From: Serendipita indica DSM 11827
Lineage: Eukaryota; Basidiomycota; Agaricomycetes; Sebacinales; Serendipitaceae
Direction of reading: 5' to 3'
DNA: 64,000 bases
Assembly (NCBI GenBank): GCA_910890315.1
Contig: CAJVGD010000042.1
Coordinates: 1,116,001-1,180,000, forward strand
In this document: piece by piece, positions 1-64,000 of the stretch
Position numbering within the stretch: the stretch's first letter is position 1
Layout of the letters: the number at the start of each line of letters is the position of its first letter
Made by a program: the position numbers and the translations under genes
Notes under the pieces: model-generated
The model's input: the letters and a program-made list of their open reading frames with translations, nothing else
Database searches by the model: none
Told to the model about the DNA's origin: nothing

Positions 1-2095
1 AGTGGTCGTCGAGAGCCAATGGACCAAAGTCCTGTTCTCGTCCTTCGACATTCATTCTTCGTTGTCGAAGCTCTTCTTGATCAACACCCTGGAACTCCTG
101 GCGCTGCTCAGCACTCGCGCTCGGTGGAAGTGTCACTTGTCCCTTTCTTGGGGGTATCAATCCTGGTGGTGCAGGAGGTGGGGTATGAAGGCTCAATGGG
201 GCTGCGTGAGGTGGCAAGGGAGGGAGAGGAGGCTCGTCGGTGTATCCTTGGCCATGACCGTGTTCAGGCATCCGACTCGAACCGTTTGAAATAGCCGTAT
301 ATGCACCGTAGGCTGCGGTCGAGGCAGCCTCGGACTGATTGTAAGGAAGCCCGCTTGATGCTCCTGAATCCATACGTGGTCGAGATGCGGCTACAGAAGC
401 ACCACTCCTTGGGAGTCCAGGAGCTGCACCGCTGAACAGAGATGCACCGTCTACATGATGACCCGGTCCAAAGTATTCGGTATTTCGCTGGGACTGGTCG
501 AATGGAGCTCGGCTAGGGGGGTATAATGGAGTGGGATTTGCACTGGAGCTATCGAGAGGATTGTAGCCGCCTTGCATATACTGGCTTGGAGGAATATAAC
601 GTCCCGCGCCTTGGTTGAACCCGCTGTTGTCGTAGGTATATGGCTGGGGGAACGCAGCAGTCATGTCAGGTTCGTCTTCCTCAGCTTGACTCTTCTTTCG
701 ACGGCGATACATCATCAATGCAAAGCTGAGCATTGCTAGAAGGGCGAGAGTGCCTGCGACGATTGCAACAATACCTCCCGTGCCCAGTCTGCAAACATAG
801 CCGTCAGCGACGCTAGAGAGTTTGCGAATGTCGACACTTACCCCTTCCTTTCTGGGTTGACAGGCTGCGTATTAGTCGGCTCAGATGTAGGAGTATCCGA
901 GGTGGTTGTGCTCGTCGATGTCTCCGTGCTCGTTGTAGAGGTTGTTGTGACGACCGGAGGTTGGAGCTTAGAGAAGACCGCATAGTCGATGGTGAGTGCA
1001 TCACCCGTCGTTGCTGGCGCGTTGGCGATCCGGATAGTGTGTACCCCATCCACGAGATTAGTGACATGGTACAATATCTGCTGTACGTGTCTGTCATTCG
1101 CCTTTGCGGTAAAGTTTGTTGCAGCAGCTCCATCGAGCGAAACAGTGTACGGCCCCTGGGATGGGCCCACCAAGCCAAAGACTGTTGCGGCCGAGCCATT
1201 GAAGGTATATGTGACGAACGCCGTTGCACTGACGGTGGTACTGGGGTTTGTGTTGTCAGTAAAAGCGGCCAAAAATGTTGGTGTTTGAACTCACCGGCCA
1301 GAGGAGCCGTGATAGTCATTTGAAGCATCTGGGTTCCACGCGGTCGAAATGGGACCATATTCAAATGCCGTATTATCGTCTTCGACGGTTGTATCCTGGA
1401 AAACATCTCCGTCGTTTCCGAGCTGCTCTTGCCAAACAATCTTCGGAAGGCGACAAAAGTCAGCTGCCTTGGCTACGGAGAAACCTGTCGGCAACTCACA
1501 TAGTCCAGGTCGAGATTTGCAAAGGTAGATGAGTTCCGCGTGTTCGTCAGGACTACTTCGTGAGGTCCCGGCGTGAGATCGGTGGCCGCAAAGAGCACCT
1601 GTTTATACAGATCGACTCCGAAGCCCTAGTTCACATGGGTCAGCCCCGTGGGTTAGCAACGCAGGTTTGGCAAGCCTTACATCGCGTTGGACAGTATTCC
1701 CGTCGAGTGTGACGTTGTACAATCCCTATCGTCCGATGAGCAATCCCTCGCTCCACAGCCGCAGCGCCAAGCACGTACATGGTTCGAACGAAGGGCACCG
1801 TAAAGCCTGTAGAAAGGATGAGATGTTAAAATGTTTATAATAATAAAGTGGTGGCTAACCAGACGGCTGTTCCGACGAAGCTGAACGTAGCATTCTCTCC
1901 TGCCCTACTGCACATCATGTAGCTCCCGAGAAAGTATCTTCAAAGCGTCTTAGCAATACGATCTTGCCTCCATTTGCCATCACAAACGTACTCTGTCCAT
2001 TTTACATCCGTCTTTTGGCCAGCGGCCCAATTCGCAGAGTAGCGGATCAACGGCGAGGAGTCGTCTATCGTCTGGTTGACCTGATAGATCGGCAT
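1..2095 (-). CDS. Single-pass membrane protein with extracellular beta-type domains (partial)
   Basis: Spliced gene that runs off the left edge, so the C-terminus is missing. The first in-frame ATG (2095) opens with an N-glycosylation-type stretch (NQTIDDSSP) followed by short exons carrying two similar domains (FSFVGTAVW; then VTYTFNGSAATVFGLVG about 1210-1250). These resemble the galactose-binding-like modules of Agaricomycete surface proteins. A Ser/Thr-rich stalk (about 850-960) leads to one hydrophobic helix (about 710-790; GGIVAIVAGTLALLAML), a basic stop-transfer YRRRKK, and a long Pro/Ser/Gly-rich cytoplasmic tail. I see no signal peptide in the first exon, so either the helix acts as a signal anchor or a 5' exon was missed. 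The family is common in Agaricomycetes and its function is unknown; a cell-surface sensor or adhesion role is inference only. Confidence 0.6.
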
Positions 2096-2250
2096 TTTGT
2101 AGAAATTGGAGCTTCCAGACAATCAGAGACCGTAGCGTTCGTGATAATATACAGTGTTGGGCGGGTCCAAGAACCTGAGATTGCGGCCGGCCGGTGGGAA
2201 GCAACTCCGGGCTGATGCTAAGAGCGACCACGTTCCAGCCTCAACCTTGG

Positions 2251-4257
2251 TTACATCTGAGCGATAAAATATGACTGCATCTCTTCTTCGACATAGCTCA
2301 GCAAAGGCTGCCGTCCATCCTGCAAGCCACCCGAGTAGACCGCTTCAATCTCTGCCTTTTGGCCGCGTTCGAGCATGAATCGGAGCTCGTTCCTGGTGCT
2401 GATTTAAGGATGTCCTACACACGGAACAAGACAGGGACTCACTTCCAAAGCTGCGGCATCACTCGGTCCTCTCGTCTGAGTAAACTCTCGAGCTACAGAT
2501 AGCTGTTAGCAATTATATCGCCCTTGATTGATTGGATCACCTTCTTCCTGTCTCGTTGATTGAGCCCGAGCATGTCTCCCGCAGCGACGCCGCGCCTTTC
2601 CACCGTCAGCCTCAGCGCGGCAAACAGCCGCGGGACCCACCGTTCTAGTTCGGTCAGCATTACTCCAATCCAAACCACTCTCTCTGCTGTCAACCCGTCG
2701 TTTTGATGGCGCATGCTTATGCTGCCAAACGCATATACCGACAGGATCTCAATACCATGCGGATCAGCATCCACCAAGGCAAAGATAGGAACCCTGGGAA
2801 GTCAGTTGAGATGGCGTTGTCAACACGACTGATGAAGTGATACGTTTCAGGAAGTCCGCTGCTGAGTTTGTGGAGCAATTGTCGTGATGCGATGTCGGGA
2901 TAGCCCTTGCCCTTTCAATGGTAAGCGAACGTCAGCGACACGAGAATCCGTTCACACCGTCAAGATGATCCCCGGTTTTCGAAGCGCATTGATGCGAGTA
3001 AACTCGGCTTGGCAGAGAGTTTGGAAAATGGCCTGCCTCGTCAGACACCATTTCGGCATGCTTGGCTCAGCGAACCTCTTTCTCCACAACTAGAACCCAC
3101 CCTATATCTTCTTCAACGACAAGTTCCTCAACGTCCTCCCCGGCGGGAGTAAGAGTTGCCTAGAAGGTAAGCAAGACAATGCGCATGAAAACGCACCCCA
3201 ACCTGGTCATCATTCCCTTGTATAACTGTGCCGTTGACGAGCCGAATGGAGAGGACAGATCCACAAAAGATTCCTTTGCTCGATGCTCGCTTGCCAAATC
3301 CAGTGACTGTAAACAAAACTGGCCGTACATACCACTAACAAAGCGCTTCTCTCGACTCCAAAGGTTGCTGCTAGATCGTCGACAGCCTCCGAATTGTCAG
3401 AAATCCGTTGATGGCGAGGGCGCAGACCATATACATCATCAACCACTTTCTGCCTCTTGAACAGCTCTACATCACGGTAGTATATATCTCTACTCTAGTT
3501 TAGAACACGCCCAAAACGCAAGACTACCAATTGCCTTTTGGTAAGTGGGTGGTCCGTCAATAAAGCCTCGTATATGTAAGTTGCGACTGCACATATTACC
3601 ACTGTCATAGGATTCAATACATGAGACTTGGATGGTGATCTCTGTACCTATTCCTCGCAATGACGCATCCCAGCGAGAGCGAGGAAATGAGACTTTTCGA
3701 GTTCGAGCATCTCTTCAAGAATTGAATGCACAAGAACTTTATGAGACCGATATTACCCATTCAATACGCCTTGGTTGCGCCGGTCTACTAATTCGATGAC
3801 GATCCGGTCAAGCTTGCCCTCAGCGCAGTTTGCAATTTGCTTGACAGTAGCAAGAATTAGATCCTGTATATTTTGAAGCAGTATAGTCCTGAAATCATTG
3901 AGCTTGCTTTTGTGACAGGTGCATAGATGACTTCTCGTCTAATTCTTCTTCAGGCTCTGACCCAAATTCAAGAGCTTCTGGATCTGTAACCTCGTCTTCT
4001 TGTGTGAGATCTATGATATCCGTTGTCGGAGTGTATTCAGGTAGGACATCAAGCCCTTCGCCCTCATCTTGCCACGCGTTTTCGTCAACTTGTTGATCAA
4101 ACTCCAGGATATCCGAGGGTTCTTGTTCTGAATTTGAGTCCATGAACTCGAGAAACGCGTCGCTGTCCGCATCATCTCTGAAGCCTTCGAACATCGGACT
4201 GGACGAGAGCTCTTCGAGAAGTCCCTCCTCGTATTCATCTTCCGACGCGTCTATCAT
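2251..4257 (-). CDS. spo11: Meiotic recombination protein SPO11 (topoisomerase VI A-like)
   Basis: Makes the meiotic double-strand breaks by a covalent tyrosyl-DNA transfer. Joining short exons gives the full family pattern: an N-terminal helical exon about 3775-3906, then VSFPRSRW, the catalytic motif RDIYYRD (Tyr pair at 3477-3482), VDDLAATFGVER, and a TOPRIM domain with its acidic residues (VVEKE; VDADPHG with Asp-x-Asp at 2763-2771). The C-terminus has ELRFMLERGQKAEIEAVY and ends at a TAA (2251-2253). All key residues are present, so it looks functional. The first exon (3962-4257) encodes about 98 very acidic residues that I join to the core by a 55-nt intron (3907-3961) which keeps frame; its donor is weak, so this N-terminus is less certain than the core. 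It lies head to head with the gene at 4330, 72 bp away. Confidence 0.88.
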
Positions 4258-4329
4258 GTCTGGACTGTACGCAAAGGTGCCCTGTATGGTAAAGTCGTAT
4301 AAAGCAAGGTTCAACCTTGAATCCCTTCC

Positions 4330-5673
4330 ATGCCCAGGCTTTTAGCACGGCTGGCCGTGTTTCTCAAGGCAGATGCTGCTGGAAAAGTCAAATATCGCCA
4401 AAGGACTGTGAAACCGGTTCGAAAGCCCGTCGTCAACAAGACGCGTCCGGTTGTCATACCAAATCTATCTAGAACACAGTCTTTTCTCCTAGACCCAAAT
4501 CCAATCCTCAACAAGGACGATTTTCAGACACCTGAAACGCCTCCCCCTCTTCTCCCATGGCCACAATCACGCAAGGAGTTGCCAAAGAATGCAAGGCTGA
4601 TGAGTTCAATTGAAGTCGAGGCCATGGCGAGTCCATATGGTATATTTCTCACTCTTTCAAATCTCTTCTCTGATTATTTGGTAGCTCGCATGCTCAGCGC
4701 TCCTCAAAGAACATGTCTCTTTACAAGAGCAATCTTACCGACAGGTAAGAGAACCCCAGCGCTGGCTTTACATGACTCACTAGTCATAGATCTACTTATA
4801 CGGTTTGGTGGAGCAACGGATCCTTCGACTGGGACTCGGTATCTCCTGCCGAACAACATCGAACACCCTAAATTCGCCGCACGAATTCCTGGGAAAAACT
4901 TCTGGGTTTCGTGCTGGAAAGACGTTGTGCGGCAGATGATAGAAACCAGTTAGTTGTTGCAGGGCCATTCGTTCACGAATGCTTACCACCCGTCAGAGAA
5001 GCATGCAATGATCAGTCCAAACCTTCAAAGTCACCCACTCTTACTGGAGCAAGTAGAATCCATGTTACAGCAAAGAATAGTTCAAGAGCTCGAGCTACTT
5101 CGAGACCGTCTACGGCCCTCTAAGCAACTTCTGGTCGACGTACACGAATGTACAATTCGCAGGATTACAGAAGAAGAAAGGAGTCTAATCTACCAAGATG
5201 GAGGAGTCTCGATACCCGGCGGCCAAGCGATTCTCGAATTCGGAGAGACCAAGCCTGAACAGGTCAACGACGATGCGACTCCCTCTCGTATGATATTGGA
5301 CACCTCTACCACCTCCCCGCGTCACGTTCCTCTTTATTTTGTGTCATCATTCATGCCGAGCGACTCCTTGGACCGGGCGCATCAACTTGTTCACTCCATT
5401 CTAAAGACAGAGGCAAATGCGATCAGGAAGTCCGAGAAAGGGACAGAACCCACCATATCAGCCTCAAATGTCATTGATTCCACCTCACCGGCCATGTACC
5501 TTGTTAGGTCTACAGCCGCTTCGCTGCTTCGAGCTGATACGGTACCACTCTGCATTTCGCTCTGGCGAATGAATCTTTGGGCTGGGCAAGGGTGGGCTGA
5601 CGGGCTCTGGGGTAGATGGGAGCAAAAGTCTGGAGATTCGGTACCGGAATTTCTTGGCACAAACGATTCATGA
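4330..5673 (+). CDS. Unknown protein, perhaps mitochondrial, with an in-frame TAG
   Basis: I do not recognise the family. The start (MPRLLARLAVFLK) is basic and amphipathic, like a mitochondrial presequence, followed by a basic Pro/Val-rich stretch, a conserved-looking segment (DLLIRFGGATDPSTGTRY) and a helical C-terminal part rich in Glu, Leu and Arg. Two 45-nt introns are likely (4640-4684 and 4745-4789). After them the frame meets a TAG at 4951-4953 and then continues as good coding sequence (LLQGHSFTNAYHPSEKHAM) to 5673. Either a third intron of 48 nt (4906-4953) removes it, or the stop is real and the gene is broken, or it is read through. All three candidate introns are multiples of three, so the unspliced frame is also continuous except at the TAG. 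Confidence 0.6.
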
Positions 5674-5710
5674 CAACTCTATTCCGTCTATAATCGAGAC
5701 ATAAATAGTC

Positions 5711-8700
5711 CTAATCACTATCTGTATCCTCTGGTTTGGGACCGCCAAAGGTAAGCCAATGCAATTGCCTCGCTTTGCGACGATCCGCTTGCGCTTTCAG
5801 CTGATTGCGCGTCAGCTTCTTCTTCTTCTTTACGATTCCAGTACCACTGGCAGGAGTTGCGACGCCGGATGCTGGCTTAGACCCTTCGTCCCCACTCGCT
5901 GCGGGCGTGCCTTGTGCAGATGCTGCAGGTGTTTGACCTCGAGATGCTGCGGCGGGAGTGTTGAACCCAGAGTTCCACTTGCCGGGCTTGTCAAGGAACG
6001 CGTCGTCAACGATGGCCACTTTGCCTTTGTGGGTCAACCTTCCCGCGTCAATATTCCAGATCTCTGGGCCTGTGTGGAAATTAGCTCTGAAAGGACACGA
6101 CAAAGCCTTGCTACGTACACAGGGCGCCGACAAATTCTTCGTTGTGGGAGATGATCACGACGGCACCGGCCCAATCACGGATAGCAACAGCAAGTCCTCC
6201 AAGAGCTTCACGATCCAGGAAGTTACTGCAATACGCGCTTAGCCTAGCCAGATAGCGCATGATGTGAGGCACTCACGTTGGCTCGTCCAGCACGACAATC
6301 TGTGGATTATTCCACAGAGCAGCGGCAATGACGACTTTAACCTTCTGGCCACCACTCAGCCACCCATCTCGTTGTACTGCGCGATATCGCCATCCAGCCC
6401 AACGTCTTCCAAGACCTTTCTGACGGCAAGGAGAGTAGTCTCGCGGGAACCTGCACCCTCTCTTGATGCTTCGAGATCATCAAACTGCTGAACGATCTTT
6501 GTAAACCCTTTCTCGAGCAATTCTTCGCGTGGTAGCCATGTATTGAATTTGTGATCCAAACCCCTCCACTTTATCTCGTATCGGAGCGACTTCTTAAGCT
6601 TTTGACGCCCCATGATGAACTAGTAGCCCGATTAAGACATCAGCCAAAAAATTATGGGACACTTTGCTTACCTCGATCTTGCGCTTCTCGCCATTTTTCC
6701 CTACAAAGTCTTGATCAAGGACCTTCTTCTCTTCCTCGGTCAAGACGCGAGTGCTCTTCTCGAGAACCTCCCCTAGAATGCTTGTCAAGGCTGGCGAATA
6801 TGAAGAAGTCATTTACACACTATCGTGTCCGTCTTGGAAACGCCATTGACTGCGGCAACACGTCAGTCTCTTTTCAATATCAGACTACTCACTCACATGT
6901 ATTGGATCGCAGTCTTCTCCAGATGTCGATCTGTGCGTAATTAGCCCCACGCTGGGATCTTTACACGATTGACTGACCTATGTGATGCGTAGCATGTTGT
7001 GAGACATAACCTACTCTCAGGGAGGGATGTTTGTAAACAGTGCCTTCCTGAGGGGTGGTCTCGCCCTAAGAACCATTAGATTACTGGTGTGCTTAACCTG
7101 CGCAAATACTGACAGTAAGAAGCTTGATCAGGGTACTCTTTCCTATTGTAAAAGTGAGCGAAAGAGCCATATAAAAGATCCTACTTACCAGCCCCGTTTG
7201 GCCCAATGATTCCCACTCGACTACAGCGCATTAGCTAGCGTTCATACCCCATCCTAGCTTACCTCGAAAGCGAGAGAGCACAGCTAACGTCAATCAAGCT
7301 CGGCTTGTCACGTCCCGGATACGTAAACGTGCAGTTTGTCATCTTCATGATGGCTCTTGTATTACTTCGCACACCCATCAACGATCCAGGAGGTGGGAAA
7401 GCAAACTTGATGCTCGTTGCGGCCAACGTATAGTAGGACTTCGCTTCAGGGTGGATCTCGACGAATTTGGAGAGATTGCCTGGATAATAGACGAGCTTCT
7501 TCGTCTCGTAGTGGATAATATCTGTTGTAATATTGTCCAAGAATCCCGAGTCATGGCTGACAATTAGACATGTGACATTGGCTTGAGCTTTGAGCCAGTC
7601 TTCCAACCACCGAACAGATGCTCGATCCAACTAGAAAGGTCAGTCCGTTATGCCGTAATATGCACGGTTTACGCACATGGTTCGTCGGTTCGTCGAGAAG
7701 CAACAAGTCTGCCTTGTAAAGCATGGCCCTTGCCAGTTCAAGCTAATTCTTTCATCAAAACAGGTTCAGCTGATATCTCATCACGTACCTTCATCTTCCA
7801 TCCTCCTGAAAGGCTTCCAACGGGCTGCACTTGTCTTGCATCATCAAAACCAACATCACGAAGCTGTTGAGCAATGTCCGCTCGTGATGTGGACTGAAGC
7901 TGTTTGTCTGCGCCCCTTCAACAAGAGGCTATTGAGTAATATAAGACTTACCACTGGCGATGAAGTCAATGATAGGAAGCGATGCATCCTCTCCTTGCAG
8001 CGCATGTTCGACCATTACCGCCCTCAGCACTTCCTGAGGTGGAAAGTTTTCTACTTTGCCGTCTCTTATCGCACGTAAAAGTGTGCTCTTGCCACTTCCA
8101 TTGGGAGCAAGAATACCATATCGGCGACCACGGATAAGTCTAAGTGTGGTGTGCGAAAGGAGCAGTAATGCTCCATATGCGAGTGAGAATAGCGTCTCAC
8201 AGAGCAGTTCTCCTTCTTCCGAGTTGCCATTGACCTTTGGAGCAAATTGAGCCTTGTAGAGTGCATAAAAATGTTCTCGAATCCGTTCAGACGTCTCAGA
8301 GCCATCCTTGTCTTCACTGGCACCGTACACTGAGAGCCAGTGAGAGAGGTATGATCCTACACTTCGCTTCCACGCCGCAGTGTTGTCGTAGGTTTTGTCA
8401 TAGACCAAATCGGCGACTAAACTGGCTGAAAATTCGAGACATGTGGCGAAGGATGGATGAAAAGCTTGAGGTGGATCCATGCTGATGAAGAGTTGTGGAG
8501 GACAAAAGGTAAAATCTCTCGCAGAGCAGATTCTGCTTCTGCTCGTAAGTCTCGTGGAGGAGGAGGAACAGCACCCGACGACGCGCCGGCCTTGAGCAGA
8601 GTGGCATGCGCTGTCGCTGCGAATGCACGCACTTCGGGGAACGAAGCACCCTTCATAATCTTGTCTACACCATCCACTAGTCCGGACAGATACCTGGCGG

Positions 8701-9737
8701 CGACCTTTGGATCACGAACGAGTTTGACGAGGTTGTCAATGACCACGACCGTTCGTCTCTGAACCTCCATACTCCTATCGTTTAATGCGCGAGTGAGAAG
8801 CGGCACAAGAACTGCTAGCGCTGGTGCCGTAACTTCTGCGACAAACGTGGTGTTACTGAGTGCCTTGATGCAAGCTGCGACGGTCTGTGGATCGGCCATG
8901 CATTTAACCAGCGCAGGAACGTGTGGAAGAAGATCTGGATTGGGTAATGTGGCACAAAGTGCGGTGCCACACTTGATAGCAGCGGAAGACACCTCTGCCT
9001 TGGTATCATGCATGGCCAATTCGATATGAGGAAGGGTCGTGCCTAGCTCCTCGCCCACTTGTTCTTTATTCTGATTGGCAAGTGTCTTGATCGCGTCTAG
9101 GACACCAACTTTGGACTTCCATTGTTTGGTCTGTTTGAGCGAAACTTCTAGGTTGCGGAGAACAGGGCTCAGTGCCTCTGGAGGAAAGATCTTGAGGATT
9201 GCTTTGACAGCCGCTGTTGCGGCCTCGCGCACAACGTCTCCCTTATCCATGTAGAGATCGAAGAGAGTTGGCAAAGAGGGAATGAGTAATGGGCCGACTG
9301 GTGTTCCAAGGATCGTAGCGAGGGACTGGAAGCCCATTGCCCCGGATTCACGCTCGTATCCGGACTTTTTGTTCATACAGAACGCTTGAAGGGTTTGTAG
9401 GATTTTTGCATCCCTGTGCACACGTTGGTCAGTTTTTCTCCAGATAAAGAAGGGAGATTGCATCGAGCATGATTAAAAAGACGGGAAAGAGACTTTACAG
9501 TGAAGTCTATTGCAGATGGCCGCGAGAATGTCTCATGCCACAGGCACTTTGCCCGAGGACGATAACTGGCACAGGGGAACAATGCAAGGTCACTCACTCA
9601 AGTAAAGTATATCCGAGCGTCTTTACCTCTTGTGCAAGTGCATTTGCGGCGCTTTTTGCATCAGGCGCGGTGGGTGCTGTTCGCAAGGCCTCTAAAAGTG
9701 GCGGGATGGTCGTCGTACTTGGGACTAGATTAGACAT
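5711..9737 (-). CDS. tef3: Translation elongation factor 3 (eEF3, ABC-F ATPase)
   Basis: Fungus-specific ribosomal ATPase that frees deacyl-tRNA from the E site and helps eEF1A delivery. Domains in order: HEAT repeats (about 8500-9413), a helical linker, ABC1 with Walker [13 protein letters not shown] (about 8090-8125) and Walker [11 protein letters not shown] (about 7685-7710), ABC2 with Walker A GPNGAGKST split by an intron (about 7150-7210), a chromodomain inserted in ABC2 (about 6500-6620), signature SGGQKVKVV with VVLDEPT (about 6275-6355), and a lysine-rich tail ([10 protein letters not shown]) ending in acidic DTDSD. The start [10 protein letters not shown] (9735-9737) is joined to the HEAT region by a 184-nt first intron (9414-9597), much longer than the 45-60 nt introns elsewhere. 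Full length by domain content. It shares a 446-bp intergenic region with the dioxygenase gene at 10184. Confidence 0.95.
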
Positions 9738-10183
9738 TTGATAATTTATCTCCGTTTTTTACTCGAGGCCTTTATCAAGTCGGACCGGAAGGGCGAACGC
9801 GGCTGCGGCCAGGTTTGTAGCCTTAGCTTGTCCCCAGCCTCTTTGGAATGGACTTCTAAAGCGTGCAAAAAACTTGGTTGAAAGGATGTTATTATCAGGT
9901 CCTCGTGCAAATTCAAGTTTCTGCCAGCGGCGTTACAGTCGAGCTGACGCTCCCGTCCTTATGTCAGCTTACAACGATACCTTGCCCGGCGTTAAAGACC
10001 ATGTCAGTTATCGTGTAACCTGGTAATCATGCTGACTCTCGCTGACAATCATCAGAGGCTACAACTGTTTTGCCGGGAGCGCCTTTTAAACCCGACCGAC
10101 TCTTTCGTTAGAACCGTACAATCCACCATCTAGCCAAAATTCGATTCTTTAGCATTGCAACAACGGGACTCTTGCGTTCCACA
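9738..10183. promoter_or_regulatory. Divergent intergenic region, eEF3 / dioxygenase
   Basis: 446 bp without a convincing ORF between the start codons of eEF3 (leftward) and the DODA-like gene (rightward). It must hold both promoters if the start codons are right. I see no clear TATA box or repeated operator-like motif. Confidence 0.5.
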
Positions 10184-11386
10184 ATGTGCGAAGCCCTCCC
10201 AACGACTCGTCCGCAGTGGCTGCAGGCATTGCGCGACCTGCCCGCCACACCAAACAAAATTCCCGCCTTCTTCTTTGCTCATGGTTCGCCAATGCTCGCT
10301 TGGCCAACGGCAATCGCGCCTCGAGCAGGAGCCTTTGCCAGTGTCCATAAACAGATGGGTCCTGAGGGACCTTTGGCTCAATTCCTACATGATTTTGGAC
10401 CCGCCCTCATTGAGAAGTACAATCCAAGAGCTATTGTCGTCTTCTCGGCTCACTGGGAAAGTCCTCGCAATCAAATACTAGGCAAGAACGCCAGCTATTG
10501 TCGGCTGAGATTTACTTCTAACAGTTATACATCAGTCACAGATTACGGAGAACAGAATCCTCTTTTATTTGACTACTACGGTTTTCCAGAAGAGGTATGC
10601 AACTTCTCCTGTGTAACTGGAGGGATTTATAATCTATCAGCTCTATGATCTCAAATTTGAATCCAAAGGAGATAGCAGCGTGACAGGAGAAGTCCTTGCT
10701 GCATTACAAAAGGTAAGCTCTACCTATTCAGACTTTATTGGTACTCACTCGTCCCAGGCAGGAATACCATCGCGTGCGACACCAGTGACTGAAGCTCGCG
10801 GAGCTGACGGACGTGGGTTTGATGGACCGGGACTCGACCACGGAGTTTTCGTGCCCTTTGGGATCATGTTCGGCGAGAAACTCCAAATTCCGCTGGTACA
10901 AGTCTCCATCGACGGAACGCTTGACCCAGCCAGGGAATGGGCCTTGGGTAAGGCTATCGCGTCATTACGGTAAGAGTGTTTGCGTCCCAGACTAGACAAA
11001 GGCTAACTCGAATCAAATAGCTCGCAGCAGATTCTTGTACTTTCTGGTGGTCTCACCTACCACAATCTCCGCAGTATGACTGCATTCGTCGAGGGCGCAG
11101 CCAATTCAGCTCAGAAAGAATTTCATCAAGCAATTTTGACCGCCTTACAAATCGAAGATGTGAGTCTTGATTACATATTTAAAAAAACAACGCCTAACCC
11201 GTTCGTCAGCTTGAGAAGCGGCAAAAGGCCATGTACGACCTCACAAGGCATCCTGGATTCCGACCGAGCCACCCAAGAGAAGACCATTTCGTTCCTCTCT
11301 ACGTAGCCGCTGGAGCAGGTGAAGAAGGGGATGTTAAAATCCTCTCTGCTACGTATGGAACAATCACGGCAGCTTTCGGTGTATAG
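10184..11386 (+). CDS. DODA-type (LigB-like) extradiol aromatic ring-opening dioxygenase
   Basis: Class III extradiol dioxygenase, related to plant 4,5-DOPA dioxygenase and to bacterial LigB/YgiD; the family opens catechol rings with a metal held by His and Glu. Motifs in order: IPAFFFAHGSP with the first metal His, AIVVFSAHWES with the second His, NPLLFDYYGFP, GLDHGVFVPFGIMF, ILVLSGGLTYHNL, and REDHFVPLYVAAGAG near the end. Four small introns (about 10594-10639, 10712-10757, 10971-11020 and 11160-11209) restore the frame. The first ATG is at 10184 (MCEALPTTRPQW). The substrate cannot be told from sequence: L-DOPA or another catechol is possible. No pigment or catechol genes sit nearby. Confidence 0.85.
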
Positions 11387-11850
11387 TCATTAAATAGTGT
11401 ACGGTATAAACGGTATATTGACTACATAAGCAATCAGACTATGGACACATTTTGGTCGCGGAAAGGACAGTGGCGGTATACGGAGTAGGAACCGAGTGTA
11501 ACGAACGGTGTGAATATGGACACAAAAACCAAGAGAAATTTCGAAGCTTCATACAGTCGAGTTGAGTTTCTGTATGGAGCAAGTATGGATAAGGAGACAA
11601 TTTGGTGAAAAAGGCTACACGAGCGAGGATCGCGCAGTACCATTTTGGTACGTCAAGATACGGGAACGAAAACAGATTCGGGCATTCTTGTTGTTGGATA
11701 CAGTCGAGATTCTTCAGTCGGGAGAAAATGGAGTGATTGGGCGTTGACGACGACGTTGGTTTGCAAGGGACGAGTTGGATATGTAAAAGGAGTGTGTTCC
11801 GTTGTCTTGCAGTGGGTAGAGTCGAATACGCCATTCGTTATTAGGCGTTT
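11387..11850. other. Gene-free interval between converging genes
   Basis: 464 bp between the stop codons of the dioxygenase (+) and the PKA gene (-). It should contain both 3' untranslated regions. ORFs here are short and match no family; I see no repeat or RNA gene. Confidence 0.5.
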
Positions 11851-13283
11851 TTAAAAATCAGCAAATTGCTCAGCATAGGGATCGTGCGAGTATAGTGGGA
11901 CTGGATCTCCAGCAAGTCCAGGGATATCGCTAGCTTTGACCATTGGGAGCCGCGAGAAGTTGCGCGTATCACCCGAAGAGGTGACCTGAGGAAGAATAGG
12001 GGCCTAGAACCCTGTCAACTGGTGCTGAATAGAAGAACCGAGAATACTCACGCGAATCTCGCAACGCTCGAGGGCAGCCCAATCGACGCCGCGGAACCAG
12101 GGATGCAAGAGGACATCGTCCGAGCCCCCGATGAGGTTTCCTAGACGCTTGGTACGGTCGGGATGCAGGAAGGCGCGAATGAGATCTCGCGACAACGGGT
12201 CGACATGCTGTGGCCAGTGAATGTTGCCTTGGAGAATCTTTTCATAAATTCCAAATGCATTGTCGTCGTAGAATGGCTTGAAAGAGATGAGTAAATGGAA
12301 GATGCGGGTTTCGATGACACGTACTGGATAACCAACAAGCATCTCGTAGCACAAGATGCCGCAAGCCCACCAATCGACCGCTTTTCCGTGACCATCTGAC
12401 TGGATGATCTCCGGAGCGAGATACTCTGGGGTCCCACAGAGTGTCCACGTACGGTCGTCGACGACTTTTGCAAATCCAAAGTCGGTGATGCGTAGATATC
12501 CTCGGTGGTCGAGAAGGAGATTCTCGGGTTTGAGGTCACGATAGACGATATTATACGAGTGGAGGTATCGTAGAGCGAGTACGATTATCGCGAGGTAAAA
12601 CCTTGTCACGTCGGGGCTGAATCGGTGCGCACGTCGGAGATGAGAAAAGAGCTCGCCGCCGGGGACATAGGAGAGCAGCATATAGATGTTGAGGTTATCC
12701 TGGAACGTTGCATACAAGTCGACGATAAAGGGATGTCGAATACGGGCGAGAATGTAGCGTTCGGCGTTGACATGTTCGACCTGACGAAGGCGCACGACGT
12801 CCGTCTTCTTCAAGACCTTCATTGCGAAATGCTGCATGATTCCCGAGTGATTCGTGGGCGGTCGCAACCGTACCAGAAGGACGCGTCCAAACGTTCCCGT
12901 ACCTAATGGGCCCGACAAAGGAGGATGAGCACCCTCAAAAGTAAAATCAGCCAAAAATATGGAAACGCACCAAGAGTGTCTACAACTTGGAAATCGGACA
13001 ACCTGAGCTCCGTAGGCTGCTCTTCGGTGGCCTGACTCGGCTGAGCATGGTGCGCATCCTGGACATGGCCTGGCGTCTGGGCCGCAGAGGCGTCGGGTTT
13101 GGCGACAGGAGTCTGGATATCGTTATTCTCCTCATCAATGTCGTCATATTGCTCAGTCTCAGTCTCCATGCTCTCCGTCGTTGGCGAATGAGGAGGTGTC
13201 CAGAGTTGCGATTTGGCCGAACGCACAGACGAATAGGAGCCACGGTGCTCAGCAGCCGCAGCAGGTCGAAGTTGGTAATCCAT
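11851..13283 (-). CDS. cAMP-dependent protein kinase catalytic subunit (AGC kinase)
   Basis: Ser/Thr kinase of the AGC group, expected to act downstream of cAMP in growth and morphogenesis. Exon 1 (12971-13283) encodes a low-complexity N-terminal extension of about 100 residues ending in LSDFQVVDTLG; a 68-nt intron then leads to the Gly-rich loop (GTGTFGRV). Following motifs: catalytic Lys in FAMKVLKK, HVNAERYIL, catalytic loop YRDLKPENLL, DFG in ITDFGFAK, activation segment TWTLCGTPEYLAPE, and VDWWACGILCYEML. An intron of 48 nt splits VGYP from PFYDDN. The last exon gives the C-terminal tail ending in QFADF, where typical PKA ends in FxxF. PKA is the best match; another AGC member is less likely given LCGTPEYLAPE and the short tail. 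Confidence 0.92.
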
Positions 13284-13606
13284 CGAGAGCACAAGCCAGA
13301 GAAAGCGGGGCAGGGAGAAAGACCAGGGAAGAGGAGAAAGCTAAGGTTGTTGGAAACTGAATTTCACTCGAATTACCGGCGATCAGCCGCCATGGGAGCG
13401 CCGTTTATATACAGCTCGGGATGGTTGCTAGACACGCGAGAATATACAGAACTCGGACGTACAGGAGAGCTGTCCCCGTCGCTGGGGACGAGCGTCGCAA
13501 TGCAAATTGGGTGGGATCAACGTCAACGACCGACAGCGGCCTACGGCGCGAGCACATGGCAATGCATAGACGTATGTGGACATGAGAAATGTCGTGCGGC
13601 CATGAA
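13284..13606. promoter_or_regulatory. PKA upstream region
   Basis: 323 bp between the membrane-protein stop and the PKA start. An open frame on the plus strand crosses it but has no family resemblance and runs antisense into PKA exon 1, so I read the interval as the PKA promoter and 5' leader plus the 3' end of the upstream gene. Confidence 0.5.
13404..13411 (-). promoter_or_regulatory. TATA-like box upstream of the PKA gene
   Basis: TATATAAA on the minus strand about 120 bp upstream of the PKA start codon, in a GC-rich setting where it stands out. The placement fits a TATA box with a leader of roughly 90 nt. It is a motif match only. Confidence 0.4.
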
Positions 13607-15285
13607 CTAGCGGCGTAAGAGCAGCAATCGCAGCCAGTGCGTCAACCTGAAGAGGACCCGTCGAAACCATGCAAACGGAAGGAAAAGAATTGCAAACACA
13701 CCCTCTACGATGCTCGAGACTGCACGCCTCTTGCTTCCATCGCGTTTGGTACCATTGTCGACCGGGATACGAACAAATGTGCCAGCGCCGTTACTAGAAG
13801 CCATAGTTTGGGGTCAAATGACCCTGGAAGGTGGCTCCTTTTCCGAATGCCGCGCGGAGCAACGGTCACCCCGGGGCTGCTGTCGTTGCCCACTCCAGCG
13901 TCACGATCGGGGGCCGGGTCGACCTCGAGTTCTTCTTCCATAACAGTATCGAGATTGGGACCTGGCGCATCGTATGATCTTCGTCGCTGCGAAGAACCAA
14001 GGTTTGAGTTCGAAGATCGCGCGACGCCGAAGCCTATACCCCTCCTCACATCCGTCCGCGACCCGTTTGGGGATATCGGGCCCGAAGAAAATCGCCGCGG
14101 TTTCAAGGCATTCCAGAGATCCTCAATCCAGTCGAGCCATCGTAGCAAGAGCGCCCGAAGGATCGATTCCCCACCATGCTTATGGTGGCCGTTCGTCGAG
14201 ATACGCTCTTTAGTGGCTGTGAGTATCGCATCATACTGCCTCTCCAGCCCATCGATGCGTCGATCAAGTAGCTCCATCGCCATGTCTGCCTTCTTCTCTC
14301 GTCGTCGCGCTCCACTCTCTAGTCTGGCTGCTGTCTTTTCAAAGCTGTCTTGAACTTCTAGCATACCCTGCTGTTTTTTGGTAGTGTCTTCGAGCTTTGC
14401 CAACTCAGTCTCCTTGAATTTCTCGGTGAGCATGGCCACTAGCATCTCGAGCCGCTCCACTTTCATCTCGAGTTCTTCTGATTCAGAGTTTTTGGGTGGG
14501 TGATGAACCCTGCCTTGTAGTTCGCGGGTTCCACCGGCGAGTAAAGAAGCGCTATTCAGAAGATCAGATTTGCGGGGGTGAGCGCAGAGTAGGGACCTAC
14601 GCGTGGTTGATTGGCCGGACGCCGCCAAACAAGACGAACAGAGTCCCATGAAAGTACGTAATATACGGGCCTTCGTTGGTGGCCCCTACGGATTCGAGAA
14701 TCTTTCGTATCAAGAAGAAGCCAGCAAAAGGTGCGACGATTGCAATGGTGAGGTAGGTGAACGACCGCCATTTAAGAGCCTCTTGTGCTGCGATTTGTGC
14801 GGGTGTCATATTATCTCGTGCCTGCTTGGTCAAGGGGCGTGGGCGAGAGAGCTCGTAGAGCTGCCATGGCACTGTAGGGTGTTCGAGTTAGGTTCTGAGA
14901 GCGTTCCATAGCGTCACGTACGCCGAATGCATGTGTGAAGATACCAGCACACGCAGAGAAACAAGATGATATCCTGAATGTATTCTGTCCCGAAGATGAA
15001 GGCTCCAAGAGAAGGTAAAATGGCGACAAAGAGAGGTGCATCGTGCCAGAGAGACGTTTCTGGCATGTCTAGACCACCATTTTCATCCTCAAACGAGATA
15101 TCAAACGAGCCTCGCCGAACAGGCGGTCTTGTGCGTGTCTTGGATAGAGGGTCCGAGCCTCCAGACGAGTTACCGCCACTGAGACGATGAGATGCTCGTC
15201 TACGTGTTTTACGTTCTACAGGCTCCATAAGCAATCCACGCCGTAGGTGGGCCGTCGACGGGCGGTCCAAGTTTATGTTTGGCAT
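13607..15285 (-). CDS. Unknown multi-pass membrane protein with coiled coil
   Basis: I do not recognise the family. Joined exons start at MPNINLDRPS (15285) with a basic, Ser-rich soluble part (RKTRRRASHRLSGG), then a hydrophobic stretch about 14945-15040 (FVAILPSLGAFIFG, then ILFLCVCWYL), another about 14690-14760 (FTYLTIAIVAPFAGFFLI), and a third about 14620-14650 (FHGTLFVLFGGV). A long charged coiled coil follows (about 14240-14480; ELEMKVERLEMLVAMLTEKF), then a linker and a C-terminal amphipathic or membrane segment reached through a likely 41-nt intron (FAILFLPFAWFRRVLF), ending in LLLLRR. An ER or Golgi membrane location is inference only. It lies 323 bp upstream of the PKA gene on the same strand. 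Confidence 0.6.
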
Positions 15286-15461
15286 GGTGGCGAGTGGAAC
15301 TTGCAATTGTCATCCCGACCCTCTGGTCTGCGATTTCTTTCTTCACTATTTATCAACAAGAAACCCCCTATTTACTCACAGCTCGATATATTGTGCACGT
15401 CGTGCTCGAGTAACCGGCGTTCAGCGTCATTCAACGGCCTCACGAGTGAAAGAACGCCGAA

Positions 15462-17012
15462 AATGGAGACTGAAGCACTCGAAGGCGAATCGTATGCAAC
15501 TTCAGGAACATCCCGAATCACCTTCTGACAGGTTTCTTTTAGGGAGCCCCTGAATTGCGCGATATGTGACGTTGCTCTGGATAACATGTCACCTAGTCTG
15601 CGTCAAGAGCACTACGAACTGCACTTCCAAGATGCAGAATCACATCAAGAAGCAGTACCCTCTAGCCCGAATACGACCCCATCCGATGCTCCAAGCAAAG
15701 AACAGTTTTGGACCATCTCTTTGGCACCCCAGAGAAAGCCACCCTCAAATGTCACACCAGGCCTCATTCCTATCTTGAGACAAGCTCTCCTCAGGTCCCA
15801 TGCAAATGGCAAGACTCAACGAGCGGCTCTCTGCAAGGATAGTATTTGCCATATAGCATCAGAGTTTCTTGACACAACATACGGCTGCGGGTATGTGATA
15901 AAGTACCCTGACGATTCATGGTCATAACTTGCATAACCGTACAGCTATCGAAATTATATGATGGCCTGCTCTCTACTTTACGAGCAGGATATAATACCTC
16001 AATACAGACATAACCTAGATCAAGACGGTGGACCAAGCATACGACAGCTACAAAGGCTCATCGAAATGGCTTGGTCAGATGGTGAGAGGTTAAGCCGCTA
16101 GCTACCCATACTCAACCGCGTAGGATACGATCTCGTCGGAGCGACGCAGCTAAAGAACAGACTCGTAAACACGAAGAAATGGATAGGTACAGCAGATCTC
16201 TATACGGCATTTACATATCGGGGCATTCCGTAACCTTATCACCTTTCAATCTGTCGGGCCACTCACGTTTCTAGGTCTCGACTTGTAGATTTCCCTCAGT
16301 CGGGGGCTGACCCAGAAGTCCTTCCTCGTTGGGTGGCAAACTACTTTTTCCCGCCAAAGTCTACTGGTAATATACAGTCTGCACTCTCTGGAGCATCGCC
16401 AGTTGTACAAACCGAGAAAGCGCCCCTGATTCTTCAAGCAAGTATCTCTGTACCAATGGAACGATGCTAACTTGCGCAGCATCAAGGGCACTCGAGGACA
16501 GTCGTCGGCATAGAGACCAACAAGGCTGGAATACTCAATCTGCTCGTGTTCGACCCTGCAAAGTATGGATGACAATATTCATTGGGACAATGCCTCATAC
16601 TCTTTAGGAAGATCCCATCAAACCTACGTAAACAAGCTCTGTCAGCATTCCCAAGTCCACAGAGCCCATCACATTCACACTTGCGATCCATTGCGTCTAC
16701 ACTCAAGGGTAGCGGAAAGCGACCCCGTGAAGAGGACGAGGAAGATGATCGCCATAATAAGAAAGGTCGACCAAGTTTCGTTCACATTCACGACAACCAG
16801 AGCAAAGAAGAGATCGATTATATTGCCGTATTGAAGCTGTTTCGTGTCCCGCTCAGTAACTTGAAGTGGGTCACCAGTGTTAGATTTTCTGCAACTAACG
16901 GACGAGTAGGAAGCGAGACAAGTACCAGATACTTACTTTCCCTCTCGAGCCGATCCTCACCCAGGACGAGCGTGAGAGCAGAAAGGTTGTAACCAGTGAG
17001 AAAGTGTTTTGA
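15462..17012 (+). CDS. ZUP1/UfSP-like peptidase (family C78) with zinc finger
   Basis: Cysteine peptidase of the C78 family, which includes ZUP1 (cuts K63-linked ubiquitin chains) and UFM1 proteases. The first exon (METEALEGES) joins by a 51-nt intron to a Cys2His2 finger (LNCAICDVAL, then QEHYELHF). The catalytic Cys is in TTYGCGYRNYMM, split by an intron. DLYTAFTYRGIP follows, then the catalytic His in HQGHSRTVVGIE and Asp in LLVFDP. The tail has an acidic-basic linker (KRPREEDEEDD) and ends with RKVVTSEKVF. A finger plus the HQGH motif favours ZUP1 over UfSP. One intron (16438-16479) begins with GCAAGT, a GC-AG intron. It is head to head with the membrane-protein gene, 176 bp apart. Confidence 0.85.
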
Positions 17013-17147
17013 GCACGGCTGGAGGAGTTGTTGATTTTTTGGACGCTGTCCTCGCCTGTCGCTTCTGTTTGTCAGACGGCCTCTTTGTATCCTACCACGA
17101 CACAATAAAGTCCCTGGTGGGCGCAAGCAAGCGTCGAAACTTGATTC

Positions 17148-18472
17148 ATGTCTCGATATAGTATTCTGAGAAATGCGGCAAACATTCATCGGGCTGGCCT
17201 TCCGTCTAAATCGTCTGTCGCCGTTCCTGCAGCCGGCGGAGGGTTCTACGGAGGTGTTCGAGATCCATCAGGAAAAACTGTAGAGTATTCTGTGCGTAGT
17301 TTAGACCCCATCTTGGCCTCTCCTCGCATTTTGCCACTGCGCCCGACTGACTTATTGCGGTCATTGTGCGCAGGACAAAGACGACAAATGCCCCGTTTGC
17401 CATACCGAACGCTATGACAACAAGAAGATGCGCTTACTCGTCAGTCCTTGCTATCATAAGATGTCCGTACCCGCTCTTTCTCGCGTGCGGTGCTTGCGCC
17501 TCGTGTAGGCTTCCTGACTCTCGGCTCCGCTATCTAGGTGTGAATCATGTATTGAGAGGCGGTTTTCTCAAGGCCCTGCGCCTTGTCCCATGTGCGGGAG
17601 ACAAATACGCAAGAATGCCTTCATGACGCAGACGTTTGAAGACTTGGGCGTCGAGAGGGAGATTGCGATCCGACGGAGAATTGCCAAAGAGTACGTATAG
17701 GCCTTAGATATGACATTATCGTTCTCACAGCGTTTTCCAGGTTTAATAAGCGGCGGGAAAACTTTTCCGATTTGCAGGCATACAATGACTACCTTGAGGA
17801 AGTCGAGACTATCTGTGAGTCTCCGCCTATCCGAAAATACCTTGCATCTCACTGTCACCAGCGTTCAACTTGATTAATAATATCGATGTGGAGGAAACCG
17901 AGAAACGGATCGCAGCTTACCGCGAGGAAAATGCGGCACTGATCGAGCTTAACATTCAACGCGAGGAACGAGAAATGCTCACTGCACAAGAAGAGGAAGA
18001 ACGCGAACGCGAAGAGCGACAACGACGCGCCGAGGAGATTCGACGTGAAGAGGAAAATGAGCGCGCCGAAAGAACAAAAGCGAGCCACAAAATCCTCGAA
18101 GAGTTGGCCAGAGGAAACGCAGACGCACGTAAAGTCGTCGCACAATCGCGTGCAGAGGCGGCCAAACGGGCAGAGCAGCGTGCCGCAGCCGCGAAAGCGG
18201 CAAGCATGGCCACGCTTTCAAATCTCAAGCGAAAGAACGAACTTGCGATCCCGGATCCACCTCACAAACCGCTCATCGACGATTGGTACGCCTATGAGGA
18301 CAAGTACGTTCTCCGGCGCGAGTACCAGGACGGCGTCATGGACCATATTAGTGAAGATGTTCTCCGTCAGATGAGGATTGGCGGATATCGCGTGGAAGAC
18401 GCATGGGATAGAGCAATTCGATATGCAGTTGCCGGCTTGGAGTCTCAACCACTTGTCGGACTACCTTCGTAG
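17148..18472 (+). CDS. tfb3: TFIIH subunit TFB3 / CDK-activating kinase assembly factor MAT1
   Basis: Joins the CDK-activating kinase to core TFIIH and so acts in transcription initiation and nucleotide excision repair. Exons give a short N-terminal leader, then a RING finger: DDKCPVCHTERYDNKK, VSPCYHKM, CESC and GPAPCPMCGR. The RING is split by an intron of about 80 nt. Then comes the conserved MAT1 segment (FEDLGVEREIAIRRRI, FNKRRENFSDLQAYNDYLEE), a long Glu/Arg-rich coiled coil (about 17940-18200) and a conserved C-terminal region (DDWYAYEDKYVLRREYQDG). The Gly-rich leader before the RING (FYGGVRDPSGK) is longer than in yeast. Length and domain order fit a complete protein. Confidence 0.93.
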
Positions 18473-18594
18473 CATCTCATAATCAGAGGGTCTCCTCTTG
18501 TAGTATATCCAAGCTTCTTTATATTGCATTGAGCTACATCTCCTTCGCGAGTGTTCTACAGGAGCAGGCTTTTGCTCGAATCGGTAAGGCGCAC

Positions 18595-20074
18595 TCAGAG
18601 ACGGTCTATACAACAGTTAGCCGCGTGTTAAAAGAGTCTATAACCACTACTTACTGACGTTGCCCAGGTCAGTGCAGGCCTCCTTGACACGTTCGCTGAG
18701 CGTCTTCTCACCCTCACGCACCCAAACGCGAGGATCATAGTACTTTAGACAATCGATGTCAGCTACCATCACCAGGCATCTATGCAACACACTTTCTTGT
18801 TCGGCTTATCCGCTCCCTCAGGATTGCCAACCTGGGACTCGAGGTAGCCAGCCTTCTTCTTGAAGTAGTCCTACAGACCCGTCAGAAAATGGTCATACTA
18901 CTTCTTTGGACATACCCTCATGCCGATCAAGTATGCGAATTGGGTGTCAGTATCGACGTTCATCTTAACAACACCATTCTGGACAGCGGTAGCAATTTCC
19001 TCTTTGGTTGACCCGGAACCACCGTGGAAAACGAGGAACCTAATGAATGTGGTCAACAACTAGAGGTTGCAAATGTCACGAACACATACAATGGCTTCTC
19101 CTTGCCGGTCTTCTGGCCGACATGGGCTTGATGGTTAGCCAAGATTTGGGGTTGAAGCTTGACGTTTCCTGGCTTATAGACACCATGGACGTTACCAAAC
19201 GCCGCTGCAATCGAAAAGTTTGGAGAAATCTTGACGAGCGCATCGTACACCTCGAAGATATCCTCTGGTTGTGTGTACAAGCTTGCATTGTCGACACCGG
19301 TGTTGTCAACGCCATCCTCCTCGCCACCCGTAATGCCAATTTCCATCTCAAGCCAGAGATTAAGCGGAGCCATCTTCTTGAGATACTCGGCACAAATGGC
19401 AATGTTTTCCTCCTTGGGTTCCTCGCTAAGGTCGAGCATGTGGCTACTGAACAACGGCACGCCGTGCTCCTTGAAATGAGCCGTATCCGCCTCGAGCATG
19501 CCGTCGAACCACGGCAGGAGCTTCTTTGCGCAGTGGTCCGAATGCATGACAACTGGGATACCGTAGGATTTTGCGACGGTGTGCACATGCTTTGCCGCGG
19601 CGATGGCGCCTGTAATCGAGGCCTCCTGGTTCCCGTTCGGAAGCCCTTTTCCGGCATAGTAGGCGGACCCGCCCTGAGAGCATTGAATGATGATGGGTGA
19701 CTTGATATCACGGGCAGCCTCTAGAACTGCATTGGCAGTCGACGAGGAGGTGACGTTCTACATAGGTAAGCAAAAGCTATAATTTCGAAACACCCTACTC
19801 ACAACTGCCTGTAAAACGTGGAACGGTCAATGGGAGGATTCGACATGGAGTGTAATCAAACATACCGGAATAGCAAACTACGAGGTGGGGTCATCAGATA
19901 ACCGCATTAATGAAACAAAAGCAATCCATACCTTGTGTTCTCGTGCATATTCGAAGAGCTTCCTGGTCTGATCGCCTGTGAGGACGCCAGCCTAGATACA
20001 AGCAAATCATGATCAGCGAAGGCAGGCCCCAAACGGACCATCCAACATACTGGAACAATGTCGAGAACACCCAT
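18595..20074 (-). CDS. fba1: Fructose-bisphosphate aldolase, class II
   Basis: Zinc-dependent glycolytic enzyme that splits fructose 1,6-bisphosphate into two triose phosphates. Start MGVLDIVPAGVLTGDQ (20072-20074). Visible: the metal-site motif VVMHSDHCAKK, LEMEIGITGGEEDGVDN, AAAFGNVHGVY, FHGGSGSTKEE, and KMNVDTDTQFAY; the end is LGNVNRL (stop 18595-18597) after an intron at the 3' side. The gene is intron-rich. In the N-terminal region two consecutive tiny exons, 12 nt (19866-19877, FAIP) and 6 nt (19803-19808, AV), are needed to give HKFAIPAVNVTSSS. Their flanking sites are good (GTATGT and GTGAGT donors). No residue of the active site is missing. Confidence 0.95.
19803..19877 (-). other. 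Tandem 12-nt and 6-nt microexons of aldolase
   Basis: Exon TTTGCTATTCCG (19866-19877) and exon GCAGTT (19803-19808), each with an AG acceptor before and a GT donor after, separated by a 57-nt intron. Joined, they keep the aldolase frame and supply the conserved Phe-Ala-Ile-Pro-Ala-Val. Confidence 0.8.
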
Positions 20075-20431
20075 GATTGATTAGATGCGAATAGACTGCT
20101 GTAGACGATGTGGGATTGCTGCTTGATGGATGGTCGGGACCAAAACCTCTTACGCCCAGATTACTTGGGGCTATATACCCTCTTCGCTTCCGTTAGACCG
20201 GGCCGCTTAGCTTCCAGATTCGGCCGTGAATTCTTTTCTGATGAATGTCTATCATTTGGCGAGCTGAGCCGCTGCCAGACTCGCCTGGTTGTTCCAGAAC
20301 ACCGTCTCCGTCGAAAGACACTCAGTCGGAAAGCACAATACATCGGCCCGCCGGTCGAATCAAGGGAGGAGCTAACAAGCGGAAGGCCCTGTCCGTAACG
20401 GAATATAGATACTTTGAAACATACATCTCTC
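20075..20431. promoter_or_regulatory. Aldolase upstream region / VPS33 3' end
   Basis: 357 bp between the VPS33 stop and the aldolase start, both genes reading left. ORFs here are unconvincing. It should hold the aldolase promoter; I see no clear TATA box. Confidence 0.45.
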
Positions 20432-23040
20432 CTATGACGCTCCTCCGGCCACCGGGGCCGGCACCTTGACTTTAGGAAGCAGTGAGTCCACGATACTGTT
20501 CCCGCTAATGACTCCAGTCGTCGCAATCACAAAACGTCGCCCTGAATAACGTTCTAGTTTCGCCAAGCCAGACGTGTCAAACTCGCCTTTGATATGCTTT
20601 CCCATCCAGCGAAGAGCGGATATCTCGGTAAACGTACATCCTCCCAAGAAGAAGACAACAGTCGTCGTCGATGTATGCTCATTTCCAAACACTGAAGCCA
20701 AGATGAGTCCTGGTACACCGAAAAGGGCCAATATCTTACTCGTTTGTCCAGGATTTGTGACATTCTCGCCCTGTTGTATATCGACGGTCGGCCCCGGGAT
20801 TGTAGTGATCACTTCTTCAAAGCCTTTCCAGCCCACAATGGGGTGTGCGTTCATTTTGGGCAACTCTGCAGGATCTTTGATGTCTGCTTTGGCCTTTCCT
20901 TTTGCACCCTCCTGTCCACTTCCTAGGCTAGCGAGTACGCCGTTCATTTGTGCCACACACTGAACCAGGCGAACTGACAGGGGAGCATAGCCAGAATAGA
21001 CATACGAGATGTCCGTTGGTGCTGCGTCACTGCCACCTTCTGACTCTGGAATGAGCAATCGAAGCTGTTTGCGTAAGGCGGCGAACGGCAGCCGGAGAGA
21101 CTGAGCATGCGTTTGAGATGGTGGGAGTGGATTTGATTGAAGTAATTGGAGGGTTTCAAGTGCGAGAAGTGCTGGTAGCAACTCGTATCCATACGCCTGA
21201 CGCTCAGTTAGGATCAAAATATAACGATGAGATCTCCCCCAACCTGAAGAAACTCTCGCTTTAGATTCTCTAGTTGCTTCGTCTTTATGCCACCAGAAAT
21301 CAGGCTAGAAAGCACAAGGATGCGTAAAATTCCTCTCTTGTCTGCTCCTTGCGCTATCAGATCCTCGAGGGCAGTAAGCTGCCCAGGGATATCATAAGAC
21401 GCAAGTATATCTATCAGAGATTAGTAGACAACCACGGTTCAGAGACGACGTACTTTGCTGAATTTCAAGGGTTGAATTGAAGATCTGTGTTCTCGTGTAG
21501 GGCATGATCATCTCTGCGAGGTCGGTATCTAACCAAAGCGTCAATTTCAAGTGCATATAGCTCGCGAACGTACGTAGCCGTAATGCTTGTTGTTCAGACT
21601 GCAAAGATCCGAGCTTTCCGACAAATTCTTTGAGCTGTGCTACTGTTTGAGCATTATGTCGACTCTATTCGATGTCAGTCTTCGTCCTGATGATGGCGCG
21701 CTGACATACTTCATAGTCGCTGCTCAGACGCCGGGCGATAGTGCTGAGAGTTGCACCAAGGGCAGCAAAGTTGAGATCTCGCAGCTCTCCAAAGAGTGGA
21801 TCAGATGAACTGGACAGCTGATATTTTTTCTTCTTCTCTGCTTGCACTGGAGTTGTCGCCAAGGCAGGTGCCTGTGTCGTGTTCGCATTGGCAGAGGGTG
21901 GTGAGACAATGTTTGCAGGTAGCTCAACATATGCTGTAGATGCGCATGAGACAATTGATGACGAAGCAGAACTTTCTTACTATTGGATACGCCGATAAAT
22001 TCGTCTATGAGGCCCTCGTATGTCAATTGGGTAAGCATGGGAGTTACCATATCAACTCGTCGCTCAATGATAACGAGTGAATCCAGCTTTTCTGATAGCC
22101 CTTGAAATGTTGGTACCCCTGGCGCAGGTAATTGTTGTGCATTGAGTCTCATCAAAAGCTTAGCAAGCCTCTACGGGATAAATCAGGTACAGAACAGTAT
22201 TAACGCGCCGTAATACCTCTGCATGCTCCCCTTTACCCATGATCCGCGGGAAGAGACCATACAACCGTTGAAGAGTCAACAAAGCCTGGGCAGAGTTGTA
22301 GAGGGAGGTCTCGTCTCCCTCCTGAACCAGCAATTAGAAAGGAAAGCTAATGCCAACTGGAACATTACCAGCCAGATTTCTTTGAATGCTTCTTCATGCT
22401 CGAGAGATAACAGATCTTCCTCCAGTGGTATGAATTGCAGATTAAACGGGAGTATCGAGATCTCTCCGAGTACACCTTCCTCTTCTAATATCTGAGCGAT
22501 GAGCGTCGAGGTGCGTGGCGTCAGAATGAGGCTGTAAATGTGCTTGTCGCCCGCAGTAGTATGCTTCTTGATATGGTCTATATGGTCGCCGAGTGAGACA
22601 TTCGCATAAATTGATAAGGCGGAAAGCTTACCTGCTATGATCTTTGCAAACTTGATCTTCGGTCGGCATAGGTAGACAATATTGGACGTCGCCGCGTTCA
22701 GAGGTCCTGATTCTAGCCAAAACATCTTGTCCAATCCATTTTGCTAAGGGCATAATGAGCAACCACACATCACCTCCACGTACACACACCTTTAAGAACG
22801 AAACCTCTGTGACGAGACCCAAAGGGCCAACCAATGATGGGTCAAGTACGAGAGTCTTTGCACCACTTATCTGAACGAGACTCAATGAGCGCACGGTAGG
22901 TGCAGATGGTACGGAGGAGACGCAACTGAGTTCAAGGCTTCAAGCAGGGACCGCTTTGCAAGCTCTTTGAGAGCGAGAATATCAATTCCAGAGTCATCTG
23001 GCTTGGTTGAGGTTTCTTCTGACGCAACGGAGGCAGGCAT
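20432..23040 (-). CDS. vps33: Vacuolar protein sorting protein VPS33 (Sec1/Munc18 family)
   Basis: SM-family subunit of the CORVET and HOPS tethers, which drive SNARE assembly at endosomes and the vacuole. Start MPASVASEE (23038-23040), then [16 protein letters not shown], a 56-nt intron, and [18 protein letters not shown], the usual VPS33 opening. Later: VVYLCRPKI-like strand ([16 protein letters not shown]), [20 protein letters not shown] (the hallmark SM motif), [11 protein letters not shown], and a C-terminal [18 protein letters not shown], which is typical of Sec1-family ends. The last residues are PVAGGAS. Complete by domain content. It is followed on the same strand by aldolase, with no sign of co-transcription. 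Confidence 0.92.
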
Positions 23041-23153
23041 GAGTGTGGTGGTACGGGTCTAGGGAGTGGTAACGAGGTCAAAGTAATAGTAGCAAGATGT
23101 ATTGAGGAAATGTTACTAGAAGTATATGACAGTCTTCTAGAAGTAGCAATGGC

Positions 23154-24085
23154 TTACAACCGTCCAGGCATTCTTGCGCCACCAGACAGACGAATTGTCT
23201 CTCCATTTAGATAGGTAGACTCAATCACCATCTTGCACGTATGGGCAAACTCTTCCGGCTCTCCAAATCGTCGTGGGAAGACCAGCTCCCGCTCTAGTGA
23301 CTTGTGAACCTTTTCTGACATCCTTTCTGTCATGGGCGAGATGAACAGAGAGGGAGCGATAGTGTTCACCCGAATGCCAAATCGACCCAGGTCTCGAGCC
23401 ATGGGCAGAGTCATTGCTCGAACTGCGCCTTTCGAGGCTGCATAAGCAACCTGACCCTGCTGCCCCTCAAACTAGCAAGAATTAGCAAGGTGTTACCTAG
23501 AAGTAACAGTGAATTACCGCTGCAGCACTCGCGACCATAATGACTATTCCTCGTTCTCCATCTTTCCCTTCAGGCTCGATGTGCACAAGGTGCTCCAGTA
23601 CTCGCCGAGTCAGATTAAACGTTCCAACAACGTTGATGTTCAAAGCAAACTCGAAAAGATCCAGCGAGTGGGGCGTCCCATCCGAAGTGACCATCTACAG
23701 CCGTCAGCAAGATGAAATAGCCAGTCACCTAGCCTACCTTTGCTGCTGTAGCAACTCCTCCACAGTTAATAACGCCTCCTAGCTTTGCACCCGTCTCCTT
23801 GGACCATTTGACAGCCTGACTAACGGCTTCTGCAATCTCTGAATCCCTCGTCAAGTCCGCCTTGAAGTATCGAATGTGATCCCCTCCTCCTCGTTGATAC
23901 GCATCCGGTAGATCCTGAATGTCCAGAGTGGCCACATAAGCACCACATTTAGCCAACTCGGCGCAAGTTGCAAGACCCAGACCGCTTGAGCTATAACCGG
24001 TGTCAGTCACACTACACTTTGAAGAGCACAATCTTAGAGACACAGACCCTCCAGACACTATAAATGTCCTATTTTCAATTTTCAT
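23154..24085 (-). CDS. Short-chain dehydrogenase/reductase, HSD17B10-like
   Basis: NAD(P)-dependent oxidoreductase. Exons join to give MKIENRTFIVSGGSSGLGLA (the Gly-rich cofactor motif, split by an intron), an Asp in ATLDIQD that favours NAD, INCGG, NINVVGTFNLTRRV, VMVASAAA, the active-site YAASKGAVRAM, and the C-terminal INTIAPSLFISPMTERM-type substrate loop ending in GGARMPGRL. The order and motifs are closest to 3-hydroxyacyl-CoA dehydrogenase type 2 (mitochondrial beta-oxidation and isoleucine breakdown). I do not see a presequence. Substrate assignment is by resemblance only. It begins 50 bp from the TEL2 stop and ends 113 bp from the VPS33 start; all three read left. Confidence 0.82.
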
Positions 24086-24135
24086 ATTCTGTCAAGAAAT
24101 GGCGGGGTTCAGTATTCGTTACCACCTGGCGTGAA

Positions 24136-27100
24136 TTACATCGGCAACAGCGGAATAGGGTGCCATCGTGCCGTCACTTCTTCCAGCTTTATGACGAGCC
24201 CGGCGCTGGCTTTGCTCAACCTCCTCTCCATTTCACCACCCATCCCTTCCAGCCGGAGTCCTTTATGCACAGTTTCAAATGTCTTGTTTGCCCATATCGA
24301 TGCACTCGTGACGAGTGATCCATTTTCCGAAGCGATTGTTTTTCCACCATCTAGGTCGATGCAAGCGTCTACGACGACGATTGCAAGCTCCAAAGCCGAG
24401 CATAAAACCGAGGAATCCCGCCGGAGCTCTTCATCAGAGGAATCACCGGATGCAAAGCTTTGCTCTGTAGACATCTTTCTTGTGCCAACAGTCGCAGCAA
24501 GCTCCAGAGCCGCAGGGGCGATGATCGAAAGATACGCAGGAGAATGCCGTGCTGCGTGTGCTAAGACAGCAACTGTGTTGACAAGGTGTGCAAGGACAAG
24601 GGGACTAAGTATCATTCCCGTTCCAGCAGCTCTGAACCCTCCTCCTGAGCGAGTCCGACGGCGGGCATCCTCGTAGGCTAGCGAGTCTTGAAGGTATACC
24701 CAGAACCTCGATATTAGAGGCGATATGAAGAATTCAGAGGCCAATTCGGTGAAAGAGACACTTGCTTTGACATTTGCTTCCTGCGATGGTCTTGACGAAG
24801 AATTGAGCTCCACGATACCAGGTTTCTTGTTTCGTCCTCCTAGGATGGTAAGTTGTCGCTCCCTGACGATCTCAGGTACGCTTTCTTCTGCGTTCTTTCT
24901 GCCTTTCTCGACGGCTTCAGCACTGATTCCTTCAACGAGTCCTCGTATTTGGACATCAGCTTGCTCCATATCCTCCGAGGTGATATACTTTTTGTGAGAA
25001 GGTGGTGCTAAGAGTCGGCTTGGAAACTCCAGGACGCGGACAGCGAGTTGAGGCGTTGGCAATCCGGCAAGCTCTCGCGCCCCAAGAGCCAATGCACTCA
25101 GCATCCTGAAGCGCTGTCCGACAGAAAAACTCGGCGTGAAGAAATGTTCAATGATGCATCTAGGGAAGTTATGGGACTATAGCAGCTTATGGCCAAACGA
25201 CATACGGGGCAGCCTTTTTGGGACAGCAAGCGACCAGCGCCGTCAATGCTTCAAGGACGCTTAGATCAAAGTTTTCCAGATCGTAATTGTTTTGCAGGCC
25301 CATGATAGTATATGCCAGGTCTACTGCATTCTCCTCTGCACAGTGAACATCAGCATCCAGGTCCGGGCGTCGTCAATGACGCACCTAATTCAGAGCCCCA
25401 TCGAGCCTTTCTGCGGATCAGGGCAGATGCATTCTCAAGTCCAACCCGGATACTCTCCGCTTGCTCGCTTCCCTCCTTGGGTACTTTGAATAAATTTCCG
25501 AGGTCCAAGAGGTAGACCGGTCTCCGTATCTTCTTCTTCATCGGATCAAGGAGTGTCGGATCTGCATTGACCTCCTCGACGGTTGGCTCTCGTGATTCCA
25601 ATTTAGGGTCTTCTGTGACCAAGGTCTCCACAGCTGGTGTTGGAGTGGGCGGCCGTGAAGAGAGCTCAGACGAAGCATAACCCTCTAGTGAGTCGTCCGA
25701 GTCTTCGGTTTGGTCAACAATGGTGATGGTCTGCGAATTAGTAGGGAGTGGTGGTGATAGGGCGCTTTGATAGTTTTCTTGTGAGAGAGATGGTGTTGCA
25801 TCTCCTTTTTCAACTTCGGCGTCCGAGTCTCTGCCATTCGCCAGAGATCTCATTGCCCTGGCCCATTCCCTTCCTTCCCCATCCCCATCCCAGTCCTGGA
25901 ACTGAAGCTTTCCGCCGGCATTCTGGGCAATGATCTAGATATACGGTCAACGACCGCCGAGACGAGTATGTTTAGCATACCTCTGCCACCAATAACCCGC
26001 ACCGCCTCACGCTTGGATCAAGGTGTCCGATGTAGATGCCCACGGCATTCACGAATGAAGGTAGTGTGGATAGGTATCTGAACACTGAGTTTTCCGTTTG
26101 AGGTTGCTGCAGGTTGCCAAACAGCTCGACGAGGGTCGTCAACAGCAGGCAGGTGACCACTGCCACAGATCTGTAAGAATTTACCGCGAAATAGGGTCGA
26201 AATTTACCTCTATGTCGATCGAGTGTTGAGTGTTTGATATGTTCCTCATCAGTCCACAGTTCGACGGCTCTATCAAGGAGCTTTCTCAAAGCTAGAGATA
26301 TCAATATGTGCAATTAACTTTTGAGTGATGGATATCTCACCTTTATCACGAGACGGACCCAGAGAGAACCAGCACGAAATGGCTCTCGCCAATCCCTGGC
26401 TGATGGGTCGATCCAAAATAGTGGAAGTGAGTGACCAAAGAGTGCTGTCCCACGGAGCACGCGTATTTGTGATAGAACTATCGGATTTCAGTTGCATTGG
26501 CCAGCCTACAATATTGGAAAGTTGGAGTGCGGTCTGTTTAATGGCGAGTCGATGAGTTGGTGAATCGTCAACCCCAGCGATAGAAATTGATAGATTTTTG
26601 TATGTGATGATATCTAAATGCGCGAACAGTGACTGTATGATGGCGATTTGCTGACCTAGAGGGATGCAGGCGAGGATTGAAATAAGGATATGCTGCTGTC
26701 CGCTATTTCTGTCAAGAATGATGGATTTTGGTTGATTTATCAGGATTTGAAGTACTTGCTTCCAGAAAGACGTCGCGGTTGGTAGAATTGGCATCGAGAG
26801 GGGAAAACAACCAAACGTAACCAATCGACTGAGTGTCGATGCTGCCGCTTCAACGTGAACACCTGTAGGTCTATAAGAATCATTGCATGTCCGCCAGAAA
26901 TATCACTTGCCTTTATCGGATTGTACATGAGAAGATTGCAGTAGCTGATGAAACGAGAGGCAAAGACCCGAGAAGAATTGACTACGAGGGTTCAATACTT
27001 TTGTCACACATTGAGATATAGCCTACTTTGATAATAGTCGGTCGGGAATGTCCAATTTTTCCTCCACAGATGCGTTCATCAGTCTCCCCGGAATCGAGAA

Positions 27101-27583
27101 GAGGGATTTATTAAAGTCGGTCCACGTTTGGGCAGCTTCCTGGATGCCTTCAGGCGTATTACCAGCGAAGAGGTGTTCGAATGCATCAAGCGGTGTGAAG
27201 ACGTCGCAGAGTTCGCAGAGTGTGTCCACTGAGAACTGAAGTATTGGAGGTGCAATCAAGGAGTCGTAAGAAGATATCAAAGCCTCTTTCGACGCATCTG
27301 TCTTCGGGATTGGGATGAAATACGTCTTGACTAGGGATATTTTATTCATCTCTGCAAGTCTCTCGACCCAATGGGGTAGAACATCTCGGACGAGACAGGA
27401 TTGGTAATCCCGTATATATTTTTTAATCTTTCTTTTGTCTAAACCCTCGGACTGGTCAACAGTCGAAGTAACAAATCCAAGGAGTTCGAGAGGAAGACTG
27501 AGTAGACCGATTAGCGTCTCCTCGTCATGCACTTGACCGCGAAGACGCAATAGATTCTCCCGTAAAGTGTCGTCGTTGAACAT
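24136..27583 (-). CDS. tel2: Telomere length regulation protein TEL2 (TELO2)
   Basis: HEAT-like solenoid of the TTT complex, which matures PI3K-like kinases such as Tel1, Rad3/Mec1 and Tor with Hsp90. Start MFNDDTLRENLLRLR (27581-27583), with a stop codon just upstream in frame. The protein is helical throughout. The recognisable part is the conserved C-terminal domain: VGIYIGHLDPSVRRCGLLVA (about 25975-26050), then DWDGDGEGREWARAM (about 25850-25900), an acidic Ser-rich linker (DSDDSLEGY), and the helical end ARELAGLPTPQLAVRVLEF. The function of the N-terminal part is by family. Identification rests on the C-terminal domain; the rest fits in length. Confidence 0.85.
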
Positions 27584-27756
27584 TTAGTCAGCGTTGGGTG
27601 TGGCGGTCGGGTTCAAGAAACATCTGCACCACGAGTTTGAGGCAATCGATTGGTAAATATGTATTAGACGAGGCCTGAGTCAGCTACAACAACAGTATGA
27701 GACTTGGCCTCCCCCTCTTCCAGCTTCGCTTCGAGCGCTTCGGGCCAAGGGTCACT

Positions 27757-29421
27757 ATGGCATCTTCCTCGACGAAAACACCATCTATACCTGCCAAAAG
27801 AGCTAGGACCGTGTCTACATCGCCGGCCCCATCTGCTAAACCACCGAATCCGGCGCCTGCGACCAGTCAGCGGTTCAAAGATTCCATTGTACTCGCACCA
27901 ATGGTCAGATCTGGAACATGTAGGCACCATGGGCTCTAAACTATGTTTTTCCCTAACCTCCATCTAGTGCCTACCAGATTACTAGCCCTCAAATATGGTG
28001 CTTCCTTGGTGTGGGGACCAGAAATCGTTGACCGGGCCATGCTTCACGCGAAACGGGTTGTAGATGGTCGGTATATCCTCATATTTAGTGAATAATGTCT
28101 GATTACTAGCGTTTTGCAGAGCGGACAGGGGTTGTGTCCTTTGAAGGAATTAGTTCCTCCATTTGGTCGACCCATCCTGCCGAGCGACCCTATCTTATCT
28201 ACCAGATAGGATCCGCGAACCCTTCCCTGGCAGTTGCTTCGGCGCTCATGGTCTCTCGGGACGTCTCCGGTGTCGAGCTCAATTGCGGGTGTCCCAAACC
28301 GTTTTCTACGTCTGGCGGGATGGGAGCTGCCATGCTGGATACTCCGGATCTGCTCTGTGAGATTCTAATGTCTCTGCGAAAATCACTTCCGGCCCATATT
28401 TCCGTCTCCTGCAAGATTCGTGTTCTGCCGGACCCTAAAAAGACGTTGGATCTCGTGGAGAAAATCGTAAAGACGGGCATAAACTGCTTGACGGTACATT
28501 GTCGTACGCGAAATATGCGCAAAGGGGAGCCTGCAATACCTACACGTCTAAAGCCAATTGTGGAGCACATTCGCGCAATGCGAGACGAACAAGGCAGGCC
28601 ATACGATGTTGCCATTCTGGCCAATGGTGACGTAGAAGGATGGCGTGACATTCAGCGCGTTCGTCAGATCACTGGAGCGGACGGAGTCATGGTCGCGACA
28701 AAAGCAGAGGAAAACCCCAGTTGTTTCTCCGAAGAAATGACTGATGTGGAGGATTTGGTCTTGAGGTACTTGAAACTGGTGAGCCAATAACCTCTGCGAT
28801 GATAGTAGTAACAATACACAGGCCAAGTATACCTCCAATGCCTGGGGGAACACGAAACACTGCATCTCTTCGTTTAAATCAGCGCCTGGAGTTCTGAATC
28901 AGAAGAGTACCCTGAAGCCTTTACGAAACTTGATTGCACAGGCAAAAGACTACTCTGCAATGGAAGATTTTGTCCGAGAACGACACGACACGACGGAAGA
29001 TTTCGACAAGGAGACGTGGGGAGGAGAATCTGAACTTCAGTCTATTATCGCGTCCATCAAGTCGCGGCCACCTCCAGCGTGGTGGGTCGGTGTTGAAGCA
29101 TGGGAGGCTGCAAACCCTCTGGACACGCGCGACATGGACATTGATCTTGGAGAGGAAGGCATCAGGAAACTCTTAGAGAGAGAGAGGGAAGAGAGGCCGC
29201 GGAAGAAGAGCAAGATTGACAAGGAGGATGCGGTTTCGGCCCTTTCACAACCAGTCACCATACCCACTGCAACTCCACAGCTCACTTCTACACCTGAGCC
29301 TGGGACCTTAGCAACTCCTGGCCCGGTTTTTCCTTCGTACGTGCCGCCTCTGGTTGCAGGTCGGAATGAACGTAGTCCAAGTCCGGAACGACCAGCATCG
29401 GGGATGACTCTGATTGGCTAA
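27757..29421 (+). CDS. dus2: tRNA-dihydrouridine synthase DUS2
   Basis: FMN enzyme that reduces a D-loop uridine (position 20) in cytosolic tRNA. Motifs: IVLAPMVRSGT, PTRLLALKYGASLVWGPE, PYLIYQIGSANP, catalytic Cys in VELNCGCPKPFSTSGGMGAA (active-site loop), VSCKIRVLPDP, LTVHCRTRNMRKGEPA, ILANGDV and GADGVMVATKAEENPS. The C-terminal region has a short Ala/Trp-rich helix (PPPAWWVGVEAWE) and a Pro-rich tail ending in GMTLIG. I chose ATG 27757 (MASSSTKTPS); an in-frame ATG at 27697 would add 20 hydrophobic-basic residues and could be a second start. The fungal form lacks the dsRNA-binding domain of animal DUS2. It is head to head with TEL2. Confidence 0.93.
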
Positions 29422-29511
29422 TATATTGTAATCATCTAATTCTACTGGTGGTTCGAGTTTGTCCGAATATTCCTGTCCGCAGTAAACTTGAACTCGACCA
29501 AGTCACCGCTT

Positions 29512-31528
29512 ATGGGTCGGCCGCGAAATCCTCAGGGCCCGTTTACCGTTGTGATTAAACTGGGTGACTAAATCCTGGTCTCTCCATGATTCCGAAACGA
29601 TTCTGAAACCTTACTTCTTGCCCAAAGGAACGTCTTCAATCATCGACGAAGTCACTCATCAACCACTCCTGTCGACGCTTTCCTCCGTAGTGGAAACCTG
29701 CGTAAAGCTTCGTGCAAATGGTCATAAGGTTGTACTGGTTAGCTCTGGGGCAATCGGAGTTGGGTTGAGGAGAATGAAGGTCGCGAACAAACCGAAGGCC
29801 TTGTCTGGAAGACAGGTGCAGTTTCGAATGAATCATACTGCTTCAGTTGACACCGTGATATAGGCACTAGCAGCAATAGGTCAGGGTCGACTGATCGCCC
29901 TTTGGGATAGCCTATTCGGCCATCTGAATCAACCTATCGCCCAGATATTACTCACAAGAGGAGATATATCAGATGTGAGCTTTCTTCTGGTCTCGCCAAT
30001 ATCTAACTGACTAGTTGCCAGCGCTCGAGGTACCTCAACGCCGTCAACACATTCGCTGAGTTGTTCAATATGGGTGTCGTATGTTCAGCCCAGATACCTC
30101 GATAATCTAATCACTAGGGTTGCAGATTCCTATTGTCAACGAAAATGATACCGTCTCCGTCAGCGTGAGTGAATGCCACCACAGGTTTGGTATCCCTGAG
30201 CACGAATAGGAAATTCGCTTTGGCGACAACGACACTTTATCAGCCATCACAGCTTCCATGGTACATGCCGATTATCTTTTTCTATTGACGGATGTCGAGG
30301 CGCTGTACACATCGAACCCTAGAAAGGATCCAGACGCTCGTGCGATTGACATAGTGGACTCCGTAACCGAAATCCGAAAGACAGGTGCGATAATTCACTA
30401 CCTAGTGATATCTCATGTACAGAAATCTAATTATACCAGTCAGTACTGCGACATTGGGCTCCAAACTGGGCACAGGCGGAATGGAGACTAAGCTTATTGC
30501 GGCAGAGATCGCCACTGCAGCGGGCGTCGCGACTGTAGTCACTTCTTCCAAACATCCTGAAAATGTCTTCAAGATTATAGAGTACGATGCGGCCACCAAC
30601 AAGTCTACGAGACCGCGGTCATCCAACTCGTCTTCCTCAGGGGTCGCTACGCCATCTTCTGCACTTGCATCCTTGGCTATGTCCTCAGATGACACAGTGA
30701 CGGAGCCCGTCTCTTTGGACATCCCTCGACCACCACACACGCTCTTCCGACCATCCTCAACCCCTCTCCGTGATGCAAAATCGTGGACGGCTTATACCTT
30801 GTCACCAGCCGGAAGTGTATTAATTGACGCCGGTGCACACCGCGTCCTCTCTCGACGCGACTCTGGGGGTCGGTTATTGGCGGTTGGAGTTGTAGATGTC
30901 ATCGGGACGTTCGCTAGTGGACAAGCAGTGCGAGTGGTCGTAAGGAAAAGGATAGACGAGAATAAGCCCAAAAAGGAGCGACCCAGGAGTCGTCAAGAAT
31001 CGACTGACGGCCATGGTTTTGGACACCAAGACTCGAATACTGGCACACCTCGAACACCGGGAACACCCAGCCTGGCTCCTATGTCACTCTCAGTACTTTC
31101 TGTATCTTCTCTTGAACCATTCTCTCGCTCGAACTCCGAATCGAGCCTAACCGCTACGGGGGGCGTCGATGCCACCCCAATGGTCGGGACTGTTTCGCTA
31201 CCAGCTTCAGAGATCCCCGAACGATTACACGCACGTAAAGAAGATGGAGCAAATCCTGCAGATCACAAGAGCAAAGAAACGACAAAGGTCCAGTTCGCGG
31301 CTATGGTTGCACCAGAGGAAGGATGGATCGACGTCGAGGTTGGGCGAGGACTTGCCAACTACAACTCGGTAGAGATGTTAAAAATCAAAGGTGTGAAGAG
31401 GTGAGTACTTCTGACAAGTGTGACCAAGCCTTTGACAATAGGCTATCAGCTCGAACATTGCTCAAGTACTCGGATATGCCGACTCAGAGTACGTCGTGGA
31501 GAACATCTCAATCCATATTGCTCCCTAG
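29512..31528 (+). CDS. pro1: Glutamate 5-kinase (proline synthesis) with split PUA domain
   Basis: First enzyme of proline synthesis: phosphorylates glutamate with ATP. Start [10 protein letters not shown], then [102 protein letters not shown], and a C-terminal PUA domain ([34 protein letters not shown]). A Ser/Thr-rich insertion sits between the kinase and PUA parts, and a second of about 110 residues (roughly 30950-31310) splits the PUA fold before [20 protein letters not shown]. The PUA part resembles bacterial and fungal enzymes; there is no fused phosphate reductase. Ends at TAG 31526-31528, tail to tail with ASK1 (115 bp). Confidence 0.93.
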
Positions 31529-31643
31529 CTCGGCCCAGCGTTGAATAGGACACGACCACCAGACGTGTTCGAGTGGCTGCTACAGTAGAAGTGAAATAGA
31601 ACATATATTAGTGTTAAAGAACCAACATGGCCAACCATGCTCG

Positions 31644-33361
31644 CTAGTATCGTGAATCCCCTCGCCTCGCCTGCAAAGGGGTTTCTACGGCGAAGGAATC
31701 TGACCCTCCCGCTCCTGGTAGTCCGTTCTGAAGCTGAAAGTTTTGCCTCATAAACCTCGGATTTCCCACGCCAAAGAGCGTGTCGCCCGTGGCCCCACCA
31801 CCACCAATGATTTGGGTATCTGTAGTCTCCGAGCGAGGTCGCCATCCTGTACTATCCACAGAGGGATCACTCTCCACCTCGTATTGGCGACTGATATGCA
31901 TACTAGCGTGCTTCTGGACATATTCGTCATCGTCTTCATCTGAAGAGTCAAACTCGTCGCTCTCCCAAGCTCGACGCGATCCGCCGAGAACTTCGTTCCC
32001 ATACTCATCTACCTGATGCTCTTGATTACCACCTGTCGTTGACATTGTATCGTCATCGGTTGATAATGAGAAGTCTTTGAGAGGACCCGGAGGTATCTTT
32101 CGTTGGTAGTTGAACCTCGCTGGCGATTTATAAGGAGAAGCAGCTCCAGCTGGAACTCCAGCTCTCTTCTCTGCTGCTGCCTCCCTAAGTAGTCCTTGCA
32201 TCATTCGATGCTGGGCGGCGGAGGCGGCACCCGGTCCAGGAGGTGCAAAGATCTGCTTCTGTACGCGTGTGAATATCGATTGGTTGTCTTGCGGTTTTAG
32301 TGAGGGGTTGAATATAGGTAGCGGTTTGAGGTTGATGTCGGCTTGCGAAATCGAAGTATCGGGGTTTGTGCTCGCAAACGAGGGGTGTTCCTTGAATACA
32401 TTCAAATTATTACCGGCTGCTGCGTTATGCAGTGCTTTGCTTCGCAGGTCCGGTGCGACCCGCCCCTTGCCCTTCAAGAACGACGATGCTGCGGCATTGG
32501 TTTGGGCGCTCGAGGCAGAGGTAAAAGAGGCGCTATCGGAGGATAGAATGGGGTTGTGATTTGTAGATGTCTCGGAGAGATCAAAGCTTGACTTGTCTTC
32601 TAACGCTGCGATCTCCCGACGGAGCCTGTCCTGGGTAGACTCTATCGCAGAGGAAAATGTCGAATCACCCTTCCCCTCTGCCGATGCAATACTTCCATCA
32701 GCTTTACGTCGGACGACCGGAGTTGATGTTTGTAGATTCCCCGAGCCTTCTGCACCTTCTTGGAAATCACGGAACGACTGGTTCTCCGAGGTTGTGGGGG
32801 TAGTATCATTCGCATTAGATCTTATATGGTTTATTGACGAGCTTGCCGTAGGAGTGTGTGTCGGATCTACCGTGGACGTCAAGTCTGGCTCAGCTGGTTC
32901 CTGTTTTGGAGCGCATGCTGCTTGAAACATGCTAATCCAAAACTATTTGGATCGAATTAGTGAATTCTTCGTTTTTGGTGGGACTAGGGACTGATATACC
33001 TTGGATACGTCTCTCATCGGCTCTGTCACGCGTGCGTATTCCTTGAGTCCCGGTAGAATCTCGAAGGTAAGAACAGAGTGGATAGACGCCATGCTAGCGT
33101 CAATTTCCTGTCGCCGTAAGCGGGAAGGACGTATTAATCCTATGACTATGCCCAAATTGACGAGCTTACCCTAAGCTTTTCACAAATTTGAATGTCGACT
33201 TGGTCGATATGTAACGGCAAGGGGGAGTGAGGGTCCACTCCAGGGATCTCCATCGCCATCACCTCCTCGTCTGTAAGATCCTCCCATCGAGAGAGCTGAG
33301 GAGGAGGAGAAGGTGGTCGAAATGCCAAGGGATATTTATCTCGTGCTCTTTCCTTTTCCAT
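31644..33361 (-). CDS. ask1: DASH (Dam1) complex subunit ASK1
   Basis: Outer-kinetochore subunit of the DASH/Dam1 ring that couples chromosomes to microtubules. First exon starts MEKERARDKYPLAF (33359-33361) and gives DLTDEEVMAMEIPGVDP and VDIQICEKL, then an exon with the family segment IDASMASIHSVLTFEILPGL and EYARVTEPMRDVSK, then MFQAACAPKQEP. The long last exon (31644-32930) is Ser/Thr/Pro-rich with many possible CDK sites and a conserved short motif YKSPARFNYQRKIPPGP. Ends GDSRY. Assignment rests on the N-terminal coiled segment and the layout; the tail is low complexity. It is head to head with NOP6, 62 bp apart. Confidence 0.82.
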
Positions 33362-33423
33362 TAAAGTGGCTGTCGGCTCCAGGTTCAGTGGCCGGCGCAG
33401 TCCAACTTTGCACCCCGACCACA

Positions 33424-34457
33424 ATGTCAACAACCAAACTCACAAAGAAGCAGCGAAAAGCTGCGGCGTTTAGAAGTCGAAAATCAAAAGGAGGAGATGA
33501 GCCACTGGATTTGCCAGCGTTAGACGACCCCGAGGTGGACTTGAACGCAGAGCAGATGGCGGACGTTTTACCACAGCCAACAACGGGAGCCAAGACTACT
33601 AGGTCAAGGGGGGAGAATAAGAAAAGGAAGCGAGAGCATGATGAAGATACCGAGATGGAGTCTCTCTCGCCCAAACGTCTCAAAACTGACGAAGGGGAAA
33701 AACTGAACACCAAGCGAACCCGTGCCCCTCCAAAATACATTTTATTTGTTGGTAAGTACTCCATCACGGTTAGGCGGCGTATCTGACTCTAAATTCAGGC
33801 AACCTAAGTTATAAAACATCTGTACAAGCGATAGCCGAGCATTTTTCCACTTGTGGTAAACATTCACTCATCTATAAAGAATGTTATTAACAATAAAGTA
33901 GATCCACCCCCCAATATTCGTCAACTCACCACTCGGCGCAAAACTGATGGAGACACTCAGCCTGAAAAGTCCAAAGGTTGCGCATTCCTCGAATTTACAA
34001 AAGCATCCGGCCTTCAAGCTGCTCTGCGCTTACACCATAGCGTGCTAGATGGCCGCAAAATCAATGTCGAGCTTTCTGCGGGTGGTGGAGGGAAAAGTGA
34101 AGCGAGATTAAAGAAACTCAAGACAAAAAATGCAAAGCTTGATGTACGTGGAGGGCTTGCATGCCTGATTATCCTAACGTGTCGCAGAAACATCGCTCAG
34201 AATCAGCCAACCGGCGTAAGAACGTCTCAGGAATGGAAGACGAAACAGAATCGAAGGTCTCAAAAGCACGTTTTTCGGAGACCTCTGGAGATACGTCAGT
34301 ACCCATGACAAAACGTACTTGGTCGGTCTCCAAGAATGGCGAAAAAGCAAGTCGAGGCGGGCAAAGGCACAAGAGAGGTATCAAGCATAAGGGTTCTAAT
34401 ATAAAAGGGCCTAGAACATTCACATTCTCTGGCGCTAATGCCATCCCGATCGGTTAA
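33424..34457 (+). CDS. nop6: NOP6-like nucleolar RRM protein
   Basis: RNA-binding protein expected to act in early small-subunit ribosome biogenesis. A highly basic, acidic-patched N-terminus (KLTKKQRKAAAFRSRKSKGG) leads to an RRM: RNP2 YILFVGNLSY (split by an intron), a helix, RNP1 SKGCAFLEF, and LDGRKINVELSAGGGGK. The C-terminus is Lys/Arg/Gly-rich (RGGQRHKRGIKHKG) and ends in ANAIPIG. The order (basic tail, single RRM, Gly-Lys tail) is that of yeast NOP6. The assignment is by architecture, so other single-RRM nucleolar proteins stay possible. Confidence 0.75.
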
Positions 34458-34497
34458 GATCTGTACACCATCCAATTGCCAACAATAGATCACCCTC

Positions 34498-36235
34498 CTA
34501 AATTTCAACCAGTGTTCCTGTACGAACATCTCTTTGGGGACGCTTTCGTCGCAAGAGCCAGTTCAATCTTCCTGCTACGTTGGCCCGGCGTGGCTTGGGA
34601 TCTGGGAAGGTAATCCTGATGTCTGGGAGAGGGATCATCGGGAGCACAATGGGGGCCCAGGCACAGAGGAGCCCGAAAAATGCACCATATAGTTCATAGA
34701 GCGTCCATTCTTCCTCTGATGGAATTCGGGCGACCATCCTCTCCACCCAGGTTCCAGGCCCAACTTGTTTTCGTGTATGGCCACTCCCAACCAGTCCACT
34801 CAGCCCACTATCACTTCCATCGCACCAGAGAATCGTCGTACGAAGTTCTTGAGCTCGATGACGTGCCATTTCCATCATGACCTGCGCCATTTTTCTGTGG
34901 TCGGTCCGTGCTGGACCTAAAATCAATTGAGGTTTTGCGTCAAAATGGGAGTACGGGTGAGCAAAGTCGAGGCCAATGCTGGCGGATAGTCTCATCTCCC
35001 AAAAGTGCTTTGTATTTTTGCGGCCCAATGTGATATTCACAATCCCGGGCAGTGATCGTTCGGGGACTCGCTTGCTGACTGTATAGATGAGCCAATGACT
35101 AGAGGGGGCAATAATGCACTCACACGGAGCGGGATGTCTTCCGTAATACTCGGCCATGACACCATCCTTGCCAACAAGGACAGTCCCACTGCGTCTCTTT
35201 CCGCGGTCCTCACCTTCCTCTAGTAATGGCTCGAGGAAGGAAACTCCAATGAAGATCCCATATTGGTGACTGAGTTCTTGAGCTTTAATGAGTCCAGTTT
35301 CTTTATCTTGTTCGGTTTCAAAGAAAACCGCATCCTCAGGCCAGAGCGCAACGTGGGCACGACCGGCGACGATAGCAGTCTCGTTCATAAAGGCGTCAAA
35401 TGAAGTTCTTGGTCCGCTAAGGTCTGGCAGGACGCACGAGACGCCGACATCGTGTCGATTGTCTTCGTGTAGTGGCTCAGGGAGGAGCTCGGTAAGGGAT
35501 GATGGAAAGGAGAGCGCAATCTATAAAATGTCAGAATTTAGAAGGGAGCAGCTTGCTGCAAGGAAAATTCACCAGGATGAAGAGTAGAAATTTCACTCGG
35601 CCAGAATCCACACGTTCGGTTTGTAGATCCCCTTCTTCGTTTCGGTGATCTCTCCTTTCATTTCCATCATCGTTTTGATGCCTTTGATTGAACCCAAGGA
35701 CATGCCATGTAACGAAACATGAGAGGACTTCCGCGCTTGCGCCAACTATCCAGTCAATCCCAAAGTCGCTGACATGGGGACGAAGCCAGCTATAGGTATC
35801 GTCCCCTATCAGCGGACTCCAGGCTCCAAGGCGACCGACCGGACTCATTTGGGCAATCACCAGCCACCAGGTTGCCCAAAGCGCAGGGAATACAAAATTG
35901 TTGGAACCACAATATGCGGCAAGGACGACTATGAACAGGCCCAGAAGCGAGAATATAACAGCGTAGCTAGCCGTTACCACTGGCGCCTCTGGTGAGCCAA
36001 ACCTCAAGCCGACAAAGGAGAAGAAGCATCCAATGAATATAGCGGCCCAGATTGCCACCAGGCGAACGAAAGTCCAGGGTCGGTGGATGACCAGAGTTGT
36101 CTCCAGTCGAAGGATGGACAGGAAGGCAATGAGCGGCACACTCGAAGGGAGCGGCTGCAAGGCTAGATAGCTAGAAAGGGCCGTGAAGACGACAAATGCC
36201 CCAAAGGGGTAGAATCGAACGAGCTGGAGTATCAT
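34498..36235 (-). CDS. Membrane carbon-nitrogen hydrolase, apolipoprotein N-acyltransferase-like
   Basis: Start MILQLVRFYPFGAF. The N-terminal half has about six membrane segments (for example AVIFSLLGLFIVVLAAY), then a linker and a C-N hydrolase domain (about 34520-35530): VALWPEDAVFFE with the catalytic Glu, GIFIGVSFLEPL, VGKDGVMAEYYGRHPAP, and LRTTILWCDGSDSGL with the expected Cys. A closing membrane segment (YGAFFGLLCAWAPIVLPMI) precedes a basic tail ending in TGTLVEI. Layout matches bacterial Lnt, which N-acylates lipoproteins, but the catalytic Lys is not obvious: the aligned position may be the Arg in YYGRHPAP. Fungi have such genes; the substrate is not known to me. The stop is 40 bp from the NOP6 stop. 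Confidence 0.7.
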
Positions 36236-36484
36236 TGTGGGGTCCAAGAACGCTTACGAGTGATCTGATAAGGCTGCGCAGACTATAAACTCGTCGTATG
36301 GAGCCTGACACTCGGTCCAGATCTGAACTTCATCCTCCCAATAGCATTAATCGGCATAGATTTCTCAGATTTGAAAAGGTATTGCCCAATGGTCGGGTCC
36401 AAACCTGACTTGAACCCGCCCCCACGTCGTGAACGCGCCAGTGTCGGATTTGCCGCCCATAATTTGAATCAGATACTGTACCAA

Positions 36485-37487
36485 ATGTCGCACAGCATCA
36501 TACTTGAAGTCTGTGTCGACTCGGTCGAGTCTGCTCGAGCGTACCATCCGATCTTTCATCAGGTGCAACTCAAGTCTCAACTAGTTTTAGAGCTGTGGAA
36601 GGAGGTGCAGACCGTCTCGAGATTTGTGGCAGTCTGGCGACTGGAGGGGGAGTAACACCCAGTTACGGCTTGGTGAAGTCAATCATCAAGACTTTTCCTA
36701 CGATACCAACTATGGAAAGTCATGATATGCCTATCTTTCTTCGTTCACCAAAGTCCTATCATAGGTGATGATCCGTCCACGGGTCGGTGACTTTATTTAT
36801 TCAGACGATGAGATAGAAGTGATGTTGTCGGATATACAATGCTTCAAGGAATCAGGCGTATCCGGCGTTGTGATAGGGGCTCTCACATCCAAGGCGACAG
36901 TGGATGTTGCGAAGACTCAAAGGTCGGCGTCGTTAACATACATACTTTTTGGCGAATAACCGGGGATAGGATGGTACTGGCGGCTTCACCTTTCCAAGTT
37001 ACCTTTCATCGTGCATTCGACATGACAAGAGACTTGGACGAAGGTGATTTCACTTTTCTTTCGTGTGAAGCCCCTCACCGAATCCAGCCCTTGAGGCTCT
37101 TCGGGCCATTCGTGGAGTGAATCGCGTCTTAACCAGGTAAGTATGTTTACGCGTATAGATGTACTCATACGCTCTCATAGTGGAGGAGCTCCATCTGCCC
37201 CGGACGCTGTCGAAACCATTGCCCACCTCATGGGGACCACCGGCGATAGCATTTCTATTATGCCAGGCTCTGGTATCAATCAACACACTGTAGGAAACCT
37301 AGTATCATCCCTTCCTAGGGGTAGTGTGAGAGAGGTGCATCTGAGCGGTGGAGAGTGGAAACCCGGGCAAGCAATCTGGCGAAAGATTGGGATGGGTATG
37401 GGAGCACCAACGGATCACGAATGGGACATTTGGAGAACGTCTGCAAATAAAATTAGAGCAGTGAGAGATGTCTTGGACACTCTCTAA
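36485..37487 (+). CDS. cutC: Copper homeostasis protein CutC
   Basis: TIM-barrel protein of the CutC family, linked to copper handling; its reaction is unknown. Start MSHSIILEVCVDSVESA at 36485. Short exons then give VEGGADRLEICGSLATGGG, PSYGLVKSIIKTFPTIP, MIRPRVGDFIYSDDEI, ESGVSGVVIGALT, VTFHRAFDMTRDLDEALEAL, NRVLTSGGAPSAPDA and IMPGSGIN. The end has VREVHLSG, a Gly/Met-rich loop (GMGMGAP) and VRDVLDTL. These are the family motifs in order, with introns placed by frame (for example 37138-37182). It looks complete. It is divergent from the hydrolase gene (249 bp) and 39 bp upstream of the next plus-strand gene. Confidence 0.9.
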
Positions 37488-37526
37488 GGTTGTCAACTTA
37501 AATCAGAAAGCTTGTTCTCGACCACG

Positions 37527-38704
37527 ATGTTCGGACGCGTAGCATTACGCGGGACACATTCATGTATCCACGGAACCAATATGAAGGTTTCGCAATGTTA
37601 GTAAAGCCCATCACCTGGTTCCATACGATGCTCAGTGCCTTTACAGCGGTTGCGCGACTACGTCCCATGTCGACAAAAAGACTGCAGGACGCAGTTAAAT
37701 ACCTTGAAGCGACGGATCTCATTGAAACAGGGCGGATCAGACACCCGCATCTGAATCCCGAAGCGTTTTCTGAAAGGTTGCGCGGACGAGAACCTGAGCT
37801 GGAAGCCTTTGGTGCGCCAGAAGAGAGTCGCGAAGAACTTGTATCACGCCAAACTCGGTTCAGAAGGCCTACTAAGCAATCGAAACAATGGAGTGCTGAG
37901 TCGCGGCGGCAGTGGATCGAGCAAACGCCAAAAACCGCGCCGGAGTTGCGGGATGTAGCAGCAGAGGAGGAGGCATTCCTAGCAGATGCTGCATCTTTTC
38001 ATTCGCGATCCACCAGGCGTATGCGAAAGCCGGCCAAGGATATCGAAGGAGCCGAAGCAGTCGCTGAGGCTCGCCCGCGGAAATTCAGGACTCCGAGGCC
38101 AGCTCAAGTCAACGCTGGTAATCTTTCAGACCCTGTCGCTCTGGCAGCCAAAGCACAGTCGGCCAACCAAGCAGTCCAACGGAGCGGTGGACGCAGGCGG
38201 CGTCGTCGCCAAGGCGTCAACCTATTTGGTGAAAATGAAGGAAAGGACGACAAAGAAAGCTTGATGCAGGGCGAGGAAGATCTCGGAGATCTTGATCCCG
38301 ACACCATTCGGATGTTCCGGCAAATGAACGCCTGGCGAAACCCTGTGGTTGCAGAGGAAGAGGGCAAGCCGGCACTCTTCCATCATGTTAAGACTGGATA
38401 CGATCTTTATGCCGAAGCTCGAACGGAATTTCGCCTCAACGATCATACAACAACGGTAACGGTCAATTCGCCGACTGCACCACTGTCCAACAGCATCGGA
38501 GGGCCAGAGGGAGAGTACAAATTCTTCTTACCGGAACATATCCAAGGACTGGCTGGCCAAGATTCGTCATCCTTGCCGCCAGAGGATATTGTGAGGCTCG
38601 CGCTTGTGCAATCAGCCGACTTATCGCCCATGCACAAGGAGGCTCTCGCCGCTACGGTTCGAGAGTTCATCACAAAGACTACAACGAACAAGGCGAGGGC
38701 TTGA
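37527..38704 (+). CDS. Unknown, presequence-bearing protein
   Basis: No family recognised. The first exon (MFGRVALRGTHS) joins by a 69-nt intron to SVARLRPMSTKRLQ, a start rich in Arg, Ser and Leu without acids, as in a mitochondrial targeting peptide. Then DAVKYLEATDLIETGRIRHP, a long basic stretch (RSGGRRRRRRQG), an acidic block (EEDLGDLDPDTIRMFRQM) and a C-terminal helical part (LPEHIQGLAGQDSS, ALVQSADLSPMHKEALA) to TAG 38702-38704. A mitochondrial ribosome or translation role would fit the basic tracts but is a guess. Only one intron is needed. It starts 39 bp downstream of CutC. Confidence 0.6.
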
Positions 38705-39016
38705 TATTCTATTCTAGTCATAGATACATCCAAATTATCATATAGGGAAAAGATTGTTCGACATAAAAGACCATGCTCACTTCCATTGAACGAAGAAACA
38801 TTTGTGAATGCCAGTCGTTCTTGGCCCCTTCAGCGACCGAGACATAGGTGAAAGAAAAATCTCTGCTCGGGCATAATAGGGCCGTTACGAGTAGTTCATT
38901 GTTATCTGTGTCAAATTTTGCGGATCTGAGCGAGTGACAAGTCTATTGATCACAGCGGTCATGAAACAAGTTGTAGAGTCCAAACAAACCACTTGCTCTC
39001 TACCTTGATATACCCC
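38705..39016. promoter_or_regulatory. Intergenic region
   Basis: 312 bp between the unknown protein and the arrestin-like gene, both reading right. No ORF or RNA gene can be supported. It should contain the promoter of the arrestin-like gene. Confidence 0.4.
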
Positions 39017-42000
39017 ATGAAACCTCCACGCTCTTTACGTTCACAAGTACTCAATACTGATAATAATAATGGACTTGGGAGTATGATGGACCCGTCTCGG
39101 CTGCAATCCTTGCCTCCTACTTCTAACCCGTCCGAAACATCGCTCGAACTCTATCATGGAAACACTAATCGTCGAATACAAGTCATTCGAATAGGTGCTA
39201 GTGCTGTTGAAGGACGTCCCACCAGCGTAAACACAGCTGCTCCAGTACTGCCATTCAACAACCAAGTAAACACGTTCTCGACTTATATCGATCGACAGCC
39301 TACGCTTTTTACCAAGAACGCTTCAACAGGACGCAAAATGGCAGAGCTCAAGGTCGTTCTAGGCAAGGAACCATCGGGCAGGTTGCAAGCGAATGCAAAG
39401 GCACTCCCTCTGAGTCCCCAAGACTCAGAATCCGCTGTCGCATTAGAGCAGGCGAAAACACGTGCGCGGATCAAACTCGACCTTCTCTTGGAAAGTGGCG
39501 TGTGCGTTGAGGGTGGATATCTCAAAGGCAAGGTCATTGTCAACGTTCGCCCTCCTATGAACAAGGATGGCCTTACGTTTCTTGGACAAGGCAAGGTTCG
39601 GGTCGTTGGTTTCGAAGGTAGAGGCGTGCATCACAGCAAGATAATCTTATGCTAACGAACCCAAAGCGATTCCCCACAACGATCTAAGATTTACTTTCTA
39701 TCACTGCGGCGCTATGCTGGACGACGTTTCGCCATTTAGCGATTCACTCTACAACTCGCCAGAGGATGCGACAGGGTTTCGCTTGGGCCGTATTGGCAGA
39801 CATATCCTCCCTTTCGCCATGAGACTTCCACCGAGACATCCAGACGCACCGGTAGCAAAGGGTGTATACGAAAGTAAGTCAATCTCGCTGTCACTTTGAC
39901 ATGCGTTCACGTCCCAAGGTCGGACGAGTGGCAGCAGCATTCGATACATTGCCATGATTTCAATCAAAGTCAAAGACGTCGAAACGGGCCAGACATCTAT
40001 CGCTCATTTCTACCGCTACCTAGAGTTATGGCCTCTACTAGATCCTCTTCGAAGTTTGGCTCCAAGTCCGACACCCATATATGCGACTACGTCCAAGAGC
40101 GTTTTTCTAGGTGGCTCGGGAACAATCAAGTTGACAGCTAGCATCCATCGCGAGACTTGGGTAGCGGGACAGAAGTGCTTCGTCAAGGTATTCATTGCAA
40201 ATGACACAGAGAGGAAACGAGTTCAAAGTCTCACCTTGAGCCTGATCCGCACGGAGACCATGTTCATACCAGATCTGGACGCGGCAATCCCAGAGGGCAC
40301 TCTCATACGCAGCGACTCTGACGCGTGTCGGACTTCTACAACCAAGCGAGTCATAGCAAGGTCTACCCTGGAGATGGGAGAAACTGCTATATCTCGACAT
40401 GTTACCGCCGTTGGCTGGTGGACGGGGGTGCCACCCTCAAGCGCGTTGGAGTTCAATCATAGCATTCTGATTCCGGTCAGTCTATAATTGTGATAAGCTT
40501 CAGCTCTGATAGCCTGTAGCCCCTTGCTTTAACGATCCCCAGAAGTCGCTTGCTCGAGGTAGGGTTTGCACTGGACGTCCGAGTAGGCACAGGGACACTC
40601 TCTTCGGAAGTCTTTGTTATATTGCCAATTAGAGTCGTCAACTACATTTCATTGGACCCTTTACCAGCATTTGGACCACCCGAGAAGCTTGGGACCGTCT
40701 CCGACAAAACTAACGTCTCCTTTGTCGTCCAAAGACCCCCATCTCTTACTCAAATTGTTGCAAGAGAGTTGATATTTAGTCGAAGCCGTGCTCAAAGCGA
40801 ACCACTACAGCCACCCACACTACCCTATGTGTCCATGCCAAATGGGACTTACCGAGGGTCAGCCGAAATGCCACGAACCGAAAAACTGCAAGTATGCAAT
40901 CGAACCTCTCAAGATATGTCTCTAAGTATCAGCGGTTTCCATCCGCCAAGTATATGGATCGACAAATCTCCACATGAACAGACTCCGCATGCAATTCAGG
41001 AATCGGATGACGGACTGGTAGAACCGGAAAGGCCCCCTAGCCAATCTGACCTTCTCGCTATGCTCTTTGGGGTTACTCATACCCCAGAGGCTCCTGGAGT
41101 GTCACGTCAAGCCAACGATCGAGTCGCAGCTACATTGGTCCAGGAAACAAAGTTGCAACATGAAGCGTGTTTAAGTGAAAGTGACCAGTTCGAACGGACA
41201 GAAAGCGATGTCCCGGCCAACACCCCAACTATCTCTGAATGTCCTGTGCTATTGCCGCTTCTCGAATCATCTCCTACAAGAGACTCACACGATGCATTGG
41301 AAGAGAACTTTCTCTTCGAATGTAACGAGGAGGATATTGCAAGTAGCTTTCCATCGCGACGAGGCTCGACAGACACAATGGAGGTTCCCGTTTCTGGGCG
41401 ACCTTTTTTCACTTGGTCGGACGACACCGACAATTTCTCAACCGCCTCGAAATCTCAAGGATCAAGCGCAATGACGACCCCGAACGAGTCCAAGATCGCA
41501 TCAACAAGACGACCCCTACCACAAAGACCCCGCCCGCATCCTATTTTCATGGCGAGGTCATCTGGTTCACGTGCATCGGTCTTGCCTCTAGATCTCTCAC
41601 CCTCAAAGAAGACTACAATTCGCGAGAGTGCGGACCTTTTCAAATCAGACCTGCTGGTAACCGAGATCAACCAAGATGTTGCATTGCAAAACATAGTGGT
41701 AAAGGCGAAGGAATCTGCAGAAATCGTCTCCTCAACCAGCATGAACGAAGTCCCCACCACTGTCTCAGCATTGATGCGTCAGGACCTCGATACCCCAATA
41801 TTGCCGAGCTATCGAGAACAAGAGATAAAAGGACCTGCGGTTTTCGAACGGTCTTTTGCCACTTCTACGCGTCCAGCACGAACCCAAGAGATGAAAAGGC
41901 CGCCAGTCACCCTCTCCTCAATTAAAGCGCGCATCGCAATGTTCGAGCAACGTGCGGCTGATGAAGCTACTCGCACACCCCCATTCACTGTTCACGCACC

Positions 42001-42058
42001 TTCTCAGCGAACTCGAGGCAGCGTTGGAGATCCACTCAAGAGCAAGAGGCTTTGGTAA
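39017..42058 (+). CDS. Arrestin-like (ART-family) protein
   Basis: Adaptor of the alpha-arrestin type, which links membrane transporters to ubiquitin ligases. Start MKPPRSLRSQVLN. Exons give the N-terminal arrestin fold (KLDLLLESGVCVEGGYLKGKV, GQGKVRVVGFE, LRFTFYHCGAM, LPFAMRLPPRHPDAP) and the C-terminal fold (KSVFLGGSGTIKLTASIHRE, GQKCFVKVFIANDT, SLIRTETMFIP, LEVGFALDVRVGTG, VILPIRVVNYISLDPLP). A long, disordered, Ser/Pro-rich tail follows (about 40700-42058), as in yeast ART proteins where such tails bind Rsp5, though I found no clear PPxY there. The end is KSKRLW. About four small introns are visible. It ends 128 bp from the ATP synthase e stop. Confidence 0.82.
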
Positions 42059-42186
42059 CGACAAGTAAATGGCCGGCAAGGTTCCTTTTGTAATGTGGCT
42101 AGTTTAGTCTTCGGATTCGATCCATAATATAGAGTCTATTCGGACGCTGGAAAAATGCCGCGGCTGAGACACAACAAAAGGGAAGA

Positions 42187-42604
42187 TTACTTTGACTCGA
42201 GACTAAGCAATAGCTTTTCGAGGTCAAAGTTGGGATCCTCCGGGTTTGTAATGACTATAAAAAGAATCATTGGTTGAATAGACGACAATAGTCGAAGCGT
42301 GATACTCACCACCGTCAGTCTTTTTGGGACGTTGCTGCTCCCTCCAGGCCTTTCTAGCTTCCTCTATCAACTTTTCTCGACGATGTTCCGCCTCATGCTC
42401 CTTGCGCTTATTCTCATTTGCCTGCAGTGTCCGCCGGTGCATGATTCCGTAGCCAATACCTCCAACCAGCGCAGAGTAGCGGATAACCTTGGAGAGATGT
42501 AAGAATCAGCATTATACAGTCGTAACAGGAAACCAAGCCCGCTGCTTGGAGTACTGTTGATTTCCTCGGGACAGACGACGTACGTTGACGGTGGGAGAAG
42601 GCAT
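42187..42604 (-). CDS. atp21: ATP synthase subunit e
   Basis: Small inner-membrane subunit that holds F1Fo dimers at crista ridges. Exon 1 encodes only MPSPTVN; a 93-nt intron follows; exon 2 gives VIRYSALVGGIGYGIMHRR with the GxxxG dimer motif, then a charged helix (ENKRKEHEAEHRREKLIEEA); the last exon gives NPEDPNFDLEKLLLSLESK. About 90 residues in all, the normal size. Too short to stand out by ORF length, but motif, length and exon phases all agree. Head to head with FIP1, 177 bp apart. Confidence 0.9.
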
Positions 42605-42781
42605 CGTCTAGCGTAAACGATGACTTAGAATGTTCAAATGAAGGCTGGGTGCTCGTGAGAAGGCAATGGGCTGGTCTAGCGATCCGACTAGCGTGACGAG
42701 CGTCGAGGCCGGGTCGAAAGTTTGTAACTTGGAGCTCGCGGCCGTTGACCTCGACCACCTGGCGGTGCATTCTAGGGAAAA

Positions 42782-44612
42782 ATGAATGCAAACGACGACG
42801 ATGACGACTTTCTCTACGGAGGAAATGCTCCAGAGACAGGACCTGGTGCGTACTCACACAACTATTGACCTGTTGCGCTTGTCCTCATGATTGTATTGCC
42901 TTCTTCGCCAAAAGAGTGAGTGCGCAACATCTTATATACTGCAATTGACCAAGTCTTGTCAGGCAGGAGCCAGTTAAAGAGGCTGAGCCATCCAATGCGC
43001 CCCCACCTGACAATGCCGACGAGGAAGAGGAGGATATGGAAGAAGAAGATAGCGAAGATGTGTGTATACACTGCAATACGTGAATTCCATGTCGTTTCAT
43101 CTTAACGTTTGGTTTCAAGGACATTGAAATCATTACTGATGGACCAGTACCTGCACCTATCAAGCACTCGATAGACTATAGGTGTGTGACTCCTGTTAAG
43201 TGTCGATTCTACTGACACTGGAAAACAGACCACAAGCAGCCGTCAATCGGACGTCCAACTACTCAGGTTTATCTTTCGTTCATTGCTTGACGTATGCTCA
43301 TTTACCACAGCCCCTCAAAGCACTTTGACCACGGAATATAAACCTTTAGAGCGTGAGACTAAGAAACTTGCTGTATCACCGGCAGTAGCCCAGCCGCCAG
43401 TGCAAGAACTTGCCACGAAGCCACAGGAGAGCACTTCAAATGAACCCCAAGTCGACCCATCGACTCTTCCAGTAGCTCGAGCCCCAGCTTCAGCGCCAAA
43501 GATTGAGTTGGACAAGGATGGCCTACTAGACGGAAGGTCGATCTACGATGTCGACATTGCCGCTCTTGAGAGCAAGGCTTGGAGGCGTCCGGGAGCTGAC
43601 CTTAGTGATTGGTTCAATTATGGCTTTGACGAGATATCTTGGGAAGCGTATGCTGCTCGCCGAAAGCAGCTGGGAGATATGGCGCCAATCCTCAAGGCGA
43701 ATGTTCTGGTAAGTATTTTGCGGACAATTAACTATTGTATTGACGCTATACAGACCTTGTCTGGGATGACGGAAGAACAAGTCCTCAATATGCCCAGCGA
43801 CTTGCGCGGAATGGTCATGATGTCCTCCAATCTTGCCGCAAACAACATGGGAAACATGAATGCCCCGAATATGATGCCAAATCCAGGTGGCATGCATCCA
43901 GACATGATGATGAACATGGGCATGATGGGGAACATGCCGGGAGGGCCAGATATGAGCGCAGCCGGACAACAAGGCATGATGCAGCCTATGGAACCCGACA
44001 TGTCTCAGTCAGGTATGATGCAAGGAATGGACTTTCAAGGGGGCAATATGAACCAAGGAATGGATTACCAGGTTTGTACCTAGCGCAGGGTGTCCTGAAT
44101 TTGTAAGGTCTAATCCTCTGTAGGAATCCACTCCGGTGCAGGCGCCACCAAGTGGAGGAGGCTTTTCAATGGAAGGTGTACCCTCAGGACCATCTCGAGG
44201 AGTACCCTTCAAAGCAAGGCCACCATCAACTGCAACTCCACCTACTGCTCCTCGTGCGCGAGCTTCAACAGCTGCTCGGGGTCGCGGCCTTGGTAATTTC
44301 GCTTCAACTTCTCAAGCTTTCTTCTGACCACCGTTTATAGCTCCACCTACCGGGCCAAGAGCGGCGTCTCCACTTCCACCAAACGTACCAACAGGACCTC
44401 GAGGGCAGCACAGATACAAAGACCGCGATACGGGTGCACCAGGCTCAGAGCCACTGGACTATGGTGGGGATGGTTACTCCCGGTCGTCGGACAGAGGAAG
44501 AGGAGACGAGTTTGGACGAGATATGGATCGTTCAAGGGACGACGATAGCAAGTCTGGCAAGCGGAGGCGAGCTTCGCCGGCAGAGGACAGCGGACGATCA
44601 AAACGTCGATGA
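42782..44612 (+). CDS. fip1: Pre-mRNA 3'-end processing factor FIP1
   Basis: Subunit of the cleavage and polyadenylation factor; it tethers poly(A) polymerase. Start MNANDDDDDFLYGGNAP is the usual acidic opening. Acidic exons (EEEEDMEEEDSEDD) lead to the Fip1 motif SKAWRRPGADLSDWFNYGFD and ISWEAYAARRKQLG (about 43570-43670). Then a Met/Asn/Gly-rich stretch (about 43800-44080), a Pro/Arg-rich part and an Arg/Asp tail ending in SGRSKRR. The junction between the first exon and EPVKEAEPS is unclear: it needs either a 1-nt exon (42915), a GC-AG intron, or a different first exon (an ATG at 42887 gives MIVLPSSPK in frame). Confidence 0.9.
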
Positions 44613-44720
44613 GCTTTCTGTATTTTACTTGCCAGTGCTCCCTTTTTTTGCTCTAAGAGAGAAAGGAAAATGCATTGAAAGGAGCGACGAGGTATTAGAA
44701 AAGGTATACGCTACAGTCTA

Positions 44721-47700
44721 TCATTGCGGTCGACGGCCAATGTCCCCATGAACGTCCAACAGAATCTTGAGTGCGTTTCGGCTTCGAATGTTTGCCAAAT
44801 CTTCGTCACCAGAAATTGCTCGAGTTAGCGCAGTATCGATCTTCTTGGGTTGCTCAGCCCATGGATACTAAACGGGGGATCAGTAAGTTGCGTAGAAAGT
44901 AGCAAATTCACGTACCGGGAAAGACTATATGCGAGGATGGATGGTCAGTATACGCAGTGTTCAAGAGAGGAGAACTTACGCTTTGCAATGTCTCAAATGC
45001 AAGAAGGGTGCCGGCGAATTGAGGACTGGACTCGCTTAGATTCATGGACTAAGGAAGCAAGATGGACGTACCTGGACCGGATCACTCGAGCAGGACCACC
45101 CTTGTATAGAGCCCTGAAGCCCTCTTCTCTGAAAATCTTCTTAAAGGCGTCTACAATTCCCTTGTAGTTGGTTTCGCCCTTTCTTGCTTCGACTTGCAGG
45201 CGAGTCTTGACGACATCTACAAGATAATCAGAGCTGGCGAATGATTGAGACAATACATACCGGCAGGGGTCGTAAGATACGCGGCAGGCATGCCGCTAAA
45301 GGCGGTGAGTGCGAGAAGACGTACAGCTCAGAACCTACGCGATACCAGCAGCCGCGAGGGTTTCGCCGAATGAGAGCTTTTTGTTATTGTGTCCCTCATG
45401 GAAGACGTCCTTTTTAAGATGTGCGTATGCAGTGAAATAAATCTACGGCCAATTAGCCTCGTCCCATGCTCGACGAGTAAAACTCACAGCCGAGAATGGA
45501 ATGTCACTATTGTCGAATGTAAGCATGGCGATCGGGCACCTAATGTGAATCGTACCGGAGCAAACATGCCGAGGCTCCCTTGTAGAGGCCAAGGAGACCG
45601 AGCTCTTTGATGATGTGACCTGCACCTCGCTTGACACCACCAAGCTCTCCTTGAACCTGTAATCGAATCTTGCTGGGTTGCGAATCAGGGCCCCGATCTA
45701 ATCTCGCGCTTGATGTACGTACACAATTTCCAAGGGATTGGTAAAGATCTTGAGAATTCTTTCAGTTACCATGTCCTATACAAGGAACAAAATACTGACC
45801 ACTTGGCAGCCACCAGCAGTACCTCCGGCCACTATCTCCCATCCAAGTTTGATTCTACCTGTCTCCGGGTCGGATGTTCTCGAACGAACAAAGTCGTTGA
45901 CCGTCAGCTTGATGGCCTTTTCCGGAGCTACACCCTACACAGGTTTGGTGTCTTGGTCTTATCAAAGTAAGGTTACGCACGACTAGCTGAGGCCCGAGAC
46001 CTCTGTAAAAGCCCAGAAGACCTTCGTTTCGGAAGACTTTTCGTACACAGTCGAGACTGTTTTTGTACAGCAATTGACCGACGACTGTGGAGCGCTGGTT
46101 TTGCATCCTAAGATGAAAGGTGAGAACTAGGTAATACTTCCAAGTTATACTGACCTTGTCTATAAATCGCAAGATTTTAGACACATAAGTATGAGATAAC
46201 TGAATTTACGATACCTTGACTGAAGGGAAATGAGCCATATGGTTTGTATATGCAATTTACGCACCTAAATCGATTGGGTACACGATGGTGGCACCGAATG
46301 CGCCAGCAATACCGCCTATTCACGGTGTATTAGCTCACGAATACGCAAAAATGCACCAGTATCTCACCGAGGCAGAAGTTGAACATTGACTCCCCGACTG
46401 TCTCCAAAATCGACTTTGCCGTTGTCGCGGGCTTCTGGATTTCCATCGGCGGCTGCCATCGAGGGTCGAGAAGCTGGGCAAAGTCAAGGAGTGCAAGCCT
46501 TTGTCGACCGTCACCCCTTCCAGCAAAGTGGAAGATAATGGAAGCTTCCATGGGGCTGAAGAGACCATATCGTGTTGCCCGTGCGCTGTAATTCAGAAAG
46601 TCATCCTGCGCTGTGGAAAGATAAGGGCCCACATTTACGCTAAAGAATACTACTTACAAATTCGACCGTCCTTGGATTTGGCCGTTGCTTCTCGAATTAC
46701 ACTTGACGTGTGTCAGAGAGAAAGCAGGAATTGCAACCCTCCTACCGCTCGACCATGTCCATACCTACGCGGGATCAGCGGTTGTGTTGCATCCGAGAAA
46801 GCTGCAGCTTACTCTTGATAACATTATGGAATGCGACGACCTCAGCGTATGAAATCTTGCCTCCTGGCGAGAGGGCACAAAGAGTTGGTAAACGTTCGAG
46901 AACTGAGTCTGATAATTTATGTCCTTCCAGCTCCTGAAAAAAATGTGAGCGAAAGCTGATTGGCGGGGTATGTACGCACGAGAATGATGCGTTTGAATTG
47001 GTCGGGAGTGATGAAGCCGTCCTGGTTCGAATCGAGATATTTGAATGCTTGTCGGAGGCGCTCGTCTTGCAGTCCTTTCATTAATTGCGTAAATTCGTTG
47101 TCTAAACATTGCTCGGGAATGAGCAGGCGCGATGTCACATTGATCACGTCTACTCACAGCCGAGGACGTGCGTCCCATCGCGCTTTCCCAGGTGAAGCTT
47201 GACCCAGTCGCTTGAATAATGTGATAAGCAAAAACGACCCTAGTCGGATGTCCGTCCCGTCTCACCAGTCGAAATTGAAAGGAAGAGCGTCGGCTCCCAG
47301 AGTGGCAGCGAAAACGTTCTTGAATTCATTAAGGTCGATACTTCCGGAGCCATCTCTGCAAATTCGGTGAGATTGGACGAATGCGGAAGCTCCGAGGATG
47401 ATGCATACACGTCGAAAAACTTGAATGCAATAAGATAATCTGCGTCGGGGCGTTTGAGCAGAGTCTGGAAGACGACAAAGTCGTCCCAGGAGACCATTCC
47501 ACGCTTTGACTGGTCAGCAACTGTGAAGAGGACGCCGTACTGGGCCTCTTCAATCTTGTGTCCGTCACCAGAGGCCGGGACAATAGCCTTGACAAATGCT
47601 TCCCGATTCAAGTATCTGGTTAAAAAACAGCCCGTGAGCATGCACCGCGAAAATGGTCTGCTGGCATAAGCGGGCGACTCACCGCTCGCCGTTGACTTCG

Positions 47701-47876
47701 ACGGCATTCGAGTCGAAAATGCGTCTCCATCGACGTCCTTCACTCTCTGGTCCTGCTACAGTCTTCTTCACAGACGACAGAGCCGCAGTGGCCGTCGACG
47801 CCGCGTCTCCCAGCGTCGGGCCAGCCGTCAAGACGACATAGTCGTCTGCCTGGCTCTCTCCCGCATTTTTACTCAT
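44721..47876 (-). CDS. agc1: Mitochondrial aspartate/glutamate carrier with EF-hands (AGC1/aralar-like)
   Basis: Inner-membrane carrier that swaps matrix aspartate for cytosolic glutamate, as part of the malate-aspartate shuttle. Start [12 protein letters not shown]. The N-terminal half has EF-hand-like loops ([28 protein letters not shown]) and a linker. The C-terminal half has three carrier repeats: signatures YPIDLVKTRMQ, NPLEIVKIRLQ and [11 protein letters not shown], and [23 protein letters not shown]. The first signature is split by introns around two 5-nt exons (46215-46219 and 46155-46159). The second is split at the same Val/Lys point. The end is [11 protein letters not shown] (stop 44721-44723). 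It looks complete, with EF-hand sites canonical enough to bind calcium. Confidence 0.92.
46155..46219 (-). other. Two tandem 5-nt microexons of the carrier gene
   Basis: Exons TCAAG (46215-46219) and ACAAG (46155-46159). Intron 1 is 46220-46264 (45 nt), intron 2 46160-46214 (55 nt), intron 3 46108-46154 (47 nt), all GT-AG. Joined they give Leu-Val-Lys-Thr-Arg-Met-Gln in frame, which is the invariant carrier signature. Confidence 0.8.
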
Positions 47877-48007
47877 TAGAGGTATTAGTTGACACGAAAA
47901 TGCCCGAAAAGTGTTGCGGCCGGCAGGTCCAAAAGTTTTACTACAGTGGCTATGGAATGCAATGGTCGGCTGAAATTGCCGATCGTGACTATTAGACGAC
48001 GCCGGTG

Positions 48008-49752
48008 CTACTGCATGATCGTCCTGGGAAGTACAAAACTTAGACAATACATGTCCTTGTTGGGAGCAACTCGCCGCACATAGTGAAACGACGGGTTGGC
48101 GATTGACATTCCTAATGCTTCCTCCGCTCGCTACAACTGGGTCAGTAATTGCTCAGTTCCTGGCCAAGAGGGCTCACCTTTAAAATGTCCACCTCTGCAT
48201 TTTCCTTCTCGAGCTCCCTTGTAAAGCAATGGCAATGAATAGTGGGCATCCCATTCGTATTGTAGAGCTCTTGATTAGTTGCCGATCTGAATGCGGGCCG
48301 GAAGGCATCCAAGAACTCTAGGGCTGTTGCTGGGAGGTTCATAACAAAGTGTTTGATAGTCCGCTGGACGGGCAGAGGGTCGGGAGGTGGTAGCTTTAGG
48401 CGAGCCTGCTTTGCCCGTTGGCTAGAAGATTGAAGGGGTAGGATATTCTCAAACGGATGATCTATTGCCTCCTGCACCGCATGCTTGATGAACGCTCGCC
48501 CATCCATGGTGGTGACTCGCACCCGATCCTCAACCTATGGCATATTGAGAGAGGTTATATATGCGGCCAAAACCGTACCTTGTTGTCAATACTATTTCGA
48601 GACAGGTATTCTGTACTCGACGGATTGAGATCATTGGCCAAAACGAGACAGTTTTTGCGAGCAGCAGGAATAGCAAACGGACCAACTCCGGCGAATACGT
48701 CTGCTATTAGATCTCCGGAACTGAATAATGAGACCAGACGCTCGTGTTCTGTGCCCAAACGCGAATTCCAATAAACCTTGGCAAAGTCGAATTTGAAGCG
48801 ACAACCAGATTCGTTCTGAGAAGAATGAGGGGGAAAATAGTACATATAACGATCTTACCACTTCAACGACGGTATCCGACTCTCCAGCTATGGTTTCCAT
48901 TTTGAAGAAGCGAAAGGTTGTGTCAATATTGTCCGTCTTGTTCACTACTGTCCTCAAAGCTTTGTTTTTCTAAGCATATCAGACGTGCCCAAACAAAGAA
49001 ACGAGACCTACATCTAGCGTAACCTGTCCAATTAGATGTTTGTATGGTAGATATTCGTCTCGAAGATTGTAATGGGCTCAACAGTGGTCAGTCGACGTTT
49101 ACTCCAGCATTTCAGCATCGCACCAAGGTGACCTGTGATAGTAAACGCAGTGGGCATATCTTCCAGCAAGTCCTCTGGCAGACTGCTTCGTAGGATCTCA
49201 TCTGCGGTCTCCTTGGTCGGTATAAAAGCGGCAAGGGGCTAAAGCAGCGCACCAGCCGTCCAATAGTCATATTCTAGGTCAATCCCATGTTGCACGATAT
49301 CATAATTGTTTGTTTGCGCAAGCTCGACCAGATCCTGCGGCATCGCATCTACATCTACCGTTAGGGTGTCAAACGGCATGATCATGACCCAAACCTTGGG
49401 TCGAATAGTCCAATAGAATCACTCTAAACTCATCATCTCCATTCTCCTGTAGGACGGTTTTGACTTTTGGTAGTTTGAGAAGTTGTCTGCGATATAGTCA
49501 GAAACACTCGCCGAGGATGTTGAAAGTATACCTTTTGAACTCTGATGATCTGGTAATGTCTGTTGTACGTGCAGCAGGAATCCGGAGGCCTACAACCGGG
49601 ACTTTGAGACTGAAGGCGCTGCGATCAAGTTGTTCGCCAGGCTGTAGACGGTGAACTGGTGGGGACACGGAGATATTCGAAGCCATTTTTGCGAGGGTTA
49701 CACAGCTGCGATTTGCAGGAAGAAGTTTTAAAAGGTGCCGACGAAGTAGCAT
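48008..49752 (-). CDS. trm5: tRNA (guanine37-N1)-methyltransferase TRM5
   Basis: Makes m1G37 in tRNA, which prevents frameshifting; in yeast one gene serves cytosol and mitochondria. Motifs: [45 protein letters not shown]-type segment, [48 protein letters not shown], the SAM loop [19 protein letters not shown] and [28 protein letters not shown], and the C-terminal [20 protein letters not shown]. Two in-frame starts: ATG 49752 adds 22 residues ([16 protein letters not shown]), a good mitochondrial presequence; ATG 49686 opens with [11 protein letters not shown]. Divergent from the TatD gene with only 39 bp between. Confidence 0.93.
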
Positions 49753-49791
49753 CCAAAGAGGCCGATCCAACTTGGCCCTGTCCACGACAAC

Positions 49792-51074
49792 ATGAGCACA
49801 ACTTTACCACCAAAGGAGGTGCTTGCGCATCTTGTTGACGTTCACTGTCACCCAACGGAGGAGCTAAACATATCTGATGAAGTCATGCGAGGTAATGTTC
49901 GGATGAGAGGGCAAGCTTTCGTCTCCTTTGCCAATGTCGACTTTGCTAGCACTCCCCATTCGCCTCTGCTCTATGTCGTCCAACTTTGACGATCAAGACA
50001 AGGTAGAAGATCTTTACAACGGATATCCTGACAAGGTAACCTACAAGATACCTAGAAACGCGTCTGATCTTTGCCACAGGTGATTCCCTGCTTCGGGTTC
50101 GTAACTCCCCTTTGTTGATCCGATCAGGATGATGACGCCCGTCTCTAGTTTCCATCCATGGTTCTACCACGAGATATCACTTGTGGAACCAGTCCCTTCG
50201 AAAGAGGATCATTACCGAAGCCTATTCCTGCAGCCAGGTTCCGCAAAGGAGGGCGAACTCGACAGACTCGTCCCGTTACTTCGCGAGCCGGTTGCTCTTA
50301 GCAAGGTCATACAAATTGTCAAAGAGAAGTTGCTCAAGTACCCGAACGCTATGGTCGGGGAGGTTGGATTGGACAAAAGCTTCAGGATTGCGTATAATCC
50401 CTATCCAGCACCCCCTCCGAGAAAGCTTTCCCCTTTCTCCACTCCACTGAGCCACCAGATGGTGATTCTAGAAGCACAATTACGCCTCGCGGTCGAGCTC
50501 AAGAGAAATGTGTCTCTGCATAGTGTCGGTGCTCAACAACCAACTGTCGAGCTTTTACAGCGAATGAGTCAGAATTATGGCAAGGACTGGCTCAGGATCA
50601 GTGTCGATATGCACAGCTGCGGTTTGAGCGCTGATGTGTGGAAGACGGTACAGGTCGGTGCCCTGTTTGCGCAAGGCAACAGACTCTGAACATCACGACC
50701 AGAAAGCGCATGCAAACATATTTCTTTCATTATCCACCGCGATCAACTCCCGCTCCGACAAGCACCGGCAACTCATCCGAGAGTGTGACGAGCACCGTCT
50801 GCTCGCCGAATCCGACTATCCTGAAGCCGGCATGTGTGCGAGCCAAACGTGGAGCATGGTCGAGACCATTGCTGACATCCGACAATGGCCTGTGGAGACG
50901 GAGTGGGACGAAAAAGAGCCCGATCCAGGAAACTGGGGAGTCGTCCGAAGGCTTGAGCGGAACTGGGCTCAGTTCTGCAAAGGAGATCATCCTGAGATTG
51001 TGCACAAGTCACGTCGTCTTCGCAAACAGCACGAGCACTACCCGAGTGACGAGTCGACGGAGGAGGACGAATAG
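49792..51074 (+). CDS. TatD-family metal-dependent hydrolase (SCN1-like)
   Basis: Amidohydrolase-fold protein of the TatD group, close to fission yeast Scn1 (a Cut9 partner). Motifs: LVDVHCHPTEEL (metal-binding His pair), SMSSNFDDQDKVEDLY, VIPCFGFHPWF, AMVGEVGLDKSFR (Glu ligand), LRLAVELKRNVSLHSVGAQ (His), DMHSCGLSADVW, and HRLLAESDYPEAG (Asp ligand). The metal-binding residues are in place. A 17-nt exon (50080-50096) is needed for VIPCFG. The C-terminus is Arg/Glu-rich and ends in STEEDE. Nuclease or esterase activity cannot be told from sequence. Confidence 0.85.
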
Positions 51075-51489
51075 GGATCCGCTGCTAGAAGGGTGTAATC
51101 CCTCTTTGTCATGGCCATTACGGCTCTAAAACACCAAGGTTGCATTCAGATACCTCGGGGGCGTTGTCGGTAAAGGGCGGAGCGGCACTGTCGGTGAATG
51201 TGTGACCGGCAAGGTCTCAAGCAGCTGTCGCAGCCCATGACCAAACGTGCAAACGCGGTTTATGAGCGCTTCGCTACCGAGGGTGTCGTCGCAAGGTCGC
51301 GGAAAATTCGACGTAAACTAGTATCGATAATGACAAAATTTTCGTTGCTCAATAATCTTTTATCTGACTTTTCTCGACGGGTGTGGACACGCAGTCCATC
51401 GGCAAAATATGAAGTCAACACCTTGAGCTCCTTCCACGCCCGAGCCTTTTTGTAGACGGCGCTGGGATACAGCGAGTAAAACCGCGGAG
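51075..51489. promoter_or_regulatory. Chitin synthase upstream region
   Basis: 415 bp between the TatD gene and the chitin synthase start. I see no convincing ORF; the region is AT-rich toward 51310-51380. It should include the chitin synthase promoter and leader. Confidence 0.45.
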
Positions 51490-54400
51490 ATGGACTCTCA
51501 ACGACCGCCGCGTTCGGTCCCTCCACCGTCTGCTCAGCACCATCTCCAACAACACGGGCGGTCGCCGCTCGCGGGCCCAGGCGTGAGCTTTGCCCCAATT
51601 GAGCAAGGAGATAGATCTGCTCCTTTACCTTCTGAGCGAAGACAGCAACGATATTCGGCATCCATTGACCCCAACACGCTCAGCAACCTCGATAATGACC
51701 CCGAGGCGGTCGGTGCGCGGATGGCGCGCAAACGCTCGCTCGTCAGGCCAGACAGAGAAAGAATAGATCCTACACATCGACAGTGGCATTATAGAACCCA
51801 TGCCGCCCAGCTCGAGGACCAGCCTGGCTCACGCATGGCCGTCCATCCCTCGAGTGAGTATCAGGAGTCCCTCACGACGCCATTCGACATGCTCACTCTT
51901 CATGATTTATAACTGATATACTTTAATAGCTACTGGAAATTTACCTTCACAACCCCTTCGCAGGGGCAAATCGTTGCTCGCTCGGGATCGAGACATTGCA
52001 GAATCCGGACTCGCACAGTTTAAGCGCTCCGCAACGCTACGAAGGAAAAAAGCTGCTACTGCTGCACCCTTGAATGAGCCGAAACCTGGCTTTTGGGATC
52101 GCATTGGGCCTGGCCCTAAAGATGCATGGATGATATACTGCTGGATTCTCACGTGCTGCATCCCCCCATTCCTGCTGTCTTCATGTGGTACGTAGCACTT
52201 GCCCTGTGTTTTTCTTTGGCTGTCCCCCCTTGGCCCCCCCGCTCGGCGCGGCGACTATGGCCGCTCGCCAGTGTTCCAACTATATCGCGTTCCAACCAGC
52301 GCTGCAAGTCTTTTCGAGCGCGCAATTTTTGGGCTTCTTTTTCTGATACACAGGCGTCGCCTGCGCAAGCGTCATCGACGCAGCTTCTTACATCCGCGTC
52401 ATATCCGTTCCCACTGTTTCGGCGGCTGACACCGGGTCTTCCAGGCATGAAGACTCCTGAGCAACAAAGGGCATGGAGGGAAAAAATGGGACTGATTGCC
52501 ATCATTTCCGTCCTCATGGCCGCTGTTGGCTTCCTCACATTCGGCTTCCAAAATGCTGTTTGCAAAGACCCACCCGCGCAGTTCAAATATCAGCAAGTCG
52601 GCAACAGCTCTGTCATTATCAACGGTCGCGCGTACGATTTCTCAAAGTTTAACCACCCGTCTGCCGGTGCCACGTTTGACGGCAAGACGAACCCGCTCAA
52701 TACGTTTGGCGTGGGTGGTCAAGACATTTCCTTCATGTTCCAGAGGGTTAACGGGACTTGTGACAATATCTTTACGCCAGGCCCCCGTTCTGTCATCCCA
52801 TCGAGCGGCAAGAAACTTCAATGGTATTTCCCTTGCAATGCCTTCCCGCAGACGGGTGGAGGAGCCAACGCAACTGGTTATGACTCTGCTTTCCAATGCC
52901 ACACGACCACAAAGTCGAGAACAGAACTCGACAAAATTGGTGCTGCGGGTCTCGTTTCCTACGAATGGAAGGATGTCCTTCAGTCCCCGCGCAACCTCGC
53001 GGTGTTTGAATCGTACGTCTATCGCGTCTTACTTGGCGTGCTTCTTTGACACTTTTGTCCTAGCTCCATTTTGGACCTCGATCTTCTCAGGTGGCTGAAC
53101 AAGGATATCGTCAGTTACCCGCCCATCCTTGACGAGATGAAGACTGCAAACGGCACATGGAACAAAAAGGACATTACAATGTCCCTTCGACGCACCAATC
53201 AGATGGACATTGGCTACTGCCTGCAGGACGTGATCCGCGTTGGATTCATCGACAGCCAGACAATTGGATGCGTAGCATCCAACGTCGTACTCTACATTTC
53301 CCTCGTTTTCATTGTCGGTGTCGTCGCGATCAAGTTTGCCATGGCCGTCATCTTTGGGTGGTTCCTGTCATGGCGACTGGGCTCATTCCATGGCGAGTCT
53401 TACAAGTCCATTCGTCGTCGAGCAGCGGAGATTGAGCAATGGACGGACGACATTTATCGCCCAGCTCCAGCAAGATATCGACCCAACGTTGCGGGTGGCA
53501 AGGGCGGCAAGACGTTTTTGCCGAGTACATCTCGCTTCTCCAAAGCCGATGCGTTGAAGAGTGGTAACCGCCCATTCTCAACCTATGGAGACAAGGGCAG
53601 ACTCTCCGTCTATCCAGAACAAAAAGGGAGACCTCTTACCGCATATTCGACCATAGAGTCCAATCGTAAGAGCGTCGCCACTCAGAGCTTGTTCAGTGGC
53701 AAGAGTGGATTGGCTCCGCCAGCGGATTCCATCTTCCGTGGATCTCGTAGCTCATCCTCACTTCCGAGTGACGATAGCTCTCCGTGCCCATTCCCACTTT
53801 ACAATGTCGTCCCGCAACCAGCTCCAGACTTCATGCCGTTCAACTTCCCGCTGGCTCATACAATCTGCTTGGTCACCGCCTACTCTGAATCCATCGAAGG
53901 TCTCAGAACAACCTTGGACTCCCTTGCGACGACCGATTATCCAAATAGCCACAAGCTCATCATGGTCATCGCCGATGGCATGGTCAAAGGATCTGGTAAC
54001 GACAAGTATACACCAGAGATTGTATTGGGAATGATGAAGGATCTGGTCATCCCCGAAAACGAGGTCGAGCCCCACTCCTACGTCGCTATTGCCGATGGTC
54101 ATAAGCGTCACAACATGGCCAAGGTCTATGCCGGCTTCTACGATTATGACGATAACACGGTCGAGAAGAAGAAGCAACAGCGAGTGCCAATGGTGCTTGT
54201 TGCCAAGGTCGGTAACCCTCTGGAACAACAAGATGCCAAACGTGGAAATCGTGGAAAGCGGGACTCCCAAATAGTCCTCATGTCTTTCTTGCAAAAGATC
54301 ATGTTCGACGAACGCATGACGACGTTCGAGTACGAGTTTTTCAACGCCATCTGGAGGTGCACGGGTGTCTGTCCTGACAGATATGAACTTGTACTCTGTG

Positions 54401-56343
54401 TCGATGCAGATACAAAGGTGTTCCCAGACTCCTTGACGAGAATGGCGGCATGTATGGTCAATGATCCGGAAATTATGGGTCTTTGCGGAGAAACCAAGAT
54501 TGCGAACAAGGCGGAGACCTGGGTCACCATGATTCAAGGTATGGTTGATGGATTGTGATTCTGTTCTCCATCTGATTCCGATATAGTGTTCGAGTACTAT
54601 ATCTCTCACCACATGACCAAGGCTTTCGAGTCAATGTTTGGTGGTGTGACTTGTCTGCCCGGTTGCTTCAGCATGTACCGAATCAAAGCGCCAAAGCAAG
54701 AGAGCGGATACTGGGTGCCCATCCTCGCCAACCCTGATATTGTGGAGCACTACTCGGAGAACATCGTGGACACGTTGCACAAGAAGAATCTTCTTCTCCT
54801 CGGAGAGGATCGATACCTCACGACGTTGATGTTAAAGACATTCCCCAAGCGCAAAATGATTTTCTGTCCGCAAGCTGTGTGCAAGACCATTGTCCCCGAC
54901 CGCTTCAGCGTCTTGCTGTCCCAGCGTCGTCGATGGATCAACTCTACCATCCACAACCTCGCCGAGTTGCTGCTTGTCCGTGATCTTTGCGGTACCTTCT
55001 GCTTCTCAATGCAGTTCGTCGTCTTCATGGAGTTGGCCGGTACCTTGGTCCTTCCCGCTGCCATCTCGTTCACCATCTATCTTCTCGTCATCAGTGCCAT
55101 TAACGGTGCATCTGCAACCAGGATTCCTCTCATTCTTCTTGCCATCATTCTCGGTCTTCCTGGTTTGCTGATCGTTGTCACCTCTCGCAAGGTGGCCTAT
55201 GTCGGCTGGATGTTCGTCTACCTCCTTTCTCTCCCCATCTGGAACTTTGTCCTCCCGACTTATGCATTCTGGCACTTTGACGACTTCTCGTGGGGTCAGA
55301 CACGCAAGATTTCTGGAGACAAGGGTGGTAATCATGGAGATAAGGAGGGCGAGTTTGACTCAACTCACATAGTCATGAAACGATGGGCAGAGTTTGAGAG
55401 GGACAGACGCTGGAGACTCAACCACTCGCGCGATTCATCCTACTTAGACCCATACAGATCTATTTCTCCTAGGCGGTAAGTCCCTTTACTGAATACGTTT
55501 CACATGATTCTAATCTGTTGCCGTAGACCTGAGAGCCATCGTCAATCCCTGATCTCGATGCCGGATACATACGATCCTTATGGACGACCTGGAACCTTTA
55601 TGCAGTCGCAGCACTCGGATTCGCCTGACGCCTCCCCTCAGCCGTACCCACGCACACGACAGGATAGCGCACCTTTGCTGATGTTGCCGGCTCCGTTGGC
55701 GGTCTCAAACCAACAGAGCGCCTCGGTCTCCTCGTCGCTGGCCGAAACAGCCTCCATGTTCACATCACCTGGACCCGAGATGCACCCCAACTATCGCCTT
55801 CACCGTACACCAGATGACCTTCAAGCTTATGGCTCTGAGCATCACAACAGCGACAGATCGGAGCGGGAACCGATACTCGCGTCGCCCGTCGGGTCAGATT
55901 CGATGATGTCTCCGGGAGCTCGCGGAATGAACGTACTTGGCCACGATGCGGTCATGAAGAATGCCGCGGGTGTCTCCTCGTATCCTGGGGAGACCCCGAA
56001 CCCGTATCGCCATTCGCAACATCATGTCGCTGCGTACGAGCAGGTGCCCAACCTCCAAGGCTATAGCGCTGAAGTCGTGGAGGAGCATGTTGTGATGCCA
56101 CCCACGCGACAGCGAGGAGTCAGTTTGGTCGATCATGGGCCGGTTGCCAGCCCTGATGGACCCGTCCGACGGACACCTCGCTCGACCAAAAGATCGTCCG
56201 CCACTATGACTTCGACGTCGACTGGAGGTCATTCACGATTAAAACACCAGTCGCTGCCACTGTCGCCAGCGTCATCTACTGCGCCATACTTGCCCCCAGG
56301 TGCTGCTCCTCCTCAGCCACAACAAGGCAATGGGCGCTACTGA
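51490..56343 (+). CDS. chs: Class IV-type chitin synthase
   Basis: Integral membrane glycosyltransferase that makes chitin from UDP-GlcNAc. Start [13 protein letters not shown], a disordered Pro/Ser/Arg-rich N-terminus, then a pair of N-terminal membrane segments ([33 protein letters not shown]), a cytochrome b5-like lumenal region ([15 protein letters not shown]), a third segment ([17 protein letters not shown]), and the GT2 domain: [55 protein letters not shown], and the catalytic QRRRW at 54922-54936. C-terminal membrane helices follow, then a long Ser/Pro-rich tail. A 257-nt intron (52188-52444) is far longer than others. Class IV is set by the b5-like region and lack of a myosin domain. 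Confidence 0.93.
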
Positions 56344-56940
56344 GAACAGTAACGGCTCAAGGACACTTGCGATTGCCATCACGATGTAACCAATACGCAA
56401 CATATCCCCATTAGAACGGACACGTAGTACTCTGACTTATTTCCTCACCATCATCCATCTCTATTCGAACCTGGAGCGGCCTATATTTGCCGAACTTCTG
56501 CTGATGACAATTTCCTCCCCCCCTCTTCCCGCTCCTTCTCCGTCCCGCTCATTGCCTCTACCCTAGCACGTTGGTTTGCCTACTTATTTTCTTGCTCGAA
56601 TCAGCCGTACCCAATGTCTCGGTTTGATAGACGATCTCCTGTTTGTGAACATTGCAAAACATGAGTTGTCCCCTACCGGTCCAATGAGTATACAATATGC
56701 AATCTCGACGTTTTTGTGTAGTTTCTGTGTGTCTGGGAGAGTTTTTGCACGAGTTTGCAAAAAGGGGTTGACCCTTGGGTTCAAGTCGAGGTGGTGGTTC
56801 GAACCCGCTTTTCGCAAACTTAGACTCGTTCGCTGCCCGTCGACCACCTCTGGGTCGAGATCAGCATCAATTTGCATCCAACCCGACGACTCCTTGTCTC
56901 TCCATTTCCAACGACTTCAACGTCGAGCGGCGTGCAGCAA
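56344..56940. promoter_or_regulatory. Chitin synthase 3' end / C2H2 factor upstream region
   Basis: 597 bp with no supported CDS. It has a pyrimidine-rich run about 56510-56570 and an imperfect inverted repeat at 56753-56769/56802-56819. This is likely 3' UTR followed by the promoter or leader of the transcription factor. Confidence 0.45.
56753..56819. repeat. Imperfect inverted repeat
   Basis: Left arm GTTTGCAAAAAGGGGTT (56753-56769) pairs with AACCCGCTTTTCGCAAAC (56802-56819) with one mismatch and one bulge, across a 32-nt loop. A shorter GGGTTC/GAACCC pair lies inside. It lies 122 bp upstream of the C2H2 factor start. Confidence 0.6.
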
Positions 56941-59116
56941 ATGTCAGTGGCGAATTCTGCTTGGAATCCTGTAAGCACTTCCAACGTCTTTTATGATCAA
57001 CTATTTGACATAGCAAATCCCGATTGCATCTTATTGCCCCTCTTTGTGGAAATAGGGTGCCTTTGTGAGCGCGGATGTCAATGTTCCACCAGTCGTCGAA
57101 GGCAACCGTAAGTGTCGCCTTTTTTGCCTCTGGAAAATGTCTGTAAGCTCGGAGTGTGTACTGATGCTTGTATGTCTCAGCAGAGGGGGGTTTTGTGGTC
57201 GACCCGCATGTTGAAGGAGATTCAGACGAAGATGCCATCGCCGACGAAGACATTGATGACGTGCAGATGGCAGGCATCCTCGTTGGTTCTTCTCGTGATG
57301 GTGAAACCAAGCACACAACCCACGCCCCAGGCCCGACGGCCAACGGCATGGCGGACAGTACGTAAAGTTTTCGCAAGCATGCAACAAATTTTATTGAGTA
57401 CATTACAGACGATACATCGTCAGAGCCTCTTCCGGTCGGCCCGGTGGTCGATCAGGCCCAACAGAGTGAGGCTCGCGCCAAGTTGAGAAAACGCAGCAAA
57501 TCGTCAAAGACAGTAATTGAGTACGAGTCGGAAGAAGACGATGGGTTGGAAAGAAATATCCCCGACTACGTTGATTCAACTTCTGGAGAAGACGAGCTCG
57601 ATTCAGACGGAGACGCGAAGGCGACGGCGGCCAAAAAGACGAAAGAGTCGGGGAAGAAGGCAATCAAGACTGTTAAGGACCTTCCTATATACGCCCAGCA
57701 TGCCTATGTTGCGTCCACATACGGGCTCCCCAAGTTACCTGTTCCAATGGTCTTGTTGCCTGGTCTACGCTCACGAAAGCCACCGCCGATCCCAGTCCCC
57801 GACCTGACAAAGCGCAGCCGGGGGAGACATGTTGTCGCTGGAGAAGACGATGGTCGCAAATACCATTGTACTGTGGCTGGATGCGACAAGTGAGTAATTA
57901 GCTCGGATTTTGCAGTCATTTGACAATTGTTACAGACGCTTCGCCCGAGGAGAACATCTAAAGCGACATATTAGAAGTATTCACACCCACGAGAAACGTA
58001 TGGCGTCTTCTTCGTATCTGAACGCATATTCATCGATCGCTAGCCCACCAATGCCCCTACCCTGGATGCCTCCGTGGCTTTAGCCGCACTGACAATATGA
58101 TGCAGCATATGCGTACTCACGACGATTGGCCCGACGATGAGACGGCGGCAAAGATAATTGCAGAGACAGAGAAGAAGGCAGGCAAGAAGGCTGCTGCTGC
58201 TGCATCAGCCGCTCAGAAGGCAGAACAAGAGCCGCGGCCAGTGATTCCAGCCATGGCTGCTGTGCCATGGCAGGTGCCACATATGTTCATCAACTGGGCT
58301 CGTCCCAATGGGACACCGATGATCCCCGTGATTCCCGCACCCGGGCCCCCAAACCAGCCATCTGATCCAAAGGATGATGCAGACACGATGGATGCAGAGG
58401 CCGACGAAGACGTACAGCTTCAATCCCCGATCAGTACAGCAGCCACGGGAGACTCTGGCTTGGCAGAGTTTACGAAACTATTTCCCTCGACGAATAACGG
58501 CATAGGAACTCCTTCTGCCGAACAAGCGACGATTGCACCAGGCATGGTGATGATGTCTCCCATGTCACCAGGAGCCGGTCCGTCTACTGCTGGAGGAAAG
58601 CGCCACAGAAGCACACGTTCAGCTGCAAAAGCTGCTTCTAAGGCCATTACCGAGAGTTCCACCACGGGCGACGACACGCCTCCAGCTGCCTCACCAACAT
58701 CCCCCACGACGTCAACGGCGGGCACCAGTACCGGTTCAACCATGTCTTTGCCGATCGGTTTACCTGTGAATCTGGGTGCTGGTTCAAGTACGTCAACCGC
58801 AGGAGGTGCGTCCCAGCCACCCATGGGATGGGCGATGCCAGCCGGGATCCAGTATCCATTCATGCCATCTCTCCCACCTGGGACGCCATTCCCACCCCCG
58901 GCGATTGCCATCCCTATTCCTCCGGGAGCCCAGCTGCCACATCCAACGCAACTCCCGCCAAACGCCCAACTCATCCCCGACCCAAAAGGAGGGCACACGG
59001 TGATCATTCCTCCACCTCCTCTACCCTGGGGTATGCCCTTTCCCCCTGGTATGTTGCCCATGTCCGGTCCACAAAGCCCCGTCATCCCAAAAGCCAATTC
59101 AAAGACGATGCAATAA
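56941..59116 (+). CDS. C2H2 zinc-finger transcription factor
   Basis: Nuclear DNA-binding protein. Start MSVANSAWNP joins to GAFVSADVNVPPVVEGNP; acidic exons follow (GDSDEDAIADEDIDDVQ; LERNIPDYVDSTSGEDEL), then YAQHAYVASTYGLPKLPVP. Two adjacent C2H2 fingers: KYHCTVAGCDKRFARGEHL with HIRSIHTHEK, then PCPYPGCLRGFSRTDNMMQH. The fingers are split by introns. The C-terminal half is Ala/Pro/Ser/Gly-rich, with an NLS-like KRHRSTRSAAKAA, ending PKANSKTMQ. The two-finger layout with GEHLKRHIRS resembles Msn2/SteA-type regulators, but the target is unknown. It has its own 597-bp upstream region. Confidence 0.85.
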
Positions 59117-59677
59117 GACTTGCCTTACCGATTTTGTACCCTGCTTTCGAAGAGCCATCTGATAACGAGCGTGATTTACATTTTCTTCTTTTCTTTTTGG
59201 GTAGTCTTTCAATATCATCCGCGAGTATGTACAGTAGGGGCGACTGTGAACAGAATCGTAGACACGCATCAATTACACGTGACAGCACCGATAAATAGTG
59301 TGCGCGTGATTGCGACGTTCGTACCAATGGGCGACGCAGTGGTATGCAGAATACAGAGAGGAGCAAAACCCCAAGAAACGGTCCAGGGAAGCGTGACTTT
59401 GTAGAGAGGGTGACCATCGAGTCGATTCTATGACGGCGTAAAGGACACCATTGTAACTGGGCAGCCACCGAGGTCCAAGAAAAAAGAGGGCGTGCTTCAT
59501 CCAGCCGGGAAAAGGGGTGAAGGGTATTCAGAAGCCAGCGTTCTGTGACTTCAGTGTATATGCGATGTATGCAGAAAGGGTTTGATTCTATAGATGGAGA
59601 GTGTCGAAGTGCTAAGAGACGGTGTGGCTAGCTTGCAAGAGAAGCAGGTCGTAACGTGGGTGCGCGGAAAAGAGTGT
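59117..59677. other. Gene-free interval between converging genes
   Basis: 561 bp between the stops of the C2H2 factor (+) and the RhoGEF (-), presumably both 3' ends. ORFs here have no domain or compositional support. Confidence 0.5.
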
Positions 59678-62600
59678 CTATCGCTTGGCCATTATGAGGG
59701 AGAGATCTCCTTGCGCCTTGTTGCACCGTTCCGCGATGCGAAGTGCACCGTCCAATGCACGCTGGACAAGCGGTCGAGAGGGAGCCGTCAGAGGGGTGCT
59801 GTTGAGCAAATCTACCAAACCGATTCAGCAATCAATTTAACAGAAATAGAACTAGAGTCGATTACCTTTGTACAACATCACATAGCGAGTAACGCGTTGT
59901 GGTGGAGCAATCGCAATATCGGCCGCCGTCGTCGCACGGGCCCGTCCATTGGCAAGGCTCGACTTCTTACTGTCAGTGGGGCTCGGGCCCGGTGTGAGAT
60001 TGAGCGAGTTGGAGCCGTTGGGGCTCATGCCGACGTTTCCGCCATCCTGTGCCGCTGCCGCCGGAGTGCTTGTCATTGACGAATGTGACGAACTGTTGGC
60101 CGGCAAGCTGGCACGACGTTTGGAGGACTTGCCCGGCATACTCTTAGATCTCGGAAACGATTTCCCACCACCACCATTCGTCGGATCACCCTGCCAAGCA
60201 CTGACCGGCATTCGCTGATCCTTGTCCTCACCGCCCACCTTTTCGGTGCTCCTGTTGGAAAATATCCGACCAAATTCACTCGCATTGACTATGCTGGTCC
60301 GGCTCTTGGATAGGGGGCTCTTGGGGCTTGTGGTTCCGGTTGGAGTCTTGGTTCCCGAGGTCACAGTCGTTGTCGCCTGTTTGCACGCGAGCACGATCTG
60401 ACCAACGACTGTACAGTAGTCCACCAATACAGATTCTAGGACGGTCTCGACCGTCACAAATGCGGCGCTGACACCCCAAGCACTTGGATCTTCATTCAGT
60501 CGCATGCAAAACGCCTGTGATGCCGAGAGAAGTAGGGGTAGATGCTTCATCAGCAATGACGGTGGCTTAGCTTCGCTCAACGCGGCGTCACCCATGAATC
60601 GTAAGAGTTGATTGAGATATGTGCGCTCGGTCCTAGCGATCATATGAATCAGTATGACGAGTCGTATGGCAAAAAATGGAATCGGGATCTCACAGGATAA
60701 TCTCTCGCGAGCTCAGTAGTGCCTTTCGCGCAAGCGTCCAGCCCTCGTCAGGCATACTCGGATCTTTGCTGGGCTCTCCAAGACTTCGGAGTCGCTCCAA
60801 CTCGGCCTTGAGCACCTCGTCGTCAATATCTTCCGACGCCACGTCCAACGTCCATCTTCGACGGGAAGCTCTTCGTTCCAACGACGGTCGCTGAGGCATC
60901 GGAGGACGAACTGGCTTGCTGGTCGGTATAGGCGGTGGCGGGATTCCCAGATCAACCAGGGTCAAGGGTTTTGCAGAAGGCAGGACAGTTGTCATCGAAG
61001 TCAGCGATGGTGGTAGAGGTGGAACCGGTGGTACGGTCGAGGGCGGTTGGTCGCTCGCCACAGAAACCGGTTGGGGGTTTTGCCCTGGCCCCAGAGCAGG
61101 AGGTGCGGAATGGGGAACAACCGATGTTGGTGAATCGGTGTTGAGATTCATGTCGATATGCATTGGATATCGGATACCTCCTGGAATGACAAGCGCCTCC
61201 ATCGGGTTCGGTACATCGACACTTTTGGGCGTTTCGACCTCGATGGTCGTCGGTAAATTGCTCCTACTCCTCTGACTCGGCTTCCTCTTTGTTAATCGTC
61301 TCCTTAGCTGAGGCTTGCTGTCGGTAGCGACTGTCGGTGAAGAGGATGTGCCTGGGGTGGCATTGGTAGAGAGCAGCGAAGTGGCTGATGCGTCTGGACT
61401 GAGCGTGAATTTCGGAGGTTCCTTGAGCCGGAAGGAAGATGGAGACCTGGAATGCGTGGCGTCTGCAAGTGTAGATCTCCTTCTCAATCGAGATGGTCCC
61501 TCGCGATCCGCAGGCGTCGCGAGGACGAGTCCAGGGACCCCCGTATCCGCAGACTTGGACGCACGGTGGCGCGGTGCTGTCGGTATCGAGCTCGAGGACG
61601 ACGGGATATCAGATGTTGATCTATTCTCATTGGAACGCCCAAAGGTGAGAGCACGTTTGAGACCATTAAAACGTTTCCTCGGTTGGATGGGAATGTTTTC
61701 CTGATCTTCTGGATCCATTGCCGCATTCTCGTCTGCAAACGCGACAGAGTTGCGAGGGAAAAACTCTTGACTAGGGTCCGGAGAATCGAGGTTAAAGGGT
61801 GGGAGATGGTCGAGGGAGCTCATCGAGGCGTCTGGGCTCAATGGCGCAAACGTAACCGACCCGTGACCAATCTCCGAGACAGATCGTCGCACGGGTAGGT
61901 CTGCGAGCGGTGGGGAAGAGGATGTATAGGCAGCGTGGTCCAAGGATTGTCGGGACCGCCCACTTTCGTGTCCTATGATCGTACGGGCAGAGGACAACTC
62001 GTAAGGATTAACGGGGAGTGGATGCATCCACCCGGGCGTTGGGGGACGAAGTTCGTGTTGCGTTCTTATATGAGGAACGAGGAACACGCCGCCAGCATTT
62101 GGCGATATATTGGACGTGGACTGCGTCCGTCTGTCCAATATGGTGCCTAGAGGGATTGTTGTTTTACTGCGCGACGCTCTCGAATTGCTCGCATTTGGGT
62201 CGCCGCTGATAGGAGAAAGCGTGCGACCTTGAGATTGCCCTGAAACATTGACCTTGTCGTCGGGTGCCACATTTTTGCTCTGTGGAGTAGATTTTGACCA
62301 TTTGACGGCTTTTACAAACCCTCGAAAGTGGACGGCCCATGAGGAAGGCGCTGGTGGCGAACGTTGCTTAGCATTAGCGCCCGTTGGGGACGTACTCTGC
62401 TGTGATTTCGAGGTCCCTGGAGTATTTTGGTGTTTTGGAGGTGAGCGGGAGAGTCTCCGGGGCGCAGGAGGATTTGAGAGGGCCAAGAGGGGGAATGGGA
62501 GCTGTTGCTCTGGTGGATTTGGGAGCTGAGCGCCTGGAGGGAGATGAATAAACGAGTCTGATGTTTGTTCTCCTGCTGATGAGCCAGATTCTGGACAGGA

Positions 62601-62690
62601 TGAGGTACCCTCTGGGATCCAGGGCTTTGGGCCTGGCCTGCCTGGCCGCTGGATGGCCTGGATGGTAGCCACCTGTGCAGATGGAGGCAT
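59678..62690 (-). CDS. RhoGEF (Dbl-homology domain) protein with low-complexity insertions
   Basis: Predicted guanine-nucleotide exchange factor for a Rho-type GTPase, hence polarity or wall signalling. Start MPPSAQVATIQAIQRP. The first exon encodes over 600 residues of disordered, Pro/Ser/Arg-rich sequence (RRLTKRKPSQRSRSNLP; PPPPIPTSKPVRPPMP). Then DH helices: KALLSSREIIL joined by a 63-nt intron to TERTYLNQLLRFMGD, a middle segment (FVTVETVLESVLVDYCTVVG), and the last helices PPQRVTRYVMLYKDLL and ALDGALRIAERCNKAQ. An insertion of about 150 Ser/Gly-rich residues (roughly 59950-60380) splits the DH domain. I see no PH domain after it; it ends SLIMAKR. Assignment rests on the DH segments. Confidence 0.75.
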
Positions 62691-63216
62691 TCCAGATGCC
62701 TTTTGATATAAAACAGCGGCCTAGACTCGCAGAGACACGGGCGGGAAGAACGTGGTCGGAGCTCAAGAGCTATAAGGGCTATCAATGTCGTCAGCGACGG
62801 CGCACCAGCCGTCTGGGCCTTGTTTCAGCATTTATCGCGTGTATAATCATGTATAATGCCACTGTGGACAAATATTACTGCAGTGAACCTGAACACTCAA
62901 CGGCTCCGAAGATGGCTGGCTCAGTGATCAGCAAATCAACGGAAATGAAGTAACAAAAGCGGGCCGTGGAGCTATGTGCTGTCGCCCTCTCCAAGGCCCA
63001 ACAGGGTTCTCATGACGAATAGGTAGGCTCAGACTCCAACAAGCATACTTTCACAAAGAATCAATCCAAAACAGCTCATATTGTGCTTGGGTTATTACAA
63101 CAAGCTATCAAGATCATCCCGGTGAGCCGAGGGATAATTGTCATATTGTCACTGGCCAAATGGTAAAAGCAGAAGGATATTAGGCATACGACATGTTCAG
63201 CAGCTCTTCTAGCCTG
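62691..63216. promoter_or_regulatory. RhoGEF upstream region
   Basis: 526 bp between the RhoGEF start and the stop of the last gene, both reading left. No supported ORF, repeat or RNA. It should include the RhoGEF promoter. Confidence 0.45.
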
Positions 63217-64000
63217 TTACATGTATCGTCGACGTGCATTCTGCACGGTAAGGGTCAGTGCTTGTCCCTCCCATTTGACATCCATCAAGTTGAACAAGTC
63301 AGAGTCACTAAGAGACGACTCAATGTTGTCCCGCCCACCAATAACCTGGACAGAAATGGTGGAAATCTGAGCACTGAATTCCTTCGGCGACAATACAGGT
63401 GGGAAGCACCGTGCTTGGATGGTAGGAAGAAGCGTATGCGTTTTGCCATCGAAAGCAACAATCTCCAGTGATTCCAACATCGGAAACGGGACCTTTGATA
63501 GGCCATACGACGTCCAATCATAAAGCAGAGTAAGCGCATCTGATGAGACGACCAGATTGGTGATTCTGGGAAGATGCTCCATAAGTTGTAGAAGCCTCCT
63601 GTCGTCACTTTTACCCAGATTAATTCTTCTGAGTTTGGGTAAACGAGCGAGAAGCCCGATAAAGGCCTCGTCGGAGGCCCAGTTTGGAGTATCGAGGTCG
63701 TTCAGCGCTGGGGAGTGCAAATAATCCAACCAGCGGCAATCTGTAGACAATCTGTCCTCTAGTTTCAGCTTTTGGAGCCTTGAGTGGGCCAACATCTGCT
63801 CTGTGTTCCACTCGAGGATAGATTGAGTACAGCAAAGGACAGTGATCTCCTGAAATTCTTCTAGAATTAGATCCAGAGGAATATCGTTGATGTTAGAGAG
63901 ATGAATCTCTTTGAGGGCTCGTCCTTGGACAAACCTCTCCGAGCTCACCACGATTTCCGTATCTTCACATTTCACCACTTTGGCATCGAAGTGATGCAGT
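63217..64000 (-). CDS. LRR/F-box-like protein (partial)
   Basis: The frame is open from 63217 to the right window edge, so the N-terminus is cut off. It ends NARRRYM with a stop at 63217-63219. The sequence has leucine-rich-repeat-like units (LKEIHLSNINDIPLDLIL; LQKLKLEDRL; LPKLRRINLGKSDDRRLLQLM; MLESLEIVAF), as in Agaricomycete F-box proteins, and no F-box in the visible part. A role in substrate choice by SCF ubiquitin ligases is possible but only inference. Confidence 0.55.
   Translation of the reverse strand, partial: LHHFDAKVVKCEDTEIVVSSERFVQGRALKEIHLSNINDIPLDLILEEFQEITVLCCTQSILEWNTEQMLAHSRLQKLKLEDRLSTDCRWLDYLHSPALNDLDTPNWASDEAFIGLLARLPKLRRINLGKSDDRRLLQLMEHLPRITNLVVSSDALTLLYDWTSYGLSKVPFPMLESLEIVAFDGKTHTLLPTIQARCFPPVLSPKEFSAQISTISVQVIGGRDNIESSLSDSDLFNLMDVKWEGQALTLTVQNARRRYM

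Follow-up and report, generated by a model that had tools for sequence, protein, structure and literature searches.

A probable pair of adjacent 5-nt exons in the first signature motif of a mitochondrial aspartate/glutamate carrier gene of Serendipita indica

A gene in the stretch of Serendipita indica DNA analysed here (64,000 nucleotides, hereafter the window) is assigned by sequence to a calcium-regulated mitochondrial aspartate/glutamate carrier. Within the signature motif of its first carrier repeat, this gene very probably contains two successive exons of only 5 nt each, TCAAG and ACAAG. The structure is of a recognised kind, and automatic annotation easily errs on it.

The carrier gene and its two 5-nt exons

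The aralar/citrin-like carrier gene (44721–47876, minus strand) consists of 23 exons, and removal of its 22 GT-AG introns, all of them 43–67 nt long, gives a single open frame of 687 residues. The predicted protein contains three Mito_carr stretches (Pfam PF00153, 243.5 bits), and several EF-hand models of Pfam match it as well; its N-terminal domain is aralar/citrin-like. The best PDB matches of residues 33–330 are 4p5x (Aralar1, 4.5e-45) and 4p5w (a chain containing Aralar2, 3.7e-39), after which the next relatives include UCP1 and the ADP/ATP carrier. The three Mito_carr stretches, the EF-hands and the similarity to aralar uphold the carrier identity proposed in the preliminary description.

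The mitochondrial carrier signature reads P-x-[DE]-x-x-[KR]-x-[RK]. Its Lys and Arg are found in repeat 2 (PLEIVKIR) and repeat 3 (PADVVKTR) of this protein as well as in repeat 1. Introns cluster at the signatures of all three repeats (45216–46315, minus strand): VKTR in repeat 1 contains three of them, and PLEIVKIR and PADVVKTR contain one each, in the Val codon and the Asp codon respectively. The junction in repeat 1 is laid out as follows.

46265–46315, minus strand: exon 10, 51 nt, ending in ...PIDL and the first base of the Val codon
46220–46264, minus strand: intron 10, 45 nt, GTGCGT...CAG
46215–46219, minus strand: exon 11, the 5-nt microexon TCAAG, which finishes the Val codon and encodes Lys
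46160–46214, minus strand: intron 11, 55 nt, with the weak donor GTATCG
46210–46214, minus strand: competing 5-nt exon GTATC, giving GITR with acceptor and donor 5 nt downstream, or VKVS as the last five bases of a 10-nt exon
46155–46159, minus strand: exon 12, the 5-nt microexon ACAAG, which encodes Thr and the first two bases of the Arg codon
46108–46154, minus strand: intron 12, 47 nt, GTCAGT...TAG
45981–46107, minus strand: exon 13, 127 nt, opening with the third base of the Arg codon, followed by MQNQR

Both 5-nt exons are internal with GT-AG introns on either side, which places them in the microexon size class (1–15 nt). Exons 10 to 13 join as GAT TTA G/TC AAG/ACA AG/G ATG (slashes mark exon borders), which reads D L V K T R M, with Q as the next residue. 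After splicing, the signature of repeat 1 is intact, PIDLVKTR followed by MQNQR, only when TCAAG and ACAAG are used together. The positions, lengths, sequences and GT-AG borders given earlier for the three introns (45, 55 and 47 nt) and the two 5-mers are all confirmed, and so is the claim that frame and motif need both 5-mers, by the VKTR parse and by the truncation that follows from either skip.

The paths from exon 10 to exon 13 were enumerated with one to three GT-AG introns of 35–90 nt each, which yielded 886 parses. Only two of these give an open in-frame product with the signature, taken here as the pattern P-x-[DE]-x-x-[KR]-x-[RKQ]: the parse described above, and one in which both the donor that follows ACAAG and the acceptor of exon 13 are replaced by sites farther downstream, at the cost of MQNQ. 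The parse with TCAAG and ACAAG is thus the only one of the 886 that combines the motif with an intact MQNQR. As a null model, the 157 nt between the flanking exons were shuffled 20,000 times with their dinucleotides preserved and their first six and last three bases fixed. A rescue by 10 nt through one or two microexons was possible in 3,829 of these shuffles; one or two microexons gave a signature-like tetrapeptide ([VI][KR][TSAVICQ][RKQ]) in 22, and exactly VKTR in a single one.

The length of the junction is also marked by an ortholog. Viral contigs and genome contigs were each scanned twice; the viral contigs contained no match to the carrier, the first scan of the genome contigs returned none either, and the second returned two loci, L001 and L002. 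L002 was rejected as an ortholog: its sequence (4,001 of its 12,105 bases were read) looks bacterial or phage-derived, and the match seems fortuitous. L001, a distant relative, is therefore the sole ortholog found across the viral and genome contig scans. Its gene has EF-hands, carrier repeats and GT-AG introns, and its joined partial product is 54% identical to the window carrier over 622 positions, with 23 gap positions that all lie elsewhere than at the junction. The junction is VYPIDLVKTRMQNQRS in both proteins and aligns ungapped. L001 carries PIDLVKTRMQNQR uninterrupted inside one exon, and exactly 10 nt separate the bases that match the flanking exons 10 and 13. The two genes share the intron after ...CQV and before IFTNP. 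The 687-residue reading and the gapless match to an uninterrupted ortholog bear out the earlier view that motif and frame agree and that the gene is not broken here.

The ortholog (L001:1-7953, NYXK01000071.1) lies on a 315-kb contig filed under a public Deltaproteobacteria metagenome-assembled genome, and its intron-containing carrier gene looks fungal. This genome therefore seems to include eukaryotic sequence, and L001 is apparently a fungal contaminant in it. A carrier search of the same genome gave six matches, three of them at the known gene on the L001 contig and the rest weaker, and yielded no further carrier ortholog there; an aldolase search of it gave one weak match (L003, 31% identity).

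Splice sites at the junction and the possible products

The splice scores of introns 10 and 12 fall within the range of the other introns in the gene. The donor of intron 11, AAG/GTATCG, has the lowest score of all 22 donors (leave-one-out score −5.72; the next lowest is −0.21). Its position +5 is C, as against G in all 19 introns outside the junction. A sample of 78 introns predicted in the window (from gene models with a coding score of 40 or more, each flanking exon being 50 nt or longer) is skewed in favour of G; in it, position +5 is G in 65 and C in 2. Five nucleotides downstream of GTATCG lies another donor, ATC/GTAAAT, which scores 1.8 against −7.0. On the acceptor side, CAGTCAAG/ provides a second AG located 5 nt past the better-scoring CAG (5.5 versus 7.4). 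The preliminary description does not mention the low score of the intron 11 donor, and it missed the competing donor and acceptor 5 nt on, which give other in-frame readings.

Three combinations of these sites are in frame and give a full-length product of 687 residues: TCAAG with ACAAG (VKTR), GTATC with ACAAG (GITR), and TCAAGGTATC alone (VKVS). By summed splice scores GITR (25.4) ranks above VKVS (19.1) and VKTR (18.5). A basic gene finder was set up with introns 10–12 excluded from its splice matrices and with the CDS of the carrier gene included in its coding model; it put two 5-nt exons at the junction and chose the register of GTATC with ACAAG.

The ranking by protein evidence is different. 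The Mito_carr model scores repeat 1 at 91.0 bits with VKTR, 86.3 with VKVS and 79.4 with GITR, while an artificial control missing three residues scores 71.3 bits. Whole-protein BLAST against L001 makes little difference between the three (650 bits for VKTR, 645 for VKVS and 644 for GITR). We retain VKTR because the Mito_carr scores, the ortholog and repeats 2 and 3 favour it over the ranking by splice scores. TCAAG with ACAAG is thus highly likely to be the predicted main product of the junction, and GITR and VKVS are possibly errors or minor forms.

In the best explanation, the gene would be a working, intron-dense one in which three short introns within ten coding bases of the repeat 1 signature leave two constitutive 5-nt exons. 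All three introns are short, with lengths typical of this gene, which makes intron definition the natural model. Each of them would probably be recognised as a unit, and they would be removed one after another, so that once one is gone the microexon would be absorbed into a longer exon. Under intron definition, tandem microexons need just this sequential removal and not exon definition. A study in S. pombe is said to address intron definition. The preliminary description called 5-nt exons very hard to define. This presupposes exon definition, and with introns of about 45–55 nt pairing across the intron is likelier. For TCAAG and ACAAG we infer intron definition, the order of removal and constitutive inclusion alike. 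The weak donor of intron 11 and its competitors 5 nt downstream would probably lead to some mis-splicing, part of it frameshifted.

The predicted product ends at 451 residues when exon 11 is skipped, likewise at 451 when exon 12 is skipped, at 422 when both are, and at 383–387 when any one of the three introns is retained. Skipping either exon therefore shifts the frame, as had been proposed. Because skipping and retention truncate the protein, mis-splicing is costly and regulation is conceivable. Regulated inclusion, in which unproductive splicing would set the amount of carrier, could coexist with the best explanation given above. These truncations would fit it, as would the weak donor with competitors close by and the behaviour of TCAAGGTATC when joined to ACAAG: this parse, which keeps all three pieces, is out of frame and ends at 427 residues, and its single-site scores sum to 27.3, above those of GITR and VKTR. 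Out-of-frame splicing errors act alike in any gene, however, and we regard this putative regulation as unlikely.

A functional slide of the register by 5 nt is less likely again. Here GTATCG, as a weak donor, and its competitors 5 nt downstream would together produce VKTR, GITR and VKVS, all of 687 residues, alongside truncating transcripts. If true, it would let the cell tune the amount of carrier, or even gate residues, through tandem microexons.

The gene could instead use the shifted register throughout, with GTATC (46214–46210) as exon 11 between acceptor CAGTCAAG/ and donor GTAAAT, then ACAAG, and with PIDLGITRMQNQR as the protein. Among the parses with PIDL and MQNQR both in frame, this one has the highest splice score (25.4 versus 18.5 for VKTR); it is also the choice of the gene finder and yields a full-length product of 687 residues. 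It needs the second AG, 5 nt past a better-scoring CAG, and it removes the signature Lys, which costs repeat 1 its fall from 91.0 to 79.4 bits, while the ortholog has VKTR and repeats 2 and 3 of the carrier itself retain the Lys. We consider it very improbable that this register replaces the one with TCAAG.

A single microexon would suffice if TCAAGGTATC were spliced as a 10-nt exon followed by one intron of 102 nt, with ACAAG left as intronic sequence and PIDLVKVSMQNQR as the protein. The donor is the better-scoring one, the total lies just above that of VKTR (19.1 versus 18.5), and the product is in frame and full length. But the intron would be longer than all 22 introns of the gene (43–67 nt), the ordinary acceptor and donor that flank ACAAG would be bypassed, and the signature Arg would be lost (86.3 versus 91.0 bits); Thr-Arg is present in L001. 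This parse seems still less credible than the shifted register. A pseudogene or assembly error that leaves the 157 nt without working exons, for which the one weak donor and the reliance on a single sequence might speak, is least credible of all, since the remaining joints yield a 687-residue protein with conserved domains and the right residues can be recovered from exactly 10 nt, a result seen once in 20,000 shuffles.

Origin of the introns and relation to known microexons

The nucleotides preceding the donor (positions −2 and −1) are AG in all three introns of the junction and in 1 of the 19 elsewhere in the carrier gene (Fisher p = 0.0026), which suggests proto-splice sites or extra pairing with U1. 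The contrast is weaker than it appears, because 18 of the 78 predicted introns of the window have AG there. A tandem intron duplication as the source of the pair was also considered and rejected: although CGTAAATT occurs in both intron 10 and intron 11, their alignment score is reached in 12% of 2,000 shuffles.

Adjacent microexons of 5 and 12 nt have been described in the rice transcript Os08t0562700-01, where RT-PCR confirmed them (PMC8831610), and in a Zygnema peptidase M1 gene, where RNA-seq did (PMC11096116). As presented in the relevant passages of these reports, both cases resemble the carrier pair in having two neighbouring tiny coding exons, which annotation there misses wholly or partly; such pairs are fused in other algae. 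They differ in that the genes come from plants and algae and belong to other families, whereas the exons of the carrier pair are both 5 nt long and known from genomic sequence.

A fungal example is the 1-nt exon of Fusarium CYP621A, inferred by length-marker logic and confirmed by reads (PMC12940212). Like the carrier pair, it is an ultra-small fungal exon in a conserved motif, deduced from the frame and an uninterrupted relative. According to the passages on this gene, it is a single exon backed by 20 orthologs and RNA reads, while the carrier has a pair and one uninterrupted relative. P450 genes of the white-rot fungus Phanerochaete chrysosporium combine short introns with very small exons, the shortest of 6 bp (PMC1184071); in the part of that report that deals with them, the microexons encode 2–10 residues and a tandem 5-nt pair is not mentioned. 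In Trichoderma virens Xlr2, another fungal gene in which inclusion of a microexon decides which protein is made, glucose-dependent inclusion has been reported (PMC11121469, in the passage on this exon), whereas regulation of the carrier pair is only putative. Passing references, one in each of the passages concerned, are made to "tandem micro-exons" in plant AP2/ERF and MADS genes (PMC7714060) and to a "5-nt exon" among Drosophila microexons (PMC8042270). A tandem pair of 5-nt exons in a mitochondrial carrier was not found in the open-licence literature as covered by titles, abstract openings and passages. The carrier pair joins these known microexon cases, and it is unusual in that both exons are 5 nt long and that the first has a 5-nt register ambiguity.

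For gene finders and read mappers, two consecutive 5-nt exons that sit in an essential motif and whose lengths are not multiples of three make a demanding test case. The pair also offers a small natural system in which to test intron-defined splicing, and the nearby sites shifted by 5 nt make it a good place for measuring splicing accuracy.

Other microexons in the window

Tandem microexons occur in two genes of the 64-kb window, the carrier gene and a class II fructose-bisphosphate aldolase gene whose exons are those of the gene-finder model.

20074–18595, minus strand: class II fructose-bisphosphate aldolase gene, gene-finder model
19877–19866, minus strand: 12-nt exon encoding FAIP, adjacent to the 6-nt exon
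19808–19803, minus strand: 6-nt exon encoding AV, adjacent to the 12-nt exon

The aldolase pair (19803–19877) is located at the conserved N-terminus, and both of its lengths are divisible by three. The predicted product aligns with the Candida albicans enzyme (7yva) without gaps across the two exons. Together with the 5+12-nt pairs in the passages on rice and Zygnema (PMC8831610, PMC11096116), the 12+6-nt pair weakens the initial impression that two microexons in a row are rare. The carrier and aldolase pairs suggest that further exons of this sort exist in the genome and would be missed by standard annotation.

A window-wide count of microexons was dropped, as several small predicted exons (e.g. 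9542–9546, 9483–9492 and 42915) had no support. The gene finder is too crude for a wider count: its iterated version merged genes and produced exons of zero length, and a second version extended the carrier gene into predicted exons as far as 49385. Searches of the window for tRNAs and Rfam families found no tRNA and no family at or above its gathering score. The gene finder also proposes a 9-nt exon at 11028–11036 on the plus strand, in a model that spans 10184–11386.

The carrier gene itself contains further small exons, including two of 19 nt and one of 9 nt near its end.

44916–44924, minus strand: exon 22 of the carrier gene, a 9-nt microexon in phase 0 that encodes SFP

Exon 22 aligns with L001 without a gap, so its length agrees with that of the ortholog.
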